From assembly GCA_946887105.1 (NCBI GenBank), contig CAMPKJ010000007.1, positions 1-48,413 of the forward strand: a stretch of DNA of 48,413 nt, written 5' to 3'. Below the pieces are notes generated by a model. The model was not told the DNA's origin and did not search any database. It saw nothing but the letters and a program-made list of their open reading frames with translations. The translations under genes were made by a program, and so were the position numbers. Numbering within the stretch: the first letter of the stretch is position 1; the number at the start of each line of letters is the position of its first letter. Of this stretch, positions 1-48,413 are shown one piece after another. Source of the stretch: an uncultured Acidobacteriota bacterium (GTDB taxonomy: Bacteria; Acidobacteriota; Thermoanaerobaculia; Gp7-AA8).

Positions 1-174
1 CCCCTCATCCGCGCTTCGCGCACCTTCTCCCCTCTGCGGAGGGGAGAAGGCTACTTCCCGGACCAGCGCATCCGTGTAGCGGTCCTGCAGCGCGAGGTCC
101 GTCGAGATCGCGAACGGGCAGTAGGTGCAGTGCGTGCTGCAGAACGGGAGGTGCAGGTAGAGGCCGAGGGGCAT
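1..174 (-). CDS. hemW: HemW-like radical SAM protein, 5' end only
   Basis: This is the first 58 codons of a gene that leaves the window at its left edge with no stop. The product starts MPLGLYLHLPFC and has the radical-SAM motif C-x3-C-x2-C (CSTHCTYC), followed by a helix ending DALVREVA. This is the N-terminal pattern of HemW and coproporphyrinogen III oxidase-like proteins, which bind a 4Fe-4S cluster and SAM; HemW is a haem chaperone. After DALVREVA the frame continues into about 16 residues encoded by a palindromic element (bases 1-50) that look unrelated to the family. The ATG at 174 lies 30 bases from the divergent HD-GYP gene. The family call rests on the motif and its position; HemW versus another HemN-like protein cannot be settled from 58 residues. 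Confidence 0.72.
   Translation of the reverse strand, partial: MPLGLYLHLPFCSTHCTYCPFAISTDLALQDRYTDALVREVAFSPPQRGEGARSADEG
23..50. repeat. Perfect palindrome inside the hemW-like frame
   Basis: CCTTCTCCCCTC at 23-34 and its exact inverse at 39-50 form a 12-bp stem around a 4-base loop (TGCG). A second short palindrome (GCGCTTCGCGC) flanks it at about 11-21. The composition resembles dispersed palindromic elements seen between genes in many GC-rich bacteria, but here it lies in an open reading frame. Confidence 0.75.
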
Positions 175-188
175 GCGGGCAAACGCAG

Positions 189-196
189 AATATAAT
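189..196. promoter_or_regulatory. Overlapping -10 elements between hemW-like and HD-GYP genes
   Basis: TATAAT at 191-196 lies 8 bases before the HD-GYP ATG at 205, so a transcript from it would start at or next to the start codon and have no leader. On the other strand TATATT (194-189) lies 14 bases before the hemW-like ATG. No convincing -35 is seen for either. There is no Shine-Dalgarno sequence before position 205. Confidence 0.55.
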
Positions 197-204
197 TTCC
201 CGCA

Positions 205-1950
205 ATGTCCGCTGACCCCGAATCCACGCCGCAACGGGCGCGAGGGCTTCGCCGCCCTCGCCTGCTCTGGAAACTCCTCGGCGCCATGGCGCTGGTCGCG
301 CTCGTGCCGCTGGTCGTCTCGCACCTCATCCTGATCGGCATCAATCGCGATTCCCTCCAGACGCTCGAGAAGCAGTACCTGACCCGTTCCGCGGTGCAGA
401 TCTCCAACGACCTCCAGAACCTGCTGGTCAGCAACCGCCAGCAGATGAACAAGATCGCCAGCAGCATCCTGATGATGGGCAAGGCCTTACCGCCGGGCAG
501 CGATCCGTTCACGTACGCCGCGCAGAGCGGCTGGATCGCTGACTCCATCACGCCGGACGGCGACCTGATCGCCATCCGCGCGCTCAACGCTCAGGGCGAA
601 GGCGCGGAGGCGGTGCCAGCGCAACTCGATTCGGTGGTGATCGCCGAGATGGCCATCGCCCAGAAAGTGGCGCTGGCCGGTACGGAATCGAGCGGCCGCA
701 TCCAGCACCTCACCGCACGCAATGAGCCGGTCATGGTCATGGCCGTGCCGGTCCGCGACGGCAACGCCACCATCGGCACGGTGGTGGGACTGATCACGCT
801 CCGGCGGATCGTCGACCGCATCCGCGACGAAGGGAAAGCGGACGTCACCGCGTTCCTGGTCGATCGCGATGGCCGCGTGCTCATCCACAGCGAGCCCGCG
901 ATCGACGTGCAGCATCCCAATTTTTCTCATCTGAAACTGGTCAAGGAGTTCGCCAGTGCGCGCGTGCCGCTGCGCCTGGTCGAGTCGTACGACGATCGCG
1001 GCGTGAAGGTCCTCGGCACGGTCGCACCGGCCGCGTCGAACGTCGCCGTGATCGTGCAGAAACCGGAGAAGCGCGCCTTCGCCTCGGTCGACGAGATGAT
1101 CCGCGCCACGGTGTACTGGGTGGCGGTCGCGCTCGGACTGGCCATCGTCGCGGCGGTGCTGTTCGCGTCCGGCATCGCCCGCCCCATCCGCCTGCTCGCG
1201 GAGCGCACGCGCGAGATCGCGGAAGGGAACTACAACCAGCGCGTCGAGCTGAAGACGCACAACGAGATCGGCGAGCTGGCGCAGAACTTCAACGCCATGT
1301 CCGGCTCGATCGAGCGCGCCATCGAGCAGCTCAAGAAAGCCGCACACGAAAACTCGCTGCTCTTCCTCAACTCCGTGCGCATGCTCGCGGCGGCCATCGA
1401 CGCGAAGGATCCCTACACGCGCGGCCACTCCGAGCGCGTAGCGCGTTACTCGATCGGCATCGGCAAGAACCTGCAGCTTCCCGAAAAAGAGATGCGCAAC
1501 CTGCGCATCAGCGCCCTCCTGCACGACGTCGGCAAGATCGGCATCGACGACCGCATCCTGCGCAAGCCGGGCGCGCTCTCGGACGACGAGTTCGAGGTGA
1601 TGAAGGGACATCCCGCCAAAGGCGCGGCCATCATGAGCGGTGTGGCCCAGCTCATCGACATCATCCCCGGGATGAAGTATCACCATGAGAAATGGAGCGG
1701 CGGCGGATATCCGGACGGTCTGGAAGGCGAACAGATCCCGATGCAGGCGCGCATCGTGGCCATCGCCGATACGTTCGACGCCATGACCACCAATCGCCCG
1801 TACCAGAAGGCGATGGAGATCGGCTACGTGGTCGAGAAGATCAAGAGCTTCGCCGGCACGCGCTTCGATCCGCGCGTGGTCGATGCGTTCGTGAACGCGG
1901 TGAAGCGCGGCGACATCCAGATCGAAGAGCAAGTGCGAGGCGCCGCCTGA
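205..1950 (+). CDS. Membrane HAMP/HD-GYP cyclic-di-GMP phosphodiesterase
   Basis: A 581-residue sensor protein. It has a membrane helix at about 22-46, an extracytoplasmic sensor region of about 250 residues (Cache-like by layout), a second helix at about 302-323, a HAMP linker, and a C-terminal HD-GYP domain from about 385. The metal-binding HD pair is at 440-441 in LHDVGKIG, the paired histidines are in KYHHEKWSGG, and the GYP triplet is at 501-503 in GGGYPDGLEG. All key residues are present, so active hydrolysis of cyclic-di-GMP is expected, controlled by the external sensor. The gene begins at an ATG directly after a TATAAT box. A TPR gene follows with a probable overlap, and a Roadblock gene comes after that. 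Confidence 0.93.
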   Translation: MSADPESTPQRARGLRRPRLLWKLLGAMALVALVPLVVSHLILIGINRDSLQTLEKQYLTRSAVQISNDLQNLLVSNRQQMNKIASSILMMGKALPPGSDPFTYAAQSGWIADSITPDGDLIAIRALNAQGEGAEAVPAQLDSVVIAEMAIAQKVALAGTESSGRIQHLTARNEPVMVMAVPVRDGNATIGTVVGLITLRRIVDRIRDEGKADVTAFLVDRDGRVLIHSEPAIDVQHPNFSHLKLVKEFASARVPLRLVESYDDRGVKVLGTVAPAASNVAVIVQKPEKRAFASVDEMIRATVYWVAVALGLAIVAAVLFASGIARPIRLLAERTREIAEGNYNQRVELKTHNEIGELAQNFNAMSGSIERAIEQLKKAAHENSLLFLNSVRMLAAAIDAKDPYTRGHSERVARYSIGIGKNLQLPEKEMRNLRISALLHDVGKIGIDDRILRKPGALSDDEFEVMKGHPAKGAAIMSGVAQLIDIIPGMKYHHEKWSGGGYPDGLEGEQIPMQARIVAIADTFDAMTTNRPYQKAMEIGYVVEKIKSFAGTRFDPRVVDAFVNAVKRGDIQIEEQVRGAA

Positions 1951-2669
1951 GCCGGCTGGCTTCCCTGCTTCTCGTTTCGATGCTCTCTCTTCCCGTCTTC
2001 GCGGCGTCGTCGGCCGCATGCGAGCGCAGCGTGCAGCAGATCCTGCGCGGCAACTACGACGGGGCATTGCGGCAGCTGGAGGGCGCGAAGACCGCCGGCG
2101 CCGCGCCTGCCGAGGTGGAAAACGTGCGCGGACTGGCGCTCCTGCTCGAGGGCGACATCGCCAAAGCGCTGGCGAGCTTCGAGAAGGCGCTGGCGCTGCA
2201 GCCCGGTCTGCAGCCGGCGCGTTTCAATCGCGCGCTGGCCCTGATGCGCAATCGCGAATACGCGAAGGCGGCGGCCGATCTCGAAACGGTCTACGCCGAC
2301 GAGCACTCCGCGCTCCGGGCCGACGCTGCCTATCACCTCGGCATCGCCAACGATCGTCTCGGCCGCGCCGCCGACGCCGAGTCGTGGCTCGAGCGCGCGC
2401 TGAAGCTCGACGTGACCCTCGACGCGGCTCAGCTCTATGCCGGCCTGCTGCGCGAGCGTCGCGGCGATCTGCAGGGCGCGGGGCGCGCGTATCTCGACTA
2501 TCTGGAGCGCCATCCGCAATCGGCGCCTGCCTTGCTGCGCTTCGGCATCTCCGCGCAGAAGGCGGGACGCATCGACGTGGCCAGGCAATACCTGCAACGC
2601 GTCATCGCCGCGGCACCGCGGTCCGACGAGGCGATGGAAGCGCGAAAGTTCCTGGTGATGTGGGAGTGA
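1947..2669 (+). CDS. Secreted TPR protein (probable CTG start)
   Basis: The product has tetratricopeptide-type helix pairs across most of its length (for example ALASFEKALALQPGLQPARF and AESWLERALKLD), which usually act as a protein-binding scaffold. The first in-frame ATG, at 1980, would leave only MLSLPVFA as a signal peptide. Starting at CTG 1947, which overlaps the TGA of the HD-GYP gene as CTGA, gives a complete signal peptide (LSRLASLLLVSMLSLPVFA, cleaved before ASSA) and 240 residues. That start is therefore preferred, though CTG is rare. The overlap suggests translational coupling to the phosphodiesterase gene. The partner protein is unknown. Confidence 0.8.
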   Translation: MSRLASLLLVSMLSLPVFAASSAACERSVQQILRGNYDGALRQLEGAKTAGAAPAEVENVRGLALLLEGDIAKALASFEKALALQPGLQPARFNRALALMRNREYAKAAADLETVYADEHSALRADAAYHLGIANDRLGRAADAESWLERALKLDVTLDAAQLYAGLLRERRGDLQGAGRAYLDYLERHPQSAPALLRFGISAQKAGRIDVARQYLQRVIAAAPRSDEAMEARKFLVMWE

Positions 2670-2673
2670 TGGC

Positions 2674-3033
2674 GTGTTCCGATTGATCTTGGACGAGCTC
2701 CTGGCCACCACCGCCGGCGCGCAGGCCGCGCTTTTCCTGGACTGGGAAGGCGAGACGGTCGAGCTGGCGTGCGATCACGATCTGAGCGACCACGAACTGC
2801 GCATCATCGGCGCCTACCAGGGCATCTTCCTCTCGCGGCTGCGCGAGCTCTGCGCGAAAGTCGACGCCGGCGCCCCTCGCCGCTTCAAGATCGAGCTGAC
2901 CCAGCACGCGGTGCTGAGCTACGACGTCAAGGACGGCTACTACGTGGTCCTGCTCGCGGATACGTCGTTCAATGAGGGACTGGCCTGGCGCAGGCTGGAG
3001 AAGTGCCGCGAGCGCCTGATCGCCGAGATGTGA
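2674..3033 (+). CDS. Roadblock/LC7-like protein
   Basis: A 119-residue soluble protein that starts at GTG, four bases after the TPR gene. It begins with a helix (FRLILDELLATTAGAQAALFLDWEGETVEL) leading into a beta strand, and later has a strand typical of the family (VKDGYYVVLLADTSFNEGLAWRRLE). Size and secondary-structure order match Roadblock/LC7 domains, which dimerise and act with small GTPases such as MglA in polarity and motility. No GTPase gene is visible nearby, so the partner must be encoded elsewhere. Tight spacing suggests co-transcription with the HD-GYP and TPR genes. Confidence 0.7.
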   Translation: MFRLILDELLATTAGAQAALFLDWEGETVELACDHDLSDHELRIIGAYQGIFLSRLRELCAKVDAGAPRRFKIELTQHAVLSYDVKDGYYVVLLADTSFNEGLAWRRLEKCRERLIAEM

Positions 3034-3068
3034 CGGAACCATTCGGCCTTCCCTACGTATATCCCGCC

Positions 3069-4528
3069 ATGCGTCGTGTCCCGGAAACCCTCGTGCTTCT
3101 GTCCCTTCTCTGTTCGCTCCCGCTCCTCGCTGCTCCGTTCGATCCGGCCGCCCTGCAGGCGCAGCTCGAGCGCGGCGCGCTGCGCGTGAGCATTCCCGCC
3201 GGTGAGGTCACGATCGCACTCGACATCGAACGGACCACGCGTACGGCGGACGGCGACCTGATCGTACGCGCGCGGCCCGCCGGCGTCGCCGAGCGCGACG
3301 GCTGGGCGGTGCTCGGGCAGTCGAGCGGACACTGGTACGGCAACGTGCGCACCGGAACGCGCTCGTATGAAATCCGTCATGCCGGTAACGGCGCGCATGA
3401 AATCGTCGAGCGGAACGCCGATGAACGAGCGCCGGTCGATCTTCCGCCGGCGCCGTCGCGCCGCGCCGCGGCGATCCGGGACATCCGCGCCGACGCGGCC
3501 ACAGCGGTTGCCGAAGCGGAACCGGTCGTCGTCGATGTGCTGAGTTCTATACCTCGCGTCTGCGCTCGCTCGTCCCCGAGGCCGACATCCAGACGCAGGC
3601 TGCCGCCGCGGTCGAAGAAGCGAACCTGGCGTACGAACGAAGCGGCGTCGCGCATCGCATCCGCATGGTCGGACTGGAGGAGACCAGCTACGACGAGTCG
3701 CTGATTGCGGGTCTCGCTTCGTGGGAGGCGGCGCGGGCACGGATGGTCGACCCGGCGGACGGCTTCATGGACGAGATGCACACGCGCCGCGACGCGCTGC
3801 ATGCGGACGCGGTGGTGCTCATGATCGGACGCAATGACGCGTGCGGCTACGCGACGTTGATGACCGCGCCGCCGTCGAGGAGCTTCGCGCCGGAGTCGTT
3901 CGCGCTGGTGGCGATTCAATGCGCGGCACGCGAGCTCACGCTCGCGCACGAGCTCGGGCACCTGATGGGACTCGAGCACGACCGCCCCGGCCGCGTTCCC
4001 GGATTCGAGCCCGCGTTTCCGTATGCGTTCGGCTACCGCCATCCGGACGACCAGTTCCGGACCATCATGGCCACCGAGGTTGCGTGCGCGCAGCGATGCA
4101 AGCGGATCTCGTATTTCTCGAATCCCGGCAAGACGCTCGACGGCCAGCCGATGGGCCTCGATGAGTCGGATCCGCAGGCCGCGAACAACGCGCTCGCGCT
4201 CGAACAGACCATGCCCATCATGGCCAGCTTCCGCGAGGCTGCCGTGCCGGTCGTCCTGCTCCGAAGCTTCTCGGCAGACCGCACCGAGATCGAGTCCGGC
4301 CAGCCGGTGACGCTGACGTGGGACACCGAAGGCGCCACGACCGTGACCCTCTCCGGTACCGGTCCCGTTGCCGCGCAAGGATCGATGACGGTCACGCCGT
4401 CGCAGTCGACGACGTACACGCTCACCGCGCAGGCGGGAGAGGTGACGATCACGTCATCCGTGCGGGTGGTCGTGAATTGCGGGGACGCGCCGTGCGCCAG
4501 TGGCAAGCGTCGGGCGGTGAGGCATTAG
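3069..4528 (+). pseudogene. Reprolysin-like zinc metalloprotease, broken by a frameshift
   Basis: Two adjacent frames encode one protein. The first frame (from ATG 3069) gives a signal peptide (LLSLLCSLPLLAA), a propeptide-like region and the strand EPVVVDVL ending near base 3542. The homologous continuation, YTSRLRSLVPEADIQ, is in another frame from about base 3545. Family members read DVLVVYT here, so one base appears to be missing between about 3540 and 3548. The second frame has the zinc motif HELGHLMGLEHD (HExxHxxGxxHD, from base 3947), the methionine-containing IMATEV, and a C-terminal Ig-like domain with Thr/Ser-rich strands up to 4528. It was probably a secreted M12-type protease. Whether the break is a real mutation or a sequencing error cannot be decided here. 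Confidence 0.8.
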
Positions 4529-4538
4529 AGCGTAAGAG

Positions 4539-4820
4539 CTAGTCGGTCTCGAGCGCTTCGAGGCTCGACAGAATCGACTCGATCCGGTTCCTGATCTCGC
4601 CGCGCTCCTTCTTCAGCCGGTCCTGCTCTTCCTCGACGCTCTTGTTGTCTTCGACGAGCGCTTCCAGCTCCTCGACGCGCGCGCGCAGCTGCTCGCGTTC
4701 GCGGCGGAGCTCCTGAATCGTTCCCACTGCTTTCTCGACCCGCTCGGAGAGGCGTGCGAGGATCTCGGCTTCTTCGGTTCCGGCGAGTGCCATTTGATCG
4801 TTGTCCCTGGTCTTTTTCAT
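4539..4820 (-). CDS. Small coiled-coil protein, ZapB-like
   Basis: A 93-residue, highly charged protein predicted to be one long coiled coil (heptads in ILARLSERVEKAVGTIQEL and RARVEELEALVEDN), with no membrane segment or signal peptide. Length and composition resemble ZapB-type division-associated proteins, but coiled coils give weak family evidence. It lies 16 bases downstream of meaB on the same strand and is probably co-transcribed with it. A shorter start at the internal ATG (4793, MALAGTEEAE) is possible. The function is unassigned. Confidence 0.65.
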   Translation of the reverse strand: MKKTRDNDQMALAGTEEAEILARLSERVEKAVGTIQELRREREQLRARVEELEALVEDNKSVEEEQDRLKKERGEIRNRIESILSSLEALETD

Positions 4821-4836
4821 CGCGCGCGGATTGTAC

Positions 4837-5790
4837 TCAGAAGGTCACGCGCGAAAGCACACCTTCCGCTGCATCGTGCGGATTGTTTTTCTTGCGCAGC
4901 ACGTCTTCGAGCAGGTCCTCGTATTCGGCGCGCGCGATCGTACCGCCGATGAGCTGCTCCATGAACCGCTCCTTGAGCTGCGTCTCGATGCGGATGCGCA
5001 CGCGATCGCGATTGCGGCGGTCGAGCTCGCCCGATTCGCCGAGGTAGTCGTAGTGCTTCACGATCGCGGCATCGAGCTCGTCGATCCCCTGCGCGCGCGA
5101 AGCGACCGTCTTCACGATCGGCGGAACCCAGTCGCCGTGCTCTTCGACCAGCGACATCATCATGGTCACTTCCGTGACGGTCTTGTCGGCGCCGGGACGA
5201 TCGGCCTTGTTGACCACGAAGATGTCGCCGATCTCCATGATCCCCGCCTTGATGGCCTGGATGTCGTCGCCCATGCCCGGCACGAGCACGACCAGGTTGG
5301 TCTGCACGGTGCGCACGACTTCCACTTCGTCCTGTCCGACGCCGACCGTCTCGACGAGCACCACGTCGAAGCCGGCTGCATCGAGGATGTCGACGACGTC
5401 GTTGGTCGCCTTCGCAAGACCGCCCAGGAATCCGCGCGTGGCCATGGAGCGGATGAAGACGCCGCGGTCGGTGTAGAGCTCGGTCATGCGGATGCGGTCG
5501 CCGAGGATCGCGCCGCCGGTGAAGGGCGAGGTCGGATCGACGGCGATGATGCCCACGCGCTTCTGCTGCGCGCGATAATGTTTGGCCATCGCCGCGACCA
5601 GCGTCGACTTCCCGGCGCCCGGCGAGCCGGTGATGCCGATGATGCGCGCGCGCCCGGTCTTCGGATAGAGCTCGGCCAGCAATCGCGCGGAGCCGGGATG
5701 GTGCGATTCCACCAGCGTGATGGCCTGCGCCAGGGCGCGTGAACGTCCGGCAGCGACGCCGGCCGTGATTTCGGCGAGATCAGCCATCAC
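4837..5790 (-). CDS. meaB: MeaB/ArgK-family GTPase (methylmalonyl-CoA mutase chaperone)
   Basis: A 317-residue G3E-family P-loop GTPase. It shows Walker A GSPGAGKST, the family stretch VDPTSPFTGGAILGDRIRM, the switch motif VETVGVGQDEVEV and the guanine-specificity motif NKADRPGAD. MeaB proteins guard adenosylcobalamin-dependent methylmalonyl-CoA mutase by gating cofactor loading and removing damaged cofactor. The mutase itself is not in the window. The gene follows an acyl-CoA dehydrogenase by 7 bases, which fits a propionate or branched-chain acyl-CoA breakdown operon. The length is normal for the family. Confidence 0.95.
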   Translation of the reverse strand: MMADLAEITAGVAAGRSRALAQAITLVESHHPGSARLLAELYPKTGRARIIGITGSPGAGKSTLVAAMAKHYRAQQKRVGIIAVDPTSPFTGGAILGDRIRMTELYTDRGVFIRSMATRGFLGGLAKATNDVVDILDAAGFDVVLVETVGVGQDEVEVVRTVQTNLVVLVPGMGDDIQAIKAGIMEIGDIFVVNKADRPGADKTVTEVTMMMSLVEEHGDWVPPIVKTVASRAQGIDELDAAIVKHYDYLGESGELDRRNRDRVRIRIETQLKERFMEQLIGGTIARAEYEDLLEDVLRKKNNPHDAAEGVLSRVTF

Positions 5791-5797
5791 TTGTCCG

Positions 5798-6940
5798 TTA
5801 CTTCTCGGCGAGCAGATTGCGCGCGATCACCACGCGCTGGATCTCCGACGTTCCTTCGCCGATCGTGCAGAGCTTCACGTCGCGGTAGTACTTCTCGGCC
5901 GGGAACTCTTTGATGAATCCATAGCCGCCGAAGATCTGCACGCCCTTCTCCGTGGCGCGCACCGCCACTTCGGACGCATAGAGCTTGGCCATCGCCGAGA
6001 ACTGCGTGACCTTCTCGCCCGCGTCCTTGACCGTGGCCGCGCGATGGCAGAGCAGCCGCGCCGCCTCGATCTCCGTGGCCATGTCGGCGAGCATGAACTG
6101 GATGGCCTGGAAGTCGGAGATCGGTTTGCCGAAGGCCTGGCGCTGCTTCGAGTAATCGCGCGCCGCCTCGTACGCGCCGCGCGCGATGCCCACCGCCAGC
6201 GCGCCGATGGAGATGCGGCCGCCATCGAGCACTTTCATGGCGTCGACGAATCCGTAGCCGATCTCGCCGAGGATGTTCTCCGAGGGCACGCGGCAATCCT
6301 CGAGGATCAGCTCGGCCGTGTCGGAGACGCGCATGCCGAGCTTGTTCTCTTTCTTCCCGGGACGGATGCCTTTGCGATCCATCTCGATCGCAAACGCCGT
6401 CACGCCTTTCTTCGCCTCGCGATCGGTGACCGCGAGCACGACGGAGATGTCGGCGTAGGTGGCGTTGGTGATGAAGTTCTTGGTACCGTTCAGCACCCAG
6501 TCGTTGCCGTCCTTCACCGCCATGGTGCGAAGGCCGCCGGCGTCGCTTCCGGAGCCGGGCTCGGTGAGGCCCCACGCGCCGATCCATTCACCGGAGGTGA
6601 GTTTCGGCAGCCACTTCTTTTTCTGTTCTTCGTTGCCGGCAAGATAGATGTGGCCGCTGCCGAGCGAGTTGTGGGCGGCGACGCTGAGCGCGAACCCGCT
6701 GTCGACCACACCGAGCTCTTCGATCACGTTCACGTAGTCGACGTACGACAGTCCCGCGCCGCCGTACTGCTCGGGCATCGTGACGCCGAGCATTCCCAGC
6801 TCGCCCGCGCGCTTGAATGTATCGACCGGAAAGTGCTGCGCCTCGTCCCATTCGGCGAGGTTCGGCTTGATCTCGCTCTCCGCGAAATCGCGGACCATTT
6901 GCTGGATCTGCAACTGCTCGTCACTGAGACGGAAATCCAT
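5798..6940 (-). CDS. Acyl-CoA dehydrogenase
   Basis: A complete 380-residue flavoprotein of the acyl-CoA dehydrogenase family, which oxidises acyl-CoA to the 2,3-enoyl-CoA and passes electrons to ETF. The N-terminal helical domain starts FRLSDEQLQIQQMVRDFAE. The middle domain has the signature WGLTEPGSGSDAGG. The C-terminal domain ends IGEGTSEIQRVVIARNLL, where the glutamate of GEGT is the position of the catalytic base in short- and medium-chain enzymes. A Shine-Dalgarno-like AGGAG precedes the ATG. Its link with meaB suggests a short or branched acyl-CoA substrate, but the exact substrate cannot be read from the sequence. Confidence 0.94.
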   Translation of the reverse strand: MDFRLSDEQLQIQQMVRDFAESEIKPNLAEWDEAQHFPVDTFKRAGELGMLGVTMPEQYGGAGLSYVDYVNVIEELGVVDSGFALSVAAHNSLGSGHIYLAGNEEQKKKWLPKLTSGEWIGAWGLTEPGSGSDAGGLRTMAVKDGNDWVLNGTKNFITNATYADISVVLAVTDREAKKGVTAFAIEMDRKGIRPGKKENKLGMRVSDTAELILEDCRVPSENILGEIGYGFVDAMKVLDGGRISIGALAVGIARGAYEAARDYSKQRQAFGKPISDFQAIQFMLADMATEIEAARLLCHRAATVKDAGEKVTQFSAMAKLYASEVAVRATEKGVQIFGGYGFIKEFPAEKYYRDVKLCTIGEGTSEIQRVVIARNLLAEK

Positions 6941-7051
6941 TTTCGACTTGCTCCTGCGAATGTATCGGGCGCGGAAGGTGGGCCACGAATCGGCACCGGC
7001 GCCAGGCGGCGGATTCTATCTCACGCCCCACTCCCGGATCACACGCCTGTG

Positions 7052-7090
7052 TTAACCTCGCCCGGCGTCCGAATAACATTCCCGGGGGAC
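7052..7090 (+). promoter_or_regulatory. Promoter and ribosome site of the M1-like peptidase gene
   Basis: TTAACC (7052-7057) and TAACAT (7074-7079) are separated by 16 bases and make a plausible sigma-70-type promoter. GGGGGA just before 7090 is a strong Shine-Dalgarno sequence for the ATG at 7094. The remaining space back to 6941 shows no other feature apart from the acyl-CoA dehydrogenase upstream region. Confidence 0.5.
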
Positions 7091-7093
7091 CTC

Positions 7094-9451
7094 ATGTTGA
7101 AACGCTCCGCGCTGCTGCTCGTGCTGGCGGCATTCTCGCTGTCTGCGCTCGCCGCCATCGATCCCGGCGCGCCAGCGCCACAAGCGGCGTCCGACTACGA
7201 GCGGCTGCAGCGCTGGCAGTTCTCGCAACCGGTTCCGCTGCCGGCCGGCGGCGTCACCATCACCCGCGACACCGCCACGTGGAAGCTCGACTCCGGCACG
7301 GTCCGGCTGATGGAACCGCTCGCCGACGGCACGGTCACCGGAGCCGTCTTCGAAGGTCAGGGACGCTTCACGATGACCATCCCCGATCGTTTCGAGCTCG
7401 CGCAGCTGCGGCGTTTCGCGAAGAAGGACGAGCTGACGTCGATCGACCAGCCGATCACGCAGATGGTGCTGCGCACCACCGAGCTGGCCATCCTCGACCT
7501 CTTCCCGGCCGCGCCCGCGGACGCTGCGTACGCGCGTTTGCCGCTCGCGGAGAAGCGTCACGAGCAATGGCTGGTGGAGCTTCGCGACGATCCTGACTCC
7601 AGCATTCTCTCAGCGCGGCTCAACGGCGGAGAGCGCGTCATCGCGGACATGAACACAGCGGACTTCAACTGGCTCCGCTATGACTACGACGCCGCGAGCA
7701 ACGAAGAGATCTCGCTGATCCGCTTCATGCCGCGCGTTCCGGAGATGTGGATCAGCCTCGACCGCGCCGAGGACCGCGATCCGAACGGCCGGCCCGGCAC
7801 GCGGCACAGCGCGCCGGTCGCGCTCGAACACATCGACGTCAAGGCGGACCTGACCAGACACGGAAGCTTCGGCGACGTCGGCGAGAGCCGCCAACGCTCT
7901 CTCGACGGCGACTACGCCATCACCGCGACGTTCGTCGGACTGGCGCCGTCGACGTCCGCGCTGGACCTCGATCTGGCGGGCACCGCACGCGAGCTGAAGG
8001 TCTTCTCCGCGGAGGGCGAGCCGCTGACCGTCTACCGCGATCACGTCGGCAAACGGTCCGTGCACGTCGACAACAAGGTCCACGACGGCTCGATGGTGGT
8101 GGTCCTTCCGACGCCGCTGAAGCAGGGCGAGAAGCGGCAGATCCGCTTCGAGTACATCTTCGAGACCGCGAACTACGCGCCGGGCCGCACCTGGTATCCG
8201 ACGCTCTCCGACAGCTTCGAGCAGCGTCACACCGCGCGGCTCGAGCTCACGGTACACAAGAAGAACGAGCTGCGCTCCATGGGACGGATGGAGAGCCGCA
8301 AGGAAAACGAGAAGACGGAGACGAGCGTCTGGATCGTCGATCGTCCGGCCAAGATGATCACGTTCTCCACGGCCACGCGCTTCCAGGAAGTGAAGCTGGA
8401 CGTGCCCAACATCCCCACCATCTACTCGTTCGGCCCGATGTTCCAGTTCGGCAATACGAACAAGGTGCGCAACGTCGGCGCCGACGTCGCCAACAGCATG
8501 CAGTTCTTCCAGAACATCCTCGGCGAGAAGCTGCCCGAGGGCAATTTCTACGTGACCAACATCGCGGCCGGTCACGGACAGGCCTTCGACGGCTTCCTGC
8601 ACATGAGCGAGTGGACCTTCACCGCCGAGCATCCCGGCGCGTCGGAGCTGTTCCGCGCGCACGAGGTGGCGCACGAATGGTTCGGCCACCGCGTCGGCTG
8701 GCGCACCTATCGCGATCAGTGGCTGAGCGAGGCGCTGGCCGAGTACGCGGCGATGCTCTTCGTCCAGTCCACCGTCAAAGGCGGCAAGGGATACTTCGAA
8801 GAGATGCTGCGTTCGTACGACGGCATCGTGAAAGGCAACTTCTCGGGCGGCTTCTCGAAATTCAACCGCCCCTGGCTGATCGAGTTCAGCTCCGCCGACC
8901 GCAATCGCATGGGTCCGATCGGCCACGGCTGGCGGGCCATGACGAACGAGATCCCGGCCGCCTACACCATCCAGGCCTATCACAAGGCGCCGCTGGTGCT
9001 GCACATGCTGCGCATGCTGCTGTTCTACCGGACCCAGAGCGAAGACATGTTCGCGAAGATTTTGCGCGAATACGTGCAGGAGAACAGCGGGAAGTCCGCC
9101 TCGGCCGCCGATCTGCAGCGGGTAATGGAGCGCAACCTCGGCGGTGACTGGAGCTGGTTCTTCGACTCGTGGATCAACAGCGGCGAGATTCCGACTTACC
9201 GCTGGAAGTCCGAGATCACGCAGGCCGACGGCGTGTACAGCGTGACCGTACACGTCGATCGCCGCGGCGTGGCGGACGACTTCAAGACCATCATTCCGAT
9301 CCGCGTCGAATTCGAAGGCGGCAAAAGCGCGTTCTTCTACATGACCAATACGAAGCCGCAACAGAGCATCACCCAGAAAGTCGCCACGCGGCCGAAAGAC
9401 ATCTCGTTCGCTCCCGATTTTTCACTGCTGGCGCACATCCGCCGCGACTAG
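7094..9451 (+). CDS. Secreted M1-family-like metallopeptidase
   Basis: A 785-residue exported protein with a signal peptide (LLLVLAAFSLSALA). The catalytic motif HEVAHEWFGH begins at residue 523, and the third zinc ligand is the glutamate 23 residues after the first histidine, in LSEALAEY. This gives the HExxH-x18-E of M1 gluzincins. The usual exopeptidase GxMEN motif is not obvious; the corresponding region reads IAAGHGQAFDGFLHMSEW, so the enzyme may not be a standard aminopeptidase. The first half is beta-rich and resembles the M1 N-terminal domain with an extra leading region. The start is fixed by GGGGGA and by the signal peptide. A DinB-like gene follows 13 bases later. Confidence 0.88.
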   Translation: MLKRSALLLVLAAFSLSALAAIDPGAPAPQAASDYERLQRWQFSQPVPLPAGGVTITRDTATWKLDSGTVRLMEPLADGTVTGAVFEGQGRFTMTIPDRFELAQLRRFAKKDELTSIDQPITQMVLRTTELAILDLFPAAPADAAYARLPLAEKRHEQWLVELRDDPDSSILSARLNGGERVIADMNTADFNWLRYDYDAASNEEISLIRFMPRVPEMWISLDRAEDRDPNGRPGTRHSAPVALEHIDVKADLTRHGSFGDVGESRQRSLDGDYAITATFVGLAPSTSALDLDLAGTARELKVFSAEGEPLTVYRDHVGKRSVHVDNKVHDGSMVVVLPTPLKQGEKRQIRFEYIFETANYAPGRTWYPTLSDSFEQRHTARLELTVHKKNELRSMGRMESRKENEKTETSVWIVDRPAKMITFSTATRFQEVKLDVPNIPTIYSFGPMFQFGNTNKVRNVGADVANSMQFFQNILGEKLPEGNFYVTNIAAGHGQAFDGFLHMSEWTFTAEHPGASELFRAHEVAHEWFGHRVGWRTYRDQWLSEALAEYAAMLFVQSTVKGGKGYFEEMLRSYDGIVKGNFSGGFSKFNRPWLIEFSSADRNRMGPIGHGWRAMTNEIPAAYTIQAYHKAPLVLHMLRMLLFYRTQSEDMFAKILREYVQENSGKSASAADLQRVMERNLGGDWSWFFDSWINSGEIPTYRWKSEITQADGVYSVTVHVDRRGVADDFKTIIPIRVEFEGGKSAFFYMTNTKPQQSITQKVATRPKDISFAPDFSLLAHIRRD

Positions 9452-9454
9452 AAT
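9449..9454 (+). promoter_or_regulatory. Possible -10 element overlapping the peptidase stop codon
   Basis: TAGAAT includes the TAG stop of the peptidase gene and lies 10 bases before the DinB-like ATG at 9465. It fits the near-start -10 pattern of this window. AAAGG before the ATG could instead act as a ribosome site in a read-through transcript, so this call is tentative. Confidence 0.3.
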
Positions 9455-9464
9455 CGAAAGGCAC

Positions 9465-10019
9465 ATGAAACTCATCCCGTCCATCCTCCTCGCGCTCGCG
9501 ATTCCATCACTGGCGCTCGCGAAAGCGCCGCAGAACGCACCGAAGCCGGCTGCCCGGACCCAGGCTCCGGCCGTCAACGGCTTCCGCACCGAGTTCCTCA
9601 CCAATCTCGACGACGTGCAGGAGAAGATCCTCGATCTCGCCGAGTCGGTGCCGGCCGATAAGTACAGCTGGCGCCCCGGTCCCGGCATCCGCTCGATCAG
9701 CGAAGTGTTCATGCACGTCGCCGGCGGCAATTACTTTCTGTCGACGTTCCTGGGCATGGATCCGCCCAAGATGAACGGCGACATCGAGAAGGTGATCACG
9801 AAGAAGGCGGACGTGATCGCGGAGCTGAAGCGCTCGTTCGAACATCTGCGCAACGCCGTGAACGCGACCTCCGATCTGGAGAAGCCGGTGAAGATGTTCG
9901 GCACGCAGACCACGCATCGCGGCGTGCTGGTGACGGTCCTCAGTCATCTGCACGAGCACCTCGGGCAATCGGTCGCGTACGCGCGCATCAACGGCGTCGT
10001 GCCGCCGTGGTCTCGCTGA
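9465..10019 (+). CDS. Exported DinB-like protein
   Basis: A 184-residue protein with a cleavable signal peptide (ILLALAIPSLALA) and a four-helix DinB-type fold. Candidate metal-binding histidines are in SEVFMHVAGG and in LSHLHEHLGQSVAYAR, the usual arrangement in DinB/YfiT-like proteins, where the second and third ligands lie in HxxxH. Cytoplasmic relatives include thiol-S-transferases such as bacillithiol transferases, but the exported forms have no settled role. It sits between the peptidase and an exported aldo/keto reductase, 13-14 bases from each, so the three may share a transcript. Confidence 0.82.
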   Translation: MKLIPSILLALAIPSLALAKAPQNAPKPAARTQAPAVNGFRTEFLTNLDDVQEKILDLAESVPADKYSWRPGPGIRSISEVFMHVAGGNYFLSTFLGMDPPKMNGDIEKVITKKADVIAELKRSFEHLRNAVNATSDLEKPVKMFGTQTTHRGVLVTVLSHLHEHLGQSVAYARINGVVPPWSR

Positions 10020-10032
10020 GAACGAGTCGCTG

Positions 10033-10938
10033 ATGATCACCCGCCGCGTCGCACTGCAGCTCGGACTCGGCGCCACCGCCGCGGCGCTGATCGCCAATCC
10101 ACTGCGCGCGAAGTCGTACGCGATGCACACCCGGCCGATTCCGTCGTCCGGCGAGAAGCTGCCGCTGATCGGCATCGGCACGGCCCGCCGGTTCGACGTC
10201 AAGAGTGCCGAGGAGAAGGCGCCGCTACGGGAGGTGCTGCGCGAGCTGCCGAACCTCGGCGGAAAGCTCGTCGACACGGCGCCTTCGTATGGCGTCGCGG
10301 AAGCGGTGGTCGGCGAGCTCCTCGCCGAGCTTGGCAATCGCGATGCGCTGTTCATCGCCACGAAAGTCGGCGCGGGACGCAACGGTGCGGAGGCGGGAGT
10401 CGCCGAGATGAACGCATCGCTGGCGCGGCTGAAGCGCATCGATCTGATGCAGATTCACAATCTCGCGGGCGTCGACGCGATGCTGCCCATTCTGCGCGAG
10501 TGGAAGGACGCAAAGCGCATCCGCTATCACGGCATCTCCACGTCGTCCGATCAGCAGTACGAAGCGCTGGAAGCGATCATGAAGCGCGAGACGCTCGACT
10601 TCATCCAGATCGACTACGCCATCGACAATCGTGCGGCGGACGAACGCATCCTGCCGCTGGCCGCCGATCGCGGGATGGCCGTGTTGACCAATCTTCCGTT
10701 CGGCCGCGGACGCGTGCTGTCGGCGTTCCAGGCGAAGGACATTCCGGATTGGGCCCGAGAGTTGGGCATCGAGACGTGGGCGCAGTTCGCGCTGAAGTGG
10801 GTCGTGTCCCATCCGGCCGTGACGTCGGCCATTCCTGGGACGGCGAAGCTCGCCTATCTGAAGGACAACCTCGGCGCCGCCCGCGGCCCGATGCCGGATG
10901 CGGCCACGCGGAAGAAGATGGCGGCGTTGATCGGGTGA
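10033..10938 (+). CDS. Tat-exported aldo/keto reductase
   Basis: A 301-residue protein beginning with a twin-arginine signal (ITRRVALQLGLGATAAALIA), followed by an aldo/keto reductase barrel. Family landmarks are DTAPSYG (catalytic Asp and Tyr), FIATKVG (catalytic Lys), DLMQIHN (catalytic His region) and a C-terminal AIPGTAKLAYLKDN, which contacts NADPH in relatives. Tat export suggests it folds with its cofactor in the cytoplasm and then acts in the periplasm, where the source of reducing power is unclear. The physiological substrate is unknown. It is the last gene of this plus-strand run. Confidence 0.9.
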   Translation: MITRRVALQLGLGATAAALIANPLRAKSYAMHTRPIPSSGEKLPLIGIGTARRFDVKSAEEKAPLREVLRELPNLGGKLVDTAPSYGVAEAVVGELLAELGNRDALFIATKVGAGRNGAEAGVAEMNASLARLKRIDLMQIHNLAGVDAMLPILREWKDAKRIRYHGISTSSDQQYEALEAIMKRETLDFIQIDYAIDNRAADERILPLAADRGMAVLTNLPFGRGRVLSAFQAKDIPDWARELGIETWAQFALKWVVSHPAVTSAIPGTAKLAYLKDNLGAARGPMPDAATRKKMAALIG

Positions 10939-10943
10939 GAGCT

Positions 10944-11034
10944 GGCGTTGGGCGTTGGGCGTTCGGGAGTTCTCGCCACAGCGCACCATGTCGCGAGACA
11001 TCCCAAACGCCTACCGCCTAATACGCCTACCGCC
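10944..11034. repeat. Heptamer tandem repeat with an imperfect inverted counterpart
   Basis: Three tandem units GGCGTTG, GGCGTTG, GGCGTTC occupy 10944-10964. Complementary-type units (AAACGCC, TACCGCC, ACGCC, TACCGCC) occupy about 11006-11034 and run into the end of the convergent flavin-binding gene. The arms can pair imperfectly, so this may act as a two-way terminator between convergent genes. The G-rich arm also has three GGG runs. Confidence 0.45.
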
Positions 11035-11671
11035 GGTACTCCCTCACATACTCCGGCACGTCGACTGTCACGCGCTGATCGACGATCGCCTCGCCCGGCG
11101 TGAGCGCGAGCGGCAAGACGCCCGCCCAGATCGGCAGCGCGTAGTCCTCTTCATCATCGACCGGGCCGCCCGTGCGAATCTTCGCTGACGCCTCATCGAT
11201 CGACATCGCCAGCACCAGCGTCTGGCGCAGCTCCTTCTGATTCGGCGGACGGATCTCCTTCGAGCGTCCGCGCACGACATGCTCGACGAGCGACTCGAGC
11301 ACGCGCACCTTCTCGTCCTCCCCCACCTCGTGCGCCTTTCCGAACACGACCACGGAGCGGTAGTTCATCGAGTGATGGAAGGCCGAGCGCGCGAGCACGA
11401 GGCCGTCGAGCAGCGTCACCGTCACGCACGCGTCGACGCCGCCCTTCAGCGAGCGCAGCATGCGACTCGCGGCCGAGCCGTGGAAGTAGAGCGTGTCGCC
11501 TTCACGCCAATGGATGGTCGGGATGACCACCGGCATGTGGTCGATGACGAATCCGACGTGGCAGATCAACGCCTCGTCGAGGATCGCGTGAATGGTCTCG
11601 GCGTCGTAGCGGCCGCGTTCGGAGAGGCGGCGCACGCGCGTGCGGCCGGAGGCGGGTACCGTGACGGTCAT
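11027..11671 (-). CDS. Pyridoxamine 5'-phosphate oxidase-like flavin-binding protein
   Basis: A 214-residue protein of the PNPOx-like split-barrel fold, nearest in pattern to the NimA-like branch. Landmarks are the first strand HVGFVIDHMPVVIPTIHWREG, then LYFHGSAASRMLRSLK and NYRSVVVFGKAHEV. Such proteins bind FMN, F420 or haem, and true vitamin B6 oxidation is not assured. The ATG at 11671 overlaps the stop of the upstream GNAT gene (ATGA), so the two are translationally coupled. The MocR-type regulator divergent to this pair is a PLP-binding family, making a link to B6 or amino-compound metabolism attractive but unproven. Confidence 0.85.
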   Translation of the reverse strand: MTVTVPASGRTRVRRLSERGRYDAETIHAILDEALICHVGFVIDHMPVVIPTIHWREGDTLYFHGSAASRMLRSLKGGVDACVTVTLLDGLVLARSAFHHSMNYRSVVVFGKAHEVGEDEKVRVLESLVEHVVRGRSKEIRPPNQKELRQTLVLAMSIDEASAKIRTGGPVDDEEDYALPIWAGVLPLALTPGEAIVDQRVTVDVPEYVREYRR

Positions 11672-12078
11672 GGCGTGATCCTGTCTTCGGGCAGCAGCCA
11701 CCACGCGTGCGGCATGTGCTGGAACCCGACGTGCGGGTAATACTCGCGCGCGGCCGGCGCGGCGAGCAGAAGCAATTTCGCCTGTGGCGCCGCCTCCTGC
11801 GTGCGGCGCATCAGCTCCTTGCCGATGCCCTGCCGCTGATGCGTGCGGCGCACGGCCAGGTCGGCGAGGTAGGTGGTCCACACCCAGTCGGTGACGCAGC
11901 GGGAGATGCCCACCAGCAGCTCGCCGTCCCACGCGGTGATGGTGAGATTGGCGTTGCGGAGCATGGCCGTGAAGCGCTGGCGGTCGTCGACCGGCCGCCG
12001 CTCGCCGAGCGTCGAGGCCACGTAGAGATCGTAGGCGGTGCCGGCGTCGAGATCGTCGGTATGTTTGTATTCGATCAT
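11668..12078 (-). CDS. GNAT-family N-acetyltransferase
   Basis: A 136-residue acetyltransferase. The acetyl-CoA-binding strand-turn-helix is VWTTYLADLAVRRTHQRQGIGKELMRRT, with the Q/R-x-x-G-x-G/A motif in QRQGIG, followed by the C-terminal strand YYPHVGFQHM typical of the family. The substrate is unknown. The start at 12078 leaves only 24 bases to the divergent MocR-type gene, which probably controls it. It overlaps the flavin-binding gene downstream by four bases. Confidence 0.88.
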   Translation of the reverse strand: MIEYKHTDDLDAGTAYDLYVASTLGERRPVDDRQRFTAMLRNANLTITAWDGELLVGISRCVTDWVWTTYLADLAVRRTHQRQGIGKELMRRTQEAAPQAKLLLLAAPAAREYYPHVGFQHMPHAWWLLPEDRITP

Positions 12079-12093
12079 ATGTGCTAGTACAAT
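12065..12093 (+). promoter_or_regulatory. Leaderless-type promoter of the MocR-like regulator
   Basis: TTGTAT (12065-12070) and TACAAT (12088-12093) are spaced by 17 bases, and TACAAT ends 9 bases before the ATG at 12103. The -35 lies inside the divergent GNAT gene. There is no Shine-Dalgarno sequence. Autoregulator binding in this 24-base gap would affect both directions. Confidence 0.6.
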
Positions 12094-12102
12094 GATGCCG
12101 CG

Positions 12103-13410
12103 ATGGCAGTACAAACCTACCTCAATGGCTCCACCTCCGTCAATATCGCCGCGTCCGTCGAGGGAGCGGTGACGAGCGGCAGGCTCCCGGCCGGGGCGCT
12201 GCTGCCGCCGGTGCGGAGCGCGGCCGCGCAACTCGGCGTCAGTCCGGCCACCGTCGCGGCCGCATATCGGCTGCTGCAGGATCGCGGGGTGGTGGCCGCG
12301 GACGGACGACGCGGCACGCGCGTGCGTCCGGCGCCGCCGATCGCCGTCCCGCGCGAAGTGCCGCTGCCCGCGGGCGTCCGCGATCTGTCCGACGGCAATC
12401 CCGATCCCGCGCTGCTCCCGGATGCAGACGCCGCGCTGCGACGCCTCCGCTCGACGCCGCGCCTCTATGGGGAAGACCTCAACGATCCGCGGCTGCTGGC
12501 GCTCGCGCGCGAACAGTTCCGCGCCGACGGCATCCCTTCCGATCACGTCGCCGTCGTCAGCGGCGCGCTGGACGGCATCGAGCGCGTGTTGCGCGAGCAC
12601 CTGCGCGCCGGCGATCGCGTGGCCGTCGAAGATCCGTCGTTCACCGGTGTGCTCGATCTCTTGAATGCGCTCTCACTCACGCCGGTTCCGGTCGCCGTCG
12701 ACGATCAGGGACTGCTGCCCTCGGAGTTGAAGAAGGCGATCCGCGCGTGCGAGGCGCTGATCGTCACGCCGCGCGCCCAGAATCCGGCCGGCGCCGCGCT
12801 CTCTCCGCGGCGTGCACGCGAGCTGCGCGCGGTGCTGGCCACGCGGCCCGACGTCGTGCTCATCGAAGACGATCACGCCGGCGCGGTGGCAGGCGCGGAT
12901 TACGTCACGCTCGTCGACCGCACGCGCGCGACGTGGGCCGTGGTCCGCTCGGTGTCGAAGTCGCTCGGCCCCGACCTGCGCGTGGCCCTGCTCGCCTCCG
13001 ACCCCCGCAGTCATGCGCGCGTCGAAGGCCGCCAGACCCTCGGCATCCGCTGGGTGAGCCACATCCTGCAGCGCCTCGTCGCCGCGCTCTGGCGCGACCG
13101 CACCCCCGCCCGCGCCGGCCGCGTCTACACCGAGCGCCGCACGGCACTCCTCCGCGCCCTCGCCGATCGCGGCATCCGCGCACACGGCGCCTCGGGGCTC
13201 AACGTCTGGATCCCCGTCTCCGAAGAGAGCGCGACCGTGCAGGCGCTGCTCCACGCCGGCTGGGCGGTGAAAGCGGGCGAGCGCTACCGCATCGCCTCCG
13301 CGCCCGCGATCCGCGTGACCATCGCCACCCTCGAACCGCGCGACGCCGCCCGCTTCGCGGAGGATCTCGCGCGCGTGATCGCGCCCGCGCGCCGCGCCAG
13401 CAGCGCGTGA
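12103..13410 (+). CDS. MocR-type GntR/aminotransferase regulator
   Basis: A 435-residue protein with an N-terminal winged helix (LLPPVRSAAAQLGVSPATVAAAYRLLQDRGVV) of the GntR kind, joined to a fold-type I aminotransferase domain. The PLP-anchoring lysine is expected at residue 286 in RSVSKSLGPDLR. PLP contacts include the aspartate in EDDHAGAV and the arginine of the C-terminal domain. MocR-family proteins such as PdxR, GabR and PtsJ sense PLP or amino compounds and usually control a divergent gene. Here the divergent genes are the GNAT and flavin-binding pair, a credible target. The size is typical. Confidence 0.9.
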   Translation: MAVQTYLNGSTSVNIAASVEGAVTSGRLPAGALLPPVRSAAAQLGVSPATVAAAYRLLQDRGVVAADGRRGTRVRPAPPIAVPREVPLPAGVRDLSDGNPDPALLPDADAALRRLRSTPRLYGEDLNDPRLLALAREQFRADGIPSDHVAVVSGALDGIERVLREHLRAGDRVAVEDPSFTGVLDLLNALSLTPVPVAVDDQGLLPSELKKAIRACEALIVTPRAQNPAGAALSPRRARELRAVLATRPDVVLIEDDHAGAVAGADYVTLVDRTRATWAVVRSVSKSLGPDLRVALLASDPRSHARVEGRQTLGIRWVSHILQRLVAALWRDRTPARAGRVYTERRTALLRALADRGIRAHGASGLNVWIPVSEESATVQALLHAGWAVKAGERYRIASAPAIRVTIATLEPRDAARFAEDLARVIAPARRASSA

Positions 13411-13420
13411 AGTTCCGAGG

Positions 13421-13426
13421 TACCAT
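13421..13426 (+). promoter_or_regulatory. Possible -10 element of the toxin-antitoxin operon
   Basis: TACCAT ends 9 bases before the antitoxin ATG at 13436. No -35 is clear, because the upstream bases are the end of the MocR-like gene. Antitoxins of this type normally bind and repress their own promoter, but no clear dyad is seen in this short space. Confidence 0.4.
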
Positions 13427-13435
13427 CTGAAGGCC

Positions 13436-13666
13436 ATGTCGAAGACCGTTGCCGCAGCGGAGTTTCAGGCGCACTCGCTCGAGTTGCTCGAGGAGGTTGC
13501 GGCGAAACAGGAAGAAGTCGTGATCTTGAAGGATGGGAAGCCGCTCGCGCGCGTGGTCCCGATCGAGCCACGGCGTCCGATGACCCTCGAGGAACTGCGC
13601 AGCCTCGGCGGGCAGATTCATGGCGACTTGATCGAGCCGCTCGACGAGTGGGACGCGGCGAAGTGA
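13436..13666 (+). CDS. Phd/YefM-family antitoxin
   Basis: A 76-residue protein with the Phd/YefM N-terminal DNA-binding pattern: MSKTVAAAEFQAHSLELLEEV, then EEVVILKDGKPLARVVPIE. This is followed by a flexible C-terminal tail that would bind the toxin (MTLEELRSLGG to LDEWDAAK). Such antitoxins neutralise the partner and repress their operon. The PIN-domain gene downstream overlaps the stop codon by four bases, the usual gene order for the module. Confidence 0.92.
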   Translation: MSKTVAAAEFQAHSLELLEEVAAKQEEVVILKDGKPLARVVPIEPRRPMTLEELRSLGGQIHGDLIEPLDEWDAAK

Positions 13667-14040
13667 CCGTTGCTGATACTCACGCGATCGTGTGGTGGAT
13701 TCTGTCGCCCTCGCGGCTGTCGCTTGCTGCCCGCGCCGCTTTCGATGACCAAGTGCATCTATCGGTCATTTCGTGCTTCGAGATTACGAATCTTGCCCGC
13801 CGCGGGCGGATCACGTTACCGCGACCAGCGGTCCAGTGGCTCGATGCCGTGTTCCACCTTCCGAACGTCACGCTCGCGCCGATTACGCTCGACATCGCGG
13901 TCGCGGCGGGAGCACTGGGCGATCCGATTCGCGATCCGGCAGATCGTCTGATTACTGCGACGGCCCTCGATCTGCGCGTTCCGCTGATCACCGCGGACGC
14001 AAATAGTCACGCGGCAGGCGTCGTCGAAACGATCTGGTGA
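13663..14040 (+). CDS. PIN-domain toxin, VapC-like
   Basis: A 125-residue PIN-fold ribonuclease. The first acidic residue is in VADTHAIVWW, the second in SVISCFEITNLARRG, and the third cluster in GDPIRDPADRLITATAL, matching the family's conserved Asp/Glu positions. VapC toxins cut tRNA or rRNA. The GTG at 13663 overlaps the antitoxin TGA (GTGA) and gives a normal N-terminus, so it is preferred over the GTG at 13648. The gene ends only 5 bases from the convergent aconitase-like gene. Confidence 0.92.
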   Translation: MTVADTHAIVWWILSPSRLSLAARAAFDDQVHLSVISCFEITNLARRGRITLPRPAVQWLDAVFHLPNVTLAPITLDIAVAAGALGDPIRDPADRLITATALDLRVPLITADANSHAAGVVETIW

Positions 14041-14045
14041 TCCGG

Positions 14046-16052
14046 CTACACCCGCGCCAGTTCCTTTTTCTTGGCGAACATCCCCGGCGTGTACGCGGTG
14101 ATCTGTCCCGTGAACGCCGAAGCGGCCACGGTCAGCGGTGAGGCGAGCCACAACTTTCCGGGGCCGGAGCGGCCTTTGTAGTTGCGGTTGATGGCGCTCA
14201 CGGTCACCTGCTCGCCGGTCTCGGAGACGCCGGGGCCGCAGCCGATGCAGGCGCCGCAGCCGGGATTGAGGACGATTGCGCCGGCGCGCTCGAAGGTGTC
14301 GAGGAGCCCGTTTTCGCGGGCGAATGTTTCGACGGCCTGGGAGCCGAACTGGATGAAGAACTTCACGCCTTCCCGAACGCGCAGGCCGGCGTCGACGGCT
14401 TCCTTCGCCACCTGGTGATAGAAGAGAAAGTCGTCGATCTTGCCGGCGGTGCAGGAGCCGGCGTAGGCGATGTCGATCTTCACGTCGCCGACGTCGTCGA
14501 TCAGCGCGCCGTTGGTCGGATCGGAGGGGATGCCGTGATCGGGATCGCCCGGATGCGCGACCATCGGCCGGATCGCGGACAGATCGATCGTGTGCACGCC
14601 GCCGGCGTAATCGGCGTCGGGGTCGGGCGAGACCACGCGCGCGCGCAGCGACGCGACGTCCACGCCCGGACGCATCGACGCGATCCACTCCAGCGTCTGC
14701 TCGTCCGCCTCGACGATGGACGTACGCGCCGAGCACTCCGTGGCCATGTTGGCGAGCGTCGCGCGTTCATCGAGAGACAACGTGCGCAGTCCCGGCCCGG
14801 TGAACTCCATGATCCGGTCGAGCGTCAGCTGCGGCTTCGCGTAGTGCAGGAGGATGTACAGCATCACGTCCTTGGCGGTGACGTTCGGCTGCAGCGTGCC
14901 GGTGAGCTCGAAGCGGATCGACTCCGACACTTCCACGGTCGTGAACCCCGAATGCACGAGGTTCGCGTACTCGGTCGCGCCGACGCCCCACGCCAGCGCG
15001 TTATTCACGCCGCCCATGCAGGTGTGGCTGTCGGTGGCTTGAATGAAATCGCCCGGATCGATGATGAACTCGCGCGCCACCTCGTGGCAGATGCCGGGCG
15101 AGACGTTGCCCGTGGCCGAGAAATCGCGACACGAGGTGTGCTGCTGATACGCGCGCTGCATGTCGCGCAGCGTCTGGATCTTGTCCAGGAACGGCACCAT
15201 GCGCGGCACGTCGTCGGCGTAGATCAGGTGATCCTCGAACACCGCGAACTTCTGCGGATTCGTGATCTGGTAATCGGGACCGTACTCCTGCTGCAGGAAG
15301 TAGTGCACCTGCGCGGTCGTGAACTCGTGCGTGTAGCCGCCGTCGACGTCCACCACCACCGCGTCGCCCGGCTTCACGTAGCGCTCGTGATCGGCGACGC
15401 CGCGCATGTGCCGCGCCAGGATCTTCTCGCCCATGGTCATCGGACGCGGCGCGTTGTGCGGTACCGGCAGCTGCACTTCGCCGCGTGCCACCGCCTTCGA
15501 GAACGGGAACAGTCCGCCCTGCTGGATGATCAGCCGCGTGATCGGATCGTGCGACTCGTAGAACTCGCGCAGCGGCACGCCTTCGCCCGCCTGCAGGCGC
15601 GCCAGCATGTCATGCGTGCCCATCAGCAGACCCTGATTGATGTTGTTGCCGGCGTGGATCGGCGCAAACGAAACCGCGATCGCGATCCTGATGCCGCTGA
15701 AGACCTCGCACTGCGTGGCGGTCTCACGCGAGCTGCCCACGCCTTTCCGATAGCCGGAGACGATCACCTCGAAGTTGCCGTTGCGCAGCGCATCCGGCGG
15801 AAAGAGCCGCTCGCCATTGACGATCAGGCCGGCGTACGCGTTGCGCGCGATGTCTTCCGGCTTGTAGTCGAAGCACACCCACGCCGGGGTCATCGCATCC
15901 GTGTTGATGTCGTCGAGCAGATCCTCGACGCGCAGATCGTTCATCTGCAGGTCGAGCTCGCCGGCGAGCTGCTTACGGATGAGCTCGGGATCCTTGGTCA
16001 GGAAGAGCACGCGCTTGCCGGGCGTGAGCGTCACGATCGACGGTGGTTTCAT
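14046..16052 (-). CDS. Aconitase-superfamily hydratase with N-terminal swivel domain
   Basis: A 668-residue enzyme of the aconitase/isopropylmalate dehydratase superfamily. The swivelling (small-subunit) domain comes first, with GYRKGVGSSRETA in the place of the family's substrate loop. The 4Fe-4S catalytic domain follows, with TDSHTCMGG, the cluster cysteine in YAGSCTAGK and two more in NPGCGACIGC. The swivel-first order is like AcnB rather than AcnA. It could hydrate homologous 3-carboxylate substrates such as citrate, isopropylmalate or methylcitrate, and no single one can be chosen from sequence. It follows der by 10 bases on the same strand and is probably co-transcribed. Confidence 0.85.
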   Translation of the reverse strand: MKPPSIVTLTPGKRVLFLTKDPELIRKQLAGELDLQMNDLRVEDLLDDINTDAMTPAWVCFDYKPEDIARNAYAGLIVNGERLFPPDALRNGNFEVIVSGYRKGVGSSRETATQCEVFSGIRIAIAVSFAPIHAGNNINQGLLMGTHDMLARLQAGEGVPLREFYESHDPITRLIIQQGGLFPFSKAVARGEVQLPVPHNAPRPMTMGEKILARHMRGVADHERYVKPGDAVVVDVDGGYTHEFTTAQVHYFLQQEYGPDYQITNPQKFAVFEDHLIYADDVPRMVPFLDKIQTLRDMQRAYQQHTSCRDFSATGNVSPGICHEVAREFIIDPGDFIQATDSHTCMGGVNNALAWGVGATEYANLVHSGFTTVEVSESIRFELTGTLQPNVTAKDVMLYILLHYAKPQLTLDRIMEFTGPGLRTLSLDERATLANMATECSARTSIVEADEQTLEWIASMRPGVDVASLRARVVSPDPDADYAGGVHTIDLSAIRPMVAHPGDPDHGIPSDPTNGALIDDVGDVKIDIAYAGSCTAGKIDDFLFYHQVAKEAVDAGLRVREGVKFFIQFGSQAVETFARENGLLDTFERAGAIVLNPGCGACIGCGPGVSETGEQVTVSAINRNYKGRSGPGKLWLASPLTVAASAFTGQITAYTPGMFAKKKELARV

Positions 16053-16062
16053 CGTTTCCTCT

Positions 16063-17427
16063 TCAACGATTCCGGGACTGCTTCTTCATCCCCTTCCGGG
16101 CCCGGATCACGAAATGGATCGGGCAGCCGGCGAGGTCGAAGGCGTCGCGGAACTGGTTCTCGAGATAGCGCCGGTAGGAAAAGTGAATCGGGTCGTCCAT
16201 GTTCGAAAAGAGCGCGAATGTCGGCGGCCCCGACTTGAGCTGCGTGACGTAGTAGAAGCGCCGCTGCTTGCCGCGCACGACGGGCGAATGGTGCGCGGTC
16301 ACGGCGCGCTCGAGCACGGCATTCAGTTCCGAGGTGCGGAACTTGCGGCGGTAACCCTCGATGATCGAGTCGATCTTCGGGAAGATCTTCTCCACGTTGC
16401 GCCCCGTCTTCGCGGAGATGAACAGCAGCGGCGCGTACGAGAGGAACTTCAGCATGAAGCGCGCTTTTTCCTCGAAGCGTTTGTAGTCGTCCTGATCGTG
16501 CTCGCCGGCGTCCCATTTGTTGACCAGGATCATGGCCGCCTTGCCGGCGTCCTCCGCGTATCCGGCCACGGTCGCATCCTGCGCCGTGACGCCTTCCGTG
16601 GCGTCGATCATCACCAGCGCGATCTCGCAGCGCTCGATGGCCTTGCGCGCGGAGATCACGGCCAGTTTCTCCGCTTCGTCGTGCGTCTTTCCTTTTCTTC
16701 GGATGCCCGCTGTGTCGATGAGCGTGTAGCGCCGGCCGCCGCGCACGATCTCGGAGTCGATGGCATCGCGCGTCGTGCCGGAGATCGGCGAGACCACCGC
16801 ACGCTCGTCCTGCGTGAGCTTGTTGAGCAGCGAGGACTTGCCGACGTTCGGACGCCCGATGATGGCCACGCGCGTCGGCGCCAGCTCATCGGTTTCTTCG
16901 CTTTCGTCCTGCGGCGGCACGATCTCAGCGATCGCGTCGATCACGTCATCGACGCCGTACCCGTGCTCGGCCGACATCGGCATCATCCGTTCGAAGCCGA
17001 GCGCCCAGAACTCCGGCGCCGCCTCTTCGGCATCCTTGCGATCGGTCTTGTTCACGATCAGCACCGTCTTCGACGCCTCCGACCGCAAGTCCTGCGCGAT
17101 GTCGCGATCCTCGGACAGCAATCCGGCCGCGCCGTCGACGACGAAGAGGATGAAGTCCGCGTCGCGCAACGCGCGCTGCGCCTGGTCGCGAATCTCACCC
17201 GCGAACGCCGACATCGGCGAGTCGCCGTACTCCAGCCCGCCCGTGTCGGTGAGCTCGTACTTCCGGCCGTCGTCGAGCTCGACGATGTCGGTGAGCCGGT
17301 CCCGGGTCATGCCCGGCAGATCGTGCGTGAGCGCGCGGCGCTTGCCGGCCAGGCGATTGAAGAGTGTCGACTTGCCGACGTTCGGCCGCCCGACGATGAC
17401 GACTTTTTTCAGTGGTTGATTTGCCAT
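16063..17427 (-). CDS. der: Ribosome-assembly GTPase Der (EngA)
   Basis: A 454-residue protein with two consecutive GTPase domains and a C-terminal KH-like domain, the defining layout of Der. The first domain has GRPNVGKST, DTGG and NKTD. The second has GRPNVGKSS, DTAG and NKWD. Der acts in assembly of the 50S ribosomal subunit and is usually essential. The start used is ATG 17427 (MANQPLKKVVIVGRPNVG), which places the first P-loop at the family's usual distance. The beginning overlaps the end of the DUF92 gene by 19 bases. Confidence 0.96.
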   Translation of the reverse strand: MANQPLKKVVIVGRPNVGKSTLFNRLAGKRRALTHDLPGMTRDRLTDIVELDDGRKYELTDTGGLEYGDSPMSAFAGEIRDQAQRALRDADFILFVVDGAAGLLSEDRDIAQDLRSEASKTVLIVNKTDRKDAEEAAPEFWALGFERMMPMSAEHGYGVDDVIDAIAEIVPPQDESEETDELAPTRVAIIGRPNVGKSSLLNKLTQDERAVVSPISGTTRDAIDSEIVRGGRRYTLIDTAGIRRKGKTHDEAEKLAVISARKAIERCEIALVMIDATEGVTAQDATVAGYAEDAGKAAMILVNKWDAGEHDQDDYKRFEEKARFMLKFLSYAPLLFISAKTGRNVEKIFPKIDSIIEGYRRKFRTSELNAVLERAVTAHHSPVVRGKQRRFYYVTQLKSGPPTFALFSNMDDPIHFSYRRYLENQFRDAFDLAGCPIHFVIRARKGMKKQSRNR

Positions 17428-18770
17428 GCGAAGTACATCAACAGCGCGCCGGCTGCCGTGTTGCAGAAGTTCAGGACGCCATTCGGCACCGGCACTATGC
17501 GCTTCCGGTTCCAACTTCCGGCGATGCTTTCGAGATACGAGCCGACAAACGCGCAGAGCGTCACGAGCAGCACGATATCCCAGGAAAACGCGAACACGTC
17601 ACCGAACAGCCGTTCGACCGACGCGCTGCCGGCGAGCGCGACGAGAAATCCGGCCAGCAGTCCGGCCACCGTCCCTTCGAGCGAGATCGCGCCCTCGGTA
17701 CCGACCGGCACGCGCCGCAGCGTCAGCGGCAGAAACGCGCGCCGGCCGATGAGTTGCCCGATTTCCGACGCGGTCGTATCCGCCGCCGCGGTGGCCAGCG
17801 CGGCGATGCCCATGAACATCGGCAGCAGTTCCGCTTCCGACATCGAGCTCTGCACGGTGCGGGCGAGGCGCGACACCGCGATCGCGCAGACTGCGGCCAC
17901 GCCGACGTTCGAGAACGCGTGGCTGAATCCGCGCCGTCCGCCGCCTTCCTGCGCCAGACCCGCGCGTGCCTTGCGTGCGTAGCCGAGCTTCGTGGCGGCG
18001 GTGCCGATGACGAAGAACGCCAGCAGGGCGACGTACATCGGCCAGCCCGCGCCGAGGATCAGGATCGCGCCGAGAACCCACCCGCCGAGCGCGCCGGAGA
18101 AACTGACGCTGCGCGTGAAGTAGCCGGTCACCGCCAGGGCTCCGTTGACGATCAGCCAGATGGGCGTGTGTGGCCAGACGCCGTACGCCGACATCACCGG
18201 GATGTCCGCCACGATCAACGCGATCGCCGCGGCGAAGGGCACGGTCAGGTTGTCGTCGATGCGCAGTGGCAGGGATTCGGTGATGGCCGCGGCCAGTGCG
18301 GCGATCAGGATCACGTAGAGATTGTCGTAACCGAGCCATTCCCCGACGGCGATCGACGCAACGCTGCCGGCGATGAAGAACGCGAGCAATCCCGCCCATG
18401 ATTTATCGCGGTTCCACGGCAGCTTTGCCGGAAAGCGTCGTCCCGCCAGCGTGGCGAAGCCATCGCCGAAGGCGAGCAGCGTCCATCCGATGGCCGCGAA
18501 GTGCAGCTGATGCCGGAACGTGAGGATCAGCAACAGCACCGCCACCGGATACAGCACGATCCCGGCGTCGTAGCCGCGCTCGTGCCTGGCAACTCCCCGT
18601 CCCACCAGCCGATGCAGCAACAGCCAGTTCCCGGCGATCGCCACGACGCAGACCGCGGCCGCCGCTTCCCACGTCAACCACTTCAGCGTGAACGCCACCA
18701 GGCCGAAGGCGATGTGCAGGGACTTTCTGAGGAGCTCGTTCGTCGTGTGCTGGCGCGAGTCTGGCGGCAT
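17409..18770 (-). CDS. Polyprenol/phytol kinase-like and DUF92 fusion membrane protein
   Basis: A 453-residue polytopic membrane protein with roughly ten or more hydrophobic helices. The N-terminal half resembles the cytidylyltransferase-like dolichol/phytol kinase family: LLRKSLHIAFGLVAF, LAFGDGFATLAGRRF and KSWAGLLAFFIAG. The C-terminal half matches DUF92/TMEM19, the family of plant VTE6, with GGWVLGAILILGAGW, FFVIGTAATKLGY, AADTTASEIGQLIG and TEGAISLEGTVAGLLAG. In plants and cyanobacteria VTE5-like and VTE6-like proteins phosphorylate phytol in two steps, so one fused protein could make an isoprenyl diphosphate from an isoprenoid alcohol. The actual alcohol is unknown. The start used is ATG 18770, next to the repeat hairpin. 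Confidence 0.82.
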   Translation of the reverse strand: MPPDSRQHTTNELLRKSLHIAFGLVAFTLKWLTWEAAAAVCVVAIAGNWLLLHRLVGRGVARHERGYDAGIVLYPVAVLLLILTFRHQLHFAAIGWTLLAFGDGFATLAGRRFPAKLPWNRDKSWAGLLAFFIAGSVASIAVGEWLGYDNLYVILIAALAAAITESLPLRIDDNLTVPFAAAIALIVADIPVMSAYGVWPHTPIWLIVNGALAVTGYFTRSVSFSGALGGWVLGAILILGAGWPMYVALLAFFVIGTAATKLGYARKARAGLAQEGGGRRGFSHAFSNVGVAAVCAIAVSRLARTVQSSMSEAELLPMFMGIAALATAAADTTASEIGQLIGRRAFLPLTLRRVPVGTEGAISLEGTVAGLLAGFLVALAGSASVERLFGDVFAFSWDIVLLVTLCAFVGSYLESIAGSWNRKRIVPVPNGVLNFCNTAAGALLMYFAWQINH

Positions 18771-18853
18771 CGAACGATGAACGATGAACGATGAACGATG
18801 AACGCGCAAGTCGGGGCGCATCTCATCGATCATCGATCATCGTTCATCGTTCG
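18771..18853. repeat. Tandem CGATGAA array and its inverted copy (long hairpin)
   Basis: Positions 18771-18804 hold about four tandem copies of a 7-base unit (CGATGAA) and 18824-18853 hold its reverse complement. The outer 17 bases pair perfectly, followed by A/A mismatches, giving a stem of about 30 bp with a 19-base loop. It fills the space between the divergent DUF92-fusion and glycosyltransferase genes and ends 3 bases before a -10 element. Confidence 0.8.
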
Positions 18854-18856
18854 CTC

Positions 18857-18862
18857 TACAAT
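18857..18862 (+). promoter_or_regulatory. -10 element of the glycosyltransferase gene
   Basis: TACAAT ends 9 bases before the TTG start at 18872. No ribosome site precedes the start, so the transcript is probably leaderless. The -35 region would fall inside the right arm of the tandem-repeat hairpin, which could therefore affect transcription. Confidence 0.55.
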
Positions 18863-18871
18863 GCGCCCGCC

Positions 18872-20278
18872 TTGAGCGAAACGCATCCCCCACTTCTGAG
18901 CGTGATCGTCCCCTGCTACAACGAGCGGGCGACGGTGGCCGAGCTGTTGCGGCGCGTGCGCGAGGTGCCGGTCGACAAGGAGATCGTGGTCATCGACGAC
19001 CAGTCCACCGACGGCTCGCGCGACGTGGTCGCGGCGCTGGCGAAGGAACATCCCGAGATCCGCCAGTTCCTGCAGCCGGTGAACATGGGCAAGGGTGCGG
19101 CCATCCGGCGCGGCATCGCGGAGGCGCGCGGCGAGATCGTGCTGATTCAGGACGCGGATCTCGAGTACGACCCCGAGGAGTATCCGAAGCTGATCCAGCC
19201 GATCGTCGATGGTCATGCGGACGTCGTGTTCGGCTCGCGCTTCGAAGGCTATCCGCGGCGGGTGATGCTGTTCTGGCATCGCATGGGGAACACCTTCCTC
19301 ACCTTCCTCTCCAACATGACCACCAACCTCGATCTCACGGACATGGAGACCTGCTACAAAGTCTTCCGGCGCGAGATCATCCAGTCCATTCCGCTGGCTT
19401 CGAACCGCTTCGGCATCGAGCCGGAGATCACGGCCAAAGTCGCGCATCGCGGCTACCGCATCTTCGAAGTGCCGATCTCGTACTACGGCCGCGACTACTG
19501 GGAAGGGAAGAAGATCAACTGGAAGGACGGCTTCGCCGCGCTCTGGACGATCCTGCGCTACGGCATCTTCGACAAAGGCTCCAGCGAGCCGGCCACGTTC
19601 AAGGAGCTGCGCCGCCGCGCGCGTCTGCGGCGCTACAACCGCTGGGTATGGGAGCGCCTGCAGCCGTTCATCGGGCAGCGCGTGCTGGAGGCGGGCGCGG
19701 GCAGCGGCACGATGACGCGCTTCTTCTACGGGCGCGAGCTGATCGTGGCCGGCGATCGTGAAACCGCGTACGTCGATCGATTGACGAACGCGTTCCGCAG
19801 GCGTCCGGGCATTGCCGTCGAACGCGTCGATCTCGAATCGGACGCGGTGCTCGAGCTGGCGCGCTATCGCTTCGACACCGTCACGTGCATCAACGTGCTC
19901 GAGCAGACCGAGGATGACGTGGGGGCGTTGCGCCGCGCGCGTGCCTTGCTCGTCGATGGAGGACGGGTGGTGATCTTCGCGCCCGCGGGCCGCTCGCTGT
20001 ACGGGACGATGGATCGCGCCATCGGCCACAAGCGTCGCTACGAGAAAGAAGAACTGGTCGAGAAACTGCAGCAGGCGGGGTTCGAGGTGGAGTACGTCGG
20101 CTTCCAGAACCGGCTGGCGCGTTTGGCGTGGTGGCTCAACGCGAAAGTCTTCGCGCGCCGCGCGCTGCCGAGCGGCCAGTCGCGGATCTTCGACTTCTTC
20201 GTGCCGCTGCTGCGCGCGATGGAAGGCGCGGAGCCGGGCTCCGGCCTCAGCATCCTCGCGGTCGGACGGAAGAAATGA
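18872..20278 (+). CDS. GT2 glycosyltransferase fused to a SAM methyltransferase
   Basis: A 468-residue two-domain protein. The first 240 or so residues are a family 2 glycosyltransferase of the dolichyl-phosphate mannose synthase type (LSVIVPCYNERATVAELL, VVIDDQSTDGS, QDADLEYDPEEYP). The second part is a class I SAM-dependent methyltransferase (RVLEAGAGSGTMTRFF, then FDTVTCINVLEQTEDD and the late LLVDGGRVVIFAPAG). The start is TTG 18872, where homology begins; frames upstream read through repeat DNA. The next gene makes GDP-mannose and overlaps by four bases, which suggests that the donor is GDP-mannose and the acceptor a polyprenyl phosphate. No C-terminal membrane helices are seen. Confidence 0.88.
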   Translation: MSETHPPLLSVIVPCYNERATVAELLRRVREVPVDKEIVVIDDQSTDGSRDVVAALAKEHPEIRQFLQPVNMGKGAAIRRGIAEARGEIVLIQDADLEYDPEEYPKLIQPIVDGHADVVFGSRFEGYPRRVMLFWHRMGNTFLTFLSNMTTNLDLTDMETCYKVFRREIIQSIPLASNRFGIEPEITAKVAHRGYRIFEVPISYYGRDYWEGKKINWKDGFAALWTILRYGIFDKGSSEPATFKELRRRARLRRYNRWVWERLQPFIGQRVLEAGAGSGTMTRFFYGRELIVAGDRETAYVDRLTNAFRRRPGIAVERVDLESDAVLELARYRFDTVTCINVLEQTEDDVGALRRARALLVDGGRVVIFAPAGRSLYGTMDRAIGHKRRYEKEELVEKLQQAGFEVEYVGFQNRLARLAWWLNAKVFARRALPSGQSRIFDFFVPLLRAMEGAEPGSGLSILAVGRKK

Positions 20279-21105
20279 CGCGGACCGCCGTGATCCTTGC
20301 CGGCGGTGCGGGCACGCGCCTGCGCCCGCTCAGCTCGGACGAGAACCCGAAGCAGTTCCTGAAGCTGTTCGATGGACGATCGCTGCTGCAGCTCACGTTC
20401 GCACGCATCGCGCGGTTGCTGCCGGCGCGGTCGATCTATGTTTCGACCAATGAACGGTACGCGGCAAAGTGCCGAGAACACCTCCCGGAGATGCCGCCGG
20501 GGAACGTGCTGACCGAGCCCGCGCGCCGCAACACCGCGCCGGCCATCGCGCTCTGCACGTTTGCGATCGAGCAGCGCGTCGGTCCGTGCACGGTTGCGTT
20601 TCTGGCCTCGGATCACTTCATCGGCGACGAGACCGAGTTCCTGCGCGTGCTCGATCGTGCCTATGCGTTCGCGGAGTCGCACGAGGAGCTGGTGACCATC
20701 GGCATCGAGCCGACGGAGCCGAACACCGGCTACGGCTACCTCGAGATCGGCGACGTGCTCGAGCGCGACGTGCTGCGCGTGCAGTCGTTCGAGGAGAAAC
20801 CCGACCGCGCGCGCGCCGAGGAGTTTTTGCGGGCCGGGAACTACACCTGGAACGCGGGGATGTTCGTGTGGCGCTCGGATGTGTTCCGTCGCGAGCTCGC
20901 GCTGCACGCGCCGGAAATCGCGGGCGTCTCGCTCGCGAACTACAGCGACATGCCGTCGATCTCGATCGATTACGCGCTGATGGAAAACTCCGCGCACGTC
21001 GCGGCGATTCGCGGCGACTTCGACTGGTCGGATGTGGGGTCGTTCGACGCGCTGCGGAAGGTGGGCGTCGACGTCGACGCGCTGCTGTCAGCCAAAGAGG
21101 CGTGA
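20275..21105 (+). CDS. manC: Mannose-1-phosphate guanylyltransferase
   Basis: A 276-residue nucleotidyltransferase with the signature VILAGGAGTRLRPLSSDENP, immediately followed by KQFLKL, as in ManC/AlgA enzymes that make GDP-mannose from GTP and mannose-1-phosphate. Further landmarks are TEPARRNTAPAIAL, FLASDHFIGDE, NTGYGYLEIG, SFEEKPD, WNAGMFVW and FDWSDVGSFDAL. It ends soon after the last motif and so lacks the C-terminal beta-helix or isomerase domain of longer relatives. The ATG overlaps the glycosyltransferase stop (ATGA), indicating coupling. Its last 18 bases overlap the convergent amidohydrolase gene. Confidence 0.92.
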   Translation: MTRTAVILAGGAGTRLRPLSSDENPKQFLKLFDGRSLLQLTFARIARLLPARSIYVSTNERYAAKCREHLPEMPPGNVLTEPARRNTAPAIALCTFAIEQRVGPCTVAFLASDHFIGDETEFLRVLDRAYAFAESHEELVTIGIEPTEPNTGYGYLEIGDVLERDVLRVQSFEEKPDRARAEEFLRAGNYTWNAGMFVWRSDVFRRELALHAPEIAGVSLANYSDMPSISIDYALMENSAHVAAIRGDFDWSDVGSFDALRKVGVDVDALLSAKEA

Positions 21106-21924
21106 CGCGTTCTCCCACAACACCTTCCGCTCCACCTCTTCCCCCAACCCCAGCGCGCGAAAATCCTCGACGTTCCGGCGCATCGACACCACGCCCGGCG
21201 ACGGCCAATCGGTCCCCCACAGCACTTTGTCCGCCATCGATGCGAGCCTCGGCACGTAGCGCGGAAGGTGTTTCGGCGGGATGCCGGAGATCTCCAGATG
21301 CACGTTCGCATGCCGCCGGGCGAGGAACAGCGCGGTCTCGCCGTGCAGCGGGCGTCCGGCGTGCGCGAGGATGATGCGCAGGCGCGGGAAGTCGATGGCC
21401 ACGTCGTCGATCGGCATCGGATCGGCGAAGACGTTGCGCGCGCGCGGAAAGACCGAGGTCCCGGTGTGGAACATCACCGGCACGCCGCGCAGCTCGCATT
21501 CGCGATAGATCTCCGCGAGCTGCCACAGCTCGCCGCGATAGGCATTCGGCGAGAAGAGCTGATGCGGCGGATGGATCTTGATCATCCCGATGCCGAGGTC
21601 GAGGACGCGGGAGATCTCGGCACGGACGTCCATCTCGTGCAGAGGATTGACCGAGCCGACCGGCACGAGACGGTCGCGATGCTCGCGCGTGAAGTTCGCG
21701 ATCCAGTCGTTGACCTCGCACGTGAAGCCCATGACGTCGGGCGAGACGTAGTTGATGCAGCACGCGCGATCGACGCCTTCGGCATCGAGGAAGCGCAGCA
21801 GGTTGTCGGGCGAGGACAGGACGTCCTTCGCGTTGGCGTGCGAAGGGTCATCGATCATGGCCAATACTTCCGGCTTGACCATCTGCCACGGCTGGACGTG
21901 AATGTGCGCGTCGAAGATCTTCAC
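21088..21924 (-). CDS. Amidohydrolase-2 family metal-dependent hydrolase
   Basis: A 278-residue TIM-barrel hydrolase. The metal-binding HxH is in FDAHIHVQP, other conserved residues are in MFHTGTS and ILAHAGRPLHG, and the catalytic aspartate is in VLWGTDWPSPG. This pattern is typical of the amidohydrolase-2 family, which includes aromatic-acid decarboxylases and lactone hydrolases; the substrate is unknown. The GTG at 21924 is preferred because it overlaps the upstream GNAT stop (GTGA) and places the first strand at the N-terminus. A longer start at ATG 21948 is possible. Confidence 0.87.
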   Translation of the reverse strand: MKIFDAHIHVQPWQMVKPEVLAMIDDPSHANAKDVLSSPDNLLRFLDAEGVDRACCINYVSPDVMGFTCEVNDWIANFTREHRDRLVPVGSVNPLHEMDVRAEISRVLDLGIGMIKIHPPHQLFSPNAYRGELWQLAEIYRECELRGVPVMFHTGTSVFPRARNVFADPMPIDDVAIDFPRLRIILAHAGRPLHGETALFLARRHANVHLEISGIPPKHLPRYVPRLASMADKVLWGTDWPSPGVVSMRRNVEDFRALGLGEEVERKVLWENASRLFG

Positions 21925-22364
21925 GTCTGCATCACGAGCCGCATGCAAATGGCCGTGTCCGGACAGGCATCGCCGAACTCGCGCGAGGACAGGAGCTGCG
22001 GATGCACTTCATCGCGGTCGATGGTCTTGAAGCCGCGCTTGCGGAAGTACTCCTCGGCCGTGGTGGTCAGCAGATAGAACTCGCGCAGTCCGCGCGATGC
22101 CAGGCGATCGAGCAGCTGGCGCACGATGCGCCGTCCCAATCCGTGGCTGCGGTACTGCGGCTCGACGGCGACCGAGCGGATCAGCGCCGCGAATTGATAC
22201 GCCTCGGCGCCACCGCAGGCCACGACGTTCGCGCCGTCCTTCGCCACGATGAACGTCTTCCAGTGATCGTCGACGCCGGCCGTCGGCAGCCCGCTGGCGA
22301 CGAGCAGCGCCTTGATCGATTCCAGATCCGCGGCCGTCGCGGGAGTGATGGTGATCTCAGTCAT
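21921..22364 (-). CDS. GNAT acetyltransferase, ArsN2-like
   Basis: A 147-residue GNAT protein. The acetyl-CoA loop is VAVEPQYRSHGLGRRIVRQL. The C-terminal section REFYLLTTTAEEYFRKRGF, then SSREFGDACPDTAICM, is the pattern used to recognise ArsN2-type proteins. Related ArsN1 proteins acetylate arsenicals, but ArsN2-like proteins also occur away from ars operons, as here, where no ars gene is seen. A -10-like TATGAT lies 11 bases before the ATG. It is coupled to the amidohydrolase gene by a four-base overlap. Confidence 0.85.
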   Translation of the reverse strand: MTEITITPATAADLESIKALLVASGLPTAGVDDHWKTFIVAKDGANVVACGGAEAYQFAALIRSVAVEPQYRSHGLGRRIVRQLLDRLASRGLREFYLLTTTAEEYFRKRGFKTIDRDEVHPQLLSSREFGDACPDTAICMRLVMQT

Positions 22365-22375
22365 GGGATGGCGAG

Positions 22376-22381
22376 ATCATA
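22376..22381 (-). promoter_or_regulatory. -10 element of the ArsN2-like gene
   Basis: On the minus strand TATGAT lies 11 bases before the ATG at 22364. It touches the T-run of the terminator of the upstream gene, so the end of one transcript and the start of the next are packed into about 30 bases. Confidence 0.4.
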
Positions 22382-22409
22382 AAGGAAAAGGCCGCACGTT
22401 CGTGCGGCC
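22381..22409 (-). terminator. Rho-independent terminator
   Basis: On the minus strand GGCCGCACGA-ACGTGCGGCC (22409-22390) forms a perfect 8-bp stem or longer and is followed by TTTTCCTTT. It lies 28 bases after the stop of the disordered-protein gene. This is the clearest intrinsic terminator in the window. Confidence 0.85.
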
Positions 22410-22437
22410 CCTCCCCTACTGCGCGTGCTGCCGATGC

Positions 22438-22833
22438 TCAGTGACGGCCTTCGGATTTGTCCCTCCGCGAGCCGATGTTGCTCTCGCTGGACTGGTCGGA
22501 ACGGCTCTTGTTGCTGCCGGTCTGGCCCAGGCTGCCGGAGCCGGAGCGTCCGGTCGAAGATCCGTACCCGCTGCTGCCGCTGCTGCGATTCTCGTCCTCG
22601 CGAACTTCGCGGCCGCTGCCGGTGCTGCTGCCGATATTCGTCATCGGTTCGTCTTTACGGTTGCGCATGTTTCCTCCTTCGAGATTCTCAGAGCGTCCGA
22701 ACTTCTGGCCGAACTCGGCGCTCGTACCGCTGTTGTGCTCGCGTCCCTTCTCCTCTTCGACGCGGCGGTTCAGCTCGCCCGCATCCGTCGGAGAAGTACG
22801 CTGACTCACGCGATCTCTTTCGCGATTTTCCAT
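22438..22833 (-). CDS. Small hydrophilic, intrinsically disordered protein
   Basis: A 131-residue protein made almost entirely of Gly, Ser, Arg, Glu, Asn and Asp, with no hydrophobic core, signal peptide or cysteine. Segments such as SSGSSGYGSSTGRSGSGSLG are low-complexity. The gene has a strong AAGGAGG ribosome site before ATG 22833 and a proper terminator, so it is likely real despite the simple composition. Proteins of this kind (hydrophilins, stress-induced disordered proteins) often build up under drying or osmotic stress, but no family is recognised and that role is a guess. It follows the SIMPL gene by 43 bases. Confidence 0.7.
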   Translation of the reverse strand: MENRERDRVSQRTSPTDAGELNRRVEEEKGREHNSGTSAEFGQKFGRSENLEGGNMRNRKDEPMTNIGSSTGSGREVREDENRSSGSSGYGSSTGRSGSGSLGQTGSNKSRSDQSSESNIGSRRDKSEGRH

Positions 22834-22876
22834 GCAGCCTCCTTCGCAGGTTATTTGTAGCAACGAAGGTGCCGGA

Positions 22877-23593
22877 TCAGCGCAATTCGAACGTGACGGA
22901 GACGGTGTAGGTCTGTTCCTGCGTGCCCGCCTCGACCGGCACGTCCGCGTTCCCGACGCGCGCCTCCATGGCCATGGTGCGTTGATACGGATACGGCTGA
23001 GGCGGAACGCTCTGCACGCCCTCGCTGATCATCAGCACGCGGCCGAGCGCGCGGCCGGCGGCCTGAGCGAGCAGCGTGGCTTTGGCCTTGGCGTCGTCGA
23101 ACGCGGAGCGAAGACCCTGATCGCGTCCGCGCGCGGGATCGGTGACCTCGAAGTTGATGCCGGAGGAGGTGTTCACGCCTGCACCGATGGCGATACCGAG
23201 GAGACGTCCGGCGTCGGCGACTTTCGTGCTGCGCACGTTGACGTTGTTCGTCACCTGATAGCCGGTGATGCGCGGCTGGCGTCCCTCCTGATGATCCTGC
23301 TGGGGCCAGATGTTGAAGTTCGACGTCTGGATGTCCTTGTCCTGCGCGCCCGCCGCCTTCAACGCGGCGATCACCGCGGCCACGCGCTTGTTGTTCTCGG
23401 CAACCGCGTCATCGACGGTCAGTCCGACCGTGTGCACGCCCACGTTGAACGAGAAGCGGTCGGGCGTGACGGTAGTGCGGCCGATGCCGCTGACGCTGAC
23501 GCTCTCCGGCCGCGGGATCGGAATGGACGGCGTCTGCGCGAGCGCCGCCGTTGCGGTGGTGACGAGAATGAGACCGGTGAGAAATCTTTTCAT
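22877..23593 (-). CDS. Exported SIMPL (DUF541) domain protein
   Basis: A 238-residue protein with a signal peptide (TGLILVTTATAALA) and a single SIMPL domain. Landmarks are VSVSGIGRTTVTPDRFSFNVGV, the helix AVAENNKRVAAVIAALKAAG with IQTSNFNIWPQ, and DAKAKATLLAQAAGRALGRV before a last strand. Family members are periplasmic or outer-membrane-associated, and their molecular role is poorly defined; some help resist oxidative stress. AGGAGG precedes the ATG. It is divergent from a ferredoxin gene. Confidence 0.93.
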   Translation of the reverse strand: MKRFLTGLILVTTATAALAQTPSIPIPRPESVSVSGIGRTTVTPDRFSFNVGVHTVGLTVDDAVAENNKRVAAVIAALKAAGAQDKDIQTSNFNIWPQQDHQEGRQPRITGYQVTNNVNVRSTKVADAGRLLGIAIGAGVNTSSGINFEVTDPARGRDQGLRSAFDDAKAKATLLAQAAGRALGRVLMISEGVQSVPPQPYPYQRTMAMEARVGNADVPVEAGTQEQTYTVSVTFELR

Positions 23594-23610
23594 GCAACCT
23601 CCTGGTTTTC

Positions 23611-23638
23611 TTGCGGCTGACCCGGATTTGCATAGAAT
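23611..23638 (+). promoter_or_regulatory. Promoter of the ferredoxin gene
   Basis: TTGCGG (23611-23616) and TAGAAT (23633-23638) are spaced by 16 bases. The -10 ends 20 bases before the ATG at 23659, leaving a short leader. No clear Shine-Dalgarno sequence is present. Confidence 0.5.
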
Positions 23639-23658
23639 CCGCGTCGCCCTTCAAAATC

Positions 23659-23895
23659 ATGGCCGATCCCCACGACAAAGTTCCCGGACAAGCGCAGGGT
23701 CGTTACTACGTCGATACGCAATGCATCGACTGCGATCTCTGCCGCGAGACCGCGCCTGCCAACTTCACCCGAAACGACGAGGAGTGTTTCTCGTACGTGT
23801 TCAAGCAGCCGGAGACGCCGGAGGAAGAGACGCTCTGCAAAGACGCGATGGACAACTGCCCGGTCGAGGCGATCGGACAGGACGGCGCGTCGTAG
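23659..23895 (+). CDS. Small single-cluster ferredoxin
   Basis: A 78-residue soluble protein with Cys22, Cys25 and Cys28 (CIDCDLC) and Cys67 in NCPVEAI. This C-x2-C-x2-C ... CP pattern holds one 4Fe-4S cluster. Cys43 and Cys60 are extra and could form a disulphide, as in other monocluster ferredoxins. It is an electron carrier; the partner enzyme is not evident nearby. The ATG at 23659 is preferred because the extra upstream residues (from 23611) lie over the promoter and look non-coding. It is convergent with a receiver-domain gene, with 5 bases between them. Confidence 0.9.
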   Translation: MADPHDKVPGQAQGRYYVDTQCIDCDLCRETAPANFTRNDEECFSYVFKQPETPEEETLCKDAMDNCPVEAIGQDGAS

Positions 23896-23900
23896 CCGCG

Positions 23901-24326
23901 TCAATGCAGCTTCTTATCCACGCTCACCTGTTCGTGCCAGTCGTCGGCGAGCAGCACTTCGATCAGTTCCTGCAACTCCTCCATGTGGAATGGCTTGGTC
24001 AGTGCGGCGGTCATGGCGTTCCCTTTGGTGATGGTGAGGATGTCACCTTTGCCTGACGCGACCACGACCGGCGTGCGCTTCCCCTGCTGCTGATACCAGT
24101 CGATCCACTCCTCGCCGCTCATGCCGGGCAGGTTGAGGTCGAGCAGGATCAGACGCGTGTCGGGATTTGCGCTGAGGAGATGCATCCCTTCGACGGCGCC
24201 GCTCGCGGAGAGAACTTCGTAGCCGCGTTTCTGCAGGTACGATTTGTAGAGCGCGAGCACCTCGGGATCGTCTTCGATGGCGAGGATCTTGTTCTGCTGC
24301 TGGCTGTTCGATTGCCTCTCCAACAT
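23901..24326 (-). CDS. Stand-alone response-regulator receiver protein
   Basis: A 141-residue CheY-like protein with one receiver domain and no output domain. The acidic pocket is Glu18-Asp19-Asp20, the phospho-acceptor is Asp63 in LLDLNLPGMSGEEW, the switch Ser is 91 in VVVASGKG, and the conserved Lys is 111 in LTKPFHMEEL. It should pass a phosphoryl group or bind a partner after phosphorylation. No histidine kinase is visible nearby. A GAGGAGAG ribosome site precedes ATG 24326. Confidence 0.93.
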   Translation of the reverse strand: MLERQSNSQQQNKILAIEDDPEVLALYKSYLQKRGYEVLSASGAVEGMHLLSANPDTRLILLDLNLPGMSGEEWIDWYQQQGKRTPVVVASGKGDILTITKGNAMTAALTKPFHMEELQELIEVLLADDWHEQVSVDKKLH

Positions 24327-24360
24327 CGTGGTCTCTCCTCGGGTACCGGCCTCTTGCGAG

Positions 24361-24389
24361 TTCCGTGCTAACTGCTGAGCCGCGATAAT
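24361..24389 (+). promoter_or_regulatory. Leaderless-type promoter before the long lipoprotein frame
   Basis: TTCCGT (24361-24366) and GATAAT (24384-24389) are spaced by 17 bases. GATAAT ends 6 bases before ATG 24396. No ribosome site is present. It would express the long form of the next gene. Confidence 0.45.
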
Positions 24390-24395
24390 CCCTGC

Positions 24396-25172
24396 ATGGG
24401 TATCGCGCTCTGGGTCGTTTCCTCCGCCGCCGCGTTCTTCCTTGCAAGGATGCTTCCGTGGCGCCGCCGATCGGCGTGGGCCGGTGAGCTTTCGGTATCG
24501 GTTGTGGTTGGACTGGCGCTCGGAGTGCTCGCAACGGCACTCGACTTCGGCGGCTGGAACGAGCCCGATTGGCGTGCCGGCCTCTTCGTCTGCCTCGGCG
24601 CACTGGCAACGGCGGGGGCGTTCCGCCTTACAATTCGTGCGAATTCCGGGGGATCCCTCATGAAATCACTGCTGCTCGCCGTATCCGCTGCCGTGTTCTT
24701 CTCGTCGTGCGCCGCCTACAAAGCGCAGCACGCGACTGCCGACGCAACGCCGTCTCGCCCGTCGCCGTCCGCCGACGCAATCGCATCCACGGCCAAGGCC
24801 GAGGCGGCGCCCGCGCCGGTCGTTGCGCAGCAGCCAGTCGTGGCCGAACCAATCCTGGCGCGGCAAGCGGTGCTCATCTCCGAGATCGACAAGTTTCAGG
24901 AAGAGCTGAAGGCGAACGGTCTCTATGACTGCTGCGTGAAACCGGCCTGCCGCCAGTGCGCGATCACCGCCGGTGAATGCCACTGCCGCCGCGTCATCGA
25001 CGCCAACGGTCCATGTTGCGGCGAATGTACGCAGTCGTGGGTGGAAGGGCGCGGCAACACGGAAGGCGTGGACCGCGAACAGGTCCTCGCCCACCTCGGC
25101 TGCGTCCGCGAGCTGTACGAGAAGAAAACGCCGGAGGGAATCGCGGCGCCGGGGCAGAGGAAGGATCAGTAG
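24396..25172 (+). CDS. Membrane/lipoprotein with Cys-rich domain and two possible starts
   Basis: The full frame is 258 residues. Residues 1-85 form about three membrane helices (for example VSVVVGLALGVLATALDFGG). From Met89 an independent lipoprotein signal appears: MKSLLLAVSAAVFFSSCAAY, with the lipobox ending FSSC. An Ala/Pro linker and a C-terminal domain with a dense cysteine pattern (YDCCVKPACRQCA, ECHCRRV, PCCGECTQSW) follow. The internal start (ATG 24660) has its own GGGGGA ribosome site and a TACAAT box, so the main product may be the 170-residue lipoprotein. No stop codon separates the two parts. The cysteines suggest metal or cluster binding outside the cytoplasm; the family is not recognised. 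Confidence 0.72.
   Translation: MGIALWVVSSAAAFFLARMLPWRRRSAWAGELSVSVVVGLALGVLATALDFGGWNEPDWRAGLFVCLGALATAGAFRLTIRANSGGSLMKSLLLAVSAAVFFSSCAAYKAQHATADATPSRPSPSADAIASTAKAEAAPAPVVAQQPVVAEPILARQAVLISEIDKFQEELKANGLYDCCVKPACRQCAITAGECHCRRVIDANGPCCGECTQSWVEGRGNTEGVDREQVLAHLGCVRELYEKKTPEGIAAPGQRKDQ
24629..24653 (+). promoter_or_regulatory. Internal -10 and ribosome site for the lipoprotein start
   Basis: TACAAT (24629-24634) and GGGGGA (24648-24653) precede ATG 24660 within the longer open frame. The spacing of 6 bases from the ribosome site to the ATG is ideal. Together with the lipobox this argues for independent expression of the lipoprotein. Confidence 0.5.
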
Positions 25173-25519
25173 GCGGCGCCGAGCGCGGCGCTCGCGATCT
25201 CCCGCACCCGCTCGAGATCCACGCCGCGCGCGTTCGTGACCTCCCCGATCACCCGCAATCCCTCGGCCAGCCGCTCGCGCGCGGCCCGTCGTTGTCCCCG
25301 CGCGAGGTGGTGCATGCCGGTGCTGATCTGCAGCAGCACGCGCACGAGCGGCAACTCATCGCGCACGGCTTCGAAGTACAGCTCCTCGAAGAGATCGCTC
25401 GCCTCGAGCCAGTCGCCGGCGTCGAAGTGACGCAGCGCCTCGAAAAATCGCGGGTCCTCTTCGAGCGGCGGCAGCATTCGTTCAAGAGTAGACGATCGAC
25501 CGGAAGACTCTCCTTCCAT
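25166..25519 (-). CDS. DUF309-family protein
   Basis: A 117-residue helical protein with the DUF309 pattern: FFEALRHFDAGDWLEASDLFEELY, then LLQISTGMHHLARGQRRAARERLAEGLRVI. In family members the His and Glu of the first and third helices are conserved (normally HExWE; here FDAGDWLEAS, a variant). The function is unknown. The end overlaps the convergent lipoprotein gene by 7 bases. The start may instead be the internal ATG at about 25477 (MLPPLEEDPRFF). Confidence 0.8.
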   Translation of the reverse strand: MEGESSGRSSTLERMLPPLEEDPRFFEALRHFDAGDWLEASDLFEELYFEAVRDELPLVRVLLQISTGMHHLARGQRRAARERLAEGLRVIGEVTNARGVDLERVREIASAALGAAY

Positions 25520-25576
25520 CCTCTCTGCCGCTGATGCAGAATGCCGTCAGGCGATCTTTCCTGCATCAAGGAGAAG

Positions 25577-25909
25577 ATGATGAAACTCAGAGTCATGCTG
25601 ATCTGTACGCTGTTGCTCGTCGCTGCTGTCCCGGCCTTTGCCGCGCCCCAATGCATGGACTGTAACTTCTGGAACGAGTGCGAGGTCGGCGACTGGAGCA
25701 TCGAACGCTGCCGGTACGACCAACTCGGCAACTGCTACACGACGTTCGAGTTCTGCATCACCAGCCGCGCCCAGACCACGGTGCTCACCGACTGGAAGGT
25801 CGCCTCCATCGAAATCAGCCGTCCTTCGCTGGACGCCATCACCGCCCCGGCTCCGGTCCAGGTGACCGAAGTCGCGACGGCGACGCCCCAGACCATCGAG
25901 CTGAAGTAA
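25577..25909 (+). CDS. Small secreted cysteine-containing protein
   Basis: A 110-residue protein with a signal peptide (MLICTLLLVAAVPAFA) and a mature N-terminus containing six cysteines in about 50 residues (QCMDCNFWNECEVGDW, RCRYDQLGNCYTTFEFC), which suggests disulphides. The C-terminal part is Thr/Pro/Ala-rich and unstructured. AAGGAG lies just before ATG 25577, and a second ATG follows at once. No family is recognised. It precedes a secreted Ig-like protein by 58 bases. Confidence 0.75.
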   Translation: MMKLRVMLICTLLLVAAVPAFAAPQCMDCNFWNECEVGDWSIERCRYDQLGNCYTTFEFCITSRAQTTVLTDWKVASIEISRPSLDAITAPAPVQVTEVATATPQTIELK

Positions 25910-25967
25910 CTCAAATTCGCCATCACCGGCCGCGGGAGAGATCGCCAACTTTTCCGGAGGTCATGAC

Positions 25968-27341
25968 ATGCGCACGTTCTTCGTCCTCGCGTCCATCCTG
26001 CTGCTCGATGTCACCGCTGCCGCCGCCCCTCTCAAAATCGAGGTGGATCGCCAGGGCTTCACCGGACCGATTCAGGTGGCCCTGGCCCCGCGCGCCGACG
26101 GCAGGCCGCCTGCGTGGTCGACGACGAACTCGCTTGCAGCCCGCAAATCCGCGCTGACGTTCGACGACGTGCCGGAGGGGCTGTATGTCGTCCTGCTGAG
26201 CGGACCGCAACCGCTGCAGCGTCTCAGCGCGAAGGCGAACGTCGGCAAGGATGGCAGCACGCTTCGCCTGGTCATTCTGCGAGCGAAGACCGTGCTGCGC
26301 GCCACGATGGCGGAGAAGCCGCTCGGCGGCGTCGCCATCGCCCTCACCCATGACGAGTTGCGCTGGCGCACGGATGTCGAGACCGGCCAGGACGGCCGCT
26401 ACGCCGGCGAGTTGTGGGAGCCGGGCCTGTACAGCGTGAGCGTGATCCGCGATCGCGGTTCCGCGCCGCACAGCGTCGATGTCCGGCTGTCGCACCAACC
26501 GGTCACGATCGACGTTCCCGATCGTCACGTCCGCGGCCGCGTGCTCGCCGGCGGAAAGCCGCTCGCCAACGCCGTGGTCATGCTTCGATCCGAAACCAGT
26601 GAGTCGATCCTGAACGTGCGCACGCACTCCGCCGCGGATGGCCGGTTCGAGTTCTTCGGCGTCCGCGAAGGCGCGCTGACGCTCACCGCCCGCGCGCCTT
26701 CGTATCTCGACAGCGACGCGGTCGCGATCGACCTCCGCGGCACGCCCGCGCAGCATTCCATCGACTTCGAACTGACGCGCGGCGAATCGCGAGCCGTACG
26801 GGTCGTCGACACGCGCGACACACCGATCGCCGGCGCGATGCTGATCACGTCCTGCGACGGCCACGTGAAGTCCACCGCCATCACGAACGCCGATGGGATC
26901 ACGGAAGCCGCGTTACCGGCCGCCGCTGCCTGCGCGATCTACGTGCTGCCGAAAGAAGGCTCGATCGCGATCGCGCCCGTGAACGGGCCGGAGCCGCTGC
27001 TCATCCGCGTCCCGGAGAGCTCGTCGTCGCTGCAGCTGACGTTGAAAACCGACGGCGGCGAGGCGTTCTCGGGCATGAGGCTGCTCATGCGCATCGACGG
27101 CGAGGTGGTCCCGCCGGAGATCGCCCGGCTCCTCGGCAGCCGCGGCTTCTCGCTCGTGACGAACGACGAAGGGAGCATCGCCCTGCAGCGCATCCCGGCC
27201 GGCACCTACGAGTTCTGGCCGTACCGCACGTCAGCCGAGGGACAGATGATCTACGAGACGGCGACGGAGTTCGCCGCGCCGATCTCCGTGAACGTGCTGA
27301 CCGGCGAGAACAACGCGACGGTGCGATTCCAGGCGCGGTAG
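25968..27341 (+). CDS. Secreted multi-domain beta-sandwich protein (carboxypeptidase-regulatory-like)
   Basis: A 457-residue exported protein with a signal peptide (LASILLLDVTAAAA) and several consecutive beta-sandwich domains of the carboxypeptidase-regulatory-like type. Repeats of the pattern G-x-P-L-A-x-A-x-V, as in GRVLAGGKPLANAVVMLRSE and RVVDTRDTPIAGAMLITS, are each followed by DGRFEFFGVREGALTLTA-like strands. Such domains mediate binding or cell-surface structure, and no enzyme motif is seen. GGAGG precedes the start, and ATG 25968 gives the better signal peptide. Confidence 0.8.
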   Translation: MRTFFVLASILLLDVTAAAAPLKIEVDRQGFTGPIQVALAPRADGRPPAWSTTNSLAARKSALTFDDVPEGLYVVLLSGPQPLQRLSAKANVGKDGSTLRLVILRAKTVLRATMAEKPLGGVAIALTHDELRWRTDVETGQDGRYAGELWEPGLYSVSVIRDRGSAPHSVDVRLSHQPVTIDVPDRHVRGRVLAGGKPLANAVVMLRSETSESILNVRTHSAADGRFEFFGVREGALTLTARAPSYLDSDAVAIDLRGTPAQHSIDFELTRGESRAVRVVDTRDTPIAGAMLITSCDGHVKSTAITNADGITEAALPAAAACAIYVLPKEGSIAIAPVNGPEPLLIRVPESSSSLQLTLKTDGGEAFSGMRLLMRIDGEVVPPEIARLLGSRGFSLVTNDEGSIALQRIPAGTYEFWPYRTSAEGQMIYETATEFAAPISVNVLTGENNATVRFQAR

Positions 27342-27359
27342 CGGACTCGGCACAGGCGT

Positions 27360-27365
27360 TAGACT
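27360..27365 (+). promoter_or_regulatory. Possible -10 element of the acyltransferase gene
   Basis: TAGACT ends 7 bases before the GTG start at 27373. No ribosome site and no clear -35 are seen. It matches the near-start -10 pattern found elsewhere in the window. Confidence 0.35.
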
Positions 27366-27372
27366 GCCGCGC

Positions 27373-28239
27373 GTGTTTCGCGCAGTGGCAATCGCCATCG
27401 GCCTGGTCGTCAATCTGGCGGTCTGGGGATCGCTGGTCCTTCTCGGCGGATTGGTCAAGCTATTGACCTTCGGCCGACTGCGCCATCGCGTGATCCGCGC
27501 GCTGCCGTGGTTGGCCGAGCGCTGGGCCGGAGGAAACGACCGCATCTTCGACTTCTTCCTCAGCACGCGATGGGAGATCGAAGGCATCGACGATCTCCGC
27601 CGCGACGAGCACTACCTGGTCATCAGCAACCACATCTCCTGGATCGACATCTTCGCGGTCGTGCGCGCCTTTCACGGGCGGGCGCCGTTCATCCGCTTCT
27701 TCCTCAAGCACACGTTGATGTGGGCTCCGTTTGCCGGTCAGGCGGCGTGGGCGCTCGGCTTTCCGTTCATGCGGCGCTACACGCCCGAGTACCTGGCGGC
27801 GCATCCCGAGAAACGCGGACGCGATCTCGAGACCACGCGCATCGCCTGCCGCCGCTTCAAGCACCTGCCGGTCACGATCCTCAACTTCGTCGAAGGCACG
27901 CGCTTCTCGCGCGAAAAGCACGAAGAGCAGGACTCGCCGTACCGCTATCTCCTGCGCCCGCGCGTCGGCGGCATCGGCTTCGTGCTGGCCTCGCTCGCGG
28001 AACAGATCGACGCGCTGTACGACGTCACCATCATCTATCCCACCCGCGACGTGTCCATGCTCGACTTCATCAGCAACAAAGTCCCCTGGGTCCGGATGAT
28101 CGTCCGCCGCGTGGAGGTGCCGGACGAGTTCCGCTCCGATGCCATCACCGAGCCCGGACCGGCCCGCGAGCACTTCAAGGCCTGGGTGGAGAGCATCTGG
28201 CGGGAGAAGGACCAGCAGATCGCGCGCGTGCTCGGTTGA
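27373..28239 (+). CDS. Lysophospholipid acyltransferase, YihG-like
   Basis: A 288-residue membrane-bound acyltransferase of the PlsC/LPLAT superfamily. An N-terminal hydrophobic helix (AIAIGLVVNLAVWGSLVLLG) is followed by the catalytic motif NHISWID (H-x4-D) and the glycerol-phosphate-binding motif EGTRFS. The order and spacing of motifs, and the conserved WAPFAGQAAWALGFPFMRR, match the YihG/AcnT group, which transfers acyl chains in phospholipid remodelling. The GTG at 27373 gives the natural N-terminal helix. The gene ends inside the promoter of the next operon. Confidence 0.9.
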   Translation: MFRAVAIAIGLVVNLAVWGSLVLLGGLVKLLTFGRLRHRVIRALPWLAERWAGGNDRIFDFFLSTRWEIEGIDDLRRDEHYLVISNHISWIDIFAVVRAFHGRAPFIRFFLKHTLMWAPFAGQAAWALGFPFMRRYTPEYLAAHPEKRGRDLETTRIACRRFKHLPVTILNFVEGTRFSREKHEEQDSPYRYLLRPRVGGIGFVLASLAEQIDALYDVTIIYPTRDVSMLDFISNKVPWVRMIVRRVEVPDEFRSDAITEPGPAREHFKAWVESIWREKDQQIARVLG

Positions 28240-28264
28240 CGTGGTTTTGGTACATATGTACCAT
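28236..28264 (+). promoter_or_regulatory. Promoter with a perfect 14-bp palindromic operator
   Basis: TTGACG (28236-28241) and TACCAT (28259-28264) are spaced by exactly 17 bases. The spacer and the first half of the -10 contain the perfect palindrome GGTACATATGTACC (28249-28262). The -10 ends 6 bases before ATG 28271, so the mRNA should be leaderless. A repressor bound here would block RNA polymerase; the best candidate is the protein encoded by the first gene. Confidence 0.75.
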
Positions 28265-28270
28265 GTGACC

Positions 28271-28543
28271 ATGGCAACGACGAAAGAGATTCCCGTCGAG
28301 CGCATCCAGACCGGCGTGCGCATGGAGAAGCGGATCGTGAAGGTCCTCAAGGGACTGGCCGAGGTGCACGACATGACCCTCGGCGACCTGCTGGAGGGGA
28401 TCGTCCTGCATGCGTTCGAGGGGAAGGCGCCGTTCGGCAAGGAGTCGCTGCAGAAGATCGCGGAGCTGAAGAAGATCTACGGACTCGATCTCGACGCCAC
28501 CGCCAGCCATCGGCTAACGGAAGCGAGAAAGGGGAAGCGATGA
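28271..28543 (+). CDS. Small ribbon-helix-helix-like protein, probable autorepressor
   Basis: A 90-residue protein. The segment RIQTGVRMEKRIVKVLKGLAEVHDM followed by TLGDLLEGIVLHAF fits a ribbon-helix-helix layout: a short strand, a first helix, a turn and a second helix. A charged C-terminal tail follows. Such proteins bind palindromes as dimers of dimers. The gene lies directly behind a promoter that carries a perfect palindrome, so self-repression is likely. Its stop overlaps the ATG of the next gene (ATGA), forming a two-gene operon with the layout of a toxin-antitoxin pair, though no toxin fold is recognised. The fold call is a visual judgement. Confidence 0.6.
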   Translation: MATTKEIPVERIQTGVRMEKRIVKVLKGLAEVHDMTLGDLLEGIVLHAFEGKAPFGKESLQKIAELKKIYGLDLDATASHRLTEARKGKR

Positions 28544-28938
28544 CCACCGCGGTCATGAGCGATCGCGCATTCGTCGAGGCCTTCGAAGCGTGCACGCTGC
28601 CCGCGGAGCTGTTCGATCATCGCGAGCACGTGCGGCTGGCCTGGCTCTATCTGCGCGAACAGCCGCTGCTCGAAGCGCTCCCCCGCTTCATCGCCTCGCT
28701 GCGGCGTTACGCCGGCAGCATCGGCGCGAGCGGCAAGTACCACGAGACCATCACCTACGCGTTCATGTTCCTCATCCACGAGCGCGTGCAACGCGGCGCG
28801 GCGGAGACGTTCGACGCATTCGCAAACGCGAACGCCGACCTCTTCGGACCGATCCTGCAACGCTACTATCGCCCGGAGACGCTCGCGTCGGAGCTGGCGC
28901 GCGCGTCGTTCGTCATGCCCGATCACTTCTTCGTGTAG
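28540..28938 (+). CDS. Uncharacterised conserved-type protein with two His motifs
   Basis: A 132-residue, mostly helical protein with no signal peptide. It has two conspicuous histidine motifs: LFDHREHVRLAWLYLR and SGKYHETITYAFMFLIHE. Spacing of the histidines on separate helices could form a metal or active site, resembling DinB-type helical bundles only in general. I do not recognise the family with certainty. It is translationally coupled to the small DNA-binding-like protein upstream, so the two are expressed together and the pair may be a regulatory module. The last 16 bases overlap the convergent DUF1579-like gene. Confidence 0.72.
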   Translation: MTTAVMSDRAFVEAFEACTLPAELFDHREHVRLAWLYLREQPLLEALPRFIASLRRYAGSIGASGKYHETITYAFMFLIHERVQRGAAETFDAFANANADLFGPILQRYYRPETLASELARASFVMPDHFFV

Positions 28939-29468
28939 ACGTACTCGTCGATCGCCGCCCACGTTCCATCGGCCAGCCGTTCTTCATTCAGCACGCGGTA
29001 CTCGCGCGCCGAGCGTTTCTCGATGGTCTGCCGCAGCGTCACGCGTTCGCCGATGATCTCCGCGTTCTCCGCGATCAACACCAGGCGGTTCCCTTCCCAT
29101 CGCTCGCCGGCCGCCGTGATCGCGTTGCCGCTTTTGTCGATGCCGATCGAGATCCAGCGCTTCGTGGCCACGTTCCAGGTCAGGAATCCAAGATCCTCGG
29201 GCTGGCCGGAGTAGCGATCCTGAAACTGCAGCCACGTGCCGCCGAGAATCGCGGTGACTGTGCCTTCGCCGCGATCGACCTGATCGGGAGCGGAGAAGAC
29301 CCGGGCCGAGACACGCCACTCACCGATGAGCCAGCGCAGGTCTTCCAGCTCGCGGCTCGGACGTCCAAGTGATTGTGCCAGCTCGGGTTGCGCCGCAATC
29401 CGGGTTTCGATGCGCTCGTAGAGAGTGGAGATCGTGACGGCGAACAGGCAGATGGCGAGTGCTTTCAT
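28923..29468 (-). CDS. Secreted DUF1579-like beta-barrel protein
   Basis: A 181-residue exported protein with a short signal peptide (MKALAICLFAVTIS). The body resembles DUF1579-type domains: LRWLIGEWRVSARVF, then GTVTAILGGTWLQFQDRYSG and FLTWNVATKRWISIGID, a series of antiparallel strands that suggests a lipocalin-like barrel. The function is unknown. ATG 29468 is preferred over the GTG at 29474. It is divergent from the BlaI gene, and the BlaI operators lie 41 or more bases upstream of this start, so they could influence both genes. Confidence 0.72.
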   Translation of the reverse strand: MKALAICLFAVTISTLYERIETRIAAQPELAQSLGRPSRELEDLRWLIGEWRVSARVFSAPDQVDRGEGTVTAILGGTWLQFQDRYSGQPEDLGFLTWNVATKRWISIGIDKSGNAITAAGERWEGNRLVLIAENAEIIGERVTLRQTIEKRSAREYRVLNEERLADGTWAAIDEYVYTKK

Positions 29469-29508
29469 GCGCACGAACTACGGCGCTGCCTGTCCATCTG
29501 GATGTTCT

Positions 29509-29548
29509 ACGAAATCTTTCGTTGACGATACGAAACCTTTCGTATAGT
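29509..29548 (+). promoter_or_regulatory. Twin operators and promoter of the blaI-M56 operon
   Basis: Two 14-bp dyads of the form ACGAAA-NN-TTTCGT lie at 29509-29522 and 29530-29543, the second extended to TACGAAACCTTTCGTA (29529-29544). Their centres are 21 bp apart, two helical turns, so two dimers would sit on the same face. TTGACG (29522-29527) and TATAGT (29543-29548) are the likely -35 and -10, both touched by the operators. A further half-site-like CTCGTATC follows at 29551-29558. GGAGG precedes the ATG at 29578. Confidence 0.8.
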
Positions 29549-29577
29549 CTCTCGTATCGACAGACGGAGGCAGGCGA

Positions 29578-29988
29578 ATGGCTGACAAACCGACACCCAG
29601 ACCGACCGACGCCGAGCTCGCGATTCTGCGCGTGCTCTGGCAGCGCGGTCCCAGCACGGTGCGCGAAGTGCACGACGCGCTGAGCAGCTCGCAGGAAACG
29701 GGCTACACCACCGTTCTCAAGCTTCTGCAGATCATGACCGACAAGGGCCTGGTCGTCCGCGACGAGTCGCAGCGCGCGCACGTCTACTCGTCGAGCGAGA
29801 GCGAACAGCGCACGCAACGGAAATTGATCGGCGACCTCATGGACCGCGCGTTCGGCGGCTCGCCGTCGAAGCTGGTCATGCAGGCGCTGTCGGCCAGCAA
29901 AGCGAGCCCTGACGAACTGAATGCCATCCGCAGGCTGCTCGATCAGCAGATCGACAGTCAGACCGAGCTCGGGAGAGATGCGAAATGA
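29578..29988 (+). CDS. BlaI/MecI/CopY-family repressor
   Basis: A 136-residue protein with an N-terminal winged helix (AELAILRVLWQRGPSTVREVHDAL, then GYTTVLKLLQIMTDKGLVVRDE) and a C-terminal dimerisation region with helices RKLIGDLMDRAFGG and DELNAIRRLLDQQID. In the known bla and mec systems this repressor is destroyed when the M56 partner is triggered. Two dyads in its own promoter are the likely binding sites. The gene overlaps the M56 gene by four bases (ATGA). No beta-lactamase is nearby, so the signal may not be an antibiotic. Confidence 0.93.
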   Translation: MADKPTPRPTDAELAILRVLWQRGPSTVREVHDALSSSQETGYTTVLKLLQIMTDKGLVVRDESQRAHVYSSSESEQRTQRKLIGDLMDRAFGGSPSKLVMQALSASKASPDELNAIRRLLDQQIDSQTELGRDAK

Positions 29989-32102
29989 ATGCGATGCAGA
30001 TGTTGACGGGATCCATTGCCCAGGCCATCGGCTGGGCGCTGCTGCACCTGCTGTGGCAGGCCACCATCGTCGCCGGAATCCTCGCCGCCGTGCTTGCGCT
30101 GCTGCCGCGCCGCAATGCGAATGCGCGTTACGCCGCCGCATGCGGCGCGCTCGCGCTCGTGTTCGGCATGTTCGTGGCGACGGCCATCCGCGCCTACGAT
30201 CCCGCGGCCGCGCCGATCGCAACGTCGACGCTCGCCGCTGACGTCGATGAGACCATCGCCGTCCCGCTCTCGAAGATCCCCAGCGTCATCGTCGCCACCG
30301 CCACTGAAGGGTGGCGTGACCGCGCGATGGACGCCGTCACGCGCGCGCGCCAGTCGCTGCCCTCGGTGGTGGCGATCTGGTTTCTCGGCGTGGTCCTTCT
30401 CTCTTCCCGTCTTCTGGTCAGCTTCCTGCGCGTGCGCTCGCTGGCCACGCGCGGCGTGCGGGAGGCGAGCATCGAATGGCAGCGCGTCGCCGCGCGCATC
30501 TCCGAACGTCTCGGCCTGCGCCGCGCGGTGCAGCTCCTCGAGTCGGCGGCGGTCGAAGTGCCGTCCGTACTCGGCTCGCTGCGTCCGGTGATCCTGCTCC
30601 CCGCCAGCACGCTCACCGGCATGACGCCGGAGCAGATCGAGATGGTGCTCGCGCACGAGCTCGCGCACATCCGCCGCCACGATTTCGCGATCAATCTCCT
30701 GCAGGCATTCGTCGAGACGCTGATGTTCTATCACCCGGCGGTCTGGTGGATGTCGAGCCGCGTGCGCATCGAGCGCGAGAACTGCTGCGACGATCTCGCC
30801 GTTGCGGTGTGCGGCAATCCGATCCAGTACGCCCGCGCGCTGACGCGCCTCGAAGAGCTCCGCGCCGGCGCGACGTTGGTCGTGGCCGCGAACGGCGGCT
30901 CGCTGCTCGACCGCATCCGCCGCATCGCCGGCGGGCGTGCCGAGTCGACCGGCCTCAGCTCGCGCTGGGCCGCCGCCGTGGCCATGCTCTCGATTCTGGC
31001 CATCGCGCTGGCTGTGCCCTCGATGCCCGCGCTCGCGCAGCGCGAGAACAAAACCGACGCGCCGCAGGCCGCGAACGCGAACGTCGAGGTCGTCGAAGCA
31101 GCGGAAGACGACGAAGACGCCAGCGACGCCGGCGAAGACTTCGACATGGACTTGCCGGTGGACATCGATATCGACGTCGATGTTCCGGACGTCGACGTCG
31201 ACGTTCCCGAAGTTCCGGATGTCGACATCGACATCGACGACATTCCCGCCATCGCACCGATGCCGCCGATGCCCCCGAGGGCGGTGTTGACGCCGCACCC
31301 GGTGATGCCTGCGCCTCTCGCACCGATGGCGGTTCCGTCGCCGATGCCGAGGCCTGCCATCGCGCCGCATCCGCCGCTCGCCCCGATGGCGGCGATGGAT
31401 TTCGATTTTGATTTCGATGACGAACACGACAGCGATAACGATGACGATGCCGATGACGGCCAGCCCGATCGCAAGCTCGCGGGCGGCGGAAAGCTGACCG
31501 TCGACGAACTGATCTCGCTGCGCGCGGTCGGCGTCACGCCCGGCTACATCAACACCATGCGCGGCCACTTCCCCGACCTCACCGTGCGCCAGGTGACCAG
31601 CCTCAAGGCGGTCGGCGTCACGCCCGAGTTCATCAGCGAAATGCGCTCGGCCGGATTGCAGGTGACCACCGCCCGCGCCGCGACGAGCCTGTCCGCGGTC
31701 GGCGTCACGCCGGCCTTCATCCGCGAGATGCGCAGCGCCGGAATGGACGTGAAGACGGAGCGCGACGCCACCAGTCTCAAGGCCGTTGGCGTCACACCCG
31801 AGTTCATCCGCGACATGCGCAGCGCCGGCTTCGACGTGAAGACGGAGCGCGATGCCACCAGCCTCAAGGCGGTCGGCGTCACGCCCGAGTACCTCCGCGA
31901 CATGCGTGCCGCGGGCGTGGAGATCAAGACCGCGCGTGATGCCACCAGCCTGCGCGCCGTCGGCGTGACCCCGAAGTTCGTGAAGAAGCTCTCCGATGCC
32001 GGCTACAAGAACCTCTCCCCGCGCGAGCTTTCCCGTCTCGCGGCCGCGGGAATCGACGACGACTTCATTCGCGAGATGGAGCAGTACCGCGAGAAGAAGT
32101 GA
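29985..32102 (+). CDS. BlaR1-like M56 membrane metallopeptidase with extracytoplasmic repeats
   Basis: A 705-residue membrane protein. Membrane helices lie at about 10-38, 45-67, 118-143 and 327-350. The M56 zinc site is HELAHIRRHD from residue 224, with the downstream motif RIERENCCDDLAV typical of the family. After the last helix comes an Asp/Pro-rich segment (about 365-480, with runs such as DIDIDVDVPDVDVDVPEV). From about 503 seven repeats of 29 residues follow (consensus ATSLKAVGVTPEFIREMRSAG). BlaR1 has a penicillin-binding sensor at this place; here it is replaced by the repeats. The protein probably cleaves the adjacent BlaI when the exterior senses its signal. Confidence 0.93.
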   Translation: MNAMQMLTGSIAQAIGWALLHLLWQATIVAGILAAVLALLPRRNANARYAAACGALALVFGMFVATAIRAYDPAAAPIATSTLAADVDETIAVPLSKIPSVIVATATEGWRDRAMDAVTRARQSLPSVVAIWFLGVVLLSSRLLVSFLRVRSLATRGVREASIEWQRVAARISERLGLRRAVQLLESAAVEVPSVLGSLRPVILLPASTLTGMTPEQIEMVLAHELAHIRRHDFAINLLQAFVETLMFYHPAVWWMSSRVRIERENCCDDLAVAVCGNPIQYARALTRLEELRAGATLVVAANGGSLLDRIRRIAGGRAESTGLSSRWAAAVAMLSILAIALAVPSMPALAQRENKTDAPQAANANVEVVEAAEDDEDASDAGEDFDMDLPVDIDIDVDVPDVDVDVPEVPDVDIDIDDIPAIAPMPPMPPRAVLTPHPVMPAPLAPMAVPSPMPRPAIAPHPPLAPMAAMDFDFDFDDEHDSDNDDDADDGQPDRKLAGGGKLTVDELISLRAVGVTPGYINTMRGHFPDLTVRQVTSLKAVGVTPEFISEMRSAGLQVTTARAATSLSAVGVTPAFIREMRSAGMDVKTERDATSLKAVGVTPEFIRDMRSAGFDVKTERDATSLKAVGVTPEYLRDMRAAGVEIKTARDATSLRAVGVTPKFVKKLSDAGYKNLSPRELSRLAAAGIDDDFIREMEQYREKK
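31497..32090 (+). repeat. In-frame 87-base repeats in the M56 gene
   Basis: About seven units of 28-29 codons encode the repeat with core VGVTPEFIREMRSAG. The central units are close at DNA level too: GACGTGAAGACGGAGCGCGA occurs at 31746 and again exactly 87 bases later at 31833. This points to recent unit duplication, and the copy number may vary between strains. Confidence 0.85.
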
Positions 32103-32128
32103 TCTGAACTGATTTCGGAGGAACGACC

Positions 32129-33112
32129 ATGAAGCGCATCCTGACGCTCACGCTCGCAGTGTGTCTGCTCGCCACGGCCGCCTATGCCGACATCGACGGC
32201 GCGTGGACGGCCTCGACCGAAACGAAGCGGCCCGACCGCATCTACATGAACATGACCCAGGGCCGCCATCACAACATGGGCACGACCATGCGCATCAGCG
32301 ACTTCACGGCGCTGACGCGGGCGCAGATGGACGCGGCCACCATGACTCCGGTGCGATTCGAGCTGCGCCGCGAGGCGGGGAACACGGTCTTCGAAGGGAC
32401 ATTCCGCAACGGCAAGGGCGCGGGACAGTTCACGTTCACCGGCAACCGCAACTACATCAGTGCCGTTCAGGCACTGGGCGTGCCGTTCGACCTGGACGGC
32501 AAGAGGAAGCATCGCGACCGCAGCGAGGAAGAGGAGCTGTTCTCGCTCGCGCTGCACGATGTCTCGACCGCGTTCATCAAGCAGATGCAGGCCGAGGGGT
32601 TCAAGGTGTCGCTGGAGAAATACCTGACCATGCGCATCTTCGACATCACCCCGGAGTACATCCGCGAGATGCGCTCCCTCGGATTCAAGGACCTCGATGA
32701 CGAAGAGCTGGTCTCCTCCAAGATCCACAAAGTCACGCCGCAGTACGTGCGCGAGATGCGCGCGGCGGGTTGGGACCTCACACTCGACGAGCTCCAGTCG
32801 AGCGCGATTCACGGCGCCACGCCGGCCTTCGCCGCGGAGATGAAGAAGCTCGGCTACGCGCTCGACTTCGACGATCTCGTTTCGTTCCGCATCCACAAGG
32901 TCACGCCGGAGTTCATCGGCGAGCTGCGCGAGCTCGGCTACACCCGCGTCAGCGCCGACGACCTCGTGTCGATGCGCATCCACAAAGTCACGCCCGAGTT
33001 CATCCGCGAGCTCAAAGCGGCCGGCTACAGCAACGTGCCGGTCGAGAAGCTCGTGTCGATGCGCATTCACAAGATCGACGTGGAGTATCTGAAGCGGATG
33101 GGGGACTCGTAG
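32129..33112 (+). CDS. Secreted protein with repeats like those of the M56 peptidase
   Basis: A 327-residue exported protein with a signal peptide (LTLAVCLLATAAYA). A beta-rich domain of about 100 residues (IDGAWTAST to FTFTGNRNYI) is followed by seven repeats of 28-29 residues, core RIHKVTPEFIRELKAAGY. The repeats share the -VTPE(F/Y)I-x-E(M/L)-x-x-x-G- pattern and period of the neighbouring M56 exterior. The ending LVSMRIHKIDVEYLKRMGDS is a last partial unit. A GGAGG site precedes the start, 26 bases after the M56 gene. It is a likely partner or ligand of the M56 sensor, by inference from shared repeats and operon position. Confidence 0.85.
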   Translation: MKRILTLTLAVCLLATAAYADIDGAWTASTETKRPDRIYMNMTQGRHHNMGTTMRISDFTALTRAQMDAATMTPVRFELRREAGNTVFEGTFRNGKGAGQFTFTGNRNYISAVQALGVPFDLDGKRKHRDRSEEEELFSLALHDVSTAFIKQMQAEGFKVSLEKYLTMRIFDITPEYIREMRSLGFKDLDDEELVSSKIHKVTPQYVREMRAAGWDLTLDELQSSAIHGATPAFAAEMKKLGYALDFDDLVSFRIHKVTPEFIGELRELGYTRVSADDLVSMRIHKVTPEFIRELKAAGYSNVPVEKLVSMRIHKIDVEYLKRMGDS

Positions 33113-33123
33113 GGCGAGATGCG

Positions 33124-33205
33124 GTTCCTCGGAGTTCCTCGGTGCCTCGGAGTTCCTCGGAGGGATCGACCCACCCCCGAGGAACCCCCGAGTAACCCGA
33201 GGAAC
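33124..33205. repeat. GTTCCTCGG array and inverted copies between convergent genes
   Basis: The left arm has four GTTCCTCGG-like units (33124, 33134, about 33144 as a variant, 33152). The right arm has CCGAGGAAC at 33177-33185, a variant CCGAGTAAC at 33188-33196 and CCGAGGAAC at 33197-33205. The arms can pair into a long cruciform or a series of alternative hairpins. It fills the 103-base gap between the secreted repeat-protein gene and the convergent VIT/VWA gene, where it could stop both transcripts. Confidence 0.8.
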
Positions 33206-33215
33206 GCCCCCATCC

Positions 33216-36200
33216 TCACTTCGCCACGACGCTTCCCACGTACCGGATCGCTCCCCCGCCCTGCGTCAGACGGAACGGGTGAATCTCGAGCTGCTCGTCT
33301 TCGCGCAGCACCACCACGATGCCGCGGCTGATGCCCATCGGACCTGCCGAGAAGTAGCGCACGCCGATGTGGTACGTGCCGCGATCGAGCTCGCCGGCGC
33401 GGACCACTTCCGGCCCGAGACCCTGCGTGATGTCCTCGTAGAGCGAGAGCCCGCGCTGGGTCGCTTTGTGCGAGTAGTAGCACTCTTCGCCGAACGGATC
33501 GACGACGTGCAGATCGACGTCGTTCGCATCCGTCTCCCACGCCAGGGTGATGCGCAGCGCGTCGCGGCGGTCGAGATCGACACCGTATTCACGCGCGCGG
33601 TTGGCGATCTCGGTCCGCTGCGACGGATCCTTGCGCATCCAGGCGCGATATACGCTTCCCAGCTCTTCGCGGATCACGCGCTGCACGCTGCCGTACCATC
33701 CCGGGAACGTCTGCCGCGTCGCGGATTCCAGCACGCGCGCCGCTTCCTCGACGCGTCCTTCCTGCCAGAGCATCAGCGCGAGATGGCGATACCCGTTCGC
33801 GCGATCGGGACGCACCTCCAGCGCCTTGCGCAACGGCGCCTCGGCCAGACGCGCGCTGCGCGTGCGCAGCAGCAGGAGTCCGGCGCGCTGCAGCAGCTCG
33901 GTCTTGGCCGGCGCGATCTCGATCAGCGACGCGAACGCGCGCGCCGCCTCGCTGTCGTGGCCCAATTCGTCCGCGGCCATGCCGAGCACTTCGTAGACCT
34001 GCGGATTCTCCGGATCGTACGGCTGCCAGCGCAGCGCGAGCTCGCGCAACGCGGTCCACTGGTCGTGTGCGGCCAGGGTCTCGCTGAGCTGGTTGTACAG
34101 CTCGCGATCGCGCGGATTGGCGTCGAGCTGCTTTTCGAGCTCGGCGATGCGCGAACGCGACGGCTTCTGTTGCTCCGTCCACGGATTGCGCGGAGCTGCA
34201 CTCTGCACGGGCCGCGCTGCGGGCGCGGCTTGTGGCGGGGGCGCGATGCGCGCCGGTTCGTCCGCACTTTCGAGCCGCGCGCTGACGCCGCGCCCGAGAG
34301 CCGCGGGCGGCGCCGGGACTTCCGGAACGCCACCCACCACGCCACCGACCACCCCACCGGGCACGCCTCCGGCGACTCCACCGGCAACGCCTTCGACCAC
34401 GCCGCCCTGCACGCCCTCCTCGAGCCCCATGGCGTCACGTTCGGCCGGCGGCGCCGCGAGCCCACTCTCGGCCTGAGCCACCGCGTTTTCGACCGCGCTC
34501 ACACGCGCGCGCGCAGCAGTGTCCGCGGCCAACTTCTGGCGCACCGGAGGTGGCGTCGTGAATGCGATCTGCGGGCGATCGAGCCGCCCGATCCCGCCCG
34601 CGTCAATGGTCAGAATCTGCGCGAGCGCGCGGCGGTCGAGTCCGAAGCGCTGGTAATCCCATTCGCTTTCGAGCACCAGCATGGTCGTGCGCGGAATGAC
34701 CACGCGCTGCTCGATGCTGATCTTCACCTGCTCGGCCGCGATCGCGCGGCGCAGCGCCTCGGACGGCTCGGACGCTTCGCGCTCGGCGAGGTATTCGAGA
34801 TAGGCGCGGTACGCCTCGCGCTCGAGCAGCGGCGCGAACGTCGAGGCGCTGAGGCGCTTCGCATTCGCGGCGACGATGCGCGGCTCCTGCCCCGCTTTCA
34901 CCTTGCCGAGGACGAGCACCTCGTCGCCGGGCGCGACATCGTCGAAGTGCGTGGGATAGATCCACTCCGCGCCGGCGTCGGTGACATCGACCGAGCCGCC
35001 GAGGGGACGGTGCAACTCCTCGGCCGCGGCAGCGGCGCGCGTCGGCAGAGCGTCGTTGAACGGCACGCGCACGACGCGGCCGTGTTTCGCGGTCAGTGCC
35101 TTCGCGATGGCGGCATCTTCGCGGCTGCCGAGGATGAGCGCGTGAATGCGGGCGTTGGCGGGAAGATTGGCCATCGCGTTCTGCAGATCGTGCGCGGCGG
35201 TCGTGCCGAGCGTGGCCACGAGATCGCTGGCGATGACGGCGGTGCGCGATGGATCTTTCTGCGTGCGCGCGGTCAGATCGCGCAGCACCGCGCCGAGATC
35301 CGTGCCGCCGAGGAACAGACGCTTGCTCAGGAGCGACTCGATGGAACGCGACAGCTCCGATGCGCTGCCGCGTGCGAGCGGCACGACCTCATTGTCGAAC
35401 GCGACCAGCTCGACGTCATCGGAAGCCGGAAGCGCGCCGAGCAGCTGCTCCAGCGCGCGGATGCGATGCGGCGCGCCTTCCGCGGACGACGCGGACGTAT
35501 CGACGTAGAACAGCCAGCGATTGCTCTTCTCCTGGCGCGCGACCGCCACATTCGGACGCAACGCAGCGAGATAGAAATCGCCGGCGCGCAGCAACATCGG
35601 ACCGGCCGACTCGCCGCGCGAGGTCAGCACGATGTCGCGATCGGGCGTCCAGTCCTGCTGGTCGAAGCTCGTCACCTCGGCGGTACTGGTGGTCAGCTGG
35701 CCCGACGTCGACTCGCCGGGAATCGGAGTGACGAACGCCCGGAACGTCAACTTGTTGACCTTCGACATCCCGCGCAGCGGCAGCGTGTACGTGCGCACGC
35801 CGTCGCGCAACGGCAGCAGCGTCGTGTACGACAGCACCAGGCGCACCGGTGCGTTCGCCTCGATCGGGAAAATGCGCGCCGAGAAGCGATTGCCCTGGTC
35901 CTGCTCGAGCAGCGCCGGATCGCGCATCTGATGCAGGAACTGCTCGTACACCTGATTCGCGCGCAGCCGCTCCACGACTTCGCCTTCCATCAGATGCCCG
36001 TTCACTTCCTTCGCGAAACGGCTGATGGCGGCGTTCGGCGGGAGCGTGCAGGAGAAGCGTCCCTCGATGCGCCGCGCCTGCGGATTGCGGAAGCGCAGCT
36101 CCAACTCCGTCAGCGACAGCATCCCGTGGATGGCGGTGCGGACGGAGAGGTCTTCGAGGATCAGCTCCTGCCCATCGGGATCGGCAAACGCGATCGGCGC

Positions 36201-36362
36201 GGGCGGCGCTGTCGTTGCGGCGGTTCGCTTCGCGGGCGGCTCCGCCGGCGCGAGCGTGAACGCGCGCGGCTTCTCCTGCGGAGCCGCGGCCAGGAACAGA
36301 CCGATGACGATGGCGAACGTCAGGGCGGCGGTGAGCGAGAGCGAGCGTGCCAGTGACTGCAT
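33216..36362 (-). CDS. Exported VIT/VWA/TPR/DUF2135 protein
   Basis: A 1048-residue protein with a signal-like N-terminal helix (LTAALTFAIVIGLFLAAAP). A VIT domain follows at about 66-190 (for example SVRTAIHGMLSLTELELRFRN and RDPALLEQDQGNRFSARIFP), then a VWA domain from about 280 whose MIDAS is D-x-S-x-S in FYVDTSASS and T in LGGTDLG. Near 640-680 is a flexible linker of repeated G-G-V units (GGVAGGVPGGVVGGVVGG). TPR-type helices follow (ERELYN-like to VRPDRANGYRHLAL), then a DUF2135-like domain (LAWETDANDVDLHVVDPFGE). Such proteins bind partners through VWA/TPR; the partner is unknown. It is convergent with the M56 operon and divergent from the giant gene. Confidence 0.88.
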   Translation of the reverse strand: MQSLARSLSLTAALTFAIVIGLFLAAAPQEKPRAFTLAPAEPPAKRTAATTAPPAPIAFADPDGQELILEDLSVRTAIHGMLSLTELELRFRNPQARRIEGRFSCTLPPNAAISRFAKEVNGHLMEGEVVERLRANQVYEQFLHQMRDPALLEQDQGNRFSARIFPIEANAPVRLVLSYTTLLPLRDGVRTYTLPLRGMSKVNKLTFRAFVTPIPGESTSGQLTTSTAEVTSFDQQDWTPDRDIVLTSRGESAGPMLLRAGDFYLAALRPNVAVARQEKSNRWLFYVDTSASSAEGAPHRIRALEQLLGALPASDDVELVAFDNEVVPLARGSASELSRSIESLLSKRLFLGGTDLGAVLRDLTARTQKDPSRTAVIASDLVATLGTTAAHDLQNAMANLPANARIHALILGSREDAAIAKALTAKHGRVVRVPFNDALPTRAAAAAEELHRPLGGSVDVTDAGAEWIYPTHFDDVAPGDEVLVLGKVKAGQEPRIVAANAKRLSASTFAPLLEREAYRAYLEYLAEREASEPSEALRRAIAAEQVKISIEQRVVIPRTTMLVLESEWDYQRFGLDRRALAQILTIDAGGIGRLDRPQIAFTTPPPVRQKLAADTAARARVSAVENAVAQAESGLAAPPAERDAMGLEEGVQGGVVEGVAGGVAGGVPGGVVGGVVGGVPEVPAPPAALGRGVSARLESADEPARIAPPPQAAPAARPVQSAAPRNPWTEQQKPSRSRIAELEKQLDANPRDRELYNQLSETLAAHDQWTALRELALRWQPYDPENPQVYEVLGMAADELGHDSEAARAFASLIEIAPAKTELLQRAGLLLLRTRSARLAEAPLRKALEVRPDRANGYRHLALMLWQEGRVEEAARVLESATRQTFPGWYGSVQRVIREELGSVYRAWMRKDPSQRTEIANRAREYGVDLDRRDALRITLAWETDANDVDLHVVDPFGEECYYSHKATQRGLSLYEDITQGLGPEVVRAGELDRGTYHIGVRYFSAGPMGISRGIVVVLREDEQLEIHPFRLTQGGGAIRYVGSVVAK

Positions 36363-36482
36363 GCCGGCTTAGACGGAACTCGCCCGGAAGAAGAAACCGG
36401 CCCGGGCACGCCGTGATGCTCCTCACGCCCGAATCCGGTTGGCGGCCGTAGAGTAGCCGTGGGTCTTCTTTCCAATAACAGT

Positions 36483-36517
36483 TACACTTCGTCTCGGGTC
36501 AAACCTCGTCCAGGGAG
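36483..36517 (+). promoter_or_regulatory. Promoter and ribosome site of the giant surface-protein gene
   Basis: TACACT (36483-36488) is the best -10; the -35 (CTTCTT near 36464) is weak. AGGGAG (36512-36517) lies 5 bases before ATG 36523 and is a proper Shine-Dalgarno sequence. The rest of the 160-base gap back to 36363 shows no other feature. Confidence 0.45.
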
Positions 36518-36522
36518 AGTTC

Positions 36523-39500
36523 ATGAGTCGACAGAGATTTGTGTGCGGCGTCGTCGCCGCGCTGGCGATGTTCATCAGCATTCCGGCGTTCGCCACCGCG
36601 TACACCAGCAATCAGAGCGGCGATTGGAACCTCGCGGCCACATGGTCGCCGGCGGGCGTCCCGACCATCGGCGACAGCGTCACGATCACGGGCAGTCACG
36701 TGATCACGGTCTCGGACACACAAGGCATCGACTCCCTCACCTGGAGCCAGAACAGCGGCAACAAAGAACTGCACATCGTCACCGGCGGCGATCTCACCGT
36801 TCTGAACCCGCTCACGTCGGCGCAGCTCAATCCCTCCACCGACGGCGCGAACCTGCTGGTCATCGACGGCGGCGTGATGTCGGTGGCGAACGGATCGATG
36901 AACGTCGGCCAGTCCGGACTCGGTCTCGCGCGCATCCGGTTCACCTCGCTCGGCGGCACGCTCACCATCGGCGACGACCTCCTCTTCGCGGGCAACCCTG
37001 TCAACGCGCAGGTGCAGTGGGATGCGGGCAGCGCCGGCACGCTGAAGATCGGCGGCGATCTCGCCAGCGGCGGCAACATCATCACCACCGCCTCCTCGTC
37101 GACAATCCTCTTCAACGGCACGGCCGGGCAGACCATCAACCCGTATACCTTTCAGAATCTCACCATCGATAAGTCGGGCACCACCGCGACGCTCAACGGC
37201 GCGATCACCATCAACGGCAATCTCTCGATTCCGAACGGCGTCCTCGACGACGGCGGCTTCACGATCTCGCTCGACAGCGGCCTCGCATCGCAGGTCAACA
37301 TCGGCGCGAACGGCGTGCTGAAACTCGGCAGCGAGTTCGTGGCCACGACGTTTCCGACGCCGTACACGCCCGCCAACGTCACGCTCAACACCGGCAGCGC
37401 GGTGGTCTATCAGTCCAACGCCGGGCAGGTCATCGACGACGGCATCCAGTACCAGCGCCTGTTCCTGCAGAAGATCGGCGCGGCGGCGGCATTCAAGAGC
37501 ATCTCCGGCTCGCTGCTGAAGGTCCTCCAGGAGCTGTTCGTCGACGCGAGCGTGACCGTCGACTTCGACAACGACATCCTCGACGTCGATGGCAACATCA
37601 ACGGCAACGGCACCATCCAGCTCAGCAAGACCGTGGTCGGCGGAGCGATGAGCGTCGGCGGCAACTGGAGCGGCGGAACGCTCAATGCGGTGGCCGACAC
37701 CACCGTGACGTACGACGGCACCGCCGGGCAGGTGATGCGTCCGGCCACGTACCAGAACCTGGTCATCAACAACACCGGCGGCGACGTCACCCTGACCGGC
37801 ATCGCCTCGGTGGAGGGCAACCTCAGTCTGAACAGCGGCAACGTCGTGATCAGCAGCGGCTCGTTCACGATCGACGGCACCGCAACGGTCGCGCGCACCT
37901 CCGGCCACTTCATCGGACCGTTGACCATGGAGCTCGACGGGACGTCAGCGCAGCGCTTCGAAGTCGGCACCGCCGCGTCGTACCTCCCCGTCGACGCCGA
38001 ATCCGACATCCCCGGCACGCTCACCGTCAAGGCGGTGGATGGGCCGCAGGCGAACGTCACCGGCATCAACACGCTCGATCGCTTCTGGACCTTCGGCGCG
38101 CCGGCGACCGTCACGGGACTGGACAGCGTTCAGTTCACGTACAACCAGTCCGACGTCACCAACGGCGATGAGACCAAGTACCGCCTCGCGCGATACAACG
38201 GCGGGATCTGGACTGACTACGGCGCCGCAAACGATGTCGCGAACACCGCCTCCGCGATCGCCGTGGCCGGATCGATCGGCGACTGGGTGATCGGACAGAA
38301 GGGCAGCACCGGTTTCGCCGGCAAGGTAGCGATCACCAGCGTCAACGGCGGCGCCGATCCGGTCGTCAACGATCCCTTCGACGTCGACGTCGAGACGCAG
38401 CACGACGACGGCACGCCCGCGAACGTCACCTTGAACACCACCATCGACGTTCTTCTCGCGGCAGGTACCGGCACGCTCCTCGGCTCGAGCGCGAGCATCA
38501 ACGCGGGCACGAGCTCCGGCACCGCGACCGGACTCACGTACGACCTCGTCGAGTCGAACGTGCAGCTGAACGCTTCATCATCGGCGGGCGATTCTCTCGA
38601 CTCCGGAAACAGCGCGCTGTTCGACGTCGTCGCCATTCCATCGACGCTCACCGTCACCACCATCGCCGACAGCGGACCCGGCTCGCTGCGCGAAGCGATC
38701 ACCACCTACAACAGCAGCGGATGCACGATCCCCTGCACCATCACCTTCGACTCGGGCGGCACCGGCAACATCGTCCTCAGCTCGCAGCTCCCTGCGCTCA
38801 CCGGCGGGCAGCTCACCATCGACGGATTCACCGGCAACGGCGCGCAGCCGAACACGAATGCCTTCAACCAGCCGCTGAACTCCGTGATCACCGTCTCGCT
38901 CGACGGCAACAACACCGTTCCCTTCGGACTGATCATCCAGTCCGCGAATACCACCATCAAGGGTCTCGGCTTCCGCAACTTCAACTTCGCCGCGACCGGC
39001 GAGGCCATCAAGATCGACGGCGTCAGCGGCTGCTCGATCGCCGGCAACTCCATCGGCACCGACAACGGCGGCGCGACCGCTGCCGCGAATTATTTTGGCG
39101 TGGTCATCAACGGCGCGGGCGCGGCCGGGAACATCATCGGCGGCAACAATCCGGCCGATCGCAATCTGATCAGCGGCAATGTGCTGAACGGCATCGTGAT
39201 CAGCAACGCCAGCTCGAACGAGGTCAGCAACAACTTCATCGGCACCGCGGCGGACGGCATCTCGCCGCTCGGCAACGGCGGACACGGCATCAGCCTGACC
39301 GGCAGCACGAGCAACTCCAAGATCGGCCTGAGCGCGAACCGCATTGCCTTCAACACACTCAAAGGCGTCGAGGTCAACACCACCGGCATCGGCAATCTGA
39401 TCCGCGAAAACGAGATCTACTCCAACGCCGGCATCGCCATCGATCTCGGCACCGACGGTCCGACCGCAAACACGGCCGGCGACGCCGACACCGGCGCGAA

Positions 39501-42500
39501 CAATCTGCAGAACTATCCCGACATCTCCTCCGCGCAGGTGAACGGCGCCAACGTCGACGTGACGCTGTCGCTCGATTCGTCGGCCGGCGTGAACGCGAAC
39601 TTCTTCGTCATCGACATCTACAAGGCCGACGCGTCGTCGCCCTCGCAGGCCGCGGAGTATCTCGGCGCGTCCGGATGCCTCGCCGGCGTGCTCACCAATC
39701 AGGTGGTATCGGTGCCAGTCGGATCGCTGACCGTCGGCTCCAAGATCGTCGCCACCGCCACCGCGTATAGCGGCGCCGCGTGCACCGGCACGAGTGAAGG
39801 AACGTCCGAGCTGTCGCCCGGCTTCACCGTCAACGGCGACGTGTTCTGGATCAACGGCGCGGGCGGACCGTGGGAAAACGCCGCGAACTGGAACACCGGC
39901 ATGCTCCCGGCATCCGGCGACAACGCCATCATCGACGCTCCCGGAACGTACACGGTCACGCTCAGCAGCGGCCAGACCGTGAAGAGCCTGACCATCGGCA
40001 GCGGGATCTCCGGCGTGCAGACGCTGCAGGTCAATGTCGGGCCGCTCACGCTCAACGGCACCAGCAGCATCACCACCACGGGCGTGCTCGATCTCAGCCA
40101 CGACATCCAGGGCAGCGGCACGCTCGCGAACGACGGCACGTTCAACTGGAACGCCGGCACGATCTCGCTGGCGGGCGTCACGAACAACACCGCCAACATG
40201 ACCATCGGCACCGGCAGCGCGAAGACGCTCACCGGCACGCTGCTCACGAACGGCCCCGCCGCATCGATCTTCTGGACCGGCGGCGTCATCAACCTCCTCA
40301 CCGGCGGCTCGATCTCCAACGCGGGCCTGTTCCAGACCAACTTCGACGGCACGTTCAACAACGCCGGCAGCGGCGGCGCGTTCACCAACGTCGGCACGTT
40401 CCGCAAATCGGCCGGCGCGGGGAGCACCGTCTTCAGCGGCATCGCGCTGAATCACAACAGCGGTACGGTCCAAGTGCAGGACGGCACGCTCGATCTCGCC
40501 GGCGGCTCCGCGTTCGCGGCCATCGACATCACCGCGGGGAAGACGCTGACGATCAACTCCGACACGTACGTCTTCGGCGCCGGCACTTCGCTCACCGGCA
40601 CGGGCAAGGTGCACGTCGCGGCCGGCGGCACGCTCACCGTCAACACGGCGGTGAACTTCCCGGCGTTGCACCTCGCGGGCGGCGTCGTGGACGGCTCCGG
40701 CGATGTCGCCGCCGCCGCATCGCAGCTCATCGTCTGGGACGGCGGGACGTTCGGCACCGGCGGCGGCGACCTGCAGGTGCTCGCGTCAGGCGTCCTGCAG
40801 ATCAACACGGCCAGCGCGAAGACGCTCACGCGCACGCTCGACGTCAGCGGCGGCAGCGTGCTCTGGGGCGGCGGCACGATCAACATCGGCACCGGCGGCT
40901 CGATCTCCAACAGCGGCACGTTCGAGTCGACGGCCGACACGACGCTCAACAACAGCGGCGTCGGAACGCCGGCGTTCACGAACACCGGCACGCTCAAGAA
41001 AACCGGCGGTGCCCTCGCGACCGACTTCCTCAACGTGAACCTGGTGAGCTCGGGTCTGCTGTGGGTGGCCTCCGGCACGCTGAACCTCGCCAACGCGACG
41101 CTCAGCGGCACCATCGATCTCGACCCGGCCGCCACTCTGCTCGTCGACAGCGACGTCGTCACGCTCAACGCGCCTTCCTTCATCGACAGCGGCCTCCTGA
41201 AAGTGGCGTTCGGCACGCTGACGATGGACGGCACGTTCCCGCTGCCGAATCTGCAGTTCGACAACGGCACGCTCGACGGCAGCGGCGCGGTCACGCACAC
41301 CGGACCGTTCGTCTGGAACGGTGGCACGCTCGCCGGAACGGGCACGAGCTCGATCGGTGCCGGCGGCTCGCTGACCCTCAGCAGCGGCTCCGCGAAGACA
41401 CTCGACCGCGCGCTCAGCATCGGCTTCGGTCAGACCGCGATCTGGAGCGGCGGCACGATCAACATCGGCACCAGCGGCAGCATCGCCAACGCCGGCACAT
41501 TCGACGCCGCCGCCGACAACACGTTCAACAAGAGCGCCGGCGGCACGCCGTCGGTCACCAACACCGGCACGTTCCGTAAATCCGGCGGCGCCGGCATGAC
41601 CAGCTTCGTCAACGTCGATCTCAACAGCAGCAACACCATCGAGATCCAGTCCGGCAACCTCGATCCCTCCAACGCGTCGCTCAGCGGCACGGTCGATCTC
41701 GACCCCGGCACGAAGCTGATCGTCGACGGCAACGTCACCACCATCGCCGGCGCGATCACGTTCCCCGACAGCGGCCTGGTCGACGTGCAGGGCGGCACGC
41801 TGATGGTGAGCAACAACGCCACGATCCCGGCGTTCAACTTCACCAGCGGCGTCATCGATGGCACCGCGACGCTGACGCTCACCGGCGCGCCCACCTGGTC
41901 CGGCGGCACGATGCAGGGCAGCGGCGTCACCGAGCTGGCCACCGGCGCGACGCTGGCCATGAACGGTGTTGCGAAGGCGCTGAACCAGCGCACGCTCCGC
42001 ACACTCTCCGGCGCGACGGTGAACTGGAGCCTGGGCACGCTGGACGTGAACGCGGGCGGCAACATCGACAACAGCGGCCTGTTCCACGTTGCGTTCGACG
42101 GCAACATCAACAACTCCGGCACGGCCGGTCCGTTCACGAATAACAACGGCGGCACGCTGCGCAAGTCGACCACCGCGGGCAGCCTCACGCTGACCGGCAT
42201 CAATCTCTTCAACAACGGCATCGTCGACATCGACCTCGGCAAGGTCGACGTCACCGGCTCGTACCAGCAGGGCGCCACCGGCTCGCTGGACATCCTGCTC
42301 AACGGCGTCGTCCCCGGCACGCAGCACGGCCAGCTGGTGACGAACTCCAATCCGTCGCTGGCGGGCGCGCTGAACGTCACGTTCAGCGGTCCGTATCAGC
42401 CGCTCGTCAACGACGACTTCACCGTCATCTCCTGGCCGGGCGATGCGCACACGGGCGACTTCGCGCCGTACAACCTCCCGGCGCTGACGAACGGCCGCAC

Positions 42501-45500
42501 CTGGTCGAACGCATTCGACGCCGGCGGGCTGCATCTGATCGTGAACGCCGGCGATGCCGACCTCTCGATCGCCAAGACCGCGTCGCTCGCGAACGTCGTC
42601 ACCGGTGAAGCGATCAGCTACACGCTCACGGTCAACAACGCCGGTCCCGACACCGCGTCGAACGTGCAGGTCAGCGACACGCTGCCGCCGGGACACACGA
42701 CCATCTCTGCGAGCGGCACCGGCTGGACCTGCAACGTGCTCGGCGACACCGTGACGTGCACCGTCGCCTCGCTCGCGACCGGCACCGCGCCGGTCATCGT
42801 CATCAACGCGAACGCGCCGCCGACGCCGCAGGCCATGAACAACACCGCCACGGTGTCTTCGGCCAATCCCGATCCAGCCGCCGGCAACAACTCGGCGTCC
42901 GTCATCGTGACCGTCGATCCGCCGTCCGCCGATATCGAAGTTTCGGCGACCAGCCCGGGCGCGCCGGTCGCACAGAACACGTCGTTCCAGTTCGATTTCG
43001 CGATCGCGAACAACGGTCCGCAGGCCGCGACCAACGTGACGTTCTCCGCGCCGGTTCCGGCCGCGCTGACGTACGTGCTGGCCACGCCCGACACCGGCTC
43101 GTGCAACTTCGCCGCGAGCACCATCACCTGCAACCTCGGCACGATTGCGAGCGCCGGCACCGTGCACGTGCTCGTCGATCTCACCACCACGACCACCGCC
43201 GGCACGCACACCGTGACCGGCACCGGCGACGCGACCGAAGGCGATCCGCTTCCGGCGAACGACAGCATCACGCCGGCCGTGCAGGTCAGCGGGGCCGGGA
43301 TCGTCGTGACGAACCTGAATGACTCCGGCCCCGGCTCGCTGCGTCAGGCGCTGCTCGACGCGCAGAGCAGCGTCTGCACCGCGCCGTGCACGATCTCGTT
43401 CAATCTCACCACCACGCCGTATCTCATCAGCCCGGCCACGGATCTCCCGGCTGTGGCCAGCGACGTCACCATCGACGGAACGACGCAGGCCGGCTTCGGT
43501 GGAACGCCGATCGTGCAGATCGACGGCGGACTGCTCAACACCTCGCCCGGCACGTTCGTGATGAGCGGTACCGGCGCGACGATCCGCGGCCTCTCCATCA
43601 CCGGCGCGAACGGCACCAGCCCCGCGATCTCGATCACCGGCGACAACAACGCCGTCGTGCAGAACTTCATCGGCATCGATCCCTTCCAGGGCGTCGCCGC
43701 GAACGCGATCGGCGTCTCGATCGCGGGAGACGACAACGAGATCGGCGCGATCAACGTGTTCGACGGCAACGTCATCTCGCACAACACCACCGAAGGTGTG
43801 ATCGTGATGCCGACCGGAACAGGCAACGCGATCGTCAACAACAACATCCATGACAACGGTCTGCTCGGCATCGACCTCGGCGACGACGGTCCGACGCCGA
43901 ACGTCGCCGGCGACGCCGACACCGGCGCGAACAATCTGCAGAACTCGCCCACGCTCACGTCCGCGGTGCTCGACGGCGTCGGCGGACTGACCATCAACGC
44001 GAGCATCGACTCCTCGGCGACGTCCGCCGCGAGCATCTTGTTCGAGTTCTACGAAGCGGACCTCTCCGGCGAAGGCGAGACGCTGCTCACGCGCGTCTGT
44101 ACTGCCGGAAATGCATTCTCAACCGGCACGAGCTTCCCGGCCGGCAGCATCACCGCCGGAGACTCGATCGTCGCCACTGCCACGGCATACTCCGACCTCG
44201 CCTGCGGCACCGTCGCGGACGGCACGTCGGAGTTCTCGAACATCGTCGTGGTCACGCTCTGCACCGCGCCTCCGGCCACGCTGACCACGCCTCCGTCGGT
44301 GTGCGAGAGCGCCACCGCCGCGGCGAGCGTGAACGCGCCCACCGCGACATCCTTCAACTGGTCGGCGACGAACGCGACCATCCTGGCCGGACAGGGCACG
44401 AACGCGATCACGTTCAGCGCCGCCGCATCCGGCACGGTGATGCTGTCCGTGACCGTCGAAGATGCCAACGGCTGCACGAACACCGTCAGCAACACGTTCC
44501 CGATCACGCCGACGCCGATCGTCAACATCGCCGGACCGGCTGCCACGTGCCCCGGATCGCCGGTCACGCTCGACGCCGGCAGCTTCGCGTCGTACGCCTG
44601 GAGCACCGGCGCGACGACGCAGACCATCACCGTCTCGCCGGCGGTGGCGACGACGTACAGCGTCACCGTCACCGACGCCAACGGCTGCACCACCACCGAC
44701 TCGCACGCGGTCACGATCTCCGCGACTCCCACCGCCACGATCACGGCGCCTGCCGCGGTCTGCGCCAATACGAACGGCAACGCCTCCGTCGCCTCACAGC
44801 CGGGCGCGACGTACGCGTGGTCGATCACCAACGGCACGATCGCCGGCGCGGCGAACGGTGCGAGCATCACCTTCACCGCCGGCGCAACGGGCAACGTCGC
44901 GCTGTCGGTGAGCGTCACGCTCGGCAGTTGCACGTCCACCGGCAATGCCACCGTGCCGATCACGCCGGCGCCGTCCGTCACCATCACCGGCCCCACCAGC
45001 GTCTGCGCGAACACGCCGTTCACGCTGAACGCCGGCAGCGGCTTCTCGTCGTATCTCTGGTCGACAGGCGCGACCTCGCAAACCATCACCGTGACGCAGA
45101 CCACCGCCTCGCACACGTACAGCGTGACCGTCTCGAACGGCAGCTGCACCGCGAGCGATACGCACGTCGTCACCGCCTCCGGTCCGAACGCGACCATCAC
45201 CGCACCGGCATCGGCATCCGAGCACGCCACCGGACTCTCCGCGAGCGTGCCCGCGCAGCCGGGCGCCGCGTATGTCTGGAGCATCGACAACGGCGCCATC
45301 ACCGCCGGACACGGCACGAACGCGATCACGTTCGACGCCGGCGCTGCCGGTGCGGGCGCAACGACGCTCGCCGTGCAGATCACGCTCAGCGGCTGCACCG
45401 CGAACGGCACCCACGCCGTCAACATCAACGGCCCGGGACCGTCGCAGGCCGACGTCTCGATCACCAAGACCGCACCGGCGTCCGTCACCGCGGGCGCGAC

Positions 45501-48413
45501 CCTGGTCTACACGATCTCCGTCCACAACGCCGGTCCGTCGAATTCGCCGTACATCACCGTCACCGATCCGCTCCCCGCCGGCACGTCGCTGGTGTCGCTC
45601 AACGGCGGCACGTTGTCGTGCGCGCTCATCGGCGGCAGCGTCGTCTGCAGCGGGCCGCTGGCCTCGGGCGCGACGCGCAACATCAGCATCACCGTGAACG
45701 CGCCGTCGCAGGCGGGAGCGATCACGAATACCGCCAGCGTCGATGCCGGTATCGACGATCCGATCGCGGGCAACAACAGCGCGTCCGCGACGACCGCGAT
45801 CGAGTCCGCGCAGCCGAACTGCTCGAACGTTCCGCCGTCGCTGCTCTCCCCCGCTTCCGGCGCGACCGTCGATTCGCCGGCGGCGTTCAGCTGGACGTCC
45901 GTCGGCGGTGCGCTCGAATACGAGCTCTGGATCGTCACGGCGAACGGCACGCATCTCGTCGGCGCGACGGCTTCCACCTCCATCACCGTTCCGCTCGCAC
46001 CGGGCACGATCGAGTGGTTCGTCGTCGCGCGCCTCACCGCCGGCTGCTCGCCGCTCACCTCCAGCCAGCGCACCGTCACCATTCGTCTGGCGAGCGGCTG
46101 TGCCACGCTCGGCGCACCTCAGCTCACCGCCCCGTCCGCAAACGGAACCGTCACGTCACCGGTCACCTTCGCATGGACTCCGGTCCCGCAGGCCATCGGC
46201 TATCGCGTCTGGATCGAAGCCAACGGCACGGCGCCGCAGGACCTCGGCACCACCGACGGCGCGATCACGCTGACCGCGGACGTCCCGCCGGGCGCGATCT
46301 CCGCGTTTGTGACCGCGCTTTTCAGCGGCTGCCCCGACACCGCCTCGCCGAAGGTGTCGTTCAACGTGCCGCGTCCCGATCCGTGCGCGAACCGCACTGC
46401 CGCGACGCTGCTCGCGCCTGCGAACAATTCCGTCGTCAATACATCGCTGCTCGATTTCACGTGGACGGATGCGAATGCCGACGGCTATCGCCTCTGGATC
46501 TCCCTCGACGGCGCGCCCGCCGAAGTGGCCGGCACCACCATCGAAACCTCGATGCAGACCACCATCGGCAGCGGCGCGGTCGAGTGGTGGGTGGAGAATC
46601 TGTACGACGGCTGCGGCTCGATCGATTCGCAGCACGCGCACTTCACCATTCCGCCGCGCCAGGGCTGCCCGATCACCCCGCCGGAGCGCATCGCGCCTGC
46701 CGACGGCAACGTCCCCAACGCGAGCGTGGTGTTCCAGTGGACCAGCGTCGCCAACGCCGTGAGCTACGAGCTCTGGCTGTCCATCGGCAACGGCACGCCG
46801 ACGCTGATCGGGACGACGCAGCAGACGTCGCTGCGGCGTGCGGTTCCCCGAGGAGTGCTGCAGTGGTTCGTCCGCGCCATCATCGATCGCTGCCCGTCGG
46901 TCGATTCGACGACAGGCGTCATTGTCTTCAACCCGCCGCCGGCATGCCTCGATCACCAGCCGCCGCATGCGATCGCGCCGCTGCCGAACGCGAGCCTCAC
47001 CTCGCCGGTCGACTTCGAGTGGTCGCCGCGCTCCGGCGCGACGTCGTACGAGCTCTTCATCATTCGTGGCAACGATGAGCCGCAACTCATCGCCACTACG
47101 CCGAACCCCTTCGCCAACGGCGTCGCGCTCCAGACCGGCAAGCTGCGTTGGTTCGTGCGCGCGAATGCAGGCGACTGCGGACCGCTGCAATCGGCCGAGC
47201 GTCCGCTCGAAATCGTTGCAGAGCCGCTGGGCTGCGCCGAGCTCGTGGCGCCGCGCATCACCGTGCCCGGCCAGATCTCCAGCGGCATTCCGTTCGACGT
47301 GCAGTGGGATGCCATCCCGGGCGCGACCGCGTATCAGCTCCAGACCGCGTCCGATGCCGGATTCAGCGACGCGCAGCTCATCACCACGCAGGAAACGCAG
47401 CAGACCTTCACGCGCACGAACGGCGGCAGCACGCCGCTCGCGCTGTACGCTCGCGTGCGCGCGCTCGACACCGGCTGCCAGCCGCCGGCCATCACTCCGT
47501 ACGGTCCCACCGCGGCGGTCTTCATCCTCCCCACGGCCGGCGTCGAAGCCGCGGCGCCGGTGAATGGCGGCACGGTGCTGCACAGCATCTTCCTCGAGCC
47601 GGCGCTCGCCGGTCAGTCATTCATCGTCAACATCAAGGAGCCGTGGCTCAGCGTCCAGCCGTCGTCCGGAGTGGTCGGCGCCGCGGGCACGACGTTGACC
47701 GTTTCGGCCGATACGAACGACCTCCCGCTCGGCACGAGCCTCGGATCGGTGCAGATCCAGCTCACCTCCAACGCGCGCGGCGGCGTCAGCACGAACGCCA
47801 CCACGTTCAAGCTGCCGACCATGACCGTCAGCAAGGTCACGCCGGTCACGCCGGCCGCGAAGTCGACGCCGCCGCCGGATGCGCTGATCATCCCCGCCGT
47901 CGCCCACGCCGGCGGCATCAACTCGCTGTTCCAGTCGGATGTGCGCGTGACCAACAGTTCCCCGCAGCTCCTGCAATACCAGGCCACGTTCACGCCCACC
48001 GGCAGCCAGGGACTGGCCAACGGACGCCAGACCACGTTCTCGATCGATCCCGGCCGCACCATCGCGCTCGATGACGTCCTCCGCGGCTGGTTCGGTACCG
48101 GCGGCGACAACGTGACCGGCACGCTGGAGATCCGCCCGCTCACGCAGACCGAGACCTCGACGTCGAACCTGCCGCTCTCCGGCCTCGCCGACCTGGTCAC
48201 GTTCGCCTCGTCGCGCACGTTCAACGTGACGTCGAACGGCACGTTCGGGCAGTACATCCCTGCCATTCCGTTCGCGAACTTCATCGGCGGCTCGACCGGC
48301 GTTGCGCCAGCTTCCGTCCTCTCGCTCCAGCAGATCGCGCAATCCGATCGCTACCGCACGAACCTCGGCATCGTGGAAGGCGCCGGCAACGCCGCGTCGC
48401 TGCTCGTCAAGGT
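36523..48413 (+). CDS. Giant secreted multidomain surface protein, 3' end outside window
   Basis: One reading frame without a stop runs from ATG 36523 to the window's end: 3,963 codons and counting. I read it line by line and found no stop. Order: signal peptide (residues 1-24, ending SIPAFA); beta-helix region opening SGDWNLAATWS; a GPGSLREA-type domain at about 711 and NosD-like beta-helix; a second opening (WENAANWNTG) at about 1107 and four 193-residue repeats to about 1950; DUF11-type domains near 2012, 2136 and 2977 (ADLSIAKTASLANVVTGEAI); a second GPGSLRQA domain at 2262; PKD/Ig-like domains at 2580-2975; six 90-residue Fn3-like domains at 3100-3670; and a BACON-like and acidobacterial-type domain (IIPAVAHAGGINSLF). 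It is probably a cell-surface adhesin or matrix protein. Confidence 0.9.
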   Translation, partial: MSRQRFVCGVVAALAMFISIPAFATAYTSNQSGDWNLAATWSPAGVPTIGDSVTITGSHVITVSDTQGIDSLTWSQNSGNKELHIVTGGDLTVLNPLTSAQLNPSTDGANLLVIDGGVMSVANGSMNVGQSGLGLARIRFTSLGGTLTIGDDLLFAGNPVNAQVQWDAGSAGTLKIGGDLASGGNIITTASSSTILFNGTAGQTINPYTFQNLTIDKSGTTATLNGAITINGNLSIPNGVLDDGGFTISLDSGLASQVNIGANGVLKLGSEFVATTFPTPYTPANVTLNTGSAVVYQSNAGQVIDDGIQYQRLFLQKIGAAAAFKSISGSLLKVLQELFVDASVTVDFDNDILDVDGNINGNGTIQLSKTVVGGAMSVGGNWSGGTLNAVADTTVTYDGTAGQVMRPATYQNLVINNTGGDVTLTGIASVEGNLSLNSGNVVISSGSFTIDGTATVARTSGHFIGPLTMELDGTSAQRFEVGTAASYLPVDAESDIPGTLTVKAVDGPQANVTGINTLDRFWTFGAPATVTGLDSVQFTYNQSDVTNGDETKYRLARYNGGIWTDYGAANDVANTASAIAVAGSIGDWVIGQKGSTGFAGKVAITSVNGGADPVVNDPFDVDVETQHDDGTPANVTLNTTIDVLLAAGTGTLLGSSASINAGTSSGTATGLTYDLVESNVQLNASSSAGDSLDSGNSALFDVVAIPSTLTVTTIADSGPGSLREAITTYNSSGCTIPCTITFDSGGTGNIVLSSQLPALTGGQLTIDGFTGNGAQPNTNAFNQPLNSVITVSLDGNNTVPFGLIIQSANTTIKGLGFRNFNFAATGEAIKIDGVSGCSIAGNSIGTDNGGATAAANYFGVVINGAGAAGNIIGGNNPADRNLISGNVLNGIVISNASSNEVSNNFIGTAADGISPLGNGGHGISLTGSTSNSKIGLSANRIAFNTLKGVEVNTTGIGNLIRENEIYSNAGIAIDLGTDGPTANTAGDADTGANNLQNYPDISSAQVNGANVDVTLSLDSSAGVNANFFVIDIYKADASSPSQAAEYLGASGCLAGVLTNQVVSVPVGSLTVGSKIVATATAYSGAACTGTSEGTSELSPGFTVNGDVFWINGAGGPWENAANWNTGMLPASGDNAIIDAPGTYTVTLSSGQTVKSLTIGSGISGVQTLQVNVGPLTLNGTSSITTTGVLDLSHDIQGSGTLANDGTFNWNAGTISLAGVTNNTANMTIGTGSAKTLTGTLLTNGPAASIFWTGGVINLLTGGSISNAGLFQTNFDGTFNNAGSGGAFTNVGTFRKSAGAGSTVFSGIALNHNSGTVQVQDGTLDLAGGSAFAAIDITAGKTLTINSDTYVFGAGTSLTGTGKVHVAAGGTLTVNTAVNFPALHLAGGVVDGSGDVAAAASQLIVWDGGTFGTGGGDLQVLASGVLQINTASAKTLTRTLDVSGGSVLWGGGTINIGTGGSISNSGTFESTADTTLNNSGVGTPAFTNTGTLKKTGGALATDFLNVNLVSSGLLWVASGTLNLANATLSGTIDLDPAATLLVDSDVVTLNAPSFIDSGLLKVAFGTLTMDGTFPLPNLQFDNGTLDGSGAVTHTGPFVWNGGTLAGTGTSSIGAGGSLTLSSGSAKTLDRALSIGFGQTAIWSGGTINIGTSGSIANAGTFDAAADNTFNKSAGGTPSVTNTGTFRKSGGAGMTSFVNVDLNSSNTIEIQSGNLDPSNASLSGTVDLDPGTKLIVDGNVTTIAGAITFPDSGLVDVQGGTLMVSNNATIPAFNFTSGVIDGTATLTLTGAPTWSGGTMQGSGVTELATGATLAMNGVAKALNQRTLRTLSGATVNWSLGTLDVNAGGNIDNSGLFHVAFDGNINNSGTAGPFTNNNGGTLRKSTTAGSLTLTGINLFNNGIVDIDLGKVDVTGSYQQGATGSLDILLNGVVPGTQHGQLVTNSNPSLAGALNVTFSGPYQPLVNDDFTVISWPGDAHTGDFAPYNLPALTNGRTWSNAFDAGGLHLIVNAGDADLSIAKTASLANVVTGEAISYTLTVNNAGPDTASNVQVSDTLPPGHTTISASGTGWTCNVLGDTVTCTVASLATGTAPVIVINANAPPTPQAMNNTATVSSANPDPAAGNNSASVIVTVDPPSADIEVSATSPGAPVAQNTSFQFDFAIANNGPQAATNVTFSAPVPAALTYVLATPDTGSCNFAASTITCNLGTIASAGTVHVLVDLTTTTTAGTHTVTGTGDATEGDPLPANDSITPAVQVSGAGIVVTNLNDSGPGSLRQALLDAQSSVCTAPCTISFNLTTTPYLISPATDLPAVASDVTIDGTTQAGFGGTPIVQIDGGLLNTSPGTFVMSGTGATIRGLSITGANGTSPAISITGDNNAVVQNFIGIDPFQGVAANAIGVSIAGDDNEIGAINVFDGNVISHNTTEGVIVMPTGTGNAIVNNNIHDNGLLGIDLGDDGPTPNVAGDADTGANNLQNSPTLTSAVLDGVGGLTINASIDSSATSAASILFEFYEADLSGEGETLLTRVCTAGNAFSTGTSFPAGSITAGDSIVATATAYSDLACGTVADGTSEFSNIVVVTLCTAPPATLTTPPSVCESATAAASVNAPTATSFNWSATNATILAGQGTNAITFSAAASGTVMLSVTVEDANGCTNTVSNTFPITPTPIVNIAGPAATCPGSPVTLDAGSFASYAWSTGATTQTITVSPAVATTYSVTVTDANGCTTTDSHAVTISATPTATITAPAAVCANTNGNASVASQPGATYAWSITNGTIAGAANGASITFTAGATGNVALSVSVTLGSCTSTGNATVPITPAPSVTITGPTSVCANTPFTLNAGSGFSSYLWSTGATSQTITVTQTTASHTYSVTVSNGSCTASDTHVVTASGPNATITAPASASEHATGLSASVPAQPGAAYVWSIDNGAITAGHGTNAITFDAGAAGAGATTLAVQITLSGCTANGTHAVNINGPGPSQADVSITKTAPASVTAGATLVYTISVHNAGPSNSPYITVTDPLPAGTSLVSLNGGTLSCALIGGSVVCSGPLASGATRNISITVNAPSQAGAITNTASVDAGIDDPIAGNNSASATTAIESAQPNCSNVPPSLLSPASGATVDSPAAFSWTSVGGALEYELWIVTANGTHLVGATASTSITVPLAPGTIEWFVVARLTAGCSPLTSSQRTVTIRLASGCATLGAPQLTAPSANGTVTSPVTFAWTPVPQAIGYRVWIEANGTAPQDLGTTDGAITLTADVPPGAISAFVTALFSGCPDTASPKVSFNVPRPDPCANRTAATLLAPANNSVVNTSLLDFTWTDANADGYRLWISLDGAPAEVAGTTIETSMQTTIGSGAVEWWVENLYDGCGSIDSQHAHFTIPPRQGCPITPPERIAPADGNVPNASVVFQWTSVANAVSYELWLSIGNGTPTLIGTTQQTSLRRAVPRGVLQWFVRAIIDRCPSVDSTTGVIVFNPPPACLDHQPPHAIAPLPNASLTSPVDFEWSPRSGATSYELFIIRGNDEPQLIATTPNPFANGVALQTGKLRWFVRANAGDCGPLQSAERPLEIVAEPLGCAELVAPRITVPGQISSGIPFDVQWDAIPGATAYQLQTASDAGFSDAQLITTQETQQTFTRTNGGSTPLALYARVRALDTGCQPPAITPYGPTAAVFILPTAGVEAAAPVNGGTVLHSIFLEPALAGQSFIVNIKEPWLSVQPSSGVVGAAGTTLTVSADTNDLPLGTSLGSVQIQLTSNARGGVSTNATTFKLPTMTVSKVTPVTPAAKSTPPPDALIIPAVAHAGGINSLFQSDVRVTNSSPQLLQYQATFTPTGSQGLANGRQTTFSIDPGRTIALDDVLRGWFGTGGDNVTGTLEIRPLTQTETSTSNLPLSGLADLVTFASSRTFNVTSNGTFGQYIPAIPFANFIGGSTGVAPASVLSLQQIAQSDRYRTNLGIVEGAGNAASLLVK
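39475..39514 (+). repeat. Exact 40-base direct repeat, copy 1 (in the giant gene)
   Basis: The same 40 bases occur at 43906-43945, exactly 4,431 bases (1,477 codons) away, in frame. They encode AGDADTGANNLQN, in matching beta-helix modules that continue with less exact similarity on both sides (IDLGTDGP here, IDLGDDGP in copy 2). This shows internal duplication of a large module. Confidence 0.9.
40309..42180 (+). repeat. Four copies of a ~193-residue beta-helix module (in the giant gene)
   Basis: A marker segment (SISNSGTFESTADTTLNNSG-like, then FTNTGTLKKTGG-like) recurs at about 40309, 40891, 41470 and 42064, spaced 582, 579 and 594 bases. Between markers are strands such as GTLDLAGGSAF and GTIDLDPAATLLVDSD. 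The period of about 193-198 residues is larger than one beta-helix turn, so the module is probably a group of turns. Confidence 0.75.
43906..43945 (+). repeat. Exact 40-base direct repeat, copy 2 (in the giant gene)
   Basis: This copy is identical to 39475-39514. It lies at the end of the second beta-helix module that follows the GPGSLRQA domain. Exact identity over 40 bases within otherwise diverged modules may reflect gene conversion or a recent duplication. Confidence 0.9.

Follow-up and report, generated by a model that had tools for sequence, protein, structure and literature searches.

A BlaI/M56 repressor-protease pair with a repeat-bearing exterior beside an exported protein with homologous repeats

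In the window (the whole stretch of 48,413 nucleotides analysed), genes for a BlaI repressor, an M56 membrane protease and an exported protein lie consecutively on the same strand, and the exterior of the protease and the exported protein carry homologous helical repeats. This repeat-bearing BlaI/M56 pair looks like a variant of a known envelope-sensing switch. The reading preferred here, tentatively and at somewhat less than even confidence, is that of a BlaI/BlaR1-type proteolytic switch in which the sensor may have been exchanged, so that sensor and exported product would share a ligand-binding module.

Gene order and the M56 protease

The blaI gene (29578..29988, + strand) encodes a protein of 136 amino acids matching PF03965 (1.2e-27) with 97 bits against a cut-off of 22.6, and thus passes the curated threshold. 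It overlaps by 4 bp the gene of the M56 metalloprotease with its repeat ectodomain (29985..32102, + strand; 705 aa), which was assigned by PF05569 (2.1e-34), by a PDB search in which BlaR1 gave the top matches, and by the predicted model. After a gap of 26 bp follows the gene of the exported protein (32129..33112, + strand; 327 aa), composed of a beta domain and repeats in its AlphaFold2 model; GGAGG precedes its start codon. The coordinates given for these last two reading frames in an earlier note on this DNA were exact.

The HELAH zinc motif (M56 residues 224-228; 30654..30668, + strand) was located from the sequence and an alignment of 23 M56 sequences, in which H224, E225, H228 and E265 were invariant. 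The third zinc ligand is likely to be E265, as it stands 41 residues after H224, the same spacing as that from His201 to Glu242 of BlaR1 in the available part of the published account (PMC9834060). Four membrane helices were predicted, with the protease motif between the third and the fourth, and the membrane topology, taken from hydropathy and the model, would resemble that of BlaR1. An acidic, proline-rich linker (residues 346-493; 31020..31463, + strand) was modelled with low confidence (pLDDT <50 at 346-404 and 408-493). A loose scan for a BlaR1-type signal-peptidase site after helix 4 gave matches at varying positions in 21 of the 23 sequences, the signal-peptidase-like site picked in the window's protein being ALA-Q. 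As had been claimed, the penicillin-binding sensor of BlaR1 is missing: neither Pfam nor NCBIfam detected a transpeptidase or penicillin-binding domain in the M56 protein, and the NCBIfam model blaR1_generic covered residues 127-357 only, at 89.4 bits, below its cut-off of 400.

Shared repeats and the exported protein

AlphaFold2 modelled seven helical hairpins in each protein, forming a solenoid at M56 residues 507-705 (31503..32099, + strand; also visible as 87-bp DNA repeats) and another at residues 134-327 of the exported protein (32528..33109, + strand; also delimited by repeat analysis). The M56 repeats begin at positions 507, 536, 565, 594, 623, 652 and 681; six are 29 residues long and the seventh is shortened to 25, in agreement with the seven 29-residue repeats originally described. 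In the exported protein they start at residues 134, 164, 193, 221, 249, 278 and 307, with lengths of 30, 29, 28, 28, 29, 29 and 21. Here the number of seven held, but the period, described as the same 29 residues, is 28-30 and not strictly 29.

An alignment over the whole of both repeat regions needed two gaps of one residue each and scored 251. Shuffled controls (n=1000) had a mean of 29.5 (sd 5.2, maximum 56), and column-permuted repeat arrays (n=1000) reached at most 67, which upholds the homology proposed for the two regions. One repeat consensus is common to 145 M56 units and 152 exported units. Histidine occupies position 8 in 77% of the exported repeats versus 33-42% of the M56 repeats, and in none of the window's M56 units, so the binding surfaces of the two solenoids may differ. 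Two families, HTH_39 and DUF3744, passed the Pfam cut-offs in the M56 protein and were rejected, as they cover one to a few repeat units; Decapeptide, DUF3502 (in the exported protein) and IcmE_DotG fell under the cut-offs and were rejected as repeat-unit matches. Since the family matches in the exported and exterior regions span only repeat units, they were read as hits to the repetitive helix core.

By hydropathy and alignment, the N-terminus of the exported protein resembles a signal peptide (about residues 1-20, with a putative cleavage site; 32129..32188, + strand), and no conserved lipobox was found by eye in 24 aligned relatives. The host being diderm, the protein is probably periplasmic; the earlier word "secreted" was right as to export and is better replaced by "exported". 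The N-terminal beta domain that follows in the model (about residues 21-118; 32189..32482, + strand) also occurs inside fused M56 proteins and was not found in split (non-fused) ones, and there sensor and product consequently have only the solenoid in common. Fold searches with the exported protein gave no clear structural relative.

Operators and candidate regulon

A tandem palindrome, TACGAA-N4-TTCGTA, spans the window's blaI promoter (29508-29544). The first BlaI-type operator, TACGAAATCTTTCGTT (29508..29523, + strand), overlaps the likely -35 element TTGACG (29522-29527), and the second, TACGAAACCTTTCGTA (29529..29544, + strand), an exact match to the pattern, lies between the likely -35 and -10 elements. 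Of 29 further BlaI genes, 13 have the same pair (14/30 counting the window), compared with 79 of 20000 random 180-mers from the same loci with the true sites kept in. The BlaI operators already supposed are therefore conserved as tandem sites, an arrangement at the blaI promoter that is new in this analysis, and we infer from these sequences that BlaI would bind them.

Two genomes carry such signs away from an M56 gene. In G261, among the matches listed, the exact sequence ACGAAN4TTCGTTGAC occurred only at the promoters of blaI and of a distant, M56-less beta-repeat gene (L065), the latter promoter having both operators with one mismatch each. In Sphingosinicella (G007), seven exact TGCTAN6TAGCA sites were found, one about 20 bp 5' of the probable start of a beta-repeat gene with no M56 gene found near it and another preceding a blaI gene; this motif was first spotted by eye and then searched, and with up to one mismatch the backward control gave 249 sites versus 17, so that no genome-wide enrichment is demonstrated there. 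These operators indicate that the exported protein is probably itself a BlaI-controlled product of the regulon, with sequence signs at L065 and L114. A BlaI-type operator was found at only 2 of 25 M56-less beta-repeat genes, one (1/25) coming from the tandem-pattern scan and the other being the different TGCTA motif.

When one mismatch was allowed in 14 genomes, 2-20 operator sites were obtained versus 0-12 with backward-pattern controls; the control exceeded the pattern in G210 (9 against 7) and equalled it in G074 (2 and 2), and these matches are partly due to chance. The candidate targets are DUF5916 proteins and, in other genomes, PF00144 and outer-membrane-barrel genes. Operator-like sites with one mismatch each precede three PF00144 genes at two loci of G288; the operator loci of G248 and G288 are not independent, as their M56 proteins are 93% identical.

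Distribution, alternative readings and known systems

The exported-protein profile retrieved 57 related loci, 50 clusters from one search, which scored up to seven candidates per genome, and 7 from another. The search for M56 genes used a profile built up from the M56 protein of the window, by which some may be missed, and the choice of loci by the exported protein means that partnerless repeat-bearing M56 genes may be under-counted. Among the 27 repeat-bearing M56 proteins detected, 19 have a beta-domain and repeat gene directly downstream, so the pairing suggested by the earlier note is conserved; four are fused with the beta-repeat module (L071, L085, L112, L115) and four have neither. The 50 clusters alone comprised 16 paired, 2 fused, 4 with only the M56 repeats and 22 with only the exported protein, the remainder being one next to a repeat-less M56 gene (L091) and five partial or with the gene unconfirmed.

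An exported protein usually lacking an M56 neighbour had been named as an observation that would count against the pairing. No M56 gene was detected in the fetched DNA at 24 of the 57 loci, but in the window's own clade all tree rows (6/6; the window and four other loci) adjoin one; pairing thus depends on the clade. One 14-member beta-repeat clade, made up of 13 of those 24 loci plus L091, has no neighbouring repeat-bearing M56 gene, and context labels were strongly clustered on the tree (8 changes versus 19.8 when shuffled). The fusions, which are classical linkage evidence, fall in two separate well-supported tree groups, not two proven origins, since gain and loss of a fusion are indistinguishable. 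L062 (1199 aa) and L114 (782 aa) were considered as membrane fusions and rejected; Pfam was blank, and as the hydrophobic stretch abutting their beta domain is most readily taken for a signal peptide, they were tallied as M56-less.

Under the preferred shared-ligand reading, the M56 protein would span the membrane like BlaR1, and on the outside a long, flexible linker would lead to a terminal alpha-solenoid. Both solenoids would recognise one putative envelope ligand (a peptide, a polymer or a misfolded envelope protein), which the membrane solenoid would sense and the exported one would act on or buffer. Once the M56 solenoid had bound ligand, the protease on the cytoplasmic side would become active and BlaI would be cleared from the tandem operators; output of the protease and exported protein would then rise, together with DUF5916 proteins and further beta-repeat proteins in some relatives. 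The sharing of a ligand and the direction of signalling are modelled on bla logic: there, a beta-lactamase fold underlies the sensor of BlaR1, for which a relationship to the class D enzymes is described (PMC9834060). The 14-member clade favours this reading, being as expected of a product with its own job. The signs of BlaI control and the M56-less occurrence fit it at least as well as the ligand, inhibitor or co-sensor role first suggested; against it, the fusions and the similarity of cognate repeats suit direct binding equally well. Further points against it are that the beta domain was not found in the split M56 proteins, that the two kinds of repeat differ in histidine at position 8, and that only 2 of 25 M56-less beta-repeat genes have a BlaI-type operator.

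Mutual binding of the two solenoids is possible, though we rather doubt it; the exported protein would then act as a soluble co-sensor or inhibitor. Damage would titrate it away, the M56 solenoid would change state and the protease would be switched; with the exported gene in the M56 operon, this would close a feedback loop. The conserved adjacency and the fusions argue for such binding, as do cognate repeat sets that, once centred, resemble each other more closely than permuted sets do (p 0.0002, by a statistic that ignores common descent), but the own partner was the outright best repeat match in only 3 of 20 loci, and a repeat in common does not evidence mutual binding. The M56-less loci, with 13 of them and L091 in one clade, also argue against it, and some of these exported-protein genes are located in ECF-sigma operons instead. 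A two-piece sensor, in which the M56 solenoid would gauge how much of a soluble solenoid protein of the same regulon is present, or how far it is occupied, seems unlikely; if true, fused and diffusible beta-repeat forms would interchange in evolution, and the switch would count free periplasmic sensor molecules.

It is improbable that a generic solenoid spread by duplication, with the exported gene simply carried along in the operon and no direct bearing of the common fold on the switch. The simple two-helix arrangement, similar to TALE/BurrH and designed two-helix solenoids, and the tandem-expanded appearance of the 87-bp repeats in the M56 gene would suit such a history, but the operator pair before a distant beta-repeat gene of the same genome, the fusions and the clustering of context on the tree do not. 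A classical BlaR1-type beta-lactam or cell-wall sensor with an overlooked sensor domain is very improbable, as Pfam and NCBIfam gave no penicillin-binding domain and the exterior was modelled as linker and solenoid, the G288 sites before genes of PF00144 (the beta-lactamase/S12 family) being the point in its favour.

To our knowledge, most BlaI/M56 pairs that sense neither beta-lactams nor copper still lack an assigned signal. A repeat module that is found in soluble, membrane-tethered and fused forms next to one type of repressor offers a direct handle on it; the exported partner and candidate regulon targets point to the envelope, and the soluble exported protein could be used to fish for the ligand. 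Our literature search recognised no work on the pairing of repeats between M56 and exported proteins. PetR/PetP of cyanobacteria, a BlaI-like regulator and a BlaR1-like protease with a reported copper response, is like the window in being a BlaI/BlaR1-type pair with a non-beta-lactam role; the available part of its description mentions neither an exterior made of repeats nor a partner protein with repeats, whereas the window has both (PMC7896320).

The BlaR1/MecR1-BlaI/MecI systems of Staphylococcus and Bacillus share with the window a BlaI repressor adjoining an M56 membrane protease, an HExxH...E site and C-terminal exterior in that protease, and palindromes over the blaI promoter. They differ in the sensor, a penicillin-binding domain in BlaR1 and a helical repeat solenoid here, and in the neighbouring product, a beta-lactamase in bla and a beta-domain and repeat protein here. 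The operators of BlaI/MecI are of the TACA/TGTA type, whereas the half-site in the window is TACGAA.

Architecture of the operon and its shared repeats

In the window, blaI (29578-29988, forward strand; PF03965, 97 bits, above the Pfam cut-off) is followed by the M56 protease gene (29985-32102, forward; PF05569, 119.5 bits, above cut-off) and by an open reading frame for the exported protein (32129-33112, forward). The M56 gene starts within blaI, with a 4 bp overlap, and the exported-protein gene begins 26 bp past its end, with GGAGG ahead of the start. The product of a gene convergent to the operon (33216-36362, reverse strand) is 1048 aa long and contains a VIT domain and TPRs, plus a weak match of the von Willebrand type.

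Four membrane helices were predicted in the M56 protein by hydropathy and the structural model, with the HELAH motif (224-228) between the third and fourth. H224, E225, H228 and E265 were invariant across 23 sequences, and E265 lies 41 residues past H224, the spacing that separates His201 from the zinc ligand Glu242 of BlaR1 (PMC9834060). The best five PDB matches were BlaR1 chains (E 8.3e-05 to 7.5e-03). The M56 protein nevertheless differs from BlaR1: in line with the earlier note, no penicillin-binding domain was found by Pfam or NCBIfam, and its exterior is modelled as a linker and a solenoid.

The sharing of repeats between the M56 protein and its exported neighbour was confirmed. Each carries seven repeats, and the two regions aligned with a score of 251 over 192 residues and two single-residue gaps, whereas 1000 shuffles reached at most 56 and 1000 column-permuted arrays at most 67; the repeats are homologous. 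The proposed period of 29 residues held for the M56 units, but the exported units vary from 28 to 30. One consensus, roughly LVxMRIHGVTPEYIREMKxAGYxxLS, was common to 145 M56 and 152 exported units from 20 paired loci, the window included. Seven hairpins were modelled by AlphaFold2 both in the exported protein (mean pLDDT 91.7) and in the M56 protein (pLDDT 75.4; solenoid blocks mostly 90-96, linker 346-493 nearly all <50). The M56 units of the window are more uniform than the exported units, with 87-bp repeats at the DNA level. Among 24 aligned exported proteins, every repeat had conserved residues of its own, so these units do not look interchangeable.

Distribution of the protease and the exported protein

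The exported protein had 872 relatives at E <= 0.001; those with an organism name among the 120 matches listed were from Thermoanaerobaculia or Acidobacteriota. A genome contig scan gave 10 loci, and a search with a profile of the exported protein matched 46 of 297 Acidobacteriota genomes. For 57 loci, scored by profiles seeded with the proteins of the window itself, 27 repeat-bearing M56 proteins were recorded, all with an adjoining blaI gene. A separate beta-domain and repeat gene lay directly downstream on the same strand in 19 of the 27, at distances judged by eye to range from overlap to a gap of about 150 bp, and this gene occurs twice in tandem in two loci (L059 and L078). In four others the beta domain and repeats are fused within the M56 chain (L071 and L085 from the Acidobacteriota sample, L112 from a Zixibacteriota record, L115 from a Gammaproteobacteria record), and four have neither a downstream nor a fused module, one of these (L102) being cut by the contig end. 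In 24 of the 57 loci the exported protein was present but the DNA fetched around it yielded no M56 gene; the M56 gene of L091 lacks repeats, and a further five loci were partial or empty.

A tree of 51 beta domains (22 paired, 4 fused and 25 without a repeat-M56 neighbour) showed clustering of these contexts, with 8 label changes against 19.8 when shuffled, a value as low being reached in 0 of 200 shuffles. The window's clade is wholly paired (six rows, representing the window plus four loci), whereas one clade (100/99) holds 14 rows, 13 without an M56 neighbour plus L091. Thus, the occurrence of the partner away from M56, which, if usual, would by the earlier note count against its reading, applies to part of the family (the 24 loci) and not to the window's part. 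Fused rows fell in two separate groups (L085/L115, close to L114, and L071/L112), and on well-supported branches the fused label changes at least twice, a pattern that fits either two gains or one gain plus one loss.

An ECF sigma factor and HEAT-repeat proteins are encoded in an operon-like arrangement with the exported gene at L076 and L104, so the module also adjoins another envelope-type regulator. A DUF4097 gene adjoins it in L076 and in L075, whose contig ends shortly after. In the clade without repeat-bearing M56, the exported gene of L069, L070, L072, L073, L081, L090, L092, L093 and L100 adjoins a gene for a protein of 420-450 aa, all of these belonging to a single family; L070, the only one scanned, gave TPR matches.

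Operators and candidate regulon

Two tandem TACGAA-N4-TTCGTA palindromes (29508-29523 and 29529-29544, by pattern match) overlie the probable -35 box of blaI; allowing up to three mismatches, the window contains no other match (chance mean 0.30; two sites reached in 5 of 100 shuffles). The tandem pair preceded 14 of 30 BlaI genes, window counted, compared with 79 of 20000 random 180-mers drawn from the same loci, true sites included; at many of the remaining BlaI genes, different palindromes were seen by eye. The first operator is 33 bp away from the start of a divergent DUF1579 protein gene (28923-29474, reverse strand), and BlaI could therefore act on transcription both ways.

In genome G261 the pair also precedes a distant beta-repeat gene, L065, as two halves with one mismatch each; among the matches listed for the half-pattern with a -35 box, the only exact sites were at L065 and the blaI promoter. 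In Sphingosinicella (G007), TGCTACAAAGGTAGCA and CGCTACAAATGTAGCA are found at two BlaI genes, and there are seven exact TGCTAN6TAGCA sites, one of them roughly 20 bp ahead of the probable start of L114, an M56-less beta-repeat gene, and another before a blaI gene. Further exact sites were seen at L224, L226, L229 and L230. With up to one mismatch, 17 sites were counted against 249 for the backward control, so the L114 case rests on position and not on enrichment. The TACGAA motif was present at one of 25 M56-less beta genes scanned (L065); therefore, regulon membership is suggested for these two genes, not for the family.

The operator also occurred just upstream of DUF5916 genes at 5 of 30 loci, taken from 36 matches in ten genomes (the six left out were from G034): one of three in G001 (one of the three lacking upstream sequence), three of seven in G293, one of three in G261 (a second having a site with two mismatches) and none of 17 across the remaining seven genomes. 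In G293 each of the paralogues L195, L206 and L211 has its site no more than about 110 bp ahead of the matched region. G001 and G261 have two BlaI genes each, and no operator match was found at the second, which ties their DUF5916 sites to the repeat-linked BlaI; with eight BlaI genes in G293, a paralogue could account for the sites there. Operator-like sites in G288 precede an outer-membrane barrel gene (L134), a TPR gene (L135) and, at the two loci L132 and L133 together, three PF00144 genes; in its near relative G248, sites also accompany close homologues of the genes at L132, L134 and L135. In G002 the pair precedes a second blaI-M56 operon (L139:4211-6367); a GWxTD domain, but no repeat, was found in the M56 protein of that operon. 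By the backward-pattern controls, chance sites are not negligible.

A proposed sensor-product arrangement

In BlaR1, an exterior signal activates the cytoplasmic protease, which leads to the removal of BlaI. By analogy, a signal on the M56 solenoid would activate the protease, the active protease would remove BlaI, and the sensor and the exported product may have a ligand-binding module in common. This bla-like logic is the favoured reading, since the exported protein has the traits of a product: it has a BlaI-type operator in two unlinked cases, is duplicated in two operons and fills a whole clade without a repeat-bearing M56 neighbour. The main rival is direct mutual binding of the two proteins, as the earlier note proposed, which accounts for the fusions just as well; cognate repeat sets were more alike than permuted ones (p 0.0002, by a statistic that ignores common descent), but the own partner was the best match in just 3 of 20 loci. 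The earlier interpretation is partly supported, and is restricted by the M56-less loci in part of the family.

The system in the window is a new form of the BlaI/M56 switch, in which the partner is conserved and the candidate regulon is mapped in part. The BlaR1 sensor is related to class D beta-lactamases (PMC9834060), and a ligand-binding fold is common to sensor and product in that system; the exterior of the window's M56 protein is a solenoid that also occurs free.
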